This document shows, in pieces, positions 1 to 64,000 of a stretch of DNA of 64,000 bases. The notes beneath the pieces were generated by a model, which was not told the DNA's origin, made no database searches, and saw only the letters and a list, made by a program, of their open reading frames with translations. How positions within the stretch are numbered: position 1 is the first letter of the stretch; every line of letters begins with the position of its first letter. Source of the stretch: Marisa cornuarietis (Eukaryota; Mollusca; Gastropoda; Architaenioglossa; Ampullariidae); the NCBI GenBank assembly GCA_004794655.1, contig SMMW01000041.1, positions 434,001 to 498,000 on the forward strand. The letters are read 5' to 3'. Position numbers and translations under genes: made by a program.

Positions 1-401
1 TTTCTTCCTCTCTGCCCGTTCCTAACAAAATATGTTCAATCAATATTCTAAAAGACCTGGCAGCTTAGATTATTACACCTGGACTCATACTTTTCTACTA
101 CTGAAAAACAAAGTTCTTCTGCTTTTTATCAAACTATACACTCAGTGGGCTTCTTAATTCCTTTTGCAGCTAAAACATAACAGACCCAATACTTTTATTT
201 TTCCGAATGGACCAGATATAAAGTAAATACTGACTGATAAACAAATTGATAAAATGCAACAATAACACTTCAAAGAATAAGATTTTTCTATAACTACTTT
301 TGACATCAGTAACTTTTGCATAGAAAACTATAAGTTAGTATTTAAAATGACTTTTAAGTATTTTTTTCTGCCACCTCTGATCCCCACCAGTAGAAACTTA
401 C

Positions 402-3400
402 CTTCCGTTCTTTGTCTAAAGCAGATGGCTGCATAATGACAGGGGGCTGCCAGGTCTTCATGTTACTGAGTGCATCATTTTCTGAACCACTTGAACTCAT
501 CTGGTCTTTGAGGCCATCATTCTTATGAGTTTCTATTTTGAAGAGCACTCTTTCTTCTGAATCCAATCTACACATGTGCAAGCGTGCGTGCACACACACA
601 CACACATCACTTTTTATCTCATTTTTTATCCTTCCCATTCAGCTTGCATAATCTGGTTCATCTTTTATCATTTTCTTCTAAATACAGAACTCAGTTTGAA
701 TGATGTCACCTCCTTTATAGTTTAAAAATCATCCTACGTTAAGAAACCTACTGCTATGCTACTATTTACATGTGCATTACAATTAAAACTGCATCCAGCT
801 CTGGCAGAAAACTATTTGACCAAAATGCAGCACACATATATACTCTTACCTCCACTTGAAGCAGCACAAGGCCCCATCATGGCCTATTGTGAATATATTA
901 GTGCAATCACCAGTAAAAGCCAAAGCTTTAATTCCACCTCTATGGTAGTCATGAGCCATGACTCTCAGGGTTTGTTCCTGGAAACATAAATGAGCTGCCT
1001 AAAATCTTAGGCTGTCGGCAATAAACAGACAAGAGACACAGCAAACGTGTTACACTTAAAATGAGGACTGTGTATATGTGTGTGTATATGCATATATACA
1101 GATGTGTGTGTGTGAGAGAGAGAAAGGGATTGTGAGCTGCATACATTCTTGGGTTATCTACAATAAAGAAACAAGAGTAAAAGCAAAAATGTTGCATTAT
1201 TAATATGCTTAAACTGAGGAGAGTTGTATATATAAATATATGTGTGTGTGTGAGTGTGAGTCAGTGAATGTGAGAGTATATGTGTGTATATGTGTGTGTG
1301 AGAGTGTGTGTGTGTGTGTGTGAGAGAGAGAGTGTGTGAGAAGAGTATGTGTGTTTGTGCACAGTCATGTTGATCTCACTCATTCTCTCTCTTTTTTCTT
1401 TTTTGTGCATACAGATGCTTCGAACTTTAGGTGGTAGGGGAAAAACTACCTGGATTTCAAAGGTGTATATATGCTTCTTTGAATATGGGTTTGGATTTGT
1501 ATGGTTGATTCTAGATGTAAACAATGTCTATGATTATGGGTTGCAGGGTGGAAAACTGGAAAGTGATGATGTATAGAGTGGTGACTGTTTTGATACAGAA
1601 TGCTAAGTTATAGCATTCCTATGTAAGTAACAATGAACAGTTGATATTTTGGTCACCCATTTTTATAGGTACAGAAAACAGACACCTGAAATACATTTTC
1701 TTTGGTGCTGTTTATGTTTAGATGATTTTAAAAAATATTGCATCTATAAATACTATAGATGACAAAAAGCTTTTATTCTTTCCTTGCTGTTGTCCTCTAA
1801 CAATGCTGATAATTGTCATGGATAAAGGTATGTTCTGTAATGATTTTCACATGAGGAGAATCACAATTTATAACTAAGGATAATCTGATATGCCATGATG
1901 TTATATTTTGTGTATACCACTTCAAAGACAACGTCCCTTTTGAATAAATTCATATTAATATTTATATATTCTCTCACACATAAGTGCACATGTACACACA
2001 AACACACATACTGCATCTAATGTTGAAATTATGTTTGCATACATTTTTAACAAAACGTTTTCCATAGAGAACTTTACTGAATGTTTTTATATCTGACTTG
2101 TAAATAGTACTGTCTACTTTACTTACCATGTTGACTACATCCCTAAGCATGAAGGCACCATCTGGTCCATAGGAGGTCAGCCACTGACGATGTGGGGAAA
2201 GCATCACTTCACCACCTCGCAGTTGGTGACCATCAAATGCTGATTCTGGTGAGACCAGCCACGGAGACCCACTTTTCTATGCATGGAAATATTAGCACTA
2301 TTTTATACAGAAAATTAAATTGATTAATGTGAATGAATTAGTCTTTTATTATGTACGTAAACAGACAAAACACTTTATCGATGGAAAAGAATCTCTGAGG
2401 GTGGTATTACACTGTTAACCTCCTTGACGTTAACCCTAAGAGTTACTCTGGGTTGAATTTTATGTAAGAATGGTTAACCTCAAGTGTGTCATGAAGTTAC
2501 TGTTTGGCATGACACCGCTTTGCAAACTATGTGTATGGAAACATGTACTGATTGTGTAGTGACAATGTTGGTCTTTTGCTGCGCTGTTGAAAGTTAAGTG
2601 TGAAGTACATGTTCTTAAACAGAAACTTACAAAGCTCACCATGCACTAGTATTTTGGTAATAATGTACTCATATTCCCTAAACTCAGCCTTAACCTGAAA
2701 GACGTCAGTATTGCATGTTAAAAAGGAAATCACTGGCTTAACAACCCTTTCCCAGACAAGATAACCTTTTGATAAACCATGTCCATATTTCATGCCTCAA
2801 GTTTGGTATCAATTACTAGTTATTCATGTTTTCTATACTTTTGTAGATCAGAAATTTAAAGAAAATACAATTTTTGGTAGTAAAATTTCTTTCTTCGAGT
2901 ACTTACCAGATGACATGACTATAAGGAGATATCACCCTCCAGCTACCCAAATCCAGCTGTGCAAACTTGCAAGGCAAGAAACACGTGCCTCCCAAGCACT
3001 AGGATGCTGCTCAGCCCCTACCCCCACCCCGACCTGCCCTGCTAGTGAGCACTCTTCTCCAGTTTTTGCCTGGACTGTCTGACCCCACTGCGAGGAGGCA
3101 GGAGGGAGCTAGGTGTCATGTCATCTGGTAGAAAGTAATTTTACTCCCAAAAAATGGTATTTCTTCTTCGTAAGTACCAGATGACATGACTATGAGGAGA
3201 CTAAATAAAAGGCGGAGGGAGTGTTCCTCTTTCAACCAGTTCCTTAGAACACAATACAAAAATGTTTACCTACCCCAAATTTAGCCGGGCTGTAAGCTGG
3301 GAGGCCGCCACAAGCGTCAGCTCAGGTTTACTGCACGCGGCCGAGCAGGCCAAACCACCTGCCACGTGCTGAGCCGCCAAGACGTTACCAATAGCGTGTA

Positions 3401-6400
3401 AGAAGTCCACATGTGGAGCTAAGTCTCTAAGGCAGAATCTACAAAAGGTAGACTCTGACCTCCATCCAATCGCTACATTGCTGGAGAAGGCTAGGCTAGC
3501 TGCTACTGCTCTAACCTTATGAGCCCTGGCCGGCACCAATGTGGTTGCTGAAGGGTAAAGTGCTACATAGGCTGCTTTGATAACCCCTTTTATCCAAGCT
3601 GCTACTGTCTGGGCCAAAATAACTGATTTGCCCTGCCTCAACGGTAAAAACAATCTGGACCAACCTTTCCTGAAAGGTGCAGATCTCTTAATATACTTCC
3701 TTAGCACTCTGACTGGGTCCTGGAGTCTAGCCATGTCTAGCCATCCCCCCTTTTAGGGAGAGGCTGAATGACAACCTCCTGTGGTCCAAGGGTAGGTAGC
3801 CTGTTCTTAGCCAAGAATCCTGGGTAGATAAGCAGGGACACAGATCCATCCCCTCTTAACTGTAAATGAGGGGTCTACCCAAAAGGCATGAATCTCCGAC
3901 CCCCTGGCTGCCGTGGCCATGACGACCAAAAAAGGTCTTCCAAGTAAGCAACTTGAAGCCATAGTCAAGGGTTCAACGACCTTGGAGTTCAGAAACGTCA
4001 GGACCCAACCCAGGTTCCATGCAGGAAAAAGAGATCAGGTCACCAGTCTAGTTAGGGAGAGGTTAGCCAGTATGGCAGAAATGTCTCTGTTCTACCCCAC
4101 ATCCCACAGGCCTAGATGTCTGAAAGTGTCAGACAGCATAGCTTTATAGCCCTTGATGGTGATGGGTGTCAGAGATCTAGAGTGAAAGAGCCAAAGGAGG
4201 AAATTTGCGACCCTTGCCAGTGACCTATCAGCTTGAGTTTTGGTCTCTCCTCCACCTCTGAAAAACTCTCCATTTACCCTCGTACACCTTTATGCTAGAG
4301 GGCCTTTGAGTAGCAGCGACAGCGATGCGAGCCACTGCATCACTAGAGAAGTCACTGCCTTGGATAGAGTGCCTGATAACACCCAGGCGTGAAGGTTCAG
4401 GGCAACTGGCGCCGGGTGAAAGACCTGGGAGAGAGGCTGTTTCAGTAACTTCTGGAGAGCTGGAAGTTTCCTTGGTATGACCAACTCCAAGCTCCAGGAC
4501 CTGCACCAGTTCAGGGGTGCCACCAGAAGGACCTTGACATTGCCCCCCCCCCCGGATCTTCGCCAACACCTTGGGGAGAAGCACTGACGGGAGAAAGGCA
4601 TAAGCCAGAAGACCGTCCCAATCCAGAGACAAGGCATCCACTGCCCAGACCCAAGGATCTGGCACTGGAGACCCAAAAGTCGGCAGCTTGTTTTTCCACC
4701 TGGTAGCGAACAGTTCCACCAGGACTCGAAAGAAGGTCTGACACATCTGCTGAAAAGTGGCCGGATGCAGAGACCATTCCGAGTGAAGTACCTGACCCTT
4801 CCTGCTCAGTGCGTCTGCTATCACATTGTCTCCCCGGAATGTGACAAGCCCTCAGCGAAATCCCCTGGTCTAGGCACCACCATAGCATTCTCCAGACTAG
4901 CAGGCACAGTTCTGGTGACAGGGTACCCCCTTGACGCCGTAAGTACGAGACTGCTGCTGAGTTGTCTGACAGTACCATGACAACTCTTCCTTGTACGGCA
5001 CTCGGATCTGCCAGGCCTGGAGTGCTCCCCAATTACCTGCCAGCAGCTCTAGTACATTTATGTGTAACGTCTGTTCTTCCACCGACCACAGACCCTGCCG
5101 CAGATAGAATCCCGGCAGCAGATAGGCTCCTCAGCCCTCGCGGCTGACGTCTGTACATAAAGAAAACTCCGGGGGAGGGTCACACTTCTGCGCTCCCCCC
5201 TGCGGGCATCTGTCCGCCGGCAAGGTTCTATAAATGATGTTAACCGCCTCCTCAAAGTCTAAATGTACATTACTGTTTTCTACTTCCGCCTCCTCTCCGT
5301 CCTCCGGGTCCGAGGGACTCGACCTTTTCCTGTGACATCTCCGAAGGGGCGTCCGATTCAGGCTGCTCCGACTGACACACATTACCTGGCGAAACCGTGG
5401 GGGAGCGGAGGCCCCCCGGACGCCTGAGAGACCGGAAAAGGCATATAGGGAAAGGGAAACAAAAAAGGCATCCCCTCCCCTGTATGAGCAGCCTGTTAAC
5501 GCCGGTCCTGAAACCCCTGCCCTATTACTGTTCGTTATAGTCAAACAGGGGGAAGGAGGGGGGTGGGCAGACAAGGTTTCAAGACTATAAGCTCCGACGC
5601 ACCCTGCTCTGCACTCTGTCGCGGCGAAACGCCACGGACTTGTGAGGCGCAGGGCACCTCTGGCTGTCTAATCTTACCTTCTTTGTCCTTCTTTTCTCTA
5701 TTACCGATACACGAGACTTAGACAAACGCGGCCATTTCTTTTGAAGACGCGGCTTGTCGCGAATAACCTGCTCCCAACGATCCTCCGACCACGCGCGGCA
5801 AACATCACACGGTCGGTTAGCTGAACATGGCAGGCAGTCAATGCACCTCTCATGAGAATTAGCAGGAGACTTCGTCGAGCCACAAACATAATACGGTTTA
5901 TCCATGATAGAAGGCACAGCACTCAGAAAACTTCACAAGAAGGGTAACTAAACACCGCGACCAACCTCGGTCACAGCCGGCTAAAAACTGGAGAAGAGTG
6001 CTCACTAGCAGGGCAGGTAGGGGTGGGGGCTGAGCGGCGTCCTAGTGCTTGGGAGGCAGTGTTTCTTGCCTTGCAAGTTTGCACAGCTGGATTTGGGTAG
6101 CTGGAGGGTGATATCCCCTTATAGTCATGCCATCTGGTACAGTACGAAGAAGAAACTCAGTTTGACAAACTTCAAAGGGCTCAGAATAGTGTCACTCATT
6201 TGGTCTTCTATAGGCAAAAAGCAGACCATGCAAGTGAGCTTCACTGGTTGCCAGTTAGAGCTCACATTGATTACAAGATTGCCCTACAGTGGAGTGTTGG
6301 GTACTCAGCCCAGTGCTCTTTACACTTTACATTCAGTCCCTGTCTGATGTGATGCACATTCATGACTACTCCTGTCATTAGTATTATAAGTATGCTGAAT

Positions 6401-9400
6401 TGTCCAAAAGTGTTCACTCCACACATTTCCTCAATGGTTTAACTGGTGTTTAGAATTGGATTACCGATGTTCTGATGACTAGCATAAAGCTTAAATAGTG
6501 ACAAAACTGAAGCCATGTTTTCTGACTTATCAACCTCTCTCAGTCTTGTGGACACTGACACTGGAGGAGTCAAAGTACCTTTCAAAACGTGAAATACCTT
6601 GGTATGCATCTAGATCAAGCCCTTTCCAAGAAACAGCATATTAGTTCCATCTGCCAAGCAGCTTTCATAGAACTCCACAAGATGACAGATGACAAGAATG
6701 TTGCTGCATTGGTCACTACTGCATTTCTATTCTGCAGTGCTTACCTGGTGACCAGATCAAATGTTTGTAGAAAGTCCAGAACAGTGCCTTGTTCTCATAA
6801 ATCAAAGCATGAGCACATTACATACTCGGTCATGGAACTTTATTGGCCTTTGAAGATTTATAGACAGTACAAAAGGGCAGTTCTAGCTTTTCACCCCTTG
6901 AAGGGTATACTTCCAGAATATCTCTCCACAGCTATGTCCACCTACATTCCTGTAGAGATAAGCTGCAGACTGTTCCTAGAAGGAACTTAAACTATAAATT
7001 GTTGTTGAGAGTACACTTGCCTTCTTTACCCCAGCTGTCTGGAATTCATCGTCCTTAAGCTGAGAAATGTAGTTAAGAAATGCATCATTATTGCTATAAT
7101 TTAAACAGCAGCTGAAGACATACCTCTTCCATGCCCCTTTTAATTGACTGTCCACTTGTGCTCATGCGCTTGAATGTAATATAATAATGTTCTGCATGCA
7201 CCTGCATGATCTTAGTATGTGTTAGTGTATTTCGTGTAAAGTGCTGTGAGCATTTAGGAAACAGGGCAGTATAAGCAATGCTTATTATTATTATTAGATT
7301 CCCTGAGCTACTGTGCTTAAAAAAAAGAACTGAAGGAACAAGACCTGTCTTAGGACAAAGTCTTGAAGACTGCTGCAGAAACTAAACCTAAAGATGTGAT
7401 AAGTAACGGGGCCACTTTGCAGTCTGGAGCACACAGCCATCCATGTCCTCCAGTGCACTAGGGCCTTGAGTAAGAAAATAAAAAGTCACAGTGGTGGTAG
7501 TAGTGTGGATGAGGGTAATGAAGTGTGGTTGGGAATGTGATGGTGATGACAATAATCATACAATAGTGAGGTTGACTCATACAAAAAGAACATGGAGAAC
7601 ATGGTAATGAAAAGGAAGATCCCAACATATGGAAAATTTTAATGACACCTATGAAGACATAACATTAGAATTTTGCTAATGAGAACCAAAACTTTGCTCA
7701 TGATATAAAATTTATTTATGTACAAATCCAACCTTCTTTGGTACTTGTTCTGGCAGTGGCATCATGATGATCTTGCGAGTGCTTCGCCCAATTCCATAAA
7801 CAATACCTCCTTCCCCCAGTGCACAGCCAAATAATCTGTTCTGGAACCACACATCTTTCTTGTTGATCGCTTCATCGTTAAGGTCACATTTCTTGCTGTC
7901 ATAAATCTTCTTCAGGTCTGCCAGAAGATGAAAAAGCCATAATGTCACCTTCTACAAAGATTATAATCACAGAAAAGGTAATCTTTTATGTTGTGATTCT
8001 AGACCGCTAACTCTTGTGCCCACCAGGTAGCACTTCTATCAAAATTTAACTCAGCAGACTCAACAACCTCTGCATCTTTCTAATATGAGGGATGTTCCAC
8101 TTCCACCTGGACTTCAGTATTTTGCGCGCTTTCAGTAAGTGCAGACCAGGCAGACTCAGCAGAGGGATTTTCCAGGGTGTTTTCACATTTTTTTCATAAT
8201 TTTTACCCTCATAGTTTACCCAGGATGGAGAGGAGAACCAAGTCGATGCACACTCCACCAAGTGATCCACTAGTGCCATCAGCGCATTGCATCACTTTCA
8301 GCATGGTTTTCAAGCTGCTGACAGTTTGCAAAAGCTGAAAGAAACTAATGGTGATGATGATCCATCTAAAACGACTGTCACAGACAGCTTTTGGCAATTT
8401 GGCAGTGGTCATTTCAGCTGTTATGACAAACATCGTGAACCAAGGCCTAGGACATCAAGAGACCCAGACAATGTCGGCAAAGTTTGTGAATTCCTGAAGT
8501 TTTTGCAGCTATGGTCAGAGGTTGCCTCAGAACCCTCAAAAGCCACTGGCTCCATCATGACAACACTCCTGCCCACACAGCCAATGTCACATTGGTGTTT
8601 GTTGTGCAATCAGGTGTCAAGGTTTTGGAGCCTCCTTCCTACTCACCAGACCTTGCCCCATGTGATTTTTGGTTGTTCCCAAAGCTGAAAGAGCCCCTGC
8701 GTGGAGTGAACAAGAGGAACTCATTGCTGGACCAACGGAACAGCTGAAATTGATGCCAAAAATCGGTGTTTTGGGAGTGTTTTCAAAAATAGATCCATAG
8801 GGTCGAAAAATGTGTTGCAATTGATGGCGACTATTGAAAAAGTTTAAAAACAATTGAAGAACAGGTTCATTTTATTGCCAAGTCCGGCCAGAATTGGAAC
8901 ATCCCTCGTATACCATCAAAATAATATTGAATATAGCTACCTTTTATAGCTTTGCAATTAACTTACGAATTAATTTATAGGTTACCTTTGATAAAGTTTT
9001 CTTTGATTTCAAACCAGATTATCTGGTCCCAACTGGATCCATGTTTTGTGTCACAACAAACAGCAATGCCAACAAGAATTACATCTTTTTTTGTAGTGGT
9101 TGTGATGTGCTTCACATCTTTCAGCACCTCTATAGTAAACATAAACAACAGCCAATATAACATTAAGAATTAGTGAGTAAGAGTGTGTGAGAAAAAGAGA
9201 CAAATGCATGTCACATACATATTCAGCTTGCCTGACTGGTAGTTCATAAGCAACACAAATTCTTGCCATGCAGTATTGTCATCAACTAACTGCTGAACAT
9301 AGGCATTAAAATGCACATTTGCATGTAAGATGCATACTTTTTTTCTGTTCAGTTCTGACATGCAGACTTCAGCCTATATAGGCAGTTGGCAATTATAGTG

Positions 9401-12400
9401 TTTTTCAATTAGTGATTTCTGGCACGTACAGTTATGCAGTCTTTATTCCTTATCAATGACAATAACTGGCCATAAAGAAAATTCATTTTGAAGACTTCAC
9501 TGTCTTACCTGTGTAACCAAGCACAGGAAAATTTGATGAAGGGTGCCCATTTATCAAAAACACATTTTTGTCTTCTCCAGCAGTGATGAGGTAAGTTCCA
9601 CTGCAATCAAATCTGTAAACAAATTGGTAACATCAGTTGCCAGTGTAAGTTAATAACCATATCTCGTTCACATATCATGAAAAACAGTTTTAACATAATG
9701 TATCTGAGCAGTGAGCAGTATCTGACGGTGGACAGCATCTTTATAAGGTGACAAAAATGGAGAATGATGACTTCAGCATCTATTAAGTGCTTCGAACTAT
9801 ACTTATCTCTACAATCAATCAGTGTTAAAACTAATACAAAATGAAATCCTTACCACTGAAGCACATTTCTCAAATCTTTGTTTTAGACTTACACTAGCTG
9901 CTTGACAGGGGCACAATAAAGGCGAATCCGATGAACAATACGTGGCTTCTTCTCATCAGTGAAATCCATAAAATGTAGATAACCTGTTGCGCTGCCAACC
10001 ACAACAAGACAGGCTATTGGGCTTGAAACCAGACAACTTGCCTGTAGATATAAAGGCAATGCACTCCTCAATTATTCCAAGAATTTTTCTGAACTCAGAC
10101 CATTGTGGTCATTTTAAATACTGTGTCAGAAATCTAAACTACAATCTTACATTCAAGCTTCTTCATGAATGAAACTCCTATCTGGTTGTCGATTTTTTTT
10201 TTACTGATCTTCTAAAAACAAATAAAAGCCAGTCTTGGAAATGCTATAATAATAATAATGGGATCTATATAGTGCATATTTCACATAGAAGTGAGTTTGA
10301 TGTGTTTTACAAGAGACAGAAGGCAAGAGGTACCGAGACCGGATGATAAAAATCACAAAGATCTTGCATTCAGTATAAACTGTCCGCGTTGTGTTTTAAT
10401 TTCTTTGCTGGCTCCTGCCCTGACTATTTCTCTGAACTTCTCTTCCCCTACATTCCAGCCAGACAGCTATGCTCTTCATCTGATGAGCGTATCCTCACTT
10501 TTCCTGTCACCAGAACAACAACATCTGGTCACATGATTTTTAGTTACTGTGCAGCAGAACAATGGATCTCTTTCCCCTTCTATATCCGCCACCTATCCAC
10601 CATTGAAACTTTTAAATGGGCACTGAAAACAAACCTCTTCCCTGAGTATTACTCCTAACAACAATCCACAAATTGCTACTCCTTTTTCAACCTACCCCTT
10701 TTCCATTTATTGCTACTTCCCTGCTAGTCTTCTTCTGCTATATCACGATTCCTCTTTGCGTTTTATTTATTTGTCTTTCATTAGTCATCAGTATTGTTGC
10801 TCATCCTTCCATTCTTTTGTATGCTATCCATGTCTCATTCTTGTCTCATGCGCTAAGAGCACACTGCTACAAGCGTGAGTATGCACTATACAAATTATGC
10901 ATTTATTATTATTATGATTATATCATAATCTAGCTGACAAAGACTTACATGCACCTTTAAAAATGCCAAGAACATGAAGTAATGTAGATATTGGAGCAAA
11001 GGGAGGAAGTACAGTCAAACAGAAGGCCAGATTACAATATAGGTATTTCCAAAAGAGATAGGTTTTGAGTCCAGACCAAAATGCATGTAGTGTCCCTGCT
11101 GTATGGAGAGACATAGGCAGGGCATTCCAAAAACTAGGGCCAGAGAAAGAAAATAAGCAGCAGCCAGGCTTATCCAGTCTGAAACATGGAACAGAAAGAC
11201 AACTGGTGTGGGCAGACCAAACTGACATGCCAGGTTGGTAGGGCAACAAAAACTCAGATTGGGGCTAATAACAACACAAAGCAGAGTGTTATGATCTTAA
11301 ATTCACTGTGATCTTGAACCAGCAGCCAGTGTAGATTGCAGAGAAGTGATGTGATATTGCAGGCCTTCAGCTTACAGAATACAATCTGATAGTCGAAATG
11401 TCAGCTCTGAAATGTGCAGTCATCAGACACAATCCGCCACTTAAAAGAATATGGTTGCAATTATGCAGGGGTTGATGAATCATTTGCACCATCTCATGTT
11501 CATTTAAAAGTGACTTCAAACACTTGGTGCAGTGGTTAGTGGATGAGTCATAATGAAAGTTAAAATCGCCAAGTATAACAACATTGCTACATTAGAAGAT
11601 GTATGCTGATCTATTTGTATAAACTCATTGAAAATGTCAGAATTACCAAGCCCTACTTTTCTTGCTTACTGAGAGGGGGATGATAGAGGCACATAAAGGT
11701 CATGCTCCAATAACAAAGATTCAGTTTCAACATGCAAAGTTCAATGGGTTAACACCAACATGAGATTGTGAGAAAGGGACACAATCTTTCAAATTTGAAG
11801 AGGGCAGCAATCCTACCAGCATCCAAGAGTAAGACTACAGGATAAATCAAGAAGTGATGCAACGACAGATGAGAAGCAGATGTGGTCATGCAGAACAACT
11901 GCTATTCATTCTGTACTAAAAGTTGAGAAAATTAAATCGCATAGGCTGTATGTAAAATGTCAGAAGTCATAAACCATCTCATAAGATAATGCAAGTGTTT
12001 TATTTCAGATTCTCTACATGTAACAGGGTGGGATGAGGTTGGCTTGCTCAGTCTCACCACAATGATTAACACAACACTTTCGTGGGTTTAGGTTTTACTT
12101 GTACGCCAGAGGATGGGTCTGGCTAGGCGAAAACATATACATCAGATCCACGCTCTCACAACTGCTTGGTGGGGCGATACTCCCACCTCTCAACTCTCCA
12201 TCCAACTGCCCTCTCTTCTCCCTCTCTCACCATCTTATCCCCCTCACACCCGACTTTTCCAGAAGCCCTGTCCTTAAAAATTGTTACTAGGCACCCCCCT
12301 CCCGCCGGGTTGCCGTTCGGCCAGTGGTTTTCCCCCACGACCCCCTCCCACTCTCTTTCGGTCACAAGGTTACCGAACGGCCGGTGTACATCTCTATCCC

Positions 12401-15400
12401 TGTGTGTATGTGCAATGCGGGTGTGTACCTGTGTCTGTGCGTACCATACCCCATACTACTATATACACACAGGTCACAGTCATGCAAAGACTTTAAGTTA
12501 CAACTACATTTGCATTTAACACTTACAGGTTCACCCAGAGCTATGCTTGATAAGACATGTCCATCTAAAACTGACCAAGCTTGCACCATGCCATCTCCTC
12601 GCACAGTCTGTAAATAAATTAGTTCTGCAGCCAATACACTGAGGCAAAATAGGACTACACCAGAGATTATGCCATGCAGTTTAATTATTCATCCACCAGT
12701 GCTTGTTACAATAAACCTTTAATAAACAATCACTCGTGCACTTAGAAATCAGTTAAATCAGCATTCCAAATTATGGCAGCCCTCTCCTGGACTTGCAAGA
12801 AAACAAGTTGCTCTTAGTTTTGAAAAAAACAAATCACGATGTAAACTTCAATTTTGATTCATAAAATGAATCGAAAATAAGCATATATACACAAGGTCAA
12901 TAAAATAAAAAGTTTCTTCCATCCAAAATTTATAGAAATACACTTACCACAAATGACCTGCTGCCTGTATGTAATGATCCGATGTCCACAAACTCTCCAC
13001 AATGCACGTGCAAGAGAATCTGGGAGTCCAAATGGTTTTCAACTTCAAGCAAATATATGGTACCCTATGGGTGACAGAGCAAGTGAAAAATGAAATTTTT
13101 CTCCATAATTCTCTTTCTTTGATACTTACCAGACAATCCATCAATTAGTATTTGTTTGTTTGTGTTTAACGCTGTGCCAGCAACTAGGGCTATATCACGG
13201 CGAGATCTATTAGGAGCTAAGAGGTTACAACTGCTCTTTAACCAAGTTACTTCCCCTGGTCAGTGGGATTAGTGGTCCTGACCACTAGGGGCTCAGTTGA
13301 AGCCAGGTACATCAATGTCATGTGGTAAGCTTAAAAGGGACAAATTTGCCAACAATTAAGGTCTAGTCTGGAATTCTCGACATATCTACAAGCAAGAGAT
13401 TAAATAAGTAATTAAAGAGGGCTTGCACACCGGCTTTTAGAGAACTACTATATGTGGCGTTGGCGGCCTTAAGTTTCTAGAGCGAGCCTAGTATGACCAG
13501 CTGGCTAACAGAGGTGATGTGTTAATCAACCACTAGATTTTCTATCTTCTATAGGGACATCATCACCAGTCGTATTGAGACTTTGGGTAGAACACAGGAG
13601 AGAATTAAGAATTACTTCACCTAATTTTGGACAAACGTGTTTAGCAGCAACACATTCATTGACTGTAAGTCTGAACAAGACTACAAGACTATCATGGAGG
13701 AAAGATAAATCTTGGGTTTCTGCAACTCCGATTGAGCTATTCCCTAAAAGACTTAAGAACGGACAATTAACAACTTGAGGGGAACCAATCTCTATCTTTT
13801 TGTCTTGTCTGCATGATGTCTTCTTCTGTCATCAGACTTTATTTTGATGTGCTTTGGATCATTTCTGCCTCTGGATGTCATGTCCCTTGGTGGCAGTTTC
13901 TTTTGAATGAGAGATATTCTTTATAACTTCAGAAAGTCATTTACTCAGTGCAAAATGGGGAACTCAAGGAGAAGCATCTTGAGTAAACGACTTACTCGAT
14001 CTTGCTTCATAACTATGGCCCCTGAGGGGAAAACCAAGTGGGGGCTGCAAAAGCTGTGCAGGAACATCAGAGGGTTGAAAACACACAGAAAAAACAAAAA
14101 AAACTGGTCTTGCCTATGCCAGTCCCTGCAAGCATGATCCCACCTGTAGTTGCTCATCCCTCCAAATCTGAGCTCAATGAATCTATGACCATCTGGTTCA
14201 AAAGTTACAGCCATGTTTGACAAACAGGAGTAGCACATCACACAGAGCAGGTGCAAATTAGGAGAGGATCTGGGTTAGCGACAACTTCAACAAAAATCAT
14301 CCACGGTTATCTTTCAGAAAAAAAACATATCCGAGGATGACAGCTGACAAGCACAGGAAGACAAGCAGTAGCCTGGCAGCCTAAAGACTGTGACGACAGC
14401 AAAGTGTGCATGTAGCGTAACCTTTGAACCAGATGAAAAGACTGCTCACCCCCTAAGCTCCTAACAGTCGAGTCATCTGGTAAAGTTAATGAAGAAACTG
14501 TAATAAACAATCAAAATATGGTGGGATAGGATAGAAGCCCAACACCTACAGACACACAGAAAAATACACACTACACACAGTGGGTGGGCCGTGGTAGCAG
14601 TGTAGCCGACCACCCAGCAACAGTTTGTTCTTTGCAGTGCTGGACTGGGCAGTCCCAGACCATTCTCTGAGTGGCCATGCACAGAAAAATGATAGGAGAT
14701 GGATGCATGACATGAGGGAAATGATAGGTTAGAAGAATAAAAGGGTTGAATGTTGAGGAGAGGCCACCTAGGGGCGCGCAGTAATTAAAGTAATTAAAAC
14801 ACTCACTTGTCAACACTGCAGTGAGAGGCTCTGAGTTCAAATCTTGTCTCTGGACACTCTCTGTATGTGACACCTGTTTGCAAAGCTGACCATCGAGGGT
14901 TTTCTCTGGGATTCTAGCTTACTACCCCCTCCCTCTCCCATAATAGTGCAAATCACCTCTAGGTGGAAGCACTTTCCCACCAAAGCAGTCAAACAGTCAG
15001 AAAGGACACCTGTTGAAGAAAGGGTAAAGACAGGAGCAATGTTCTTCCCTACCAACAAGCAATAATTTGGGAAACAGTGCATGTGCTGGGTAGCTGGGAA
15101 CAGCTATTTTGCCTTGCTGGCACTGTTCACCAGCACTATCGTAAATGCCTGGGCCCTTTATTTGATATGTTGTGTTAAAATTTAAAAGGTTTTTTAAATT
15201 CATTTACCATTGGTGAGCCTAGAACCAAGTTTGTGTAGTTATATGAGAAGGTTAGAGTTGAAATGGGTGTCTCCAAATTCTTTGTTTCCAAGACTTTCAT
15301 TTCTTCACTGGAAGCATCAAACAAACGTAGAATTCCATCCTGCAAGTTAGAGAATAGTTTAAATAACTATAGGAAGTATGGAAGAAAATAAAATGTAAGT

Positions 15401-18400
15401 TTTTTTCATAATGTAATACTTTATTAAGATTTTTATGAGACAATTGGACAGAAACATGACTGAAAGATAAAAATAATATGCCTACATCACCAACAGCAAA
15501 CAGCCCCATGACGTGAAAACCAAGACAGGTGAGTGACACAGCTTTTGATATTTTTCCCTGGTCTTCCTCTGAAACATCTTCAAGTGTGGAGAAATAAGAG
15601 GCAAACATTAGGGATATTTACATTAACCTAGATAAGAAGACCATGCAAAGTTTGAAATGAAACCACTGAAAGATATATAACTCCTTACTATATATATATA
15701 TATTGAAAATAAGAGATGGTCGTCAAATTAATATGTAATGTATAAAGCAGTGAGCCAACACTATTATCTGTTATTTATGTAACACCCATGACAAATTAGT
15801 ATATTTGTCATGTGTATTTACACGTTTTATTGTTGTATTAGGTTTTTTATTTGTGTATTTTAATATAGTACTAATTTTTTGTGTATAGTAGATAAGTTTG
15901 GTGTGAGTCGGTCATGTTATCACGCGGCATAGGAATACGCAAGATGTTAATTGTGAGTATTTAGGGCCAAAGAGTCAGTGTTGGGGTCTTTGTTGAGTAA
16001 GACGAATCGAGGTGGGATCGAGGGCTAGAGGCCCGAGCGGGCCCTGAGCCCTACTTCGTTGTCCTAAATCAGGTTAGTAGAGAAATAATCTTGTTTTTAG
16101 ATTGTTGAGATCACAGTCTAAAAGAACGTCATATTTTTGTAAGATGTTTTATTGGTTATGTGTAGCATGGTTGCAGATTCCCAAAATCATGTTTTTATTT
16201 GTGTAGTGTTGAGTACACGAAATGAGATGGCGTGAGATACCCTTGCACGTGGAGTGGGAAAGGAAGAAGTTTATGTATGAGATTTTGTCAAGAATGATTT
16301 AGGTTATGAGATTTTGAATAATGTTTGGGGAATTTTGTGTAAATTTTATGTTCGGTTTTATTAATAATGATGTGCTACAAGTTTATGTTCTTGTTTGCTT
16401 TCAAGGCAACCGTTTTCTTTTTTCGTCTCTGTTTCTCTGTTCTTGTTCTTGTTCTCGTTCATGTTTCTCAGGCTGATGTTGTGATGTTGTAATAAAGAAA
16501 AGAGAAAAGGGATCACGCTGTCTTTCCCCGTTATTTTCCTGTGTGCTGGCGTGGCTGCAAGTTTCCCCCCACCATACACGCTCACCGATTCAAGCCCGGT
16601 TTACATTTAGAAATAAAAAAGGAAAATAAGGAAACTGCTGTTTGTCATTACTTTAAGATAAACACTATCTCTCTATGGTGAAACAGGTAGAGAAGTTATT
16701 TAAGAGTTGACGTTTCAGGCCAGATGTGTGCACACTAGCTGGTTCAATACCTGTAGTGCAGCATAATTTTCAAGTTGACCCACCTGTTGAATGGCTTGCT
16801 GATTTCATAGAGGATTGGAGAAAGAAAGGCATCAAGGGAAAAAATATTGTCACCACCCTCACAAAAAAGGTTGGCCTTTTAGTGACTCACTGCCCAATAA
16901 CCAAAAGCCTGTTTTACCTTTACTATCCTTCTGTGATATGTTTGGCCTTTTGCTAGAGTAATTACTTCCAGGTCTGGATGATACTGAAGAAGAGTAAAAC
17001 ACTGGGCAGACTTTATATGTTTCTCCATTCACCTACACAGACAGAAATCCTAGTCTAGCAACAATATAGTTAAACTAAAAGATCCAGAAATCATTAATAA
17101 TCATGAGTTTATTCTTTATCAGCTATCTACTGTAATCTTCAAATAGATATACTGTAAGTGTAAGGTACAAAAAATAATGAAAACACACCCAAAAAATAAA
17201 CTCAGTCTAATACAAGTCAAACTAAAATCTCTGAGCATTGGATGAACCGTTCTCTCCTGAAACCACCTCTTTCAATGCAGGATTAGTGCATGGGTAAGAA
17301 ACACTAAAGTATAAATGAGAAAAGACTGAAGACATCTGCAACTATATCATGCTCATTGTATAGTATAGGGAATGGAATGGCAATGCTATCACGCCCCACC
17401 TTTCCACCACCCAGCCAAGGGCAAATTTTCCCAAAGATGAAGAAGGCTAAGGGAGTAAACCACTACAGATAATCATGAGTGAGTGAGCGAGTGATGCCTT
17501 TCTCCAATGAAAGTACCAGCCTAGCGATCAAATGTTTGCAACCAGGCAGACTAATTGGCTATGGTTCACTAGGAGAGGACGATGAGCACCATTAAGTGTA
17601 TAAGCTCAAAAAAATACCATTTCTGGTGGTAAAATTTCTTTCTTCGAGTACTTACCAGATGACATGACTATATGGAGATCACCCTCTAGCTACCTCAAAT
17701 CCAGCTGTCCAAACCCGTGCAACATGGTAGGACTTGAAACCAAGAGCCATCATGCATGAGTGACACATTATCTACATATGCTTCCAATTTGCCTATCCTA
17801 GTGCCAGCCAAACATGAATACCTTAAGCAGATGTCCTTTAGTGCAGCTTATGTAGACATCTCCAATGGGAGTCCAGGCTTGAGCAATTGGGGACACTCGA
17901 ACGGTTGTATCCAGAAACTCCTGCAGGTGATCTGCCATTTCACCCACCAAACCTGCAATGGCTGTCTGTGGAACCTTGACTTCATACTTTGATGACTGTA
18001 ATGAAGCCCTTGGTGTGTTAGTCTCCAGTTCTTTCTCATTTTCATTACAAACTGTGGGGTCTTCTGGAGGTAAACAGACTTTCCTGCGCAGTAAGATATT
18101 TACTGCAAATTATCACAGCTTAAAGTATCAGAAAAGTTTGAATTCTTCTACTGTGAAAGACAAAACACTAAAGCAAAAGCTAACAATCCTACTCTTTTAC
18201 AGAACAGATAACTTTTAACTTATTTTCATCTTGTAAGTATCACAGCTTGTTCAGCATGAGCAGAGAAAGGCATATTTACTCTTTGCAGAGTCTTTTACTA
18301 TAATCAGTATTATAAGCCTATAGTCATCTCAATGTGTCATACATGCATAAATGAAGCAAAAAATAATTTTAGTGCACTAAACAAGATTCAAGCTTGTAAC

Positions 18401-21400
18401 AAAAACAACACAGACCCCATAATAGACTAGAACTAAGTTCTGAGCTAGACTAAAGACAAAAATAAATTAAGTGTGGTAACACCTCCCACGTGAAGTGGGG
18501 AAGGAAGATATGTATGAGATTTTTTCATGTATGATTTAGGTGTATGAGATTTTTAATAATATGTTTGGGGAATTCTTTGTGAATTTGATGTTTGGTTTCT
18601 TTAATCATGAAGTGCTACAAGTTTATGTTTTTGTTTTGCTTTCTGGGCAACCCTTTTTTCGGCTCTGTTTCTGTGTTCTTGTTCTTGTTCTCGTTCGTGT
18701 TTTTCGGGCTGATGTTGTGATGTTGTAATAAAGAAAAGAGAAAAGGGATCACGCCGTTTTTCCCCCATTATTTTCCTGTGTGCTGGCGTGGTTGCAAGTT
18801 CCCCCCGCCCCACCACCACCACCATACACGCTCACCGATTCGTGCCCGGTTTACAGTATCAACTTAACCAGCACTTAATGTGTCAGTCTCTCTCTTAAAC
18901 AAACACTACCTTGTTTACATGTGCACAGGTATGTGTGTGTTTGTGTGTGAATGCACACACACACACTTGTATGTATTTCCGAGAAACTGGGGACACACTC
19001 GATCATGAAGTATACATGCAAACCGGAGACAGTCCTCAGTTTTCAAAAGTACAAAATTTTACAAAATCACCATTCTTCATGATAATAATAATAAATGCAA
19101 AAGTTTGTAAAGCACATACTCACACTTCTAACTAGCATATATGTTCTTAGCGCCAAAGAAGAATAACGAGACATGGACAACATACGAGAGACAGAAAAAC
19201 AAACAAACAACATTAGGTCGAGAAAGTATAAATGCAGAATGTTGGTAGCATAGAAAAAATGTTACAGATGGCACTGATCTTGTGTAGCTCATAATAGGCA
19301 GACTGACAGACAGCTGTAACTTGTCTGTCAAGGGTCATGTCTGCAGTGACAATGAATCCCAGATTCCTGAGGGATGACGTAAAGGTGATGTTGGTTCCGC
19401 CCACCTTGATGTGAATGGGCAGACTGACAGACTAACCCCACACTTAACATAGCCCTAAATAATAAAATTTCACCTGCAGTTATGTTTACTCACTGAGGTA
19501 GCAAGATGTACTTTACATTGCTTTGCTCTACGTTCCAAACAGTTACTGTTGTTTTAGTTGTGACACAGATCTGGCGCCAGTTAGCAGGATTAAACCCAAC
19601 ACTGGTAATTGGATCTGAAGTTAATTTTACTGATGTCAGCTTTTTGCCAGTGGTGTAGTCCCTGCATAAAAACATGAAATCTTATAGCTTGAAAGTTTAC
19701 TAACGTTTGTTTATTGCTGAACTATACATGTTTAAAAACTGCTGAACACTCTGTCTCTCATTAAATAATAAGCAAAAATAACATACAAAGCATTCACGAT
19801 GAAACATTAAAGATAAGTTAACATGTTTTGTTAACATTAAAGATAAGTTTCACGGAAGACTGAACCTACCATAATACCATTTGAAAGTCTGGAATTGAAG
19901 ACAGGCTCAACAAGAAGTTACTGGTTGAAAAGGCCAACCTTTGGAATTCCGTCTGGGCACCACCTTTAAAAGAATCCTCAATGATAAAGTTATTCTTCTT
20001 ATTCTATGGAAAAAAGGATGTGAATATTTAAATTCATTTTTGCAGGTGTGCAAAATGTGTCAGAAATTCTTGAAATGAAAACAAGCTGTCATAACCACCC
20101 AAACAAAATAAGAAATAAGGACATTCTTCAAAGTTATGGCTGTGAACATCAAAACTACTATTAATAAAATATTGTCTAAAATATTACTGTTGAAATCATA
20201 ATGTGAAAAATCAATATCATACAAGGAAAGTTTTTTTTCTGTGGTCTACTTTTATAAATTTTTTCTTGCTTAACATAAATAAAAGAGTGAACAAGTGAAA
20301 ATATCAAAAATATTGAGCAACACAAAATCCATCTATAATTTTAAAAGAAAGAAGTTGAAATGAAACAAAATTCAGATTTGTTCCACAATTAATCTGTAAA
20401 GATCTTTGCACTGACAATAATTTAAAGAAACATTGATTTAACGCTATATTTTCAGCGACGATCTGGGTTACATACCCACAAGAATCATAAATTCTTCAAG
20501 AGATGGATAGGAGTATACAAAAATCTTGGGATTGATACACCGTTCAGCTATAGCAAAATGCTGGTTGATGATGTGTGCACTAAACGGACCAACTCCTTGT
20601 CCACAAAAAGCAAATACTTCTTGTGTCCCATCTGTATGCACAATTTTTACATTTCGTCCACATTGGTAACAGATGACATCTGTGTCAATATAGAACAGTT
20701 CTTGGCCATAGTATCCTTGCGTCCAGCTGAAACAATGATTTTCAAATGCATGCCCGCATGTGCACACACACACATGCATCCATGCAAAGTTAGATATAAT
20801 TTATGAAGTGGATTAAGTGAAAGTTATCTGAAAGTTTACAATAACCACAATCAACAATAAACAAAAACCAATAAATAAAGTCTGCATCATCCATTATGAG
20901 AGTCCCATGGGTAATAACTAAGAGACCAATGACATAAGAACTGCTAGCTAACTTTGCTCTTCTGTCATTGCCCATGATGTTTCCACTAATGGGTAACGAA
21001 AAGGTGACACCAGATGCTGAAAGTTTAAAATGAGATTTATGCCAAAGTGGTAAAAATACAGGTTTAAAGTACAACTTACACAAATGTTTTTATCATGATA
21101 TTTTGTGACTGTAAATACGTCTTGGCAGTCTTTGGAACCTCCAAACAATCCGCTCTCACACTAACAGAAATGCATTTTAATAATAATAATAGTGAAGATT
21201 TTTATAGCGCATATTCACACTCATAGAGAGCATGCTCTTAGCGCTTAAAACGAGGAAGAGACGTGGACTAAGTAGACACAGAACAAAGGGGACGAAAGAA
21301 AACGACAGTACTGACGAAACAGAAAACAAAAGGCATCAAGTAACAGGAACAGAAAAATATAGTGATTCTGCGAGAAAGATAGGTAAAGTAGCAAGAGGGA

Positions 21401-24400
21401 AGGGAGCGGGGTTAAGAAGGACGAGCATTGTGCGGACTGTGTTAAGAGAAATGCTCAAGGAAGAGGTGCGTTTTCAGTGCAGATTTGAAAGATTCAGTTG
21501 TAGGAAGGTGGCGGATATGGAAAGGAAGAGAGTTCCATTGTTTTGCAGCACAGTAGCCAAAAGTCCTGTGACCATATGTTGTTGTTCTGGTGACAGGAAC
21601 AGTGAGGATACGGTCGTCAGACGAAGAGCGTAGTTGTCTGGACGGAGAGTAAGGGATGAGAAGTTCAGAGAAATAGTCAGGCTATTTTATGGCTATTCTT
21701 GTACAGTAGAACTTTGGTTGAACATAATATCCTCTCCATTTGCTATTTGAAACTGACAAATAACCAATGATCGACCAGCTTCATTAATTCCAAAGGACAA
21801 TTATAACTTGGGAAAGGGATTTCAGTTACAAAACAAGTACTCAATCATAAAACAAGACTAGACAAAGTGGTGCATCACAGAAGAACACATTAGCTAGATA
21901 TCCTACATTTAAAACCATATTCATAACACACAGAGACACACACATTTATATAAATCACACAACCAGCGTTTCATTACAATAATTTCAGATATATATATTG
22001 CTTATGCAGACTGACATAGCATAATGTTTGCCTGAGTTCGTTTAAATAAATTCTCCTTCAAGGACATGTTCAGGTATGAACAAAGTGCCAGAAGCTTTCC
22101 TACCAATTTGATGACTACAAAAAGAAGCCAACAGGCAGTTCTTAGCCACCGCAGGGCCCAAGGCATAGGGCATATGCCGGGCCCTCAATGCCACAGTTTT
22201 AGTTGGGATCTAAAGACACTCAAAAGCGCAGGGGCCCTAGGCAGATGCCTTGTCTGCCTACCCCTAAGCACGGCCCTGGAAGCCCAATTCCTCTGCTAGA
22301 CCACAATGATCTTAGAACAAATATGGACAATCAATCAATCAATCCTCTGGGTGCTATTTGCACATAAGGCCTCAACCAGAGCCCGCCACTGATGTCGATC
22401 GGCTGAAACCCGCTCCAGGCGACTCCATGTCCAGCCCTTTCCTTTCATCTCCCTTTCCACTGTTCTTCTCCAGGTTTCCTTTGGGCGGCCTCGTTTTCTT
22501 CGGCCGTCTGGAGTCCATCATAGGGCGATTCTGGAGAGGCCTGCTGTCTGCTGGCGGAGCACATGTCCAATCCATCGCCAACGCCTTTGTTGAACCTGTG
22601 TGGTGATGGACTCGGTTTCAGTTCTTTGGTGGAGTTCTTCATTGGTGATGGCCAAAAGATGTTAAGTATGCTTCTGAGGCATCTGTTTTGGAAGACGTCA
22701 AGCCTGTTACCGATGTTTTGGGTCATCTTCCATGCTTCTGATCCATAAAGGAGGGTGCTGATCACATTTGACTTGAAGATTCTCAGCTTGGTCTTCTGGC
22801 TGATGTTTTTTGCCTTCCATGTGCTCCTGAGTGAGGCAAAGGCTTGGCTGGCTTTCGCCAGTCGGGCTCGAATCTCCACCTCCGCATCCCCGGTGTTGGA
22901 CATCTTGGACCCAAGATAGGTAAAACTGTCAACTTCCTCAATCTCTTCTCCATTTAGTTTGATGTTTTCTTGGACTCAGGCGTTCACTCTCATACTTTTT
23001 GTTTTCTTTGCGCTGACCTTCAAGCCAAGGTTTCCAGCTGTTTCTGAGAAGGCATTTGTTTTCTCCTGCATGTCTTGGTGGCGGTGTGACAACAGGGCAA
23101 TGTCATCAGCAAAGTCCAAGTCTTCCAGCATTGTTGTTGCTGTCATAGTCATGGTCCATTTGATCCCTCTCCTCTCACTGTCGGTGGAATTCTTCATGAT
23201 CCAGTCCATGGCCAGGATGAAAAGGAACGGCGACAGAATGCAGCCCTGCTTCACCCCAGTCCTGACGCTGAAGGGGGCTGTGAGCTCCGTGTCACAGACC
23301 ACCTGAGATTTGAAATCGCTGTACAGCATTCCAACGACCTGGACAAGTTTCGCAGGGTCTTCCATAAGGACTCGCGGTGGAGGCTGTCAAAAGCCTTCTC
23401 CGGGTCAATGAAGTTGATGTATAGGGGTGTGTTCCACTCACTGCTCTGCTCCAGAATCTGACGCAGAGTGAAAATAAGTTCAGAGCAGGATCGCCCAGGG
23501 CAAAATCCTGCTTGCTGAGGCCGGAGGTTTTTCTCAACGGTTGCTGTCAGTCTTGACAAAACAATCTTGCTGAAGACCTTGCTGGTGATGGAAAGAAGTG
23601 TTATACCCCTCCAGTTACTGCAGTCTCCAAGATCTCCTTTCTTGGGTAACTTGAAGATGAGCCCTGTCTTCCACGCATCAGGGATCTGTCCTGATTCCCA
23701 AACTTGCCTGAAGATTTCAGTCAACATGGGAGCTGTCACATTCACATCTGCTTTCAACATCTCTGCTGTTATTCCATCTGCCCCTGGTGCTTTGCCGCTT
23801 TTCATTGCCTTGATTGCTGCTGTCACTTCTTCCAGGCTTGGCGGGTCTGTGCAGACGTCAAGGTCTGTATCTGCTGGCTGGATGTCTGCGAGCTGAGGGG
23901 GGGTCTGGTCTGTTTAGAACTGACTCAAAATGCTCCTTCCAGCGCTGTAGTTTTTCTGCCTCTCCCTTGACAACATTTCCGTTCATGTCTTTCACTGGTA
24001 CCTCACTGTTTTTGAACCTGTTGTTTAGCTGTTTATTGATTTTATACAGTGTCTTCAGGTCATTTTTTCCTGCTGCTTCTTCTGCTTCATCTGCCAGTTT
24101 CTCTATGTAGTCCCTTTTGTCGGTTTTGTTTATTTCTGTATATCTTTGTCTGTGTTGTTCCTTCAGACGTTCAGATCTGGTGTTGTTGATTTTCTGCTTG
24201 GTTGACTTTCTTTCGTCTATCCTTTTCCATGTCTCTTCTCTGATCTACTGTTCTTTCTTTTTTCATTGGAAGCCTAGTATTTTCTCCCCTGTTTCCTGTA
24301 AGACTCGATTGAAGTCCTCTAAGGTCATCTTGGGTCCCCTAGTGCCTGGAACCTGTTCTTAACTTCCACTACAAAGGCCCATCTGGTGGCTGGGTCCTTC

Positions 24401-25919
24401 AGTCTGCCGGAGTCCACTCTCTGCTGACATGCCTGTGTTCCTCGCGATTGACGTAGCTTCAGAGAAACTGCGGCTATCACAAGAGTGTGGTCACTGGCAA
24501 CGTCTGCTCCTCTGTAGGCTCTAACATCTTGAACTGAGCTCCTACATCTTCGGTTGATGATGACATGGTCTATCTGGTTCTTTGTGATCCCGTCGATCTG
24601 GTGATGTCCACATTGTCTTGTGGATGTCTTTGTGTTGGAAGAGTGTGCCTCCAATCAGTAGATTGTTTTCTTCACAAAAGTCTGCCAGTCTCTCTCCGTT
24701 GTCATTGATGGTTCCAATTCCATGCTTGCCCATGATATGCTCCCTGCAAGTATTGTCACTTCCCACCTTGGCATTGAGATCGCCGGTGATGAGCAACATA
24801 TCATGGGCTCGGACGCTCTCCGTGGCTGCCTGGAGCTGATCGTAAAAAGCATCCTTGTCTTCTGCCTCGGAGTCTTCTGTTGGTGCACAGCAAACTAGCA
24901 CTGTCAGCTTGGTGTACTTTGAATGGAATCTTGCTCTCAGAAGCCTGGGTCCATAAGGCTTCCATTCCAGCAGTGTCTTTTCAGTTTTCCTATTGAGGAG
25001 TAGTGCTACTCCTTCAGAGTGTTGGTCGTCTGATCTTCCTGAGAACAAGAGAGTATGTCCTGATGCTAGTCTCCTTTTCCCCGTGCCGGTCCATCTGACA
25101 TCGCTGACTCCCAGGATGTCCAAGATGTAATTGTCAAACTCCTTGACTAGTTGGGGCAACCTGCCAGTCTGATACATGGTCTGGACGTTCCAGCACCCCA
25201 CCCTCAACTTCTGCTTCGGCTTCAGTAAATCCACCATTGGGGCGCCAGCTCCCTTTCGGGTTTGACTGTCGTCCGTCATGTCTAGTTACCTGGTGTGTTT
25301 CCTTATCTTCGCCATCCGTAATGAGTACTCTGGTTTTGGTTTCTGTAACGTGCATTTTTTTATATGGTGGGGTTGTTAGCCCTACCACAACCTAATTCAC
25401 CTTTAGGTGAGGTGTCCACCTTAGTCGCCTCTTACGACATGCCTGGCTGGACAGCAGGGACCCTATTCTTACAATGCTCGCTAGGCAAGCATACCGGCCC
25501 GGGGTCCCTGCTGGCCCACCTTGTGAGTTGTTTTTTTCAGGCGATAAGACTTCGTTGCAATTAAAGTACATGTTTACAAACTATTACAAATAGACCGTAA
25601 TTTATTATATCTAATTTGTTTAATACCTTGGTTTGCGAAGTTTAATTATTGGATCGATCGTGTCTATAGTTTTTGTTTCTTTTGTCTGATGCCGATTTTC
25701 TGTATACTTTGACAACTGTTTCAGTATTTTAATATTTTCTTACGTGCGTTCAGCACATTCACCTGACAGTGTGATAACTATTATACCACGGACGTGATTA
25801 TACTATACTGAGGTCGTGATATGGTTAACACTATGCACGATCAACCGAAAAAGCAAATATCGAAAATGCGCAAAATGTCTCTGAATTTCTATGAATAGAA
25901 ATACTCACGCAAGATCCAT
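402..25919 (-). CDS. CFAP43: Cilia- and flagella-associated protein 43 (5' part, 18 exons)
   Basis: Coding exons in gene order: 25919-25909, 21160-21080, 20726-20480, 20003-19870, 19661-19494, 18083-17822, 16983-16918, 15566-15486, 15339-15208, 13064-12948, 12607-12527, 10041-9893, 9612-9509, 9129-8986, 7917-7733, 2276-2127, 977-850, 568-402. Each junction has AG acceptors and GT donors and keeps phase, giving about 802 residues. The gene runs off the left edge; the family is about 1,650 residues in vertebrates. The protein is a string of WD-type beta-propeller blades. Diagnostic stretches include NWRQICVTT..VTVWN (exon 5), AIAGLVGEM (exon 6), HRIRLYCAPVKQL (exon 12) and GGIKALAF..DGALCCFKW (exon 17), which line up in order with vertebrate CFAP43. 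The family is needed for the axonemal tether/tether-head complex and sperm flagella. The start is the ATG at 25919 in a good Kozak context (AACCATGG) and contributes only 11 nt before the first intron. Weak points: the exon 3 donor (GTGGGT), the exon 15 donor (GTTGGA) and the start exon. Confidence 0.88.
1060..1360. repeat. TG/GA-rich microsatellite tract
   Basis: Interrupted (TG)n, (GTAT)n and (GA)n runs in CFAP43 intron 16. A further (CA)n at 588-606 sits just upstream of the exon 18 acceptor and forms its pyrimidine-rich tract on the minus strand. Confidence 0.85.
3270..4340 (-). pseudogene. DIRS tyrosine recombinase remnant
   Basis: The N-terminal part (about 4340-4228) reads SSIKVYEGKWRVFQRW. 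The C-terminal part (3734-3270) has RAHKVRAVAASLAF, which contains the HxxR catalytic pair of tyrosine recombinases. The two parts are separated by stops and shifts, so no intact enzyme is encoded. DIRS elements use this enzyme in place of an integrase, which agrees with the lack of a target duplication. Confidence 0.75.
4800..5082 (-). pseudogene. DIRS RNase H remnant
   Basis: Two overlapping minus frames together give a DIRS-type RNase H: HINVLELLA at the start, LSDNSAAVSYLRRQGGT in the middle, then HIPGR and ADALSRKGQVLHSEWSLHP at the end. At least two frameshifts separate these blocks (near 4990 and near 4830). In an intact DIRS element this domain follows reverse transcriptase, which is absent here. 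Confidence 0.8.
5585..5917 (-). pseudogene. DIRS gag-like fragment
   Basis: A minus-strand frame of about 110 residues begins just inside the right inverted repeat. It carries closely spaced cysteines (CIDCLPCSA..CDVCRAW) followed by a basic stretch, the usual look of the first DIRS ORF. It is continued in another frame at 5131-5574, so the gene is frameshifted. Identification rests on position within the element more than on sequence. Confidence 0.5.
6160..7310 (+). mobile_element. CR1/L2-like LINE 3' fragments
   Basis: Directly after the DIRS right end, 6160-6350 reads as the late RT region of a CR1-like LINE (LQRAQNSV.., ELHWLPVRAHIDYKIAL). From about 6480 to 7000 a second, related fragment reads LNSDKTEAMF and KYLGMHLDQALSKKQHISSIC. 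The 3' end is the usual short UTR with a (TTA)n tail at about 7285-7300. Stops and shifts break both. The pieces lie in CFAP43 intron 15. Confidence 0.75.
8086..8908 (+). mobile_element. mariner transposon, internally deleted
   Basis: The element is 823 bp with about 29-bp inverted ends (TGAGGGATGTTCCA... and its match ending at 8908), flanked by TA on both sides (8084-8085, 8909-8910). The plus strand carries transposase pieces: an N-terminal helix-turn-helix-like part (8287-8490) with RPRTSRDPDNV, then HHDNTPAHTA at about 8553 and YSPDLAPCDF at about 8640. The two aspartates are separated by exactly 34 residues, the mariner D,34D signature. The middle is missing and frames shift, so it is inactive. 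It lies in CFAP43 intron 14. Confidence 0.88.
10241..10925 (+). mobile_element. CR1/L2-like LINE 3' end (with an abutting minus-strand tail)
   Basis: 10389-10658 reads CFNFFAGSCPDYFSELLFPY..SYCAAEQW, the C-terminal end of a CR1/L2-like RT protein, followed by UTR and a (TTA)n tail near 10,900. At 10,241-10,310 a short (ATA)n plus GTGCATATTTCACA block looks like the 3' tail of another copy on the minus strand. Confidence 0.65.
10923..11960 (-). mobile_element. CR1/L2-like LINE, endonuclease joined to RT end
   Basis: Minus strand: around 11,575-11,395 the sequence reads LGDFNFHYDSSTNHC, a LINE APE-type endonuclease motif. 11,249-10,923 reads SGPSFWNALPMSLH..FWSGLKTYLF, the end of the RT protein. 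Most of the RT between them is absent, so this copy has an internal deletion. Many stops. Confidence 0.6.
12019..12475 (+). repeat. LTR-like dispersed repeat, copy A
   Basis: This 457-bp unit starts TGTAACAGGGTGGGATGAGG and ends near ACTATATACACACA. Copy B is at 57526-57975 on the other strand with about 80% or more identity. TG..CA ends and no coding potential suggest a solo LTR, but no target duplication is seen. It contains a CCCTCTC-rich block and a G/T-rich end. It lies in CFAP43 intron 11, ending 52 bp before exon 11. Confidence 0.5.
13090..14485. repeat. Possible decayed element with DIRS-like ends, plus invertebrate interspersed repeat
   Basis: The left end (13109-13133) has GATACTTACCAGA and the right end (about 14470-14485) has TCATCTGGTAAAGT, which is inverted relative to it. 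Inside, 13155-13330 carries a repeat typical of mollusc genomes (TTTAACGCTGTGCCAGCAAC, then a TATATCACGGCGAG block). No coding sequence is recognised in the rest. This fills most of CFAP43 intron 9. Confidence 0.35.
14760..15090 (+). repeat. SINE-like interspersed repeat
   Basis: A degenerate box B (GAGTTCAAATC, about 14830) follows a degenerate tRNA-like head. Then come ATCGAGGGTTTTCTCTGGGA (about 14890) and a pyrimidine-rich block, as in several invertebrate tRNA-derived SINEs. Box A is not clear. It lies in CFAP43 intron 9. Confidence 0.35.
15778..16605 (+). mobile_element. Solo LTR (828 bp)
   Basis: The unit starts TGTAACACCC and ends GGTTTACA, with the 4-bp direct repeat TTTA on both sides (15774-15777 and 16606-16609). 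It carries AATAAAG at about 16491 and a short tandem of TTCTTG units. No internal retroelement sequence adjoins it, so it is a solo LTR. A shorter relative lies at 18472-18855. It sits in CFAP43 intron 7. Confidence 0.7.
17606..17725. repeat. Solo fragment of the DIRS terminal repeat
   Basis: About 115 bp closely match the outer part of the 2.9-kb DIRS inverted repeat, including TACTTACCAGATGACATGACTA and the Cys-free tail CAAATCCAGCTGT. No DIRS coding sequence flanks it, so it is a terminal remnant next to CFAP43 exon 6. Confidence 0.75.
18084..18471. other. CFAP43 intron 5, unannotated part
   Basis: AT-rich intron between exon 6 and the truncated LTR-like repeat. I see no coding sequence or recognisable repeat. 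Confidence 0.5.
18472..18855 (+). repeat. Truncated relative of the 15.8-kb LTR
   Basis: From about 18485 to 18855 this matches 16240-16605 at high identity, including the AATAAAGAAAAGAG block and the GCCCGGTTTACA end. Its first 450 bp are missing relative to the longer copy. It begins TGTGGTAACACC, so it may be a short variant rather than a simple truncation. No target duplication. Confidence 0.65.
19082..19435 (-). mobile_element. CR1/L2-like LINE 3' fragment
   Basis: Minus strand reads TDxTFTSSLRNLGFIVTADMTLDRQVT, RT C-terminal sequence of a CR1-like LINE, then a short UTR and (TTA)n tail at 19082-19095. It is degraded and lies in CFAP43 intron 5, just downstream of exon 5. Confidence 0.6.
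21180..21690 (-). mobile_element. CR1/L2-like LINE 3' end
   Basis: The (ATT)n tail at 21180-21192, a UTR with TAGCGCATATTCACACTC and, on the minus strand, the SELL..YGH..YCAAKQWNSL block mark the same family as 10.4 and 28.9 kb. It lies in CFAP43 intron 2's immediate neighbour (intron 1), 20 bp beyond exon 2. Confidence 0.65.
22329..25520 (-). mobile_element. RTE-like LINE, decayed
   Basis: A minus-strand LINE of about 3.2 kb fills CFAP43 intron 1. The 5' end has an APE-type endonuclease (25279-24542: RVGCWNVQTMYQTGR, LLITGDLNAKVGS, then in another frame QIDHVIINRR..ASDHTLV). RT follows in three frames: GKAPGADGITAEML (about 23,800), QQAGFCPGRSC (about 23,500) and LDFADDIALLSH (about 23,120). 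The C-terminal part KLRIFKSNVISTLLYGSEAW is at about 22,780. The 3' tail is (ATTG)n at 22329-22344. This resembles the RTE/SR2-type proteins often annotated craniofacial-development-protein-2-like. At least four frameshifts. Confidence 0.8.
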
Positions 25920-26527
25920 GGTTGTTTTCTGTGAAATGATTTAAAATGTTAAAGTCTGCAAAGTATCCGTCTTCGCTCACGACTTCCAAGGTATCGTAGC
26001 GGCCATTATACGAAGTTTGACTGTTGCTAAGGTTCAAACTCGAAATGTCTCGCGAGATTCTGTGGCTCCGTTATCCTGATTTGAGATCTAAAAACTAAAG
26101 TTTTTTTTTAAAGTTAGAGGTAACCCCTTTCGAGAAAATGTAATCAGTGGAGAGCGAAAAAAAATCATGCACTAGAGGTTAGTCTTGCAAGCCCTTTTTA
26201 GTTCACGAACAAGTGTAGAAACACTGAGAAGAGTAGATAATCAAACGACCACTTTAACATCAACGCTCCACCATTTGTAAGGGACTGCTAAGCTAACCAG
26301 AGATTGCACACATTTCTAAGTTTTCGTCAGATGTCTTACTTAAAGGAATATCAAACTTTATTAATCGTGAAGGTGCTAAGCAACATTTAATGTTGCTGAC
26401 TTCGTATTCTCTTCAGCAGGAAGTCATTGTCAAGGTCGTAACACAGCAGGGTCACATGTTCGCTGTGTAGGTTGAGTACGAAGCTTGGGTCCATGTGAGC
26501 ACCGATTGACTATTTCTATTTCCAAAA
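25920..26527. promoter_or_regulatory. Head-to-head (bidirectional) promoter region, CFAP43/STARD7
   Basis: The two start codons are 608 bp apart and point away from each other. The interval has no recognisable transposon. It holds a perfect palindrome TCTCGCGAGA at 26048-26057, about 130 bp upstream of the CFAP43 start, and a GTTGCTAAGG half-site resembling an RFX half X-box at about 26022-26031. It also holds a GGAAGT (ETS-type) core at about 26420 on the STARD7 side. No TATA box is obvious at a useful distance. Shared regulation is inferred from layout and motifs; transcription start sites are not visible in sequence. Confidence 0.6.
26048..26057. promoter_or_regulatory. TCTCGCGAGA promoter element
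   Basis: This is a perfect 10-bp palindrome lying between divergent genes. In vertebrates and insects the same sequence is a core promoter element bound by BANP (earlier linked to Kaiso), typical of TATA-less, often divergent housekeeping promoters. Its presence is seen directly; its use here is inferred from position. Confidence 0.6.
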
Positions 26528-29500
26528 ATGGCTAGTGATGGTGTGTGTAGTACTTTAAGGATCATGTGGTTGCGATTTCATATTCTAAGCAACAGACTAG
26601 CATGTCAAAGTCCTGTCAGTGTTACGAATCCATTCGTATGTCGTGAAAGACTTCGTCTTGCATTGCGCACACCGGGCAGACGTTTTAAGGTATTTGCTGA
26701 AAATATCTCAGAAAATGTGCAGAATGTATATTGTTTGTTTACCAAGCAGTGCAATGTAATTGTTGGCTTACGAATCTGGAGAGCTTTCCAAATCGTCGCA
26801 CTTTACAGGCAGCTGTATGGAGAACGGCGGCTTTTACAAACCATAGGTTCAAACGTTTTGCGCAACTGCAAAAACCGAAGTTTGTATATGCTGCTTTCTG
26901 CTGCGGGCATTTTCCACTGGGAGCGCGATGGAGTTAGTGACAAAGAGATAGAGAGGTAAGTAGACAATAAATTTGATAGTAGTAGTAATAATAAAGCTAG
27001 GTAGAGGAGTGAAAATCCTGATACCAGGCAATTATCATTAGGAGGGGTTGCACCCATTTCATTCAGATTGAGACTAGCATACCCCCAAAAGTTCAAAGTG
27101 ATTTTTTTTCAAGTGCCTTTCCTTTTTTTCACAGCATAGGGTAACAGATACTTGAAGAAACTCCACTGCTACAAGCAGTAATTTATGCACTACTGCTTTG
27201 AAAAAAATGAAGTATGCAATTATTTATTTTCCACCAACAGACAGACTATGAAAAGTATAGGATAATTTAGGCCTAAATAGTGTATATTTTTCATCGGCAA
27301 ACAGCAGATTTTATTATTTATCATTTTATGTATCATTTTATCATTTGTGTTGCAACTGTTTTACAGTAAATTTGCTGGAGTGCTATTCATTCTGTGTGTC
27401 TGAGTGTGAGTGAGTGAAAGAGAGCATTATGTGTGTGCATGTACTAATTCTTTTGCCAAAGCGAAGGCAGAAATATATTTCAAATTTTAGTTCAATCTAT
27501 AAACTTGCTTGTTTATTTTGTAAATCATTGCTTTAAAATAATCATTTCCCTGATGATGATGATGATGATGATGATAACAAGTGTATTTATTTAGCATCTT
27601 TCCCCAGCACCAGCCAGACTCAGTGCTGAATCACTCAAGATCAGACTAAGAGAATTCTTTAAAGTTGGCCTTTTGAAAGAACTGGAATGTAAAGAATGCT
27701 CTTGCACTTGTGTCAGAATTAGGCTCTTTATGTCATACAGTAATAATAAATTATCATCTCTAACTGTGGATAAACCTTAGCCTGACACAGCACTGTCTAC
27801 ATAGATTTTTGTACAAGCATTGCATTATGAGGAGATGGGTTTGAGAATTTAGGGATAAGGATAAGATAAGCATAAAGCAATATATTTTTCAATGTAAACA
27901 AGAGATTCTGGTATTGTTTTACTAGGGGTTTTGTTATCTTTTACTCCTTTAATCTTTTAATCCAGTGTGTCAGATGAAATGGTGGAGATAGGGAAGCTGA
28001 TTGACAATGCCAGTATGACAGGAAGTCAAGAAACACCAGTCCACAATGGTTGGGAGGTTGTCATTAAACGCTCCCAATTGATAGTTTGGCGTCGACATAT
28101 GGGGCAGCATAACTTGTATGAATATAAAGGTATTGTAAATTTAACATTTGAGTTTGCATGTGTCAACACCAAAACTATAATTGATAGTAATGTTGAGAGT
28201 GCACCCTTTGTTTTGAACCACGTTTGTAAAAGCCAAGGCATACTTTGTAAAACCCAGATACAGTTGACTGTTGGTTCTGTAGATGTTGTGAGGCTTTTTT
28301 CAGTCATCTGTTTTGCCCACTACAATTGACAGAAATATTTCTTCAACTTTTTGTAATAAATTTATTTTCTTTTGTATAGCCATGATTAGCATAAATATGA
28401 TTTCAGTAACTGTAGTATTTCTTGTTGGTAAAATACCTTTTAATAGCAATAATAAACATGTTTTATGTAGTGCATGCTCACGCTCATTATGGAGCGTGCT
28501 TTCATCACTTTAGAATGAGACATGAACAGCAGGATAAACAACAGTACTGATAACTAATGGAAGATAAATATAGAAAATGTAAAGAGGAATTGGGTAACAA
28601 ACAGTAAGGATGGAGAGTTTCATAAACCTTCAAAAGGAAATGAGCAGGCAGACTAGTCACTAGACAAAAATGTGAAAGAAGGGGTTAGAAGATGGACTAG
28701 CATTACGTGGACTGTTGTTAGGAGTAATGCTTATGGAAAAGAGATGTGTTTTTAATGCATGTTTAAAGGATTTTATGGTGAGTAGGTGATGGATATGGAA
28801 GGGGAAAGAGTTCCACTGTTTTGCTGCACAGCAGCTTAAAAAAAGATTGGTGATCGTATGTTGTTTTTTTTTTTTAGTCTCGGATATAAAAAGCACGCAG
28901 TCTTCAGACGAAGAGTGGAGTGGTCTGGCTAGTATATAGGGGAAGAGAAGCTCAGAGAAAAAGTCAGGGCAGAAGCCTGCAAAAAAATTGAAACACAGCT
29001 TATATTGTATGCAAGAACAGATGGGTGGCCAGTGCAGAAAATAAAAGAGAGGAGTGACATTGTCCCGTTTCCTTACATACCAGATGTGCATTGGAGTTCT
29101 GTGTACAAAATGAACAGAATGGAGCCAAGTACTGAGCTTTGGGGGATCCCACAAAGTGCAGCAGGGCACGATGCTTGACAGTTGACAAACAAAGTCTGGG
29201 TCCTATCAGTTAGATAAGAGTTGAATAATGCTTACGTGGCTCCAGAAATTCTGTAGAGGATGTGAAGTCTAAGGAGGAGCAGAGTGTGGTTGATAGTGTC
29301 AACTGCAGAAAACAGTTAAAGGTGGAAGTCCTTCGGACCGTAGGAAGAGAATGGTTTCGCTTGTGTGAGGGAAGGTAGGAGTACACGTGGGGCTGACAAC
29401 TAGTGGTCAGTTGTCTCCAATTACTACTAGGCAGGGTAGAGATCACAGGCACTGCTGACTAGCCTAGCAATGAAACATCTTTCTCACCTGACCAGTACTT

Positions 29501-32500
29501 TCTGAAGGGTCTGAGAGGTGAGGCAAAATGGCTTCTATTTGAACATACCGTCATAGGACTGAATGTATTCTAAAAAATATATATATATATATAAAGGAGA
29601 GAAGAATAAACAGCACAAATGACACAAACATAAAGACAACTAAATTTTCAAACTTTATTTTCTTGCTTTTTTTTCCTTATTTTTCTCTGTATCTCTATAT
29701 CTTTTTTTACTCATAAGCAGGGATATCAGTATTTAACATTTTCAGTTCATTTCCTTGTGACCATCAGTTTAGAACAAAACCAGGTGGGGAGAAGGCTGTG
29801 GAGAAATGGCTTGTAGTCCCTGATTACATCTACGGTCAGAATGGCTAGGACTTCAGTTTTGCACCCATGGTTTTGTTTTGTAGTACTTATAATTCTATTT
29901 ATGTGTGCATTACAATAGCTGACCGAAGTTTTGAGTGTGACATACATGTACGTCAGTGTACGCTAGAATCTATGCTTTAGTATTTTTATTTTATTTCCTA
30001 GTTGTCATGTAAAATTTTGTTTCTTACACCCTGAATCTGGGAAATGTCTATAATGTTTCTTATTGGCATAGGTGAAGTACAGGTATGCAATCAAAATCAG
30101 TGGCTGTATGCACTGTCATATACATTGATATATAACAAAGCAAAATCACCACTATAACAATGGATGGAAACACAAAAATTAACACTGTTACTGATCCTAC
30201 AATTGATTCCACCAGATAACAAACATGTATAGTGAATAATACAAAAACGCTTTATAACATACGAGTGGGTAGTTTTAGACTGGAATGAACATGTCTATAG
30301 AGATGATAAATTTGTCAGTGTGGAGCTGTGCAGTTGGTTAAAACAGTTTCGATTTTGAAAGTGCAAACATTGATGGTAAATTATTTCCTCATTTATCAAC
30401 GATGATGTGATTTTGTTATTTAAATTTATTTCCAAATCTTCATCAGAACTACTGTCTGTTTCAGTTAATGTGTTTTCTTCATGCTCGGAATCAAATTTGC
30501 ACTGTTTAGTGGCACATCTCCAGATATCCTCTACTAGCTTAAAAGTTTTATTTTCTAAAGTGTGTTGTCCAAGTTGTCGCTAGTTGTGCTGTACACTTAT
30601 TTTGGTGTGATTTGAAGTAGAATCTCTATCAACATATTCATTCCAGTCTAAAACAGTAAGACCCATGTGCATGTGATATAGTGGCTCGTGTTTTTAATGT
30701 GGGCACACTTAAGCAGATAGCTCAGGCATACACTGTTAAAGCTTTCAACATAAAATGTGTCCCTTGATAGCACATAGTCCTCTAGCTTTTTATAACGTAC
30801 ATGGCCCTGCAGAAAGTTGCTGAGAAGCTTGACAGCAGCGGGAGCAGTTAGCACTATTAGAAATGGTATATCTTGTGATTGCCTGCATGGTGAGGCTTGG
30901 TTACACTTGTGATGGATGTTTTGGAAGTGTGTAATATTTCCATCCAACAAGTGCCTTAGGCTCACAGGGTCGCCGTCACAATTTTCAATACACCAGTAAA
31001 GATGATCCCTGACAGCTGCTGTCTTGTCAGTGAGCTGAGGGTGCCACGTCTTGCCGATGTTCGCTTTACTACCTTGCGCCAGTTGAATATTATTATCCCC
31101 AGTTACAAGTAAAGAGAGATATAGAGAAAGATAAACAAAAGCAATACAAATAAGATTTTAAAATTAAGTTGTAGCTGTGTCATTTCTGCTGTTCATCCTT
31201 CTCACTTTTATTTTTCTCTATATTTATTTTATAGAGAATAAATTCAGTTGTCGGTCCTCACCCTGACAGTATGTTCAGTTCAGACTGTTTCACATCAGCT
31301 TTCTCAATGCCAACAGTAAGTACTTGGGTGAGCAAGGCGTTCTATTGCTCGGGTAGCCAGCACCACTTGTGATCTCCACTCTGCCTTCTGTTGGGGTAGG
31401 AATTAGGGAAGACTAACCACATGTAAAAGTCTGTATCATGGGTACTCCTACCTTCCCTCGCCCGAGTGAAACCATTTTAAAACCCGCCCAGAAAAAGTTC
31501 TGCGTTTTAGACAGAAAAATCACCACTGTCAATGGCAGAAGATATGTCTGTGGTTACTTTGATGAGAGTAGTTTAGGTACTATTAAAGATCAGTCTATAT
31601 AGGACCTATTCCTGAAAGGTGTATACTTTTTATTTTATAAGGGGTGTTTTCAGAAATCTTATTTACACTAAAATAAAGTTAAAGCAGAATTATTGCAGTT
31701 ATTTTTAAACCCTTTTATGCATTATCTTCTTGCAGTTTATGGAACATTTAATGATATTTCTGCCACAGCATTCTACACAACCCAGGTTTGTGTGTCATGC
31801 ATATATTTTAATGTGATTTTATTTTGATAGATCTAAAATGTTTATACAAATGAATTGACCAATGGCTGCCTCTATAAATGATTTAATAACTAAATGTCTG
31901 GTATCAAGATTATGAAGAATTTCCAGTTATAACTTATGTCTTATTGGTTTTGTTGTTATTGTAAAGGACTAGTGTATTAATTGTATTGCAACATTGTGTA
32001 AAGTTATCTTTCTGTTGGTTATTGTATACGTTTTTACCTTTCATCTTTCTTGTAACTGTTACTAGCTTCAGACTTCCATTAAGTTAATGATTAACTGTTA
32101 TTTGTTGTCTGAAGTAATTATTCTCCCCTCCACTTTAGCTAGATTTGGACTTCTGGTCAGGATGGGACCGACAAACAATGGCTATTCACATTATTGATCA
32201 GGACCAGGCATCAAATAGCTCTATCATCCACTGGGTCTACAAATATCCTGTAAGTGTCATCTGGCTACATGGTATTTAAAGGTTCCCCTACTCTGCTCAC
32301 AGACTGAAGTATTTAAATTGTGTTGACAGCACTTAATTCTTTTACATCTAAGTTTTCAACAGCATTAAGTTGCTTGGGGAATTTCCATAGTGGAGTCTAC
32401 ATTGGAGAGCAGGATCAAGTGTACAAAGTTTGGTTGGATTGATAGCTGGAAAACAGCCTCTCTCTGCCTAGTAGTGAGTGGGTAGGTGGGTCTTTCATGG

Positions 32501-35500
32501 TAGAAGAGAAGGAACAATGTTGGGGCTATGATAACTTCCAGATACCAGCTCTAGACAGTGAACCTCTAAATGATACAATAAGCAGCAGAAGAATGATTAA
32601 GTTATTAATACCACCCATGGAAGCTATTTGTTGTACAAAGTAAAATAAATTTCAGACACAATTTTAACATATGGAAAAGTGTAAAAAAAAATTCGTTATA
32701 TTTATGTCCATTATTATATTTAAATTCTGCAGGGTTTTTTCCCAGTGCACATCATTATTATTATGTGTTATGAACATGTGTTACCACCCCTGAACGTCGA
32801 AGTAACGAGGTTGTCGCCCTTGATTGAATAGCGATTATCACCCCTGGTTTGAATGTTGATAGGGGGCGTTGTTTAGAAATTGGAAGGAGAAGCAGACGTG
32901 AGAGTCTGGGAGAAAGAGGAATTTGGTACAGAGGTTGGAATTAATAGTACTGTGTGGATTAATATTAACTGTGTGAAGAAATAGCAACTGTGTGGATAAA
33001 TAGTAACTGTGTGGATACATATTAACGGTGTAAAGAAATATTAACTGTATGGAGAAAGAGTAACTGTGTGGAGAAATATTAACTGTGTGGTTCCTCGATT
33101 TATTAATTTTCTCAACTGCTGTGTGATCTCTTGAGAAGATCGTAGAACTGTGTGGAGAAATATTATCTGTGTGGTTCCTCGATTTACTAATTTTCTCAAC
33201 TGCTGTGTGATCTCTTGAGAAGATCGTAGAACTGTGTGGATTTACCTACTGTGGAATTTTTATTGACTTGGTCATTTGTCTGCCGTTAGACTGTCGGAGT
33301 TATTTGGTGAATGTAGGCTGTCCGTATGATCAACGCCAGAGAGCAAGACTGAAAGAGGGGAACTGTTTGCCGTGTCGACCCTTTTCCCCCCCCCCAACAC
33401 AGAAGAAGAGAGAACTTGAAGGACTTTAATATAAACTGCTTGGATATATTTGTTTCGGTGCAAACTCAGTGTAGAATATTTGTGCTGAAGTTTTCTGTTG
33501 TTATTTAGTAAAGTATATATTTACGTTCACCCGATTAATAGAAACGTTCGAGCCCATGTGCAGGTCTTTGTATTTTGTTGTGTGAAAGGACACGTGAAGA
33601 AGGCTGTGAGGTCAGTGTTTGTTGTGTGTGACCTGTCCACACTTTCCGTGCGTTCTTGACATTGGTGACCCCGACGTGATCTGTCGAGGGTTTGTTTCGT
33701 TTGGTACAGAGTCGGGTGAAAGTGTGTCTTCGATTCAGTGTTTGTGATTCCCCTGGGACTTAGTGGTAGAAGGTTGGCAGTTAATTATTTATCTTTGAGA
33801 ATTTTGCAAAGCGGTTGTACTTATTTATATTTGCTCAGTGTTTAAGTGTTACATGTTGGGCGTGGTGCAGTTTCCCCGTCTCCAGCTTCACGGGTCTACG
33901 GGTGTGTAAAGTTCTACCCGTAGTAAGGAATTAGCCTCTGTTTCTACTTTGCCTCTCGTCTTTATTTTCCAAGCTCTCTATTCTGTGTGAAAGTGTATGC
34001 AGAAACCGAAAGTGAGAGTGGATGTTCTCTATCCTGTAGTTATCTGTCTTGTTTTATTTTTATAAAAAAAAATAATTCTGGGCCTTGCGTGTTCACTTAT
34101 TAATTTATGTGAAGTCATTGGATGTTTGAATAAGTTGTCGCCCTTGGATTATTTTGATGTACTCGTACGGTACTTTAGGATTGTTAATAGATCTAGAAAT
34201 CTGAGTGACTAGTTTTGAACAAGTTAAGACTGCTATTGATGTTATTTTGTAACCCAGTTGCATTTTTTGAAGATAATTTTTTTTGCCTGATTGATGTTGA
34301 CATGCCAGTAGCTTAGACTTATTGCAATTCTGGTTGTATTTTTTTGCCTTATTAGAAGCTTAGATAGTAGGGTGCTCCCTTTTTGTAAACACACTAGAGT
34401 AATTGTGTTGGATAGGTGTTAACCATGGCTGAATCCGTTAGGGAGGTAGCCGACTTTATGAAAGAAGGACAACTGTTGGGATTGAAAGAAGAAGCCCTTA
34501 CAAAGTATGTATTTCAGTGCATTGAAAGGCAGGACAGATATACAGAAAGATTAGCCAGAGAGAAAGAAGCAGAAAGATTAGCCAGAGAGAAAGAAGCAGA
34601 AAGATTAGCCAGAGAGAAAGAAGCAGAAAGATTAGCCAGAGAGAAAGAAGCAGAAAGATTAGCCAGAGAGAAAGAAGCAGAAAGATTAGACAAAGAGAGA
34701 GAAGCAGATAGATTAGAAAAAGAAGCTGACAGGATAGCTAAAGAAAAAGAAGCTGAAAGGGCCGCAAGAGAAAGAGAGGCCGAGCGTCAGTTCGAATTAG
34801 AGAAACTACGTTTAGAGAGAGAGACCGATTCCAGCGCGACGAGGAGTAATGGGAACCAAACCCCAAAAGGACTCACACATAAACTCCCCGCCTTCAAAGA
34901 GGACGAAGACGATATCAACGCATTTTTGAATCGATTTGAGGCTCAGGCGCAGTCCCTTAAATGGACCAGAGATATCTGGCCATTACAAATCGCCACTTCT
35001 TTTCACGGAGAAGCCCTCCAGCTATATGATAACCTATGTGTACAGGGCCCCGTGGATTATGATGTGCTCAAAAGAGAACTATTACTCAAGTTTCAGTGCA
35101 CCGCCGAAGGTTACAGAGAAAAATTTAGATCGGTGAAACCCCAATCTCAAGAGTCAATGCATTCTTTTCAAGCCAGACTAATCGGATTGTTCAACAGGTG
35201 GATCGACTTATCCAAAGTCCAAAAAACTTATGAAGGATTGCATGATCTGCTAGTCAGAGAACAAGTACTGCAAAGTGTATCTAGAGATTTAGCCGTATTT
35301 CTGAGAGAAAGAGATTTTCAGAACGCTAATGAAATGATTGACAGTGCTGAACGTTATCGCCAAGCACACCCCAGAAATCTCCGGCAAGACGAACAGAAAC
35401 TATCATGTTCGCAAATGTGGGACAAGCCACTCCTCCTTCTTCACCGCCAGCTCGCCCAAAGCAGGACAGACACCAATTTACTTCTCCTCGATCTTCAAGA

Positions 35501-38500
35501 CAACGAAATACTCCTCCCTACAGAAGGAATGAATCATGGAGGACTCCACCCCACTCCCCACCAATAAGAACAGTTCCGAAGGAAGCACCAACGACCATAT
35601 ATGATCGAAACAGCCCTTGTCATCCTGATCGTTGGAAACCACCACGACGTTGCTTCAACTGTGGAGGACTTGGACATATAGCCAAGGTTTGTCCAAGCTA
35701 TAGACCCCAAGATAACACAAATGGAAATTGGAAAAATGAGAGCAACCCAACCCCAGCCAATGTTGCTATTATGTGTTCAGTCACCGACGAGGAGGAATTG
35801 GGTAAACTACATCTGTATCCAGGACGGATTAGGGGACAGCAAGTTAAGGTGCTACGCGACTCAGGTGCAACCATCTCCGGTATACGAGCCTCCTTGGTTC
35901 AACCACAGGACCGACTGAACGGGAAACAATCTTGTATTACCTTTGGTGGAAAGGTTGAAACCTTCCCTCTAGCACGTGTTCCAGTAGAGACACCTTTCTT
36001 CAGTGGAGACCTGAAATGTTGTGTCATCGAAAATCCAGTTGTCGATCTAATCATTGGAAACGTGAGAGGTACAAAACGGGTGGTATTTGATGTACAAGAG
36101 AAAGAGTCAGAACCAACAGCAGCGGTTACCACACGCGCGCAATTCCAACGCCAGATGCAGGGACCTCAACCCATAACTCTACCACCAGTTCAATGGAATA
36201 TAAAGAAGAACAACCGAATGGAATTACAGCAAAGCGATTCCTCACTAGAGAACATAAAAGAAGATGCAGAAGGTCGTGAGTGTAGACTGCCGTTAGAGAT
36301 CAGGGACAAAGAAATTGCTCAACTCAAGGCCGAGATGGATGTTAACCAAAAGAAAAGAGATCGATTGGCTGTACTGTGCCAACAACAGAAGTCGACCATT
36401 GGTGAGTTGAAAGAAAAGATTCATGAATTGGAGTTGAGACGTAAGCATCAGTGTGATGACCTACTGAAAGCCTCAGCAGATATCAGAACCTTCAAGGAAC
36501 GAGAGGAAAGACTCAGGAAAGATCTTGATAATACTATCACAAGATTGAATTCTCTGGAAGGAAACACCGAGGCAGAAAGAACAGCTCATCTGGAAACGAA
36601 ATTCAACTCAGAAAGCTTAAAGCTTCGTGTTAGAGACCTGGAAGGATCTCTGGAAGTCGAGAAATTAAACAGTGTGGAGGCTAACCGAGCCGTGGAACGT
36701 TTGACAAAGCAAATGAGAGAATTCGAACAAAGACCTGGTGATAGGAGAGAAACTCAAAAGGAATATCTGGGATTGAAACGCCAGTTAGTAGAAGACATAG
36801 CAGAGAAGAAGATACTCATTGGCATCTTGTCAAAAGATCGTGAAATCCATCAGAAGAGTTTCACAGAACCCATAACAGGGCTGGGGACAGCCAAGAAAGA
36901 ACCGGTATTTGTAGAGGACTCCAATGTAACACTCTTCAAGGAGTTACAATACCTACTGCTGAGCTTCGAACTGGTAGGCAAGAACAAAAGGATGAAAATC
37001 ACGAGAGTTCGCAAGAAAAGAAAAACAGCAACACCATCTGCTCTTGAAAAAAAAACTTTAAACACACTTTGATCGCCTATCGTCGTGAACCGGATACCAC
37101 AGCAGAAGAGTTGTCTAAATCTATAAAGAAGTGCAAAAAAGTGAACAAGTAATCGATATATTCAAGGAAATGATTAAACCAGAAGACCTACTACATAAAC
37201 ATGCTAAAACAATACCCTCGACGTGCAGAAGTTCCATCAGCCCTCTTCACCTACAACATTGAGAACAGTTTCTTACCCGTCATATATGTGAGTAGAAAAT
37301 TACTGGATAGAGAGAAGAGATACAGCACAGTAGAAAGAGAGTGTTTAGCCATAGTATGGTCTGTTCTGAAGCTGTCTAGATATTTGTATGGGAGACAGTT
37401 TACCCTACATACTGATCACAAGCCCCTATCTTTCCTCACATCTAATCCTTATAAGAATGCCAGAGTGATGCGATGGGCTTTAGCCCTCCAGGAGTTTAAG
37501 TTTGATATTCAGCCGATTAAGGGGACCACTAATAAATTAGCCGATGCCTTATCAAGGGCTGAAATGGATCAAGAAATTCCATAGGGCTGTCAGATAATCT
37601 TTTCGTTAGAACGTAACAGTTATATTGTAGTTAGGCGAAAATGTGAACATTTTTTTTGTAGGAGGGGAGGAATGTTATGAACATGTGTTACCACCCCTGA
37701 ACGTCGAAGTAACGAGGTTGTCGCCCTTGATTGAATAGCGATTATCACCCCTGGTTTGAATGTTGATAGGGGGCGTTGTTTAGAAATTGGAAGGAGAAGC
37801 AGACGTGAGAGTCTGGGAGAAAGAGGAATTTGGTACAGAGGTTGGAATTAATAGTACTGTGTGGATTAATATTAACTGTGTGAAGAAATAGCAACTGTGT
37901 GGATAAATAGTAACTGTGTGGATACATATTAACGGTGTAAAGAAATATTAACTGTATTGAGAAAGAGTAACTGTGTGGAGAAATATTAACTGTGTGGTTC
38001 CTCGATTTATTAATTTTCTCAACTGCTGTGTGATCTCTTGAGAAGATCGTAGAACTGTGTGGAGAAATATTATCTGTGTGGTTCCTCGATTTACTAATTT
38101 TCTCAACTGCTGTGTGATCTCTTGAGAAGATCGTAGAACTGTGTGGATTTACCTACTGTGGAATTTTTATTGACTTGGTCATTTGTCTGCCGTTAGACTG
38201 TCGGAGTTATTTGGTGAATGTAGGCTGTCCGTATGATCAACGCCAGAGAGCAAGACTGAAAGAGGGGAACTGTTTGCCGTGTCGACCCTTTCCCCCCCCC
38301 AACACAGAAGAAGAGAGAACTTGAAGGACTTTAATATAAACTGCTTGGATATATTTGTTTCGGTGCAAACTCAGTGTAGAATATTTGTGCTGAAGTTTTC
38401 TGTTGTTATTTAGTAAAGTATATATTTACGTTCACCCGATTAATAGAAACGTTCGAGCCCATGTGCAGGTCTTTGTATTTTGTTGTGTGAAAGGACACGT

Positions 38501-41500
38501 GAAGAAGGCTGTGAGGTCAGTGTTTGTTGTGTGTGACCTGTCCACACTTTCCGTGCGTTCTTGACATTATGATACATATAAAACAAGATTTGTTTTAAAG
38601 ATATAAATGACACTTCCAAGTTACCAGCAGCCTCTGAGCTTTTGTTAGGTGTCATACTCAAATATTCAGTATTATGAAGTAGCCATCGTCTTAATTTAAA
38701 ACCTTTGTGTTCATTTATCGCTGCCATTTCTTTGAGAGAATACACTGGCTTAAATGAGGCTTTGATGACTTAGGCTAAAATAGTTTGATTCATAGTCTTT
38801 TTCTTTTTGTTTTCACACAAAGAAGATCCATTCTTTTAAAAGGCAGGTGCTTGTCATGATTCATAGTGGAGAAAGCTTTTAACCATTTTTTTTTTAAACA
38901 GCATTGTACTAGCAAAAGAGCCCCAGAAGGTATTTCAAATTTTTTTATTGTACTACAGCTTATAATTTTTTTTTCCAGTATCCCATGTACCCAAGAGACT
39001 ATGTCTTTGTCAGAAGGCATAAGGTAAGTGATTGTAAAGATAATTATATATCCCAGAACTGACATTATTTCCCTTACCTTTTTTTTTTTTTTTTTTTTTT
39101 GCCAAATAGTCTGTTGCCTTGGATATAACCTAACAGTAAAACAAATCTGCTTACACAAGCAGGCATCAAAATTATGGACAAGTTTACTATTAAATGTATG
39201 AAAACACTAGAAGCAAAAGATTGGAAAAGTATTGTATTAAGTTGCTTTTTAAATTGCTCGTATGAGATCATTTTCTTTCTTTGCTAATTATTAATGGGTA
39301 TAATATTTTTCTTTCATTGGTAGCCATCATTGTCCTTGGTGTTGTGTTTTATTTTTAGCTGTATTTAGAGACATGTTCCATTCAGTTAAACTGTTTTGTG
39401 ATACTCTCCTTCAGGTCTGTCAGAAATCCAAGAAAATGGTGATTTATGCAAAAGCAGTTGATCATCCCAGATGTCCTGAGTCGGGTTTATATGTACGGAT
39501 TCAGCAGTACCAGTCAAAGATGGTCATAGAGCCACACACCACATTTGATGAGGTGAGTATTTTGCTGAAATTAACATTGGAAAGCATCCACTAATGTCTC
39601 AGGCCTAACAAAGATGCTTTTGTTTAAAAATGAAAAATAGTTCTTGTAAACATATTAAAATGTGGGAGTAAAAAGAAAGGCTTCCAGAAAATGTGACATT
39701 GATTTTGATTTTTCCATAGAGAAATAGGACATTTTTGAGTGACATGGCTGTAGACTTGATTCAGCAAGACTGGAAGAAAAGTGCCAAAAATATATATATA
39801 TACCTACAACAGAGTTTTATAGTGGACAGCTTTATATTGTATGCAAGAACAGATGGCATTAATAAAATGTGTCCTATGCATTTAGTATGTTGTATTAAGT
39901 CAACATCACATTCTGATCTAAAAAAAAATGCATGGCTAAGGTTGGCTTTTAAACATTTTCAGAATGGCTTTGACTACTGCCTTACATACTTTGATGATCC
40001 TCAGACACATTTTCCCAGTCTTTGTTATAACTGGCTGGCAAGCACAGGTAAGTTAAACAATCCATGTCCATTTATAAAGATGCAGAAGCCATGGTGTATA
40101 TTACCCTAGTGCTTTTTTTGTTGAAGAAAGCGAAGCATTTTAAAAATGACAGTTCATCATGAAAATGCTACTTTGTTTTTACAAACATGTTTGACTTTAC
40201 AGGTTAGCCATAATCTTTATGGGAAATACTTAGAATTATGGTTATGGCCACAAACATTATGAGATTTTTTTAATTTCCTTTCTTTTTCTTGGTGTCTTCA
40301 GTCTGTTTCTTGCTTTTTTTTCCAATTGATAACAAAGAAGTATGGAAAGTCCAAGAATTTACATACCTTGGCAGTCTAGTAACAATAGATGGCGATACAG
40401 AAAAGGATATGAAGAGCAGAGTCATCAAAGCCAATCAAGCCTTTGCCATCCTAAGAGAAATTTGGAAGGCCAAAGCTCTAAAGAGGAATGCAATATTCAG
40501 AATCTTTAGAAACAATGTCCATTCAGTCTTACTCTGTGGAAGTGAGTGCTGGAAGATATCAGCAAAAAGCAGGCAGAAACTAGCGACCTTTTAAACCAAA
40601 CGTCTGAGGAAGATCTTCAAGATATTCTGGGCTAACACAGTAATGAAGAACCAGAGGTACCACCCAAAATAGCCCTTCATTGGACTGATGGCAAGAGGAA
40701 GCGTAGTCGGCCAAAAAGAAGGTCCCTAACAGAACTCAAGAACCAGAAACTCTCCTGGAACAGCATGGCTAAACTTGCTGCTGTCAGAAAAAAAATGGAG
40801 ATCTCTAGTGGATGTCTTATGTGTACCACCTTAGGTACGAAGAGGACTAAGTATAGAGGATGAATGTACCTGGATACAGCGGAGCCGCTAGCTAACACAT
40901 GCTAACCTAAGCAGTAATTCACTTGGTTAGCGATCAGTTTTGACCCCTAAGTCAGGTCATCTGGTAAGTATCAAAGAAAGAGAATGTACAAGAAAACTTT
41001 GCCAAACATTTAAAAAGCCTAAAACATAGCATTGCTCTCTGGAAAGATTTAACATTTCAACTTCTTCTGGACAGTTTTATCCGGAGTACTGACAGCAGCA
41101 GCCCATTATTTCTTCATAGAACTGGCCATATGTACTTAAGTCATGATGGTAAAAATGTCGATAGAAGTGTATGAGTGATGCTCTAGCAAAATTGGTTATA
41201 AAGGCCTATTCTCATGCTGCAATATATCTCAGGTTTGCAGACCCTGCACGGAGCTTTTCAAGTTTTGCACACGGCTGCGAGGGGGCTTTGCATCAAGGTT
41301 TTCAAGGATAGGGCATGGTTCTGTTTTCTTGCAGAGCCTGACCTACATTACATGGCTGGGGCCAATCGGAATGCTTGAACACAGTTGGCTCCCTTTTACC
41401 TCCAAATTAGAAAATGGCGATGTGGTCAGAGGAAAGGTGTACGAGTATGATTTGTATGTAGGAAAACTACCTGTGTCTGTTCGACACATCCAATCCAGAG

Positions 41501-42281
41501 TATCTCAACCGGGATAAGGCCAAGAATACCTGAATTGAAATTGCTCGTGCTCTGGGCAGCCTCAATGAAATATAAAAGTTCTTCAAACGTTGCAGACGAC
41601 ATTCGCAAAAAGCATCTGCATTCTCTTGAGTCTTCCTAAGATATTTCTTTTAGAGGACATGAAAATAAGGCACCTAAGCGACTCCTTCGCACTACCCACC
41701 CCTCATCCACATCTTTTTTTTCTTCTTCACTCTCTCCCTACTTCATTAAACAATAATTATTCTTAACGTAGCAGCAGAAGCTTCCGAAGGTATCTGATTG
41801 TCTAAAATTTTGTCAACTACCCACAGTGCACTGCACGGATGACGTCACTTCGCAGGACACTAGCCAGTGGGCTTGCTAAGTGAGAGTAGAACGGTGCTGC
41901 AACGCTTCCTAGCAAGCAAAATCTTGCACGCGCAAACCTTGAAAACATTGCAGCATGAGAATAGGCCTTTAAGTTGCCAATGATTACAATTGTTGTAGAA
42001 ACAGTACAAAAAGAGAAATAAAACCCACTGCAGCAACAGTTAAATTGAACTTGAAAAATAAATCTAAGACTTTACATTTTTGTTTGTTGTCTACCTAGAT
42101 TAATGATTCTGTTTGTATTTTGCTCTTTCCAGGTGTGCCTGACTTTGTGGAGAGATTGCACTGTGCCACCATAGAGATGCAGAGCCGCATGCAGCGAGGA
42201 TATCATCCAAATGTACAAACAGGTTCGCGCAGCGAGCAGCACAATGGATCTATCCGTCCAGCTGTGGAGAACTATTGTTAA
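26528..42281 (+). CDS. STARD7: StAR-related lipid transfer protein 7, complete (8 exons)
   Basis: Coding exons: 26528-26955, 27966-28129, 31736-31785, 32139-32249, 38979-39023, 39415-39552, 39963-40047, 42133-42281. All have GT/AG sites and keep phase, giving 389 codons plus TAA; the human protein is about 370 residues. Exon 1 encodes a basic, hydrophobic-rich N-terminal region (about residues 1-142) consistent with a mitochondrial targeting and linker region. The START domain starts near residue 150. Recognisable parts are NGWEVV..VWRR (exon 2), VYGTFNDI (exon 2/3), YPMYPRDYVFVRRH (exon 5), ENGFDYCLTY (exon 6/7) and VPDFVERLH (exon 7/8), all in the order of vertebrate STARD7. The family carries phosphatidylcholine to mitochondria. 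Intron 2 holds a CR1-like LINE and an inverted-repeat element, intron 4 a complete LTR retrotransposon, and intron 7 an RTE-like LINE piece and a Harbinger-like element. The first AATAAA seen well after the stop is at 44238-44243; the true poly(A) site is unknown. Confidence 0.95.
27548..27575. repeat. (GAT)n microsatellite
   Basis: About eight GAT units in STARD7 intron 1, followed by a short unidentified dispersed-repeat-like segment. Confidence 0.85.
28435..29345 (-). mobile_element. CR1/L2-like LINE 3' end
   Basis: Minus strand 29169-28660 reads QYKLCFNFFAGFCPDFFSELL..CCAAKQWNSFPFHIH..FKHALKTHLF, with LINE sequence continuing in other frames to about 29345. The 3' UTR ends near 28435. 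It is in STARD7 intron 2 and abuts the inverted-repeat element at 29349. Confidence 0.7.
29349..31470. mobile_element. Inverted-repeat-bounded element of unknown family
   Basis: About 170 bp from 29349 (ATGGTTTCGCTTGTGTGAGG...) is inverted at about 31300-31470. Further in, 29590-29720 is inverted at about 31090-31220 (for example CTCTGTATCTCTATATCTTT against its reverse complement). The arms span roughly 400 bp each with a 1.3-kb centre. The centre has one minus-strand frame (30965-30648) with SRDTFYVESFNSV and cysteines. That motif resembles large transposase-like hypothetical proteins of invertebrates, but the family is not certain. Likely a decayed DNA transposon in STARD7 intron 2. Confidence 0.55.
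30648..31010 (-). pseudogene. Transposase-like ORF fragment inside the inverted-repeat element
   Basis: The frame reads HLYWCIENCDGDPVSLRHLL, then HHKCNQASPCRQ, then LEDYVLSRDTFYVESFN. It has ordinary coding composition and paired Cys/His residues, and is about 105-120 residues long with no intact start or end. The VESFN-type block is shared by a set of uncharacterised invertebrate proteins as far as I recall. Assignment to a transposase superfamily is a guess. Confidence 0.35.
32766..33661 (+). repeat. 5' LTR
   Basis: The LTR begins TGTTATGAACATG and ends CGTTCTTGACA. It contains about eight degenerate copies of a 17-18-bp unit AACTGTGTGGA(T/G)AAATAT (32938-33090) and then an 84-bp tandem duplication with starts at 33091 and 33175. 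A C-homopolymer lies at about 33385. Confidence 0.95.
33663..33680 (+). promoter_or_regulatory. Primer binding site, tRNA-Trp type
   Basis: TGGTGACCCCGACGTGAT starts one base after the 5' LTR. It is the complement of the conserved 3' end of tRNA-Trp, the same primer used by avian retroviruses. An intact primer site agrees with recent reverse transcription. Confidence 0.85.
34416..35567 (+). CDS. Retrotransposon Gag, SCAN-like, with coiled-coil repeat
   Basis: The frame encodes 383 residues. Residues about 45-140 are a charged coiled coil built from five identical 27-bp repeats (34548-34682, protein RLAREKEAE) plus diverged copies. Residues about 155-320 are a capsid/SCAN-like domain: LPAFKEDEDDINAFLNRFE, IATSFHGEALQLYDNL, YREKFRSVKPQSQESMHSF, VLQSVSRDLAVFL. 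SCAN domains are known to derive from Gmr1-like Gypsy gag. After about 35400 this frame loses gag character while the -1 frame (ORF2) gains a Pro/Arg-rich region and zinc knuckle. So either a frameshift occurs in the 35351-35567 overlap or a one-base indel is present. Gag packages the element RNA. Confidence 0.88.
   Translation: MLTMAESVREVADFMKEGQLLGLKEEALTKYVFQCIERQDRYTERLAREKEAERLAREKEAERLAREKEAERLAREKEAERLAREKEAERLDKEREADRLEKEADRIAKEKEAERAAREREAERQFELEKLRLERETDSSATRSNGNQTPKGLTHKLPAFKEDEDDINAFLNRFEAQAQSLKWTRDIWPLQIATSFHGEALQLYDNLCVQGPVDYDVLKRELLLKFQCTAEGYREKFRSVKPQSQESMHSFQARLIGLFNRWIDLSKVQKTYEGLHDLLVREQVLQSVSRDLAVFLRERDFQNANEMIDSAERYRQAHPRNLRQDEQKLSCSQMWDKPLLLLHRQLAQSRTDTNLLLLDLQDNEILLPTEGMNHGGLHPTPHQ
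35405..37072 (+). CDS. Nucleocapsid knuckle, protease and foreign coiled coil fusion
   Basis: The frame is open from 35351; 35405 is its first ATG (555 residues). Order: Pro/Arg-rich start; CCHC knuckle CFNCGGLGHIAKVC at about residues 83-96; aspartic protease with LRDSGAT (Asp at residue 152) and DLIIGN near residue 217; then from about residue 265 a long Lys/Glu/Gln/Leu-rich coiled coil (EIRDKEIAQLKAEMD, LEGSLEVEKLNSVEANRAVE) to about residue 490. In Gmr1-like elements integrase and RT should follow the protease, and neither is present. The coiled coil is like cytoskeletal or centrosomal host proteins but is not assigned. The ORF ends soon after an A9 run (37048-37056). Confidence 0.85.
   Translation: MFANVGQATPPSSPPARPKQDRHQFTSPRSSRQRNTPPYRRNESWRTPPHSPPIRTVPKEAPTTIYDRNSPCHPDRWKPPRRCFNCGGLGHIAKVCPSYRPQDNTNGNWKNESNPTPANVAIMCSVTDEEELGKLHLYPGRIRGQQVKVLRDSGATISGIRASLVQPQDRLNGKQSCITFGGKVETFPLARVPVETPFFSGDLKCCVIENPVVDLIIGNVRGTKRVVFDVQEKESEPTAAVTTRAQFQRQMQGPQPITLPPVQWNIKKNNRMELQQSDSSLENIKEDAEGRECRLPLEIRDKEIAQLKAEMDVNQKKRDRLAVLCQQQKSTIGELKEKIHELELRRKHQCDDLLKASADIRTFKEREERLRKDLDNTITRLNSLEGNTEAERTAHLETKFNSESLKLRVRDLEGSLEVEKLNSVEANRAVERLTKQMREFEQRPGDRRETQKEYLGLKRQLVEDIAEKKILIGILSKDREIHQKSFTEPITGLGTAKKEPVFVEDSNVTLFKELQYLLLSFELVGKNKRMKITRVRKKRKTATPSALEKKTLNTL
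36200..37195 (+). other. Insert replacing integrase and reverse transcriptase
   Basis: Between the end of the protease block (about 36,180) and the start of recognisable RNase H (about 37,200) the coding sequence is heptad-like coiled coil with no integrase HHCC/DDE or RT YxDD motif in any plus frame. Helical coding continues past the ORF2 stop in other frames (TAEELSKSIKKCK at about 37,100; EQVIDIFKEMIKPEDLL at about 37,145). The A9 and A6 runs beside these shifts suggest small indels after capture. Confidence 0.75.
37201..37584 (+). CDS. Retrotransposon RNase H, C-terminal domain
   Basis: The frame encodes 127 residues. VIYVSRKLLDREKRYSTVERECLAIVW, LYGRQFTLHTDHKPLSFL and ADALSRAEM are the usual later motifs of Gypsy RNase H. 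The first catalytic Asp block before it is missing, so the domain is truncated and joined to the coiled-coil insert. It ends 76 bp before the purine tract. Confidence 0.85.
   Translation: MLKQYPRRAEVPSALFTYNIENSFLPVIYVSRKLLDREKRYSTVERECLAIVWSVLKLSRYLYGRQFTLHTDHKPLSFLTSNPYKNARVMRWALALQEFKFDIQPIKGTTNKLADALSRAEMDQEIP
37661..37672 (+). promoter_or_regulatory. Polypurine tract
   Basis: GGAGGGGAGGAA lies immediately before the 3' LTR, the usual place for plus-strand priming in LTR retrotransposons. Confidence 0.85.
37673..38566 (+). repeat. 3' LTR
   Basis: This is a near-exact copy of 32766-33661: one substitution at 37958 and one base fewer in each of the T and C runs near 38290. The same 17-18-bp and 84-bp tandem structures are present. 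It is followed by the target duplication TTATG. Confidence 0.95.
40318..40860 (+). mobile_element. RTE-like LINE 3' fragment
   Basis: Plus strand reads EFTYLGSLVTIDGD, VIKANQAFAILREIWKAK, then NNVHSVLLCGSECWKIS, the C-terminal part of the same LINE type as 22.3-25.5 kb. After a stop it continues degraded to about 40860, where a DIRS-like end begins. It lies in STARD7 intron 7. Confidence 0.7.
40860..40985. repeat. Terminal repeat of a second DIRS-like family
   Basis: The stretch ending GTCATCTGGTAAGTATCAAA (40956-40975) and AGAAAGAGAAT is the reverse complement of the DIRS end motif in the left part of the window. A near-identical outer end (TTCTCTTTCTTTGATACTTACCAGA) occurs at 13109-13133. 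The inner sequence differs from the 2.9-kb element, so this looks like a sister family. Confidence 0.5.
41201..41969 (-). mobile_element. Harbinger-like DNA element, internally deleted
   Basis: Terminal inverted repeats AAGGCCTATTCTCATGCTGCAA are at both ends (41201 and 41969), with a second inner homology (CTTGAAAAC/GTTTTCAAGG). It is flanked by TA at 41199-41200 and 41970-41971. The minus strand has FLRMSSATFEELLYFIEAAQ (about 41,615-41,560), like the RMS..F..LL block of PIF/Harbinger transposases. At 769 bp it cannot encode a full enzyme. Confidence 0.65.
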
Positions 42282-45200
42282 TGTATCTAAGGCATAATTA
42301 TGATTCATTAAAAGAAAATCTGGGAAAGTGTGGGTTAAGGACAAATATATATTAATATAAAAAAAACAAAGTAATATAAGGTTCTTTACATAATGACACT
42401 GTATCAAGGGCGTATTTAGTTGAAAGAAAAGGTCTTGTGGGGTCTAGCTCCATTTCACTGATAAATCATAAAAATGGATATCTGTGAAGATAGTTCATGC
42501 AAGGATTGGAGTAACAGTTTTACTTTGTTGGGCATTTTTCTCATAAATTAATGATAACTATTTATAACTTGCTGCAGACATTCCTGCCATTATTCCACAG
42601 TAACATATTGCAAAATGTGCTGCATTCAGATTATATACAACATTAAAAAGTTGTTTTGGGTAACACTTTGAAGCCTCCTTTCTCATTTCAGAATGTGTTG
42701 AATTCCACGACCATAAGGCAAAAATGTCATTGGTTGTTTGCAATCTAGTATTGATGGATGTTGTAGAAGTAAACTGACTGCATATTTGTCTAATCACAAC
42801 CTCATGCTGGTTCATGCTTGACTCATTCTATTTTTACCTGTCAGTCCTAATTAAGTTTTTTTCTTTCCCCTGCTGTTTGTGAACTCTCACCCCATAATAA
42901 CTGCTCAAGGAGACATTTTAGATTTCTGTCGGGTCTACTTTTTATGTCATTTTCCTGACATAGGTCAATACTCTTAAATAATTCAGTTGTGCAAATGCAG
43001 TCTTTTCAGTTTATATTTGTATAGCTTCTTGTCCAAAAAGTGAAGAACTGCTATAGGGCTGTTTCTAACTGCAGCTTGAGTACTTCAGAAGGATTCTTAA
43101 TTAAAGTGATGTTAATGCAATCCTTTTGTAGGTTTCACTGTTACCATTCCTCAGATTTTTAAAAAAAGTAATAATGACATCAGGTTGCTGTTGTGTGTCT
43201 GGTCTGATAAAGTGACATCCCTTTCTCAATTCACAAGAAACTGGCAGGTTTAAGGCTCATGACAAAATAAGTTCCCCAAGAGATCTTGGTGTACAAAAAA
43301 AAATTGGTGAATTCAGACTGTTCTCTTTTTTTCTTTCTTAAAATTAATTGAACAGACAGACTACAAAATCAGCTTTCAGCTCTCTTTCCATCTCCGATTT
43401 ATTACTGTAATATTAAAATCAGTACATAAGCAAAAGTACAAAAAATTTTCAATAGAACTTGAAAAGAAAACGTTGCCAACTTTTTTGCATTTGTTGCATA
43501 GAAACCACAACAATTATTAGATATTTTACAATGATGGGTCACAGCACAATATGCACTCGGATCACAGCTTATAAAATTTGAGGATTAAAGAATACAGAGA
43601 TACGCTTAGTCACTCCCGTTATCCACAGATTCAGTATTCATTGCTTACCGAGGCCTGGAAAAACAATAGAAATGTTAAAAGAAAAAATAGTTAAAAATAT
43701 TTGAAATGTGCACTATAACATGGTGAAATTCATCAACCCCAAAATGCCTAGTACTTAACTGATCCTCCTTTCCCTGTACCTGCACCTACCCACGGAACTT
43801 GCCTACATTTTTCTTCTAGCAATCTTGCTGTTTACATTAGTTGGCTTCATACATAACACTATATTATCCAAGGTTTATACAACAGCATTAGGACGTGAAA
43901 CATTACCTGCAGATGCAGAGGTACTACTATATTTCCTGGTTCCCAACCCCCCGAAATTCTCAAAGTAATATTGCAAAAATGAACATTCTGAAACCACAAA
44001 GATGCCCTATTCATGATATAGCGAAGACTGTAAAATGTAAAAGCTCAATATGGGGTGTCCTGTGGTCACAAATGTAAAGCTCAAAATGCAGGATAAAGGA
44101 ATGCACAGCAGTGAATGGAAAAATGAAGTTTGCTGATCTGTACTCTGCTTTAGGATACAGAGTTGGAAATATGCTACCTTCAGCTTTGTATAGGAAAGGT
44201 TTATTACTTCTAGTACTTTATAAAATATAAATACTAAAATAAATGTGTTTAGAATTGAATCTAAAGCCTCATGTGTTGCTGCTAATGCTCACAATTTCAG
44301 TCAAACGTTTTTAGCAGAAACTTGTTAAAAGCTCTTAAAAGGTTATGTAAATTTTGCTATGAAGCAACAAATCATGTAAGTCTATTATTGATCTACAAAC
44401 TTTTAAAGGGCACCTTATAAGACAATAAAACCATCTTGAATCAAAATGACTAGTTCTGAAAGCTTCATCATACAGCCAACAAGACATTGTAAAGGAAAAC
44501 AAGCATTTTAACATTTTTTTCTATTATCCATTTCATAACGAGATATGCAATGATGCTGAAGACTGTTTTACATTAAAGTATTCTAATATTTATAGCACCA
44601 GTAAAAGAAAATAAATATAGGTTTAAAACAGTTTAAATAAACTGCTCCAAATAAATGTAATACTTGTGTGTAATATGACAAACGTAACCAAAATCAAAAG
44701 AAATTGTAATGTGAGAACTTGATATTTTTAGTCAGCAACTGTCAAATACTCTTAAGAAAACATCACCTTCTAAAATGTGATGCTTGCTTCTGATGTTTGT
44801 TTCTGATGTGCCTATTTCTTTGTGCCATTATTGTCTGATTTTTTTCAGTTGTGGGTCAAAAATGCTTTTTATTGGTTTTCATAAACTTTTTGTTTCAATC
44901 TTTATTTACATATTGTAGTGCATGTAAAATGTGTGGTTTTGTTTGAATCTATTAAGCTCATGGCAGCCTATACAAAAAAACAACCTCCAGTTTCGTTGGC
45001 CTTTGTTTTCTTCTATTGAGGATGTGGCTTCAAAGAACAGAAATGGCAACAAAATTTGTGAAAGCCCAGTCTAATATGTAATAACAAAGATTTAAAAAGA
45101 TTTAAGTAACACAATGCTGAGCAATTAGATCTTTCAACTTAAGATCTACAGAATCTATGTTAAAAAAATCAGGTGCTATTTACAGCTGTATCCAAATTTT

Positions 45201-46062
45201 ACACATTCACATGAGCACAGTATCAGCAAATTACATTAATGCTTAAATGACACATCTTTGTTCTTAGTATGAACTTGTTTCAAATAGTATTTTGCATTTC
45301 ATACTTTTTAAAGGTGGCCAGCCTTTGTGCCAATAAGGGCATTGTAACAATGGTCTTAATGCATAAAATATAACACGTTTTAAAATTGTGTCTTATTGCT
45401 TGAATTCGCTGTGACAAAGTTAGCTGTCATACAAGATTATGCCCATACATATTTCATTGTTCTATCCTTATAGCTGTTTATAATACACCTGATGACCCTC
45501 AGCAAAAAAAGGCCTCAAGCTGTTTGTGGTTAAATGTTGCTAAGGTTCAGGTAAACTGTATTTGTTCTCACTTATACACACACATAAGAACTGGATGTTT
45601 TTGATGTTAAGGAAAAATTGGGAATATCAACTACACATGGAAATCACAAATGAGGAAAAACAAAAATTGATTATGGATTATCACAATAACCATCTCCTGA
45701 AAAGAAATATTTAAAAATGTGCAACTATCTTTGCATTGTAAACTACTTTAGCATAATGGTGGGTTTCTTAAAATCTGTGGACTTAAAATAGCTGCTATGC
45801 TAGAGGAAAAGTCACCTTTCAGTGACCAGGATGTAAGATTTTCAAATGGATTTGTGATTTTAACATCCTAGTTTTGTGAAGGATATCAGATAAGTACATC
45901 CATGTTGTGATACACACAGAAACGTGAAATGACTAATATTTAACAAGTACATTCAGCCAGACTTTGTTGAACAAAGGTAATAATTATGTGTTGTGGTTGC
46001 AACGATGAATTACCAAAAAATTCAGTTATGTGTATCTCTGATGTGAAGGTCTGACTGCACAA
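42282..46062. other. STARD7 3' flank / 3' UTR and intergenic DNA
   Basis: AT-rich sequence between the tail-to-tail genes. The proximal part must include the STARD7 3' UTR. AATAAA occurs at 44238-44243 and a few times to 44,660. I see no conserved coding sequence, RNA gene or clear transposon in this stretch. Confidence 0.5.
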
Positions 46063-46443
46063 CAGGTGGGGAACCTTTTTCCTACCAAGGGCTGTTTGGA
46101 TATTTATAGTATCATTCCTGGACCATACAAAGTTATCAATAATAAGCCTACTATATTTGGTACGGCTGTTGTTTCGCCAAAGTGTGTTAACACTTTTGCA
46201 ACATGTACACCCCCAGCCTGCCTGACACTGACTGCTCTCTTAGTCTCTGCAATACAGGCAAATGGGCTAACGAGAAGCATGTGTGTCCTGCCATGTACTT
46301 GTATGTGTCCTATCTATCTCAATGAATTTCCCAGCTTGTCCCTCATAATTTACATTATTATTATTGTTCACATAGTATAAATTTATGTGTCTATAATAAA
46401 AAGCTCCTAGATGATTTCAGGGGTTGGAGGTTCCCCACCTCTG
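46063..46443. mobile_element. hAT-like MITE
   Basis: The unit is 381 bp. The left end is CAGGTGGGGAACC (46063-46075) and the right end is GGTTCCCCACCTCTG (46429-46443). Inner sequence ACCAAGGGCTGTTTGGATAT is typical of widespread hAT-derived MITEs. Flanking 8-mers CTGCACAA and ATGTACAC match at 5 of 8 positions, so any target duplication has decayed. No transposase. Confidence 0.65.
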
Positions 46444-48125
46444 ATGTACACTCAATTTTCAGGTATGTTGATAACTGTTAAATCACTGTAGTGTTGATCA
46501 ACATTAATAGTGGATAAATAGGCTAAGTATATATAGGAAAATGTATGCAATAAGAATCTAATCTTCAACAATATGCTGAACAAAAATAATTAGCAATTTA
46601 TCATGTATCCTTAAGTGGCTGCATATTCTTATAATAAGCATGCATTTGTGTATACCAGATTGTGAAACACTGACCCTTGTGTCATTTGTTATTTTTGTAT
46701 TTTATTTAGCAAAGATGTCTGCAGTCATATACATGCAAATGAACTAAAATTCGTCTGCATACAAATACACAGCCTAATCAGAAATGCTGTTTTGTTTCCT
46801 AGCAATTCACCACAGTATATAGACTGTGATGGAGTAATAATACTTTCTGAAGGTGTTGCATGACTCCCTCCTGCATGTTTCATCATCAGTTTTCATAGTG
46901 CCGTCTGGCACGTGAGGCGACAGCTAGGGACCTCCATCTGGTTCTGTCTCCTGCATGTTTACTGAGTTTTATATTAATGTCAATCACTGTAGAAAACCCA
47001 AAGGCTCTTGAAGCAGGTATGATGGAAGTGCATACACAGTTGAACATTTTTTAGACCACTGGCATTAGACCTGCTCAACCTCTCCAATAATCCATTAGTG
47101 TACGTCAAAAGTAGATGACTGATTACTTTTACCAAGACAAGGGGCACAGCCTGTTATCAATGAGCAATATAAAGTTTTGCTTGTGGCAAACTGGCAAGGA
47201 TTACCTCAATAACAGCTCTGGCTTTGAAATACCATCTGTCTCATGTTCATAATGTACATTCAACTAGCCTGTTACCCTAGCTGATCTAGTAGATTGACTA
47301 ACTGGAGACAGCAGCTCAAACCCAGCATTCATGTACTCATTAAGACTACCCAAATCATTTTACCAGCTGGATTTTATCAGACATTTCCCCTTCTGATAAC
47401 TTTCTCCCACCTAGGGTAAACATGACAGAGATTGTGAATGCTTTAGTATAACAGAAGCCAACAATAGACCTAGACCTAACAAAGTGGACAGGTAAAATGG
47501 TACATAACTGTTTGGTAAATAGCCTTTCAACATTGCCCTTTGGTTTTCTCCAGCAATCATGTTTCCCTGAATGAAAATAAAATATATATTTTATCCTTTT
47601 ATAACTTGAGGAAAATCATGGGTCAGTATCAATAAAATTGACTTTCTGTAGTTTTATTGATTTTTTGTGGTTAATGTTTCTCATTTTATGTAGGTTTTCT
47701 GCCTCTGACTTGAAAACCCTTTTTGAGTTGCTGCTGTGCCTGTTGGTTAGGTACCCTTACTTTTTCAGTGGCTTTTGAGTCAGGAGTTAGTTTGCTAGTC
47801 AGGATAACTTAACCAGCTGATTTCCTATCCCTATTAAGGCAATTTTACCAATGGATTAAATAGTTGACATTTCCATGAGTACAACCAAGACCATTGTGCA
47901 GTTTTTACCTTTAGCAACTAAATTAAAACAAGCCCCACAGAGAAATGCTGAACACATTTGGTTTGATTTGGTATAAATATTATAAACAAATAACAGAAAA
48001 CAAATTGCAGCTGTACTGATGAGAGTGGAGAGTGGCCGCACTTTATAAGAATGTGTTTTGGCAATAAATTCATTTTTCCGATGTACTTTAAAACAGAGCC
48101 TAAGTCTGTTAAGTCTTCAGTCTTG
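46444..48125. other. Intergenic DNA and CERKL 3' UTR side
   Basis: AT-rich. A LINE-UTR-like scrap (CTGGCACGTGAGGCGACAGC, about 46,905) is the only repeat noticed. On the minus strand AATAAA at 47653-47658 lies about 470 bp past the CERKL stop and is the best poly(A) signal candidate. Confidence 0.4.
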
Positions 48126-51100
48126 TTAAGCTGATAAACATCCAAACCTAACATCTGTAAACTCAGTGTGTGGAGATAAACCTTGTCCAGACACCATGAG
48201 TAATCCTTTGTGAACCCTGCACATGCAAAGAAACATTTGTGTAGAAGAATGTCAAGTATAAAATATAGCAGATACTACTTTTTTAAACTAAATCTTTAAA
48301 TCTTTTACTAGATTCTTTCCATCAGCTAGTTCTAGTAGTCCAACCTGTTCTGTGCAGAGACAAAACAGTTAAGTCATTAGTAAAGAAGTGATTTCACTAC
48401 CAGGTATATTCTCTTGGACGTTAGCAAATATGAGTAATTTCTCATTTCAGAACTATTTTTCATTCAGTCTTGATAACCCATAAAATATACATTTCTGCTG
48501 CCACCGATGACTGATTATAGCTTCAGTAAAGATTTTATAATCATGTTTTATGGTGAGATTATAACAGTAGCATGATTCATGCTGTATCTAGGATAATAAC
48601 TTAAGTCCACTCACTTGAAATCCATTTCTAAATCCTTACAGATTTCATTATCAATGCTCCAGACAGATCTAGACTTCATTTCTTCTCTGGCCTTCATTTT
48701 TTCCTCCTTCTTCCTTGCTATCTTCTGTCTTCTTTTTATCTCTGCTTCCGCAAATGTTTGCCGATATTGAGTTCCCACATACTGGAATTTAGAAGGCTCA
48801 TCCTACAAAAGTAAGTGCAAGTGCATGAAACAGGGCAGAAATTTTAGTTTATGTATTCATTTGCTTTTCAGGCATCCCAGGTTTCTTTTGTGTTATTATT
48901 GTAAGTGGCTATAGTAGAAAGCAGCAAATTACTTTCAGCCATTCATTTCCTAACCATGCAATTTTTTTTGATTTTCCAGGAGCAAGAGCACTACTGTATG
49001 GCAGGTTTTTTTCCACAGACCAGAAGGGAAACAATAAATCACAGTATGCAGTAATAAAATGTGTAACATATCTCGCAGAATTATTAGCACAAATTGAAGC
49101 AAAAAAATAATCCTTTATGAACACAGTTTATATCTTCTTTTTAGTACCACCAGTCTTCGCACAGATGAATTTCAGCACATCAGTTCTCATGAGCTTAATA
49201 ACAAAAAAATAGTAATGAAATGAAAACAATGGACTATGAATATTCCAAAAAGATTTAAGTGAAACAAGAATGAATAACAATGCCAGTGCAGAATCACATG
49301 CAGCATGCTGTCAATGAGGACTATAAACAGAGGGAAGGGGAAGGTCATACAGAATTTATGGGATATATTTTTGTGAATGGTTTTCAAATGTGTTTATGTA
49401 TAAACAAAGAAGTGACTGGCAAGAGTTTTTGAGGAACTTCTCCAAAACTATCAACTTTCAGTTTCTTTGAAAGAATCCCATACCTTCTCATTCATCTTAC
49501 TGTACTTCTTCTGGAATAAAGCAAGGATCAAGGAATATAAAATGTATAAAAAGGATTTATAAAATTTGCTCTGTTTAAAACCCTGTATATCAAACAATTC
49601 ATGCTGTGTAAATGTATCTATACATATTAATAGCAAACAGCAACCTACAGAAAATGCAAGAGTGTGGGTATTGTATTTTAGCACGAATGCCATTATCTTC
49701 AATTCATGGTTACTTTAATGCTCGATGTTAAAGACATTTACAGATGACCCAGTTGGTAAGCATGCATGGAAGAAATATTTTCATGCACAATGGTGACATT
49801 CATTTCTGTGGACATGCACAATGTCATGGAGGCTTTATCTAAACTGATGTGTTCTAAAATCTGAACAGTTAGCTAAATGTTTAAATTCAGTTTTGCACAG
49901 CAGAGATAAGAAATAATTACTCCTGTAAATAATTAAGAGTATGCTGATGAACTAACAGAATGTGCTTGAATCAGTAAAAACTAAAATATTCCTCAACAGT
50001 GACTAGTGTGGTCTTAGGAGCTATGCTAGATCAGGAAAGGTTACCTGAAGACTGATTACATAACCAATTTGCTATTTTAATTAACAGTTGATTGTCCTAT
50101 ATCTTAACATAAAACTTGTATTTAATTTTATTTATTTATTCAATAAATATATGCATTTTACCAAAGTCCTACACTGGTTGCTGGATAGGGAAGCAGCATT
50201 AGATTGGCTTTCAAACATATACCATATATGTGGCCACATTATATTTTATTTTTGTTAACGAGACAAACTGTTAAGAAATTTAATCATACAAGTTCTCTAT
50301 CTTCCTTCTCATGTTTACGATCTTGTACATCAGTTAACTGTTGTGTGGCATGCAAAATAACCTGGCTTTTATCAATATTAACTATAAACATAGAAAGTGA
50401 AGTTCCCTGTTAGACAACATGTTACCTGACATCTCATTTCCGTAAGTTAAAGTATCACCTTACCCCTTCTCGTGCAGCAGGAATGGAATTTTCTGCCTCA
50501 TTGTCATCTCTTAGGACAGCTGCATCCCCTGATCCAAGTTCCATTATGTCATCATCAGCATCATCATCATCATCATCCTCACTCATGTCCAAAGCCTGCA
50601 CACTTATGGTTTTAGTATTCATCTGTCGCTCAGGGCTTGAGATGTTACTATCCAGATCGTTGATGACTTCTACAGACCTAAAACCCTTTTTCAGTTTCTC
50701 TGCCTGAGACATCTGGTACCGAATTTCTGAGAAGCTGTGGTCATTGTAGTTCCAGCTGGAGGGTATCCGAGGCCGGAAGCGGACCTCCTTACAACGAATG
50801 ACTTGGATGAAAGGGAAGTCAAACTGTCAACAGTAAAACTAAAATGACAGTTGCATGCTAAGTCTCAGAGTCTGCATATTCTAGTTTCTTTAGAAACAAG
50901 GTTCTCTAAATAAACTACTCTTCCATTTCAAAGTTTGCCATGAAGTAAGATGCATCTATTCATTTAATATGACTCGCATGCATTTTTCTGATTTTTTTTT
51001 TAACGCAATATAATGTGAACATGCACATGCAGAACACATAGATGTCCCGAGTCCATTGCTAGTAATGATCAAGACACTTTATGGCACTTTTTTAGTGTTA

Positions 51101-54100
51101 AAGCCTACATACCTATTCAAAATGAAAGACAAAAGTTGTGTACAGGGTAAAAGCCCAAGAAGTGTGTAAATAATGGGAATCTTTTTTCTAGTTTTTTACC
51201 AACCTGATTTTTTGAGTTTCCATGCCTCCTAAGAAATCGGACGAACTCCTTGCGATCACACTTCTTTACGAGAACCAAGTCAATGTTGCCATCAGACAGA
51301 TGAGTAACCTTACTAAGACCTTGAGGTGCAATGTCACAGTTCCCAGGTAAGGAAAATATACACACATTCATGAAACTGCCTTTGACTGTACTCCATGGAC
51401 TCTCTTGACTAAGTTCTGCAAATAGGAGAAATGATTGTGCTTATACTTTGTAATGATATGCTAGTTCATATATTGGCATTTATTAGTGGGTGTTACTTGT
51501 GTGCTTTACTTTTCTTGGAACTTACATACTAATTTTTTTTTATTTTTAAAAAGGTCTGGCCATGTAAAAATATTTTCCAAGTGCTTGAATAAAGCTCAGT
51601 TACAGTTTTCCAAAAATGTGGATGAATATTTCCTTCTGTTCTCAAAATAGAGGCCTACAAACATCACCACACAAAGAAAGAGGTCAAAATTATGTCACAT
51701 TTGTACACAAGCATTATCATATGGTCCCAGCTCTCCCACTGGCTGAGGCATTCACATTGTAAAGGTAAGGTACAGGTAAAGGTCATCCCATAACCTTTTC
51801 AGGTCGTTGGGGAGTGAGGTGTTAGAGACCCCACTTTTCTCGGGGCCAGCTTTTACATGAGGGTGGTGCCAATCTCCTCTCCCTTGCTGCCGTACCTTCC
51901 CCAACCCTCTATGGAGTCAGGTACCCATTCCCGTCAGCTGGGTCGACTGGGGGAAGTATGCTGCGCTTATTGGGAATTGAACCAGCGCGCTCTCGGTTCG
52001 GACGCCAGTGCTTTAACCACTCGGCCATCCGCTTCCCTATGTAAACTTAACTGTGTACATTCTGAACTTCTGAGTTGTTTGCAGGTGTGTATCCCAGGAA
52101 CAAAAAGGGGGAATTCACCCACATTTGTGGAAATAGTGTCACATGCTGACCTTTACCCAATCCTTAGAAAATGTGTACCTCACTGGATCTTTAAAGCATG
52201 CAGACATTCATGTATCCATGCTGTAATTGAGACAATTCCATTAGCTGTATATGCACACAGGCATGCCTGACATGCATACACTAATAACAAATACCTAATC
52301 TCTCACACATGTCAGTCTGGAATCAGAGTTGAAAAGAAAATGGTTAACAGGAACTGTGCAGATGAAATAGCTCACCAATCACAGATCCTATGCTGGATGT
52401 TGAGTCATTGAGATGTAGCTCCTGCACTACATCTTTGACAGGACTGGAAGATTCCCGCTCCTGTTTAATACCACTGCAAAGCTGACACCTACAAATAAGG
52501 TTAACCATGCACCGTCACTAGATCCTCACCATGTTCTGGGATATGAATTTCTCTACATGTGAATGCATGCTTATAAGAATTTTTACATAGACACATGTAT
52601 ATGTGCGTGGATACTTTGTGTGTAGGTGTGCCCATTAGCACACGCATATATGAACGTGGGTATGCACAAGTGTGTCTGCACGTAAGTGTGTGATTAAGCA
52701 CATTCACATATGTAGAATTATTTGTTTAATCCATTTATAGCAACATGATTTTGAGACATGAGCAGCACCATGAAATGCTATATAAGGTTTCAAGATGAAA
52801 GCATATAAAGCAAAAAAATCACTAATTAAAACAATTTTACTGTTTCAAATCCCTTTCTCCTAACCCACTCCACCACTGACGTGGGTACGTATTCACATTC
52901 TATCATTAAAACTTACCCTGTTCTACAAACCTGAGACATATTTTGACTCGTGATATTGGGTGAGGGTATGTATTCAATTTCACAGTCATATGACCTGAAA
53001 CAAATTTATTCTTAGATATTATTTACTCTAAGAATACTTTGTGAACAAATAAACGAATGAAATTATTCATATCTACAGTTTAAAACTACAACACTTCTGT
53101 TTTATGGGTCTTTTCTACTTCTCCATAAATTCTCATTACTTAATGATCTTTTAGAATCTAGATTACATGGCTTTAATACATCAGCAGTGTATCATCAATG
53201 GGCAGCTGAAAAGGTTGCATGTTGATAAATGGAGCCAGTGTGCCAAGTCATTTACTTACAATTAAATTATATATTTTTACAATTATAAACCCTTTATGTT
53301 TTTTAAAACAAAAACTTACACCAGAACATTAGTCTTAGCTCACTCCTGATGGATCACTGCACTGATTATGAACACTTTTTTCCTTGCACAGAACATGCTG
53401 TTAGTTAATTTGTGACCCTAATAAAAACATTTTTCTACCTATTCAGCATTCATAAAGGGAAGTAGTTCTGTATCAGTAGATTAAGCATTTTGCCACCAGG
53501 ATTTACCTTCCTTGAATAGATATATAGATTGGATGTAGATATTAAATTTAATTATAAAAATTTGGATTTTCTCAAAGTATCCCCCTTTTTTAAATTCAAA
53601 ATGGTGGTCCATTCAGTACCTTGGGATAAATGTCATCCTGGGTTATATTTTCTGTAATAATAATTGATTTATATATAGCACATTTCTTCACTTTAAAGTA
53701 GGCCTCAATGCACTTACTAAAGAACATAACAAAGTATACAAATATAGATTGAACATAGTATGCATCAGAAACAAAAACAAATTTACAAAACTACAAATTT
53801 ACACAGACATAACAACACAGCAGCAAATTAAACAAGCAAGATATTGCTGTTTAGGCATAATAATACAAAAGCTGATTTGAACGTTTTGTATGAAGTGTTT
53901 TGAATGAACTTCCTGAGGCACATGGTTGTCTAATCTAGGCCTAAGGAACTATGTATACTCCATACAAATAAGAACAATCCAATTCTTCTGTACTATCGGA
54001 GAATTTTACTCGACATTTCTATCTTTTTTCTTTTTTTTTATTCTTGTGTGATTTGATGTGTGTTTTTAGAGGTAACTCATAATGCAAGGCTAACAGAATG

Positions 54101-57100
54101 AGTTATGACAGCCAGAAAGTAATGTTTGAAGGAAGAAAAATCCTGAAGCTGCTAGAAACATTATTTTTAAAACATGTTTTATTGCAGACGTGCACATTCT
54201 TCCTTGTGTTCACAAACTAAAATGCTCTAGACACCCTTTAGGTAAGTGGATGGTTTGAGCTGTGCTGGAAAAAAAGCATGAAGAAGAACTGCATATTTGC
54301 TTTGCTCATACTTTTTAATACACAATGTATCCCTGAATAGACATGGACCAAACCAGCTATATAAATAGAAAATATGACAAAACAGCACTGACTAATTTAA
54401 TAATGAAGTCATAATTTATATCACATGCTACTTGCCTCAGCTTTGAAGATGTAAGTGCTTTTAGAAAAGCAGCCTCGATCTTTCTTGAACCAAGTGCCCT
54501 GTAACGTTTCATTAATTTCAGGACATTTCCAGCAAAGCCATATTGACAGTTGAAAGCCCACTGACTAAATATTTCAGGTGTGTATATGGAGCACACATCA
54601 ACAGGAGTCCAGTGTCCTGTAAAATACACACAAAGATATATTTAATGGCAATTGGTAATTACCCTGTAATGATGGTACTGATGTTGTTATATCATGGGTA
54701 CTAATGCTGTTATATCATGCTTTTTTATGACCCAATCATGTGAAAGTTTAATTGTGTACATTTTTGCATAAATTTGGCAGCACAGGTGACAAGTAATATA
54801 TGAAGGAAAGAAAAAAGGAATTCTTAATGTAAGATCACACGCAGGATGGAAGAAGAAAAATCTTGTAATTTTATGTCTGAATTATGATGCCTGATTTGCA
54901 TCTTTATATTTTATTGCTTTGTGCTTTTGTTGGCACAATTCATAGTTTTATAATGACTAAACTAACAATAGAAAAAAAGAAGCTGTGAAGATTGTTCTTC
55001 CTTGTTATAAACAATGTTTGCTTAAGAAATACTGTGAAAAGATCATAGCTTACTGTACTTCAAAGGCTCCAAACTTATGGAGTGAAAAGTATTTCAATTA
55101 CTTTCACTCTATTGCAAAGCCCCCCCCCAAAAAAAGTGACCTGTTGTGTGGTAAAGATTTACAACAATATTTGTTATTATGAATGTGTGTAACTATACTT
55201 TTACAGGCTCCTGATGGAAATAAGTACTCATACAGAAAAAGGGATCTGTTATTCCATTTGTGGCAGTCTTAACAAAAGCATATATGCACACACATACATG
55301 TACACATATACACCTCTCTTACCAAATACTATATGCAGTGCTGCAGTAGCTGGATCTGCAGTGCCCATGACTGAGTGTGCAATGTGATTAGTTTTGCCTA
55401 AAACAAAAATTCACAGCAAAGATGAAGCCCATCAGTATCAAATGCTTAGTATCACTTTTCTTTGCTGCTGTTAATGAAAATTACCATCCAGGCTTATACA
55501 TTTCTGACAAGAGTTAGGCTTCACTACTTTTAGTTTACAGAGAAGTGCAGAATGAAAGACAAATTTTTATTTACAAAGGTGAGAGAACAAGCAAAAATTA
55601 TGTTTTTTGATATCTAGCCCTCACCCTATCAAGGGGAAAATATGCTAATGTATTACCTTACTCAAAAACAAAAGGCGCTACACCAAACAAGAAGGAATGA
55701 AAGATTATGTTACAAAGGTGTAAAGTGTTATCCCACTTTTACAGATATTGTAAATGGAGAAAGGAAGATGATTGCTTTGAACACTTACAAGAGGCCTCCT
55801 CAAAGCCCCACGTACCACTTCTACAAAGTGGAAGGGTAATCAATGGTCAACTAACTGGGCAATGTAGAAAGGTTTCTGAACTTGAGGCTTTAAAAAGTAT
55901 GTGTTTAAGTTTCGACAACATTTTTTACTTGTGGCCAAGATATGACGGGACTATGACAAACTGTTATCAACAGTAACACCCACAAGTTTATGGCTGTGAG
56001 AAAGTGAGAAAGAAAGAGAGGGAGAGCAGGATTAGAGAGCAATCTCCTGGTATAATACAAAATGTGTACAGCATACATGTGAACATTATTTCACAAAGCA
56101 GCTTAAAGCATGATTTACATGCACACTCTCATTAATTAATCAATCTAATCAAAAGAGAGAAAAGGAAAACAAAGGTATGCAGAACTTCTGCCATTAGAAA
56201 CAAAATGTACATAGCTCAGAAAATTTACATCCCCTAAAAATAAAACTCGTTTTTTGAACTCCAGTAGGAAATTTTAATTTGACTCTCTTCCCAAAATGTA
56301 ATAAAATCATAATTTTGTAAGTAAAATTATTTATGCTTTTTGTCTACACTCTTACCTACTGGAATGATGCCAAGTGGTTTAAGTGCCTTTACAGGCATGA
56401 ACCCATGTTTCAGTTCCACATCACCTTCCTTCTGTGATTTGTTCAAAAGAGCATTCATTACAGCATTCACTGTGCCATCTCCACCCATTGCAACTATGCT
56501 GCAATATAAAAATGCAAACTTTAACCCATTCATCTGACTTCACTCAATCTTTTTTTTTTAAAGGGACATGAGTTTTCAACATGCAAAAGGTTTTCTGTCC
56601 CATTGCCTTGGTGCTTAGCTTGTTATGTATAGATACGAGATCTGTCTGAAAAGTAACAGGACTGGGTGTGCCATGTGAGCTCTGGGTGAAAGAGGACTAA
56701 GTGTGTTGTGTTATCATCTAACATTATATTTTAGTCAATCAGCAAGTGTACAAAGAGATTCTGCAACATTTGCTTTGCTCAGTGTGCGAGAAGAGACAAG
56801 AGTTGTGGCAGGACAAATCACGGCTGTTTCATCACAACAATGCACCTGCACAACACCCTGAGCATCCAGGCAGTTTCTGGCGGAGAAAAAAACCGCCATA
56901 CTGGAAAACCTTCCTATACCCTTGATCTTGCTCCATGTGACTTTTTTTTCTTTTATCAAGGGGATCATCAAGGGGACTGGTTTTAAAGGTGCGGAGGCCA
57001 TTAGTTTGTTGAAGAGACAAACGCAGAACAGGTCCTTAGAGTACATAGCAGCAAGACTGACATTAGCCAAGCAGACATTAGAGATTATTTGTTTATATAA

Positions 57101-60100
57101 ACCTCCTCCATCTAAAACGAATTAGCTTTCAGATTCTCTGTTTCATGAGGAATTCGCTATGCTGCTGGACAGTTTACTTACAAAGGAGAAGTTTCTTATT
57201 TTGGGGGATGTAAATTTTCATTTGATAGGCCTCAAGATAGTGATGTGAAGCGGTTGATTGAGGCTTTAGATAGCTGTGGTCTTTGTCAGCTGATTGATAA
57301 ATCAACTCATAAACTTGGACACATTCTTGACTGGGTTATCACTCATGCACCATCAGAGTCTCTGGTCAAGTCAGCTATTGTAGAGGATTTTCTGATTTCG
57401 GACCATTTTGTGCAGTCCTTGGTGACTGATCTTTCTCAGCCAAGTCGTAAAAAGACATCTGTTTTGTGTAGAGATTTGAAGAAGATTGATGAACGTTTTC
57501 AGAGAAGACCTGCTTCAGTCTAAGTTGTTATTATATAGTAGTATGGGGTATGGCACGCACAGACACAGGTACACACGCATTGCACACACACACACACACA
57601 CACACGTACAGGGATAGAAAGGTAGGTGACATACCTTGTGACCGAAAGAGAGTGGGAGGGGGTTGGGGAAAACCACTGGCCGAATGGCGACCCGGCCGAA
57701 GGAGAGCGGAAGGGGGTCGCCTAGTAACAAGGACAGGGCTTCTAGAAAAGTCGGGTATGAGGGGGATAAGAGGGTGAGAGAGGGAGGAGAGAAGACAGTC
57801 GAACGGAGAGAAGAGAGGTGGGAGGATCGCCCCACCAAGGAGTTGTTAGAGCTTGATGTATATGCTTTCGCCTAGTCAGACATACCCTCTGACGCGCTAG
57901 TAAATCTGAACCCACGACGGTGTTGTGTTTTCATTGTGGTGAGACTGAGAGCGAACCTCATCCCACCCTGTTACAATTAGATCCTCGACAGATGATGAGT
58001 TAGCAGAATTAAATAATCAAACTTTATTAGAGCTGCTTGATAAGCATGCGCCCACAGTTAGTAAAATTGTTGTAGATAGACCAGATTGTGTGTGGTTTTG
58101 TGGGGGGGGGGGGTTGAGTAAAACCAAGAAACAGAGACAGCTGGCAGAGAAAAAGTGGAGAAAGACCAAATTTGAGATTGACAGACAGCTGTATAAGTTG
58201 CCAGAAATAAATATGTTGGTGCTGTAAAAAAGGCTAAATCTTTATTTGTACAGGAGCAGCTATAGAGGCTGCTAGTGGAAATCCCAGAAAGACTTTTGAC
58301 ATTGTGAACAGCTTGCTAGGTAAGAACGGAACTAGTCCTGTTCTTCCTGAGGTGGATGACAAATCAGCTGCTGATCAGCTGTCTTCCTTCTTTGACAATA
58401 AAATAAAGGATATTAGTGTTGGACTTGAGAATGCAGCTTGTGAGTTGCCAGAGTGTGAGGAAGACTATTCTGTGCCATTTGCTGGTGTACTGCTGACTTC
58501 TTTCACGTGTATTGACGAGCGTTATTTGAGGAAACGTAGCGAAATCAACTAAAACTTCATGTGCTGTGGATCCTATACCAACAAAATTTATTCATAAGTT
58601 TTTGGATATTTTATTTCCTATCATTTTGGACATTATTAATGCCAGTTTGAGAGCAGGTTGCATTCCACGGTGTTTTAAACAGGTTGTTGTGAAGCCCTTG
58701 TTGAAGAATACAAACCTGGATCCATCTGACTGTAAAAACTATCGTCCAGTTTCAAATTTTGCATATATTTCCAAGTTACTTGAGAGGGCGGTCGCAGAGC
58801 AGCTTATGACCCATTTTAATACTTATGGGTGCCTAGATAAATTTCAGTCAGTGTAGTGTCCTGGCTTCAACAGTGGCTAGGATTGCACTTCAACAACTTG
58901 AATCTTGTGTTGCTGGTGAAGGCCTGGATGACCAGGAATCGTCTTAAACTCAACGACGACAAGACAGAAGCGTTACTGTGCAGTCCCAGGGCCAGACGGG
59001 AGCAGATCGGCATTAGTGCTGTGCAGGTTGGTGATGCCTCCATAGCCTTTGCTGACTGTGTACGGGACCTAGGGCTTTAATTGATTCAGAGCTCTCCATG
59101 TGTAACCATGTTAGTTCTATTGTGTCAAAATCCTACTACTTTTTGAGGACTTTAGGTAGATTATGGCCCATGCTGACTCAGGCTGCTGCGAATTCAATCA
59201 CTTGCTCTGGCTACCATCATATCGAGATTATAGACGCTGTTATAGTGCATTGTGGGGTATACCTGCTACACAGTTAAATCGACTCAAAGAGTCCAAAACA
59301 CAGCCGCAAGGATTGTCACTCGTGCAATTCATCCACTAAGCACATCAGCCCTATTCTACGGAGTCTTCACTGGCTCCCAGTGAACAAGCGTCCTACAAAG
59401 TGCTTTTGATTACTTAGTCCTGCATGTTCAAAACTGGTCTTCACTATTTGCAAGAGGTAGTTCCTCCTTACCAGCCATCACTTCGCCTGTGCTCTGGCTC
59501 CCAGTCACGCTTCTGTCTCCCTGCAGTGGAAAACACAAACAAGAAGCGCACTGGAGCCAGGGCCTTCAAAAACGCTGTGCCTAATCTGTGGAATGCCCTG
59601 CCATCGTCACTGTCCACCATCACCTCAGCAACCACTTTTTGGAAAAAGACTGAATTAAGACTTATTTATTTACCTAAAACGGACTTCAACAACCAAGCAC
59701 CACTTCTGTCTTTATTATTTTTTTGACTTTCCTGTTGTTTTATTTTTTTCTTCTCTTTCTGTTTTTGCTGCGCATTGAGCATTCTTCTGAATGGATACCT
59801 GGGCATTATAAATGGACATCATCACCAAGAGAGCCATAACAACGTAACTGAGGGTCATCCCAGAAGAATCCTTCCAGCAGTGCACAGAATCATGGCAGAG
59901 AAGGATGGAAAAGTGCATTAAATTCAAGGGGGATAAGCTTAAAAGGGAAGTTTGTAGTTTGTTGTTTGAAATTGAAATAAATTATTTGTATACAGCAAAC
60001 CCTTCTTCTCATTTTGCTGGAATAGATATTTTCCTCTAAGTTATGCTTCTTATCTACCTGTGAATACCTTACCAGTCAAAATCATCCAAGTTAATATGCA

Positions 60101-62815
60101 TCATGTCCTGCATCACCTGCTCACTGTGACCAATCTCTGTAAACAATATGTTAAAGGCAGACAAATGGATAGTTTCTCAAGAACACACATGCATGTCCCC
60201 ATGAACACAATTCACGTGGTCTCCACCTGTCTACCTATAATTCAACACACACACACACAACCATGCATCTGCACACACTCATGAATACATATGTACGTGC
60301 ACACACAAACAGTCATACACACTGTGTTTTAAATTTATCAATACATTCGTTCCCCTAATGATTTTTCACAGAGAGAATTTAAACATTTCTGTCTAATCCA
60401 TCTAAATAAATAAAAAATCACAGGGATTAAAACTCCTTCCCATCTAAGCTAATATTCACGAAACATATATGGTTTCAAACTTCTCCATGCAAGATTTTTT
60501 TCCAGCAGAAAGAATGGTGTGATTTTGATGATCAACATATACTAAACTGTACTCAAAATATATATAGGAAGAATGCTTTCTGCTGGTTATACTGTCTGAC
60601 TAAATTTACAGAAATGGAGGACTTTATCACTTAAGCACAGAGAATATAAGTTGTCTTTTATGCTACTTACCACTAAGGTCCACAGCTATGCAAGCTGTTT
60701 TGAAGATAGGAAGAATTTTACTCTTGTATATGCTCTTTCCATGGTTGTCGCCAGCATGGCTTTGGAGAAATAGTTTGACATTTTTTGGTCGATTTGGAAT
60801 TGCTGAGGAAATAGTTAAAATTCTACGTGAGCATGAGACAAATAGCTGATTCAAATATCATTTGTTATGAATCATAATTTTGAGATCAATGTGAATTAGG
60901 TAACCACTGACATTTCTGAAAATTAAATGAACAGAAAGTTTGAAACAGAAAAGTTATCTATAATAAAATCTATTTTAAAAAAGTCAATCATGAAGAATAA
61001 CAAAGACATTATAAATAACTTATATTAAGTATTCCTAAAATGTTCTGTCTGTTACATGATTTCTTTATGTTCAAGAGCAATAAATCAAATTAAACAGTTT
61101 GATTTCACCAGAATTACAGTTTGAAAGTTCATCGCACTTGCATATTATTTGTTGTTGTAATGACAGTATATGCCATTGAAATGACAGCTATGGGTTAAAT
61201 ATTTTTTAATATTGTTGCAAATTTGTTACAAGGTTCTCATAAATCTATTAATGAAGCTATAAGTATTCACATTTAAAGATTTTTAAAAAAATGCTTAAAA
61301 CAATCTTTTCCTTTAAGAAACAGGTCTAAAATAATCTGTTATTACCAAGATATACTTACAATATATATAATCTCCTAACTGCTGTGTCCATTTTGTACAT
61401 ATCTCTACACTTGGGTGTTCAAAGTAAACTTCTTTCACTTGCATAACATTAGGGTCTTTATGCTCAAATGTGAAAAGACCAAACCCTAGCACGTATCCTT
61501 CATTCTCCTTCTGTCCTGATTTTTGGCGACGTTTTATACAGGCACCAAATACTTTTGACAGTTTGACATGATTTTGTGATTCTCTGGTGGAAGATGAAGA
61601 CCGATGCCTTCTAAAAAATGATGTCAAGTTTCCAGATCTTTTGCGCATTCCTAAGAAGAAAGCAATCATATCTAAAATGATAAAATGCATTATATGGTGA
61701 TGAAGAGTGCCATTCCCTAATGGCTCAGCGTTTTACAAGAAAAAACAACACGTACACTAGGAAAATAAAAACAGCATAACAAGATGCTGTATTATCTTAG
61801 GAACATACAATCAGTCAAAAGCGTAGTTGAACAAATCAGCCTGGTATCGAAAGACTGGTCAATTATGATAATGGATTTTTTTCTCTTTTTTGGTGTCTAT
61901 AATGAATTGAGGCTGAGAAGCAAAAGACAATAAATATTTCTAAGGCTTCAGAATACTCACAAAAAAAGATTTACGCTTATAAGATTTTCTGAAATATATG
62001 TAGTCCTCTGACAAATAGATCTCTAGGGATAACGGTGAATTTCGGCAAGGAGAAAGTGCTGAAAAGACTACATGAGTAATACAAGTTGCTAATGTTCAGA
62101 TTAAAAAATCAAATGTGATGTCAATAACATGTTCCAAAATGTGTGTCTGAATTTATTTTGTGAGAAAAGCATAAGTAGATTCAGTACTAGAAATGAATTA
62201 ATTGTTCGAGTATTGATACACTGTGAAGTTCGGTATGAAAGACATATTTTTATTCCTCATGGTTTGATAGAAGGAAAGTGTCCAGATCCTCAAAAAGAGT
62301 CAATCAAAGGGAGACATACTGCATGCCAGGACAGTAGCTTTCAATATTTACAATGTCCTTGCTTTGTGGTGGAAATAGAGATATTACAATACTGATAACT
62401 TAATTTTCTGTTAAGTATAATTTTGTGTATTTCATCGTCTTTCACTTTCTAAAGTCATCTTTGGCTAAACAGTCTACATCAGCACACACACACACACACA
62501 CACACAGAGAGAGAGAAAGAGAAAACGAATACGCTTACTGTCTTTGTTCATGAAGTCCCATCGGACTTCCCCGACAACGAAGGAGGCTGTTACATCAAGC
62601 CCCTGTCCGTTCATATGAAACATATCGGACAGCTCCACATTTTGGCTTGTTGTTTCAACAGAGTTATTTAAAAGACTTGCTGCTGGAGTGCTTTTCGGTC
62701 TAGACGACGTCTGCCCATCAGTCGTTTTCCTGCGCTCAGCTGAACGTTGACCCGGCGGCTTACCTTTGGGCAATGGAGTGCTTTCTTCGTCAAACGTGTG
62801 TAAGCCGTCGTCCAT
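48126..62815 (-). CDS. CERKL: Ceramide kinase-like protein, complete (13 exons)
   Basis: Coding exons in gene order: 62815-62539, 61650-61360, 60802-60671, 60136-60073, 56498-56356, 55397-55323, 54616-54436, 52994-52917, 52488-52376, 51415-51204, 50823-50464, 48802-48615, 48216-48126. Phase is kept throughout, giving 734 residues; human CERKL is about 530-560. Order of parts: low-complexity N-terminus; PH-like region (exons 1-2); diacylglycerol-kinase-type catalytic core with MGGDG at residues 259-263 and GIIPVG at 298-303; CxxxCxxC at 411/415/418; conserved FMNVCIF..IAPQG and NSKNQFDFPF blocks; acidic run at 604-614; basic helical tail. The FDFPF, AHS and EIEYIP segments favour CERKL, but the Cys motif is a CERK trait, so an ancestral CERK/CERKL-like identity is possible. 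CERK phosphorylates ceramide; human CERKL has no proven ceramide kinase activity. Intron 7 uses a GC donor. A possible poly(A) signal is at 47653-47658. Confidence 0.9.
48217..50463. other. CERKL introns 11-12
   Basis: Apart from exon 12 (48615-48802), this stretch is AT-rich intron with no recognisable gene or transposon. Short ORFs at 48909-49124, 49187-49387 and 49451-49702 have no coding character. Confidence 0.5.
51760..52037 (-). repeat. tRNA-derived SINE
   Basis: On the minus strand the unit starts GGGAAGCGGATGGCCGAGTGG with a box A (TGGCCGAGTGG) and, about 40 bp on, a box B (GGTTCAATTCC), a Ser/Leu-type tRNA head. About 200 bp of unrelated body follow, ending in an ACCTTT-type tail at 51760-51785. 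It lies in CERKL intron 9. The anticodon arm is not tRNA-like enough for a functional gene. Confidence 0.8.
53650..53990 (-). repeat. LINE 3' tail remnant
   Basis: TAATAATAATTGATTTATATATAGCAC at the left edge and the following AC-rich block resemble the 3' UTR tails of the CR1/L2-like LINEs elsewhere in the window, here on the minus strand in CERKL intron 7. Very degraded. Confidence 0.4.
54434..54439 (-). other. GC-AG intron donor (CERKL intron 7)
   Basis: On the minus strand, exon 7 ends CTGAG at 54436, followed by GCAAGT. No GT donor here keeps the frame, while the GC donor gives exact phase (AG+G = Arg) into exon 8. AG|GCAAGT is the strong consensus of the minor GC-AG class. Confidence 0.75.
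56636..56995 (+). mobile_element. mariner fragment, 5' part
   Basis: TACGAGATCTGTCTGAAAAGTAAC is a mariner-type terminal repeat. Downstream, in shifting frames, are FHHNNAP (about 56,830) and LDLAPCDFF (about 56,925), the D,34D region. The 3' end is lost against the LINE starting near 56,995. It lies in CERKL intron 4 and belongs to a different subfamily from the 8.1-kb copy. Confidence 0.7.
56995..59815 (+). mobile_element. CR1/L2-like LINE, decayed, split by an LTR-like repeat
   Basis: Plus strand: endonuclease LEYIAARLTLAKQTLEIICLY (about 57,035) and KLGHILDWVITHAPSES (about 57,310). It is interrupted at 57526-57975 by the LTR-like repeat, then LNNQTLLELLDKHAPTVSK (about 58,005) and RT LDPSDCKNYRPVSNFAYISK (about 58,720). 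After an internal deletion come RLKLNDDKTEALL (about 58,940) and GARAFKNAVPNLWNALPSSL (about 59,555). The short UTR ends near 59,815. Numerous stops. Confidence 0.78.
57526..57975 (-). repeat. LTR-like dispersed repeat, copy B, nested in a LINE
   Basis: This is the same unit as at 12019-12475, in reverse orientation, starting TGTAACAGGG at 57975 and ending ATAACA at 57526. It interrupts the endonuclease region of a CR1/L2-like LINE, so it inserted after the LINE. A (CA)n run at 57582-57605 lies inside. Confidence 0.55.
60137..62538. other. CERKL introns 1-3
   Basis: Apart from exons 2 and 3 (61360-61650, 60671-60802), this is AT-rich intron. A plus-strand ORF at 62129-62395 is open for 88 codons but matches nothing I recognise and is antisense to the gene. 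A (CA)n run lies at 62482-62506, 30 bp inside intron 1. Confidence 0.45.
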
Positions 62816-62989
62816 AGTGCTTCACTTTGGACTGCCCACTGGTTCTGCTTTTTCTTGCGGATACAAATTATGTACAAGAAAGCAGCACAAGAGTAGATCA
62901 GAGGCTACTTCCGTTTCACCGCACTGGGCCTGTCAAACTGTTCGAATTTCATAGGATAAAAATATGCTGCTGACCACAGGATGGCGTCC

Positions 62990-63002
62990 GTTGCTTAGTA
63001 AC
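62990..63002. promoter_or_regulatory. RFX-type X-box
   Basis: The sequence GTTGCTTAGTAAC fits the RFX X-box pattern RYYNYY-N(1-3)-RRNRAC with a 1-nt spacer. It lies 175 bp upstream of the CERKL start (minus strand) and 46 bp upstream of an ATG at 63049 on the plus strand. X-boxes that close to a start codon are typical of ciliary genes. The match is exact; function is inferred. Confidence 0.5.
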
Positions 63003-63048
63003 GTGTAAACATTAGGCAAGCGTTACAGATAGGCGCGTACTGCATATA

Positions 63049-63234
63049 ATGTCTGGGATCCCTCGCACAGACCGAATTGTGGATGACCTGCATTTTGTTT
63101 TTCTAGCTATTGTCGATATAAAGAGTCGTAAAACTGTTCATTATTTGTGTCATAACTTCCTCAACTTAAAAATGGGCAGCGTGCATGTCCTATGGTGCCA
63201 ACTACATCTAGCTAGACCTCTATACAAACAATGA
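63049..63234 (+). CDS. Possible first exon of an unidentified gene
   Basis: An ATG 46 bp downstream of the X-box opens a 61-codon frame. The first about 28 codons read as ordinary coding sequence, followed by a possible donor (GAGTC|GTAAAA, about 63130). I do not recognise the protein. If real, the gene is divergent from CERKL and runs off the right edge. A second short plus-strand frame at 63657-63860 is Lys/Asn-rich and equally unassigned. A chance ORF is quite possible. Confidence 0.25.
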   Translation: MSGIPRTDRIVDDLHFVFLAIVDIKSRKTVHYLCHNFLNLKMGSVHVLWCQLHLARPLYKQ

Positions 63235-64000
63235 GATGCACCACTGTGAGCCTTAATACAGTATGGACTGTGCCTTATCGTGACCAACAGACTTTTATTT
63301 GAGGGGGTCAGAATGTCCATGTTTATACTACAGAAATCATATTTAAATCTCGACTGATTAACATACACAGAAACATTTATGCATTATTAATACATATATC
63401 ACAGTGGTTGCAAGTGTATGAAAAACACAGATAGTGGCATACATAAGCATTGCTATGTCATAACAAACTCACCAACGTACAAAAACGGATCTTTGTAAAA
63501 ACTGTGACGTCATTTTAGTACATGGCCTCAACGGATGACGTCTCTTTGGATGTAGCCAGCTTTTACCTACTAACATTGATCTCCTTCGTGCATAAATTAG
63601 TTTAATGTCGATGGGAGGGCCTTTTTGCGCTTTGTCGTGCCTGACAGCTGAGATTCATGCGCACCTTACAGAAAATGTACAAACAACAAAAGAAAAAGAC
63701 GGAACTGGAAAACAAGAACTGTAATCAGATTTCAAAGACTTCAGCAGAGTGTAGGCATTTAGTATTTCGGTCAAAAAGAGTAGCCAGCAATGTGATAAAA
63801 CCACTATTAAATCTGCTGAAGTTCACCTTAAACCCGACAGCAAATCTTAGACAGAGCTAGTTTTAAATGATAATTTAATGAAAAGGGTGCCAGGGTGGTC
63901 GTCTCCCTGTCAGCCCTGTAAGGTCTGTGTTAGCTCTAGGTGATGTGCCACTGTGCTTGGAGTTCAATAATCCTAACTCAGCAAAGACAGCTAGACTGCA
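63235..64000. other. Right flank
   Basis: Downstream of the possible exon at 63049 there is no recognisable coding sequence. The Lys-rich ORF 63657-63860 has weak coding character. No clear transposon is seen. Confidence 0.35.

What the first reader, a model, noticed from the sequence alone, without database searches (positions are those of the whole stretch)
32766..38566. LTR retrotransposon whose integrase and RT are replaced by a coiled-coil coding segment
Gag, zinc knuckle, protease, RNase H tail, primer site, purine tract and LTRs are all present, but the integrase-RT block is missing. In its place is about 1 kb of in-frame, heptad-rich coiled coil fused to the protease ORF. RNase H beside the purine tract matches the Gmr1 gene order (PR-IN-RT-RH), which explains why only the far end of RH survives. 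It looks like host sequence captured by a Gypsy element, giving a trans-dependent lineage.
Basis: partly seen in the sequence, partly recalled or inferred. Interest (0 to 1): 0.88.

Follow-up and report, generated by a model that had tools for sequence, protein, structure and literature searches.

The report
Snail retrotransposon carrying host CCDC171 fragment
A jumping element whose chimeric form occurs at well over a hundred places in a genome close to that of apple snails carries, where most of its integrase and its reverse transcriptase should be, an intron-free piece of the animal gene CCDC171 that was likely picked up once from a messenger RNA and has since likely passed between element families, so these copies would need full-length relatives to move.

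Summary
The element at 32766-38566 has near-identical LTRs, a TTATG duplication, Gag, zinc knuckle, a weak protease match and the end of RNase H. The roughly 0.93 kb coil is a fragment of the host gene CCDC171. It is intron-free across 10 exon junctions of the intron-bearing gene in the same genome. It is no chimera of assembly: the left junction word is at 153 places, and 100 listed places of each junction word are exact. Full-length partners with the same LTRs and order PR-IN-RT-RH exist; the five compared lack the coil.

The capture is older than this element. Other LTR families here and Gag-coil proteins of Pomacea canaliculata carry the same fragment, with one shared 11-residue deletion and, in six sequences, the same mid-exon start. 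Nine element coils form one clade beside apple-snail CCDC171. Between families the coil is far less diverged than Gag or RT, so it moved between backbones. Past purifying selection is supported (dN/dS 0.34-0.65, bound below 1 in 12 of 14 pairs); among recent copies none is detectable.

The proposed role, a Gag-coil fusion steering RNA to centrosomal assembly sites, is inference.

The parts
32761..32765 (.). target-site duplication TTATG, left
   Evidence: same five bases at 38567-38571
32766..33661 (+). 5' LTR, TG...CA
33663..33680 (+). primer-binding-site-like stretch TGGTGACCCCGACGTGAT; tRNA not identified
   Evidence: by eye; the same first bases follow the 5' LTR of family C copy L042
34425..35567 (+). 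Gag frame with SCAN-type domain and an array of 27-nt repeats; frame broken against the zinc knuckle-protease frame in this copy
35648..35698 (+). zinc knuckle (CCHC)
   Evidence: residues 100-116 of the 573-aa frame
35819..36058 (+). protease-like region (weak Pfam match, DSG motif)
   Evidence: E 0.085-0.16, below cut-off
36195..36255 (+). diverged integrase N-terminal remnant left of the coil
   Evidence: 44 of 60 bases match L011 in 36200-36259 against 57-60 of 60 in the five blocks before
36256..37180 (+). CCDC171 fragment (coil), in frame with zinc knuckle-protease to 37072
   Evidence: ends approximate
37180..37278 (+). integrase C-terminal remnant, ending in the 13-nt word where RT was lost
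37266..37584 (+). RNase H, front part missing
37660..37672 (+). purine tract AGGAGGGGAGGAA
   Evidence: by eye
37673..38566 (+). 3' LTR
38567..38571 (.). target-site duplication TTATG, right

Best explanation
This is a non-autonomous copy of a Gypsy element with the Gmr1 gene order whose protease frame runs into an intron-free fragment of the host gene CCDC171, which was likely captured once from spliced mRNA by template switching and later likely passed between element families; it would depend on full-length relatives for integrase and reverse transcriptase. Shown: CCDC171 identity; no introns; both junctions at many places; coil-free long copies with near-identical LTRs; one clade of element coils with a shared deletion in two snail genomes; much lower coil than Gag or RT divergence between families. 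Inferred: (1) a CCDC171 mRNA was co-packaged and copied into an old element that kept RT and RNase H; (2) the module moved to other Gag/LTR backbones by recombination, and this subtype lost RT between two 13-nt repeats; (3) long copies with the same LTRs supply the missing enzymes; (4) the coil was kept because a Gag-coil fusion helps the element's RNA into particles, most likely by steering Gag to the centrosome. Confidence is for capture, single origin and transfer; step 4 alone I put at about 0.3.
For: Coil search: 27 proteins at E<=0.01, all with PF28256, best Pomacea CCDC171-like 60% over 93%. Host CCDC171 at C44 with introns; 13 exons splice GT-AG into an open 465-residue frame. Window fragment aligns to spliced positions 227-1218 at 74.0%, a range holding 10 of the 12 mapped exon junctions, one of them inside the shared 33-nt deletion. 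Left junction word 153 places and coil/integrase-tail word 160 places at up to 3 mismatches; the 100 listed of each are exact; reversed controls 0. Of 16 distinct places read, 16 keep the left and 15 the right junction. Long partner L011: H2C2, rve, RVT_1, RNase H in that order. Shared 11-residue deletion in A, B, C, L040, P0001, P0002, P0022, P0030 and not in the three host rows shown or L052. Nine element coils one clade, 96/93. Coil dS between A and B/C 0.47-0.51 against synonymous saturation in Gag (pS 0.80) and RT-RNase H (pS 0.90). Element-element coil dN/dS 0.34-0.65, upper bound below 1 in 12 of 14 pairs. Human CCDC171 confirmed at the centrosome (PMC7618310, passages).
Against: Among 15 other A copies the coil variants are 10 nonsynonymous to 3 synonymous, which fits neutrality. 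Two of 14 dN/dS pairs (A against the short L039 row) do not exclude 1. No expression, protein or mobilisation data. The tree cannot settle whether elements are nearer the G000 or the Pomacea host gene (86/83, not starred). Horizontal transfer of elements between snails is not excluded. Family B, C and older copies were read in nine loci only. Centrosomal location is known to me only for whole human CCDC171, not for this fragment.
Confidence: 0.78

Rival explanations
1. The coil is a mere passenger: a captured stretch kept as spacer, riding on LTRs that helpers recognise, with no role for the protein.
For: Recent A copies show 10 nonsynonymous to 3 synonymous coil variants, no deficit. The Gag frame is broken in the window copy and in four of six other coil copies read whole, yet such copies are abundant.
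Against: Between families dN/dS is 0.34-0.65 with the bound below 1 in 12 of 14 pairs. Gag-zinc knuckle-coil stays open in one frame in the families B and C copies, while protease and other pol parts were lost. In one search only 2 of the listed rows have a stop inside the matched stretch (list cut).
Confidence: 0.45
2. CCDC171 was captured independently several times, for example once in the Pomacea line and once or more here.
For: The left partner of the coil differs: protease in P0022, zinc knuckle in B and C, integrase remnant in A. Pomacea and G000 element coils are deeply split.
Against: Same mid-exon start in B, C, L039, L040, L052 and P0022, the same 11-residue deletion, and one clade at 96/93.
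Confidence: 0.07
3. The coil is an ordinary domain of an autonomous family, and the window copy is a decayed member.
For: L052 and possibly C322, C32 and C441 combine coil with RT.
Against: The 5 long copies compared have no coil. L052 has no match to the integrase part of the partner's frame. No coil copy read here has a complete integrase.
Confidence: 0.05
4. Assembly chimera.
For: No reads were available to test junctions.
Against: Both junction words recur on dozens of contigs, and Pomacea annotation holds a similar fusion.
Confidence: 0.01

Closest known systems
Gmr1 clade of Gypsy/Ty3 elements
   Same: Integrase lies upstream of RT in the long partner; PMC6238403 gives this as the clade's mark (one passage).
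   Different: The window form has lost most of integrase and RT and carries a host gene fragment. RT phylogeny was not tested.
Bs1 of maize
   Same: LTR element that took up pieces of host genes and amplified; PMC13317346 (passages) reports three captured genes.
   Different: Animal host; one coiled-coil gene; many more copies; the module is found on several element backbones and in two species. Bs1 copy number is recalled as low.
Transforming retroviruses that carry oncogenes (recalled)
   Same: Intron-free host cDNA fused into Gag or pol and dependence on a helper.
   Different: No envelope seen here, germ-line element at high copy number, no signalling gene.
Bdelloid rotifer LTR elements with extra ORF3s
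   Same: Unrelated retroelements share accessory modules (PMC5408684, abstract).
   Different: There the extra genes are separate ORF3s; here the host piece is fused behind Gag and stands where pol was, and its source gene is still in the genome.
Crocodilian ERVs with gene capture
   Same: Animal retroelements reported to capture genes (PMC4299795, search listing only).
   Different: Details not read.

Membership tests
LTR retrotransposon | two near-identical TG...CA LTRs with a short target-site duplication | tested here: met
   99.7% LTRs, TTATG on both sides
LTR retrotransposon | primer binding site and purine tract | tested here: inconclusive
   sequence by eye; matching tRNA not sought
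Gypsy with Gmr1 order | integrase before RT in pol | tested here: met
   met in the long partner L011; the window copy keeps only integrase remnants and RNase H
Gmr1 clade | RT falls in the Gmr1 clade of a Gypsy tree | not tested
   no tree of RTs was built
autonomous Gypsy element | complete integrase and RT | tested here: not met
   no integrase core or RT domain in the window copy
host-gene-capturing (Bs1-like) element | spliced, intron-free host gene fragment between the LTRs | tested here: met
host-gene-capturing (Bs1-like) element | capture by template switching during reverse transcription | tested here: inconclusive
   mid-exon start and short shared words fit; the event itself cannot be seen
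trans-mobilised satellite | moved by a helper's proteins | not testable with these tools
   only inferred from shared LTRs and missing enzymes

The most novel reading that the evidence does not exclude
A Gag-CCDC171 fusion is the working protein of a satellite retrotransposon guild in apple snails: a stolen centrosomal coiled coil, with a basic tail made by a frame-shifting deletion, steers Gag and satellite RNA to where helper particles assemble, and this advantage spread the module across element families while protease, integrase and RT were thrown away in different ways.
Probability: 0.27. Interest if true: 0.88.

Novelty: new variant of a known kind. Interest (0 to 1): 0.72.

Why it matters
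Host-gene capture by LTR elements is best known to me from plants and transforming retroviruses. Here source gene, an old form, derived forms, coil-free partners and several receiving backbones can be read from one animal genome plus proteins of a second species. That makes it testable how retroelements trade captured modules and why a satellite element would keep a host coil while losing pol.

Tried and rejected
Rejected: assembly chimera, several independent captures, and the coil as an ordinary autonomous domain (see rivals). Led nowhere: solved structures searched with the coil gave 3 weak matches (best E 0.024); the Pfam copy here has no coil match above cut-off, so PF28256 comes only from precomputed annotation. 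At first I took L019 for an intermediate; its coil is followed by about 15 nt that fit the integrase tail before RT begins, so it more likely derives from a coil + integrase-tail form. The tRNA of the PBS was not sought. (STARD7) was beside the point. One search crashed after its coil part; redid Gag and RT. The sum printed is invalid because its search word was absent from L011.

Not settled: at C322, C32 and C441 the left coil word and an RT word lie 1855, 1853 and 1858 nt apart, against 1850 expected for coil + integrase tail + complete RT (990 + 860, by hand). Their DNA was not read.
Full report
Anatomy. The element lies at 32766-38566 between TTATG repeats. Its LTRs are 99.7% identical. 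It has a SCAN-type Gag, a zinc knuckle, a weakly scoring protease, the coil, and RNase H without its front. Integrase remnants flank the coil. The coil is predicted to be long helices (low pTM, so only the helix content is used).

What the coil is. A search with the coil alone found two short Pomacea canaliculata proteins, both with PF28256. A search with the coil part of copy L019's frame found 27 proteins at E<=0.01, all with PF28256 and many named CCDC171, from molluscs to cnidarians and vertebrates; the best is Pomacea CCDC171-like, 60% identical over 93%. The genome's own CCDC171 lies at C44. Thirteen exons with GT-AG borders splice into an open frame of 465 residues, 95.5% identical to Pomacea. 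The window fragment aligns to spliced positions 227-1218 at 74.0%; that range holds 10 of the 12 mapped exon junctions, one of them inside a 33-nt deletion. The fragment therefore descends from spliced mRNA.

Copies and partners. The coil query had 258 first-look candidates; the 40 scored, the window included, match over the whole query at 98-100%. The left junction word is at 153 places with up to 3 mismatches; the 100 listed are exact; the reversed control gives none. The coil/integrase-tail word is at 160 places with up to 3 mismatches and the 100 listed are exact; because the partner's own integrase tail differs at about 3 of these bases, only the exact ones are surely chimeric. In 18 fetched loci, which are 16 distinct places with the window, all keep the left junction and all but L019 the right one. 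The L019 junction, coil to RT, is exact at 9 of 38 places found; the other 29 (2 or 3 mismatches) are RT sites without it, and at least 6 of these (C32, C126, C188 twice, C322, C441) have a listed left coil junction 1.2-2.3 kb upstream. Five long copies, L009-L013, 6.41-6.54 kb from LTR start to LTR start, align to the window on both sides but not over the coil. In L011, Pfam finds SCAN, zinc knuckle and integrase H2C2 in one frame, then rve, RVT_1 and RNase H in the next. LTR pairs of 12 elements (window, 5 long, 6 coil-bearing) are 99.3-99.9% identical over the parts compared, so both kinds moved recently by that measure.

Older and other carriers. A Pomacea coil query found 17 places in this genome that score above the window family (129 of 290 candidates scored); nine loci holding ten of these were read. 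Families B (L036-L038) and C (L041-L044) run from zinc knuckle straight into CCDC171 with no protease between. The B copy tested keeps late RT and RNase H; the two C copies tested have no match to the partner's IN-RT-RH frame, and in L042 coil, purine tract and LTR follow each other, with AAGGG on both sides of the element. L039 and L040 are broken relatives. L052 is an old element: LTR pair 86% identical, Gag, a longer CCDC171 piece 90% identical in DNA to the host, then RT and RNase H with an interruption, and no integrase match. In Pomacea, P0022 matches Gag through protease of L011 (45%) and runs into CCDC171; P0030 has zinc knuckles and CCDC171.

One capture, then transfer. B, C, L039, L040, L052 and P0022 begin CCDC171 homology at the same EAT codon, inside a host exon. 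A, B, C, L040 and the four Pomacea element proteins share an 11-residue deletion that the host rows shown and L052 lack; in this genome A, B, C, L039 and L040 also share a 13-nt deletion that shifts the tail into a basic stretch. In a tree of 21 rows the 9 element coils are one clade (96/93), beside the two apple-snail genes (P0030 was not in it). Between A and B/C the coil dS is about 0.5, while Gag and late RT-RNase H are saturated at synonymous sites. The coil therefore changed backbones. B and C have almost the same Gag, so these are two clear Gag backbones; LTRs of B and C were not compared with each other. In the window copy the 60 bases left of the coil are themselves diverged from L011, as expected if a larger piece came in by recombination. 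The RT loss sits at a 13-nt word present twice in L011.

Selection. Over 14 element-element pairs (the near-identical A pair, ratio 1.08 on 5 changes, left out) dN/dS is 0.34-0.65; the bootstrap upper bound is under 1 in 12, and the two that fail are A against the short L039 row. Among 15 other A copies the coil has 10 nonsynonymous and 3 synonymous variants and no stop, which fits neutrality; zinc knuckle-protease has 14 and 12 (p 0.055). Past constraint is supported; present constraint is not.

How it most likely works. Long copies with the same LTRs would supply integrase and RT. The lasting product would be a Gag-coil fusion. Human CCDC171 was confirmed at the centrosome by microscopy with RNAi depletion (PMC7618310, passages). 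Mason-Pfizer monkey virus assembles capsids in the pericentriolar region (PMC3873405) and foamy virus capsids preassemble at the centrosome (PMC2887381; both from the starts of abstracts in the listing). Steering Gag to that site is the mechanism I favour, as inference only.

Novelty. Two papers of the library hold both CCDC171 and retrotransposon, on quail and sheep by title. Listings on gene capture showed plant, rotifer and crocodilian cases and none with this module by title or abstract start. If the genome is Marisa, which I cannot verify, its split from Pomacea at about 33.7 Ma (PMC13336756, passages) would be a lower bound for the capture under vertical descent; horizontal transfer is not excluded.

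Noticed in passing
window 32143-32250, 38979-39023, 39304-39591: The element seems to sit in an intron, in sense orientation, of a gene with a START-like exon (Pfam START E 0.0079, below cut-off; the other two exons by eye).
   Followed up: partly
coil ends: window about 36980-37030; L036, L041; P0001, P0030: A basic tail follows the frame-shifting 13-nt deletion (such as KITRVRKKRK, KIVRALKKR). It resembles a nuclear localisation signal; that is recalled and untested.
   Followed up: no
window 34543-34780: 27-nt repeats in the start of Gag encode a charged helix-like array (AEKERLAR type), with copy number varying between copies.
   Followed up: no
L052 5290-7034: About 1.7 kb interrupts the RT of the old coil element; its nature was not looked at.
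   Followed up: no
window 33062-33240 and 37969-38147: Each LTR holds an internal tandem duplication of 84 nt spacing.
   Followed up: no
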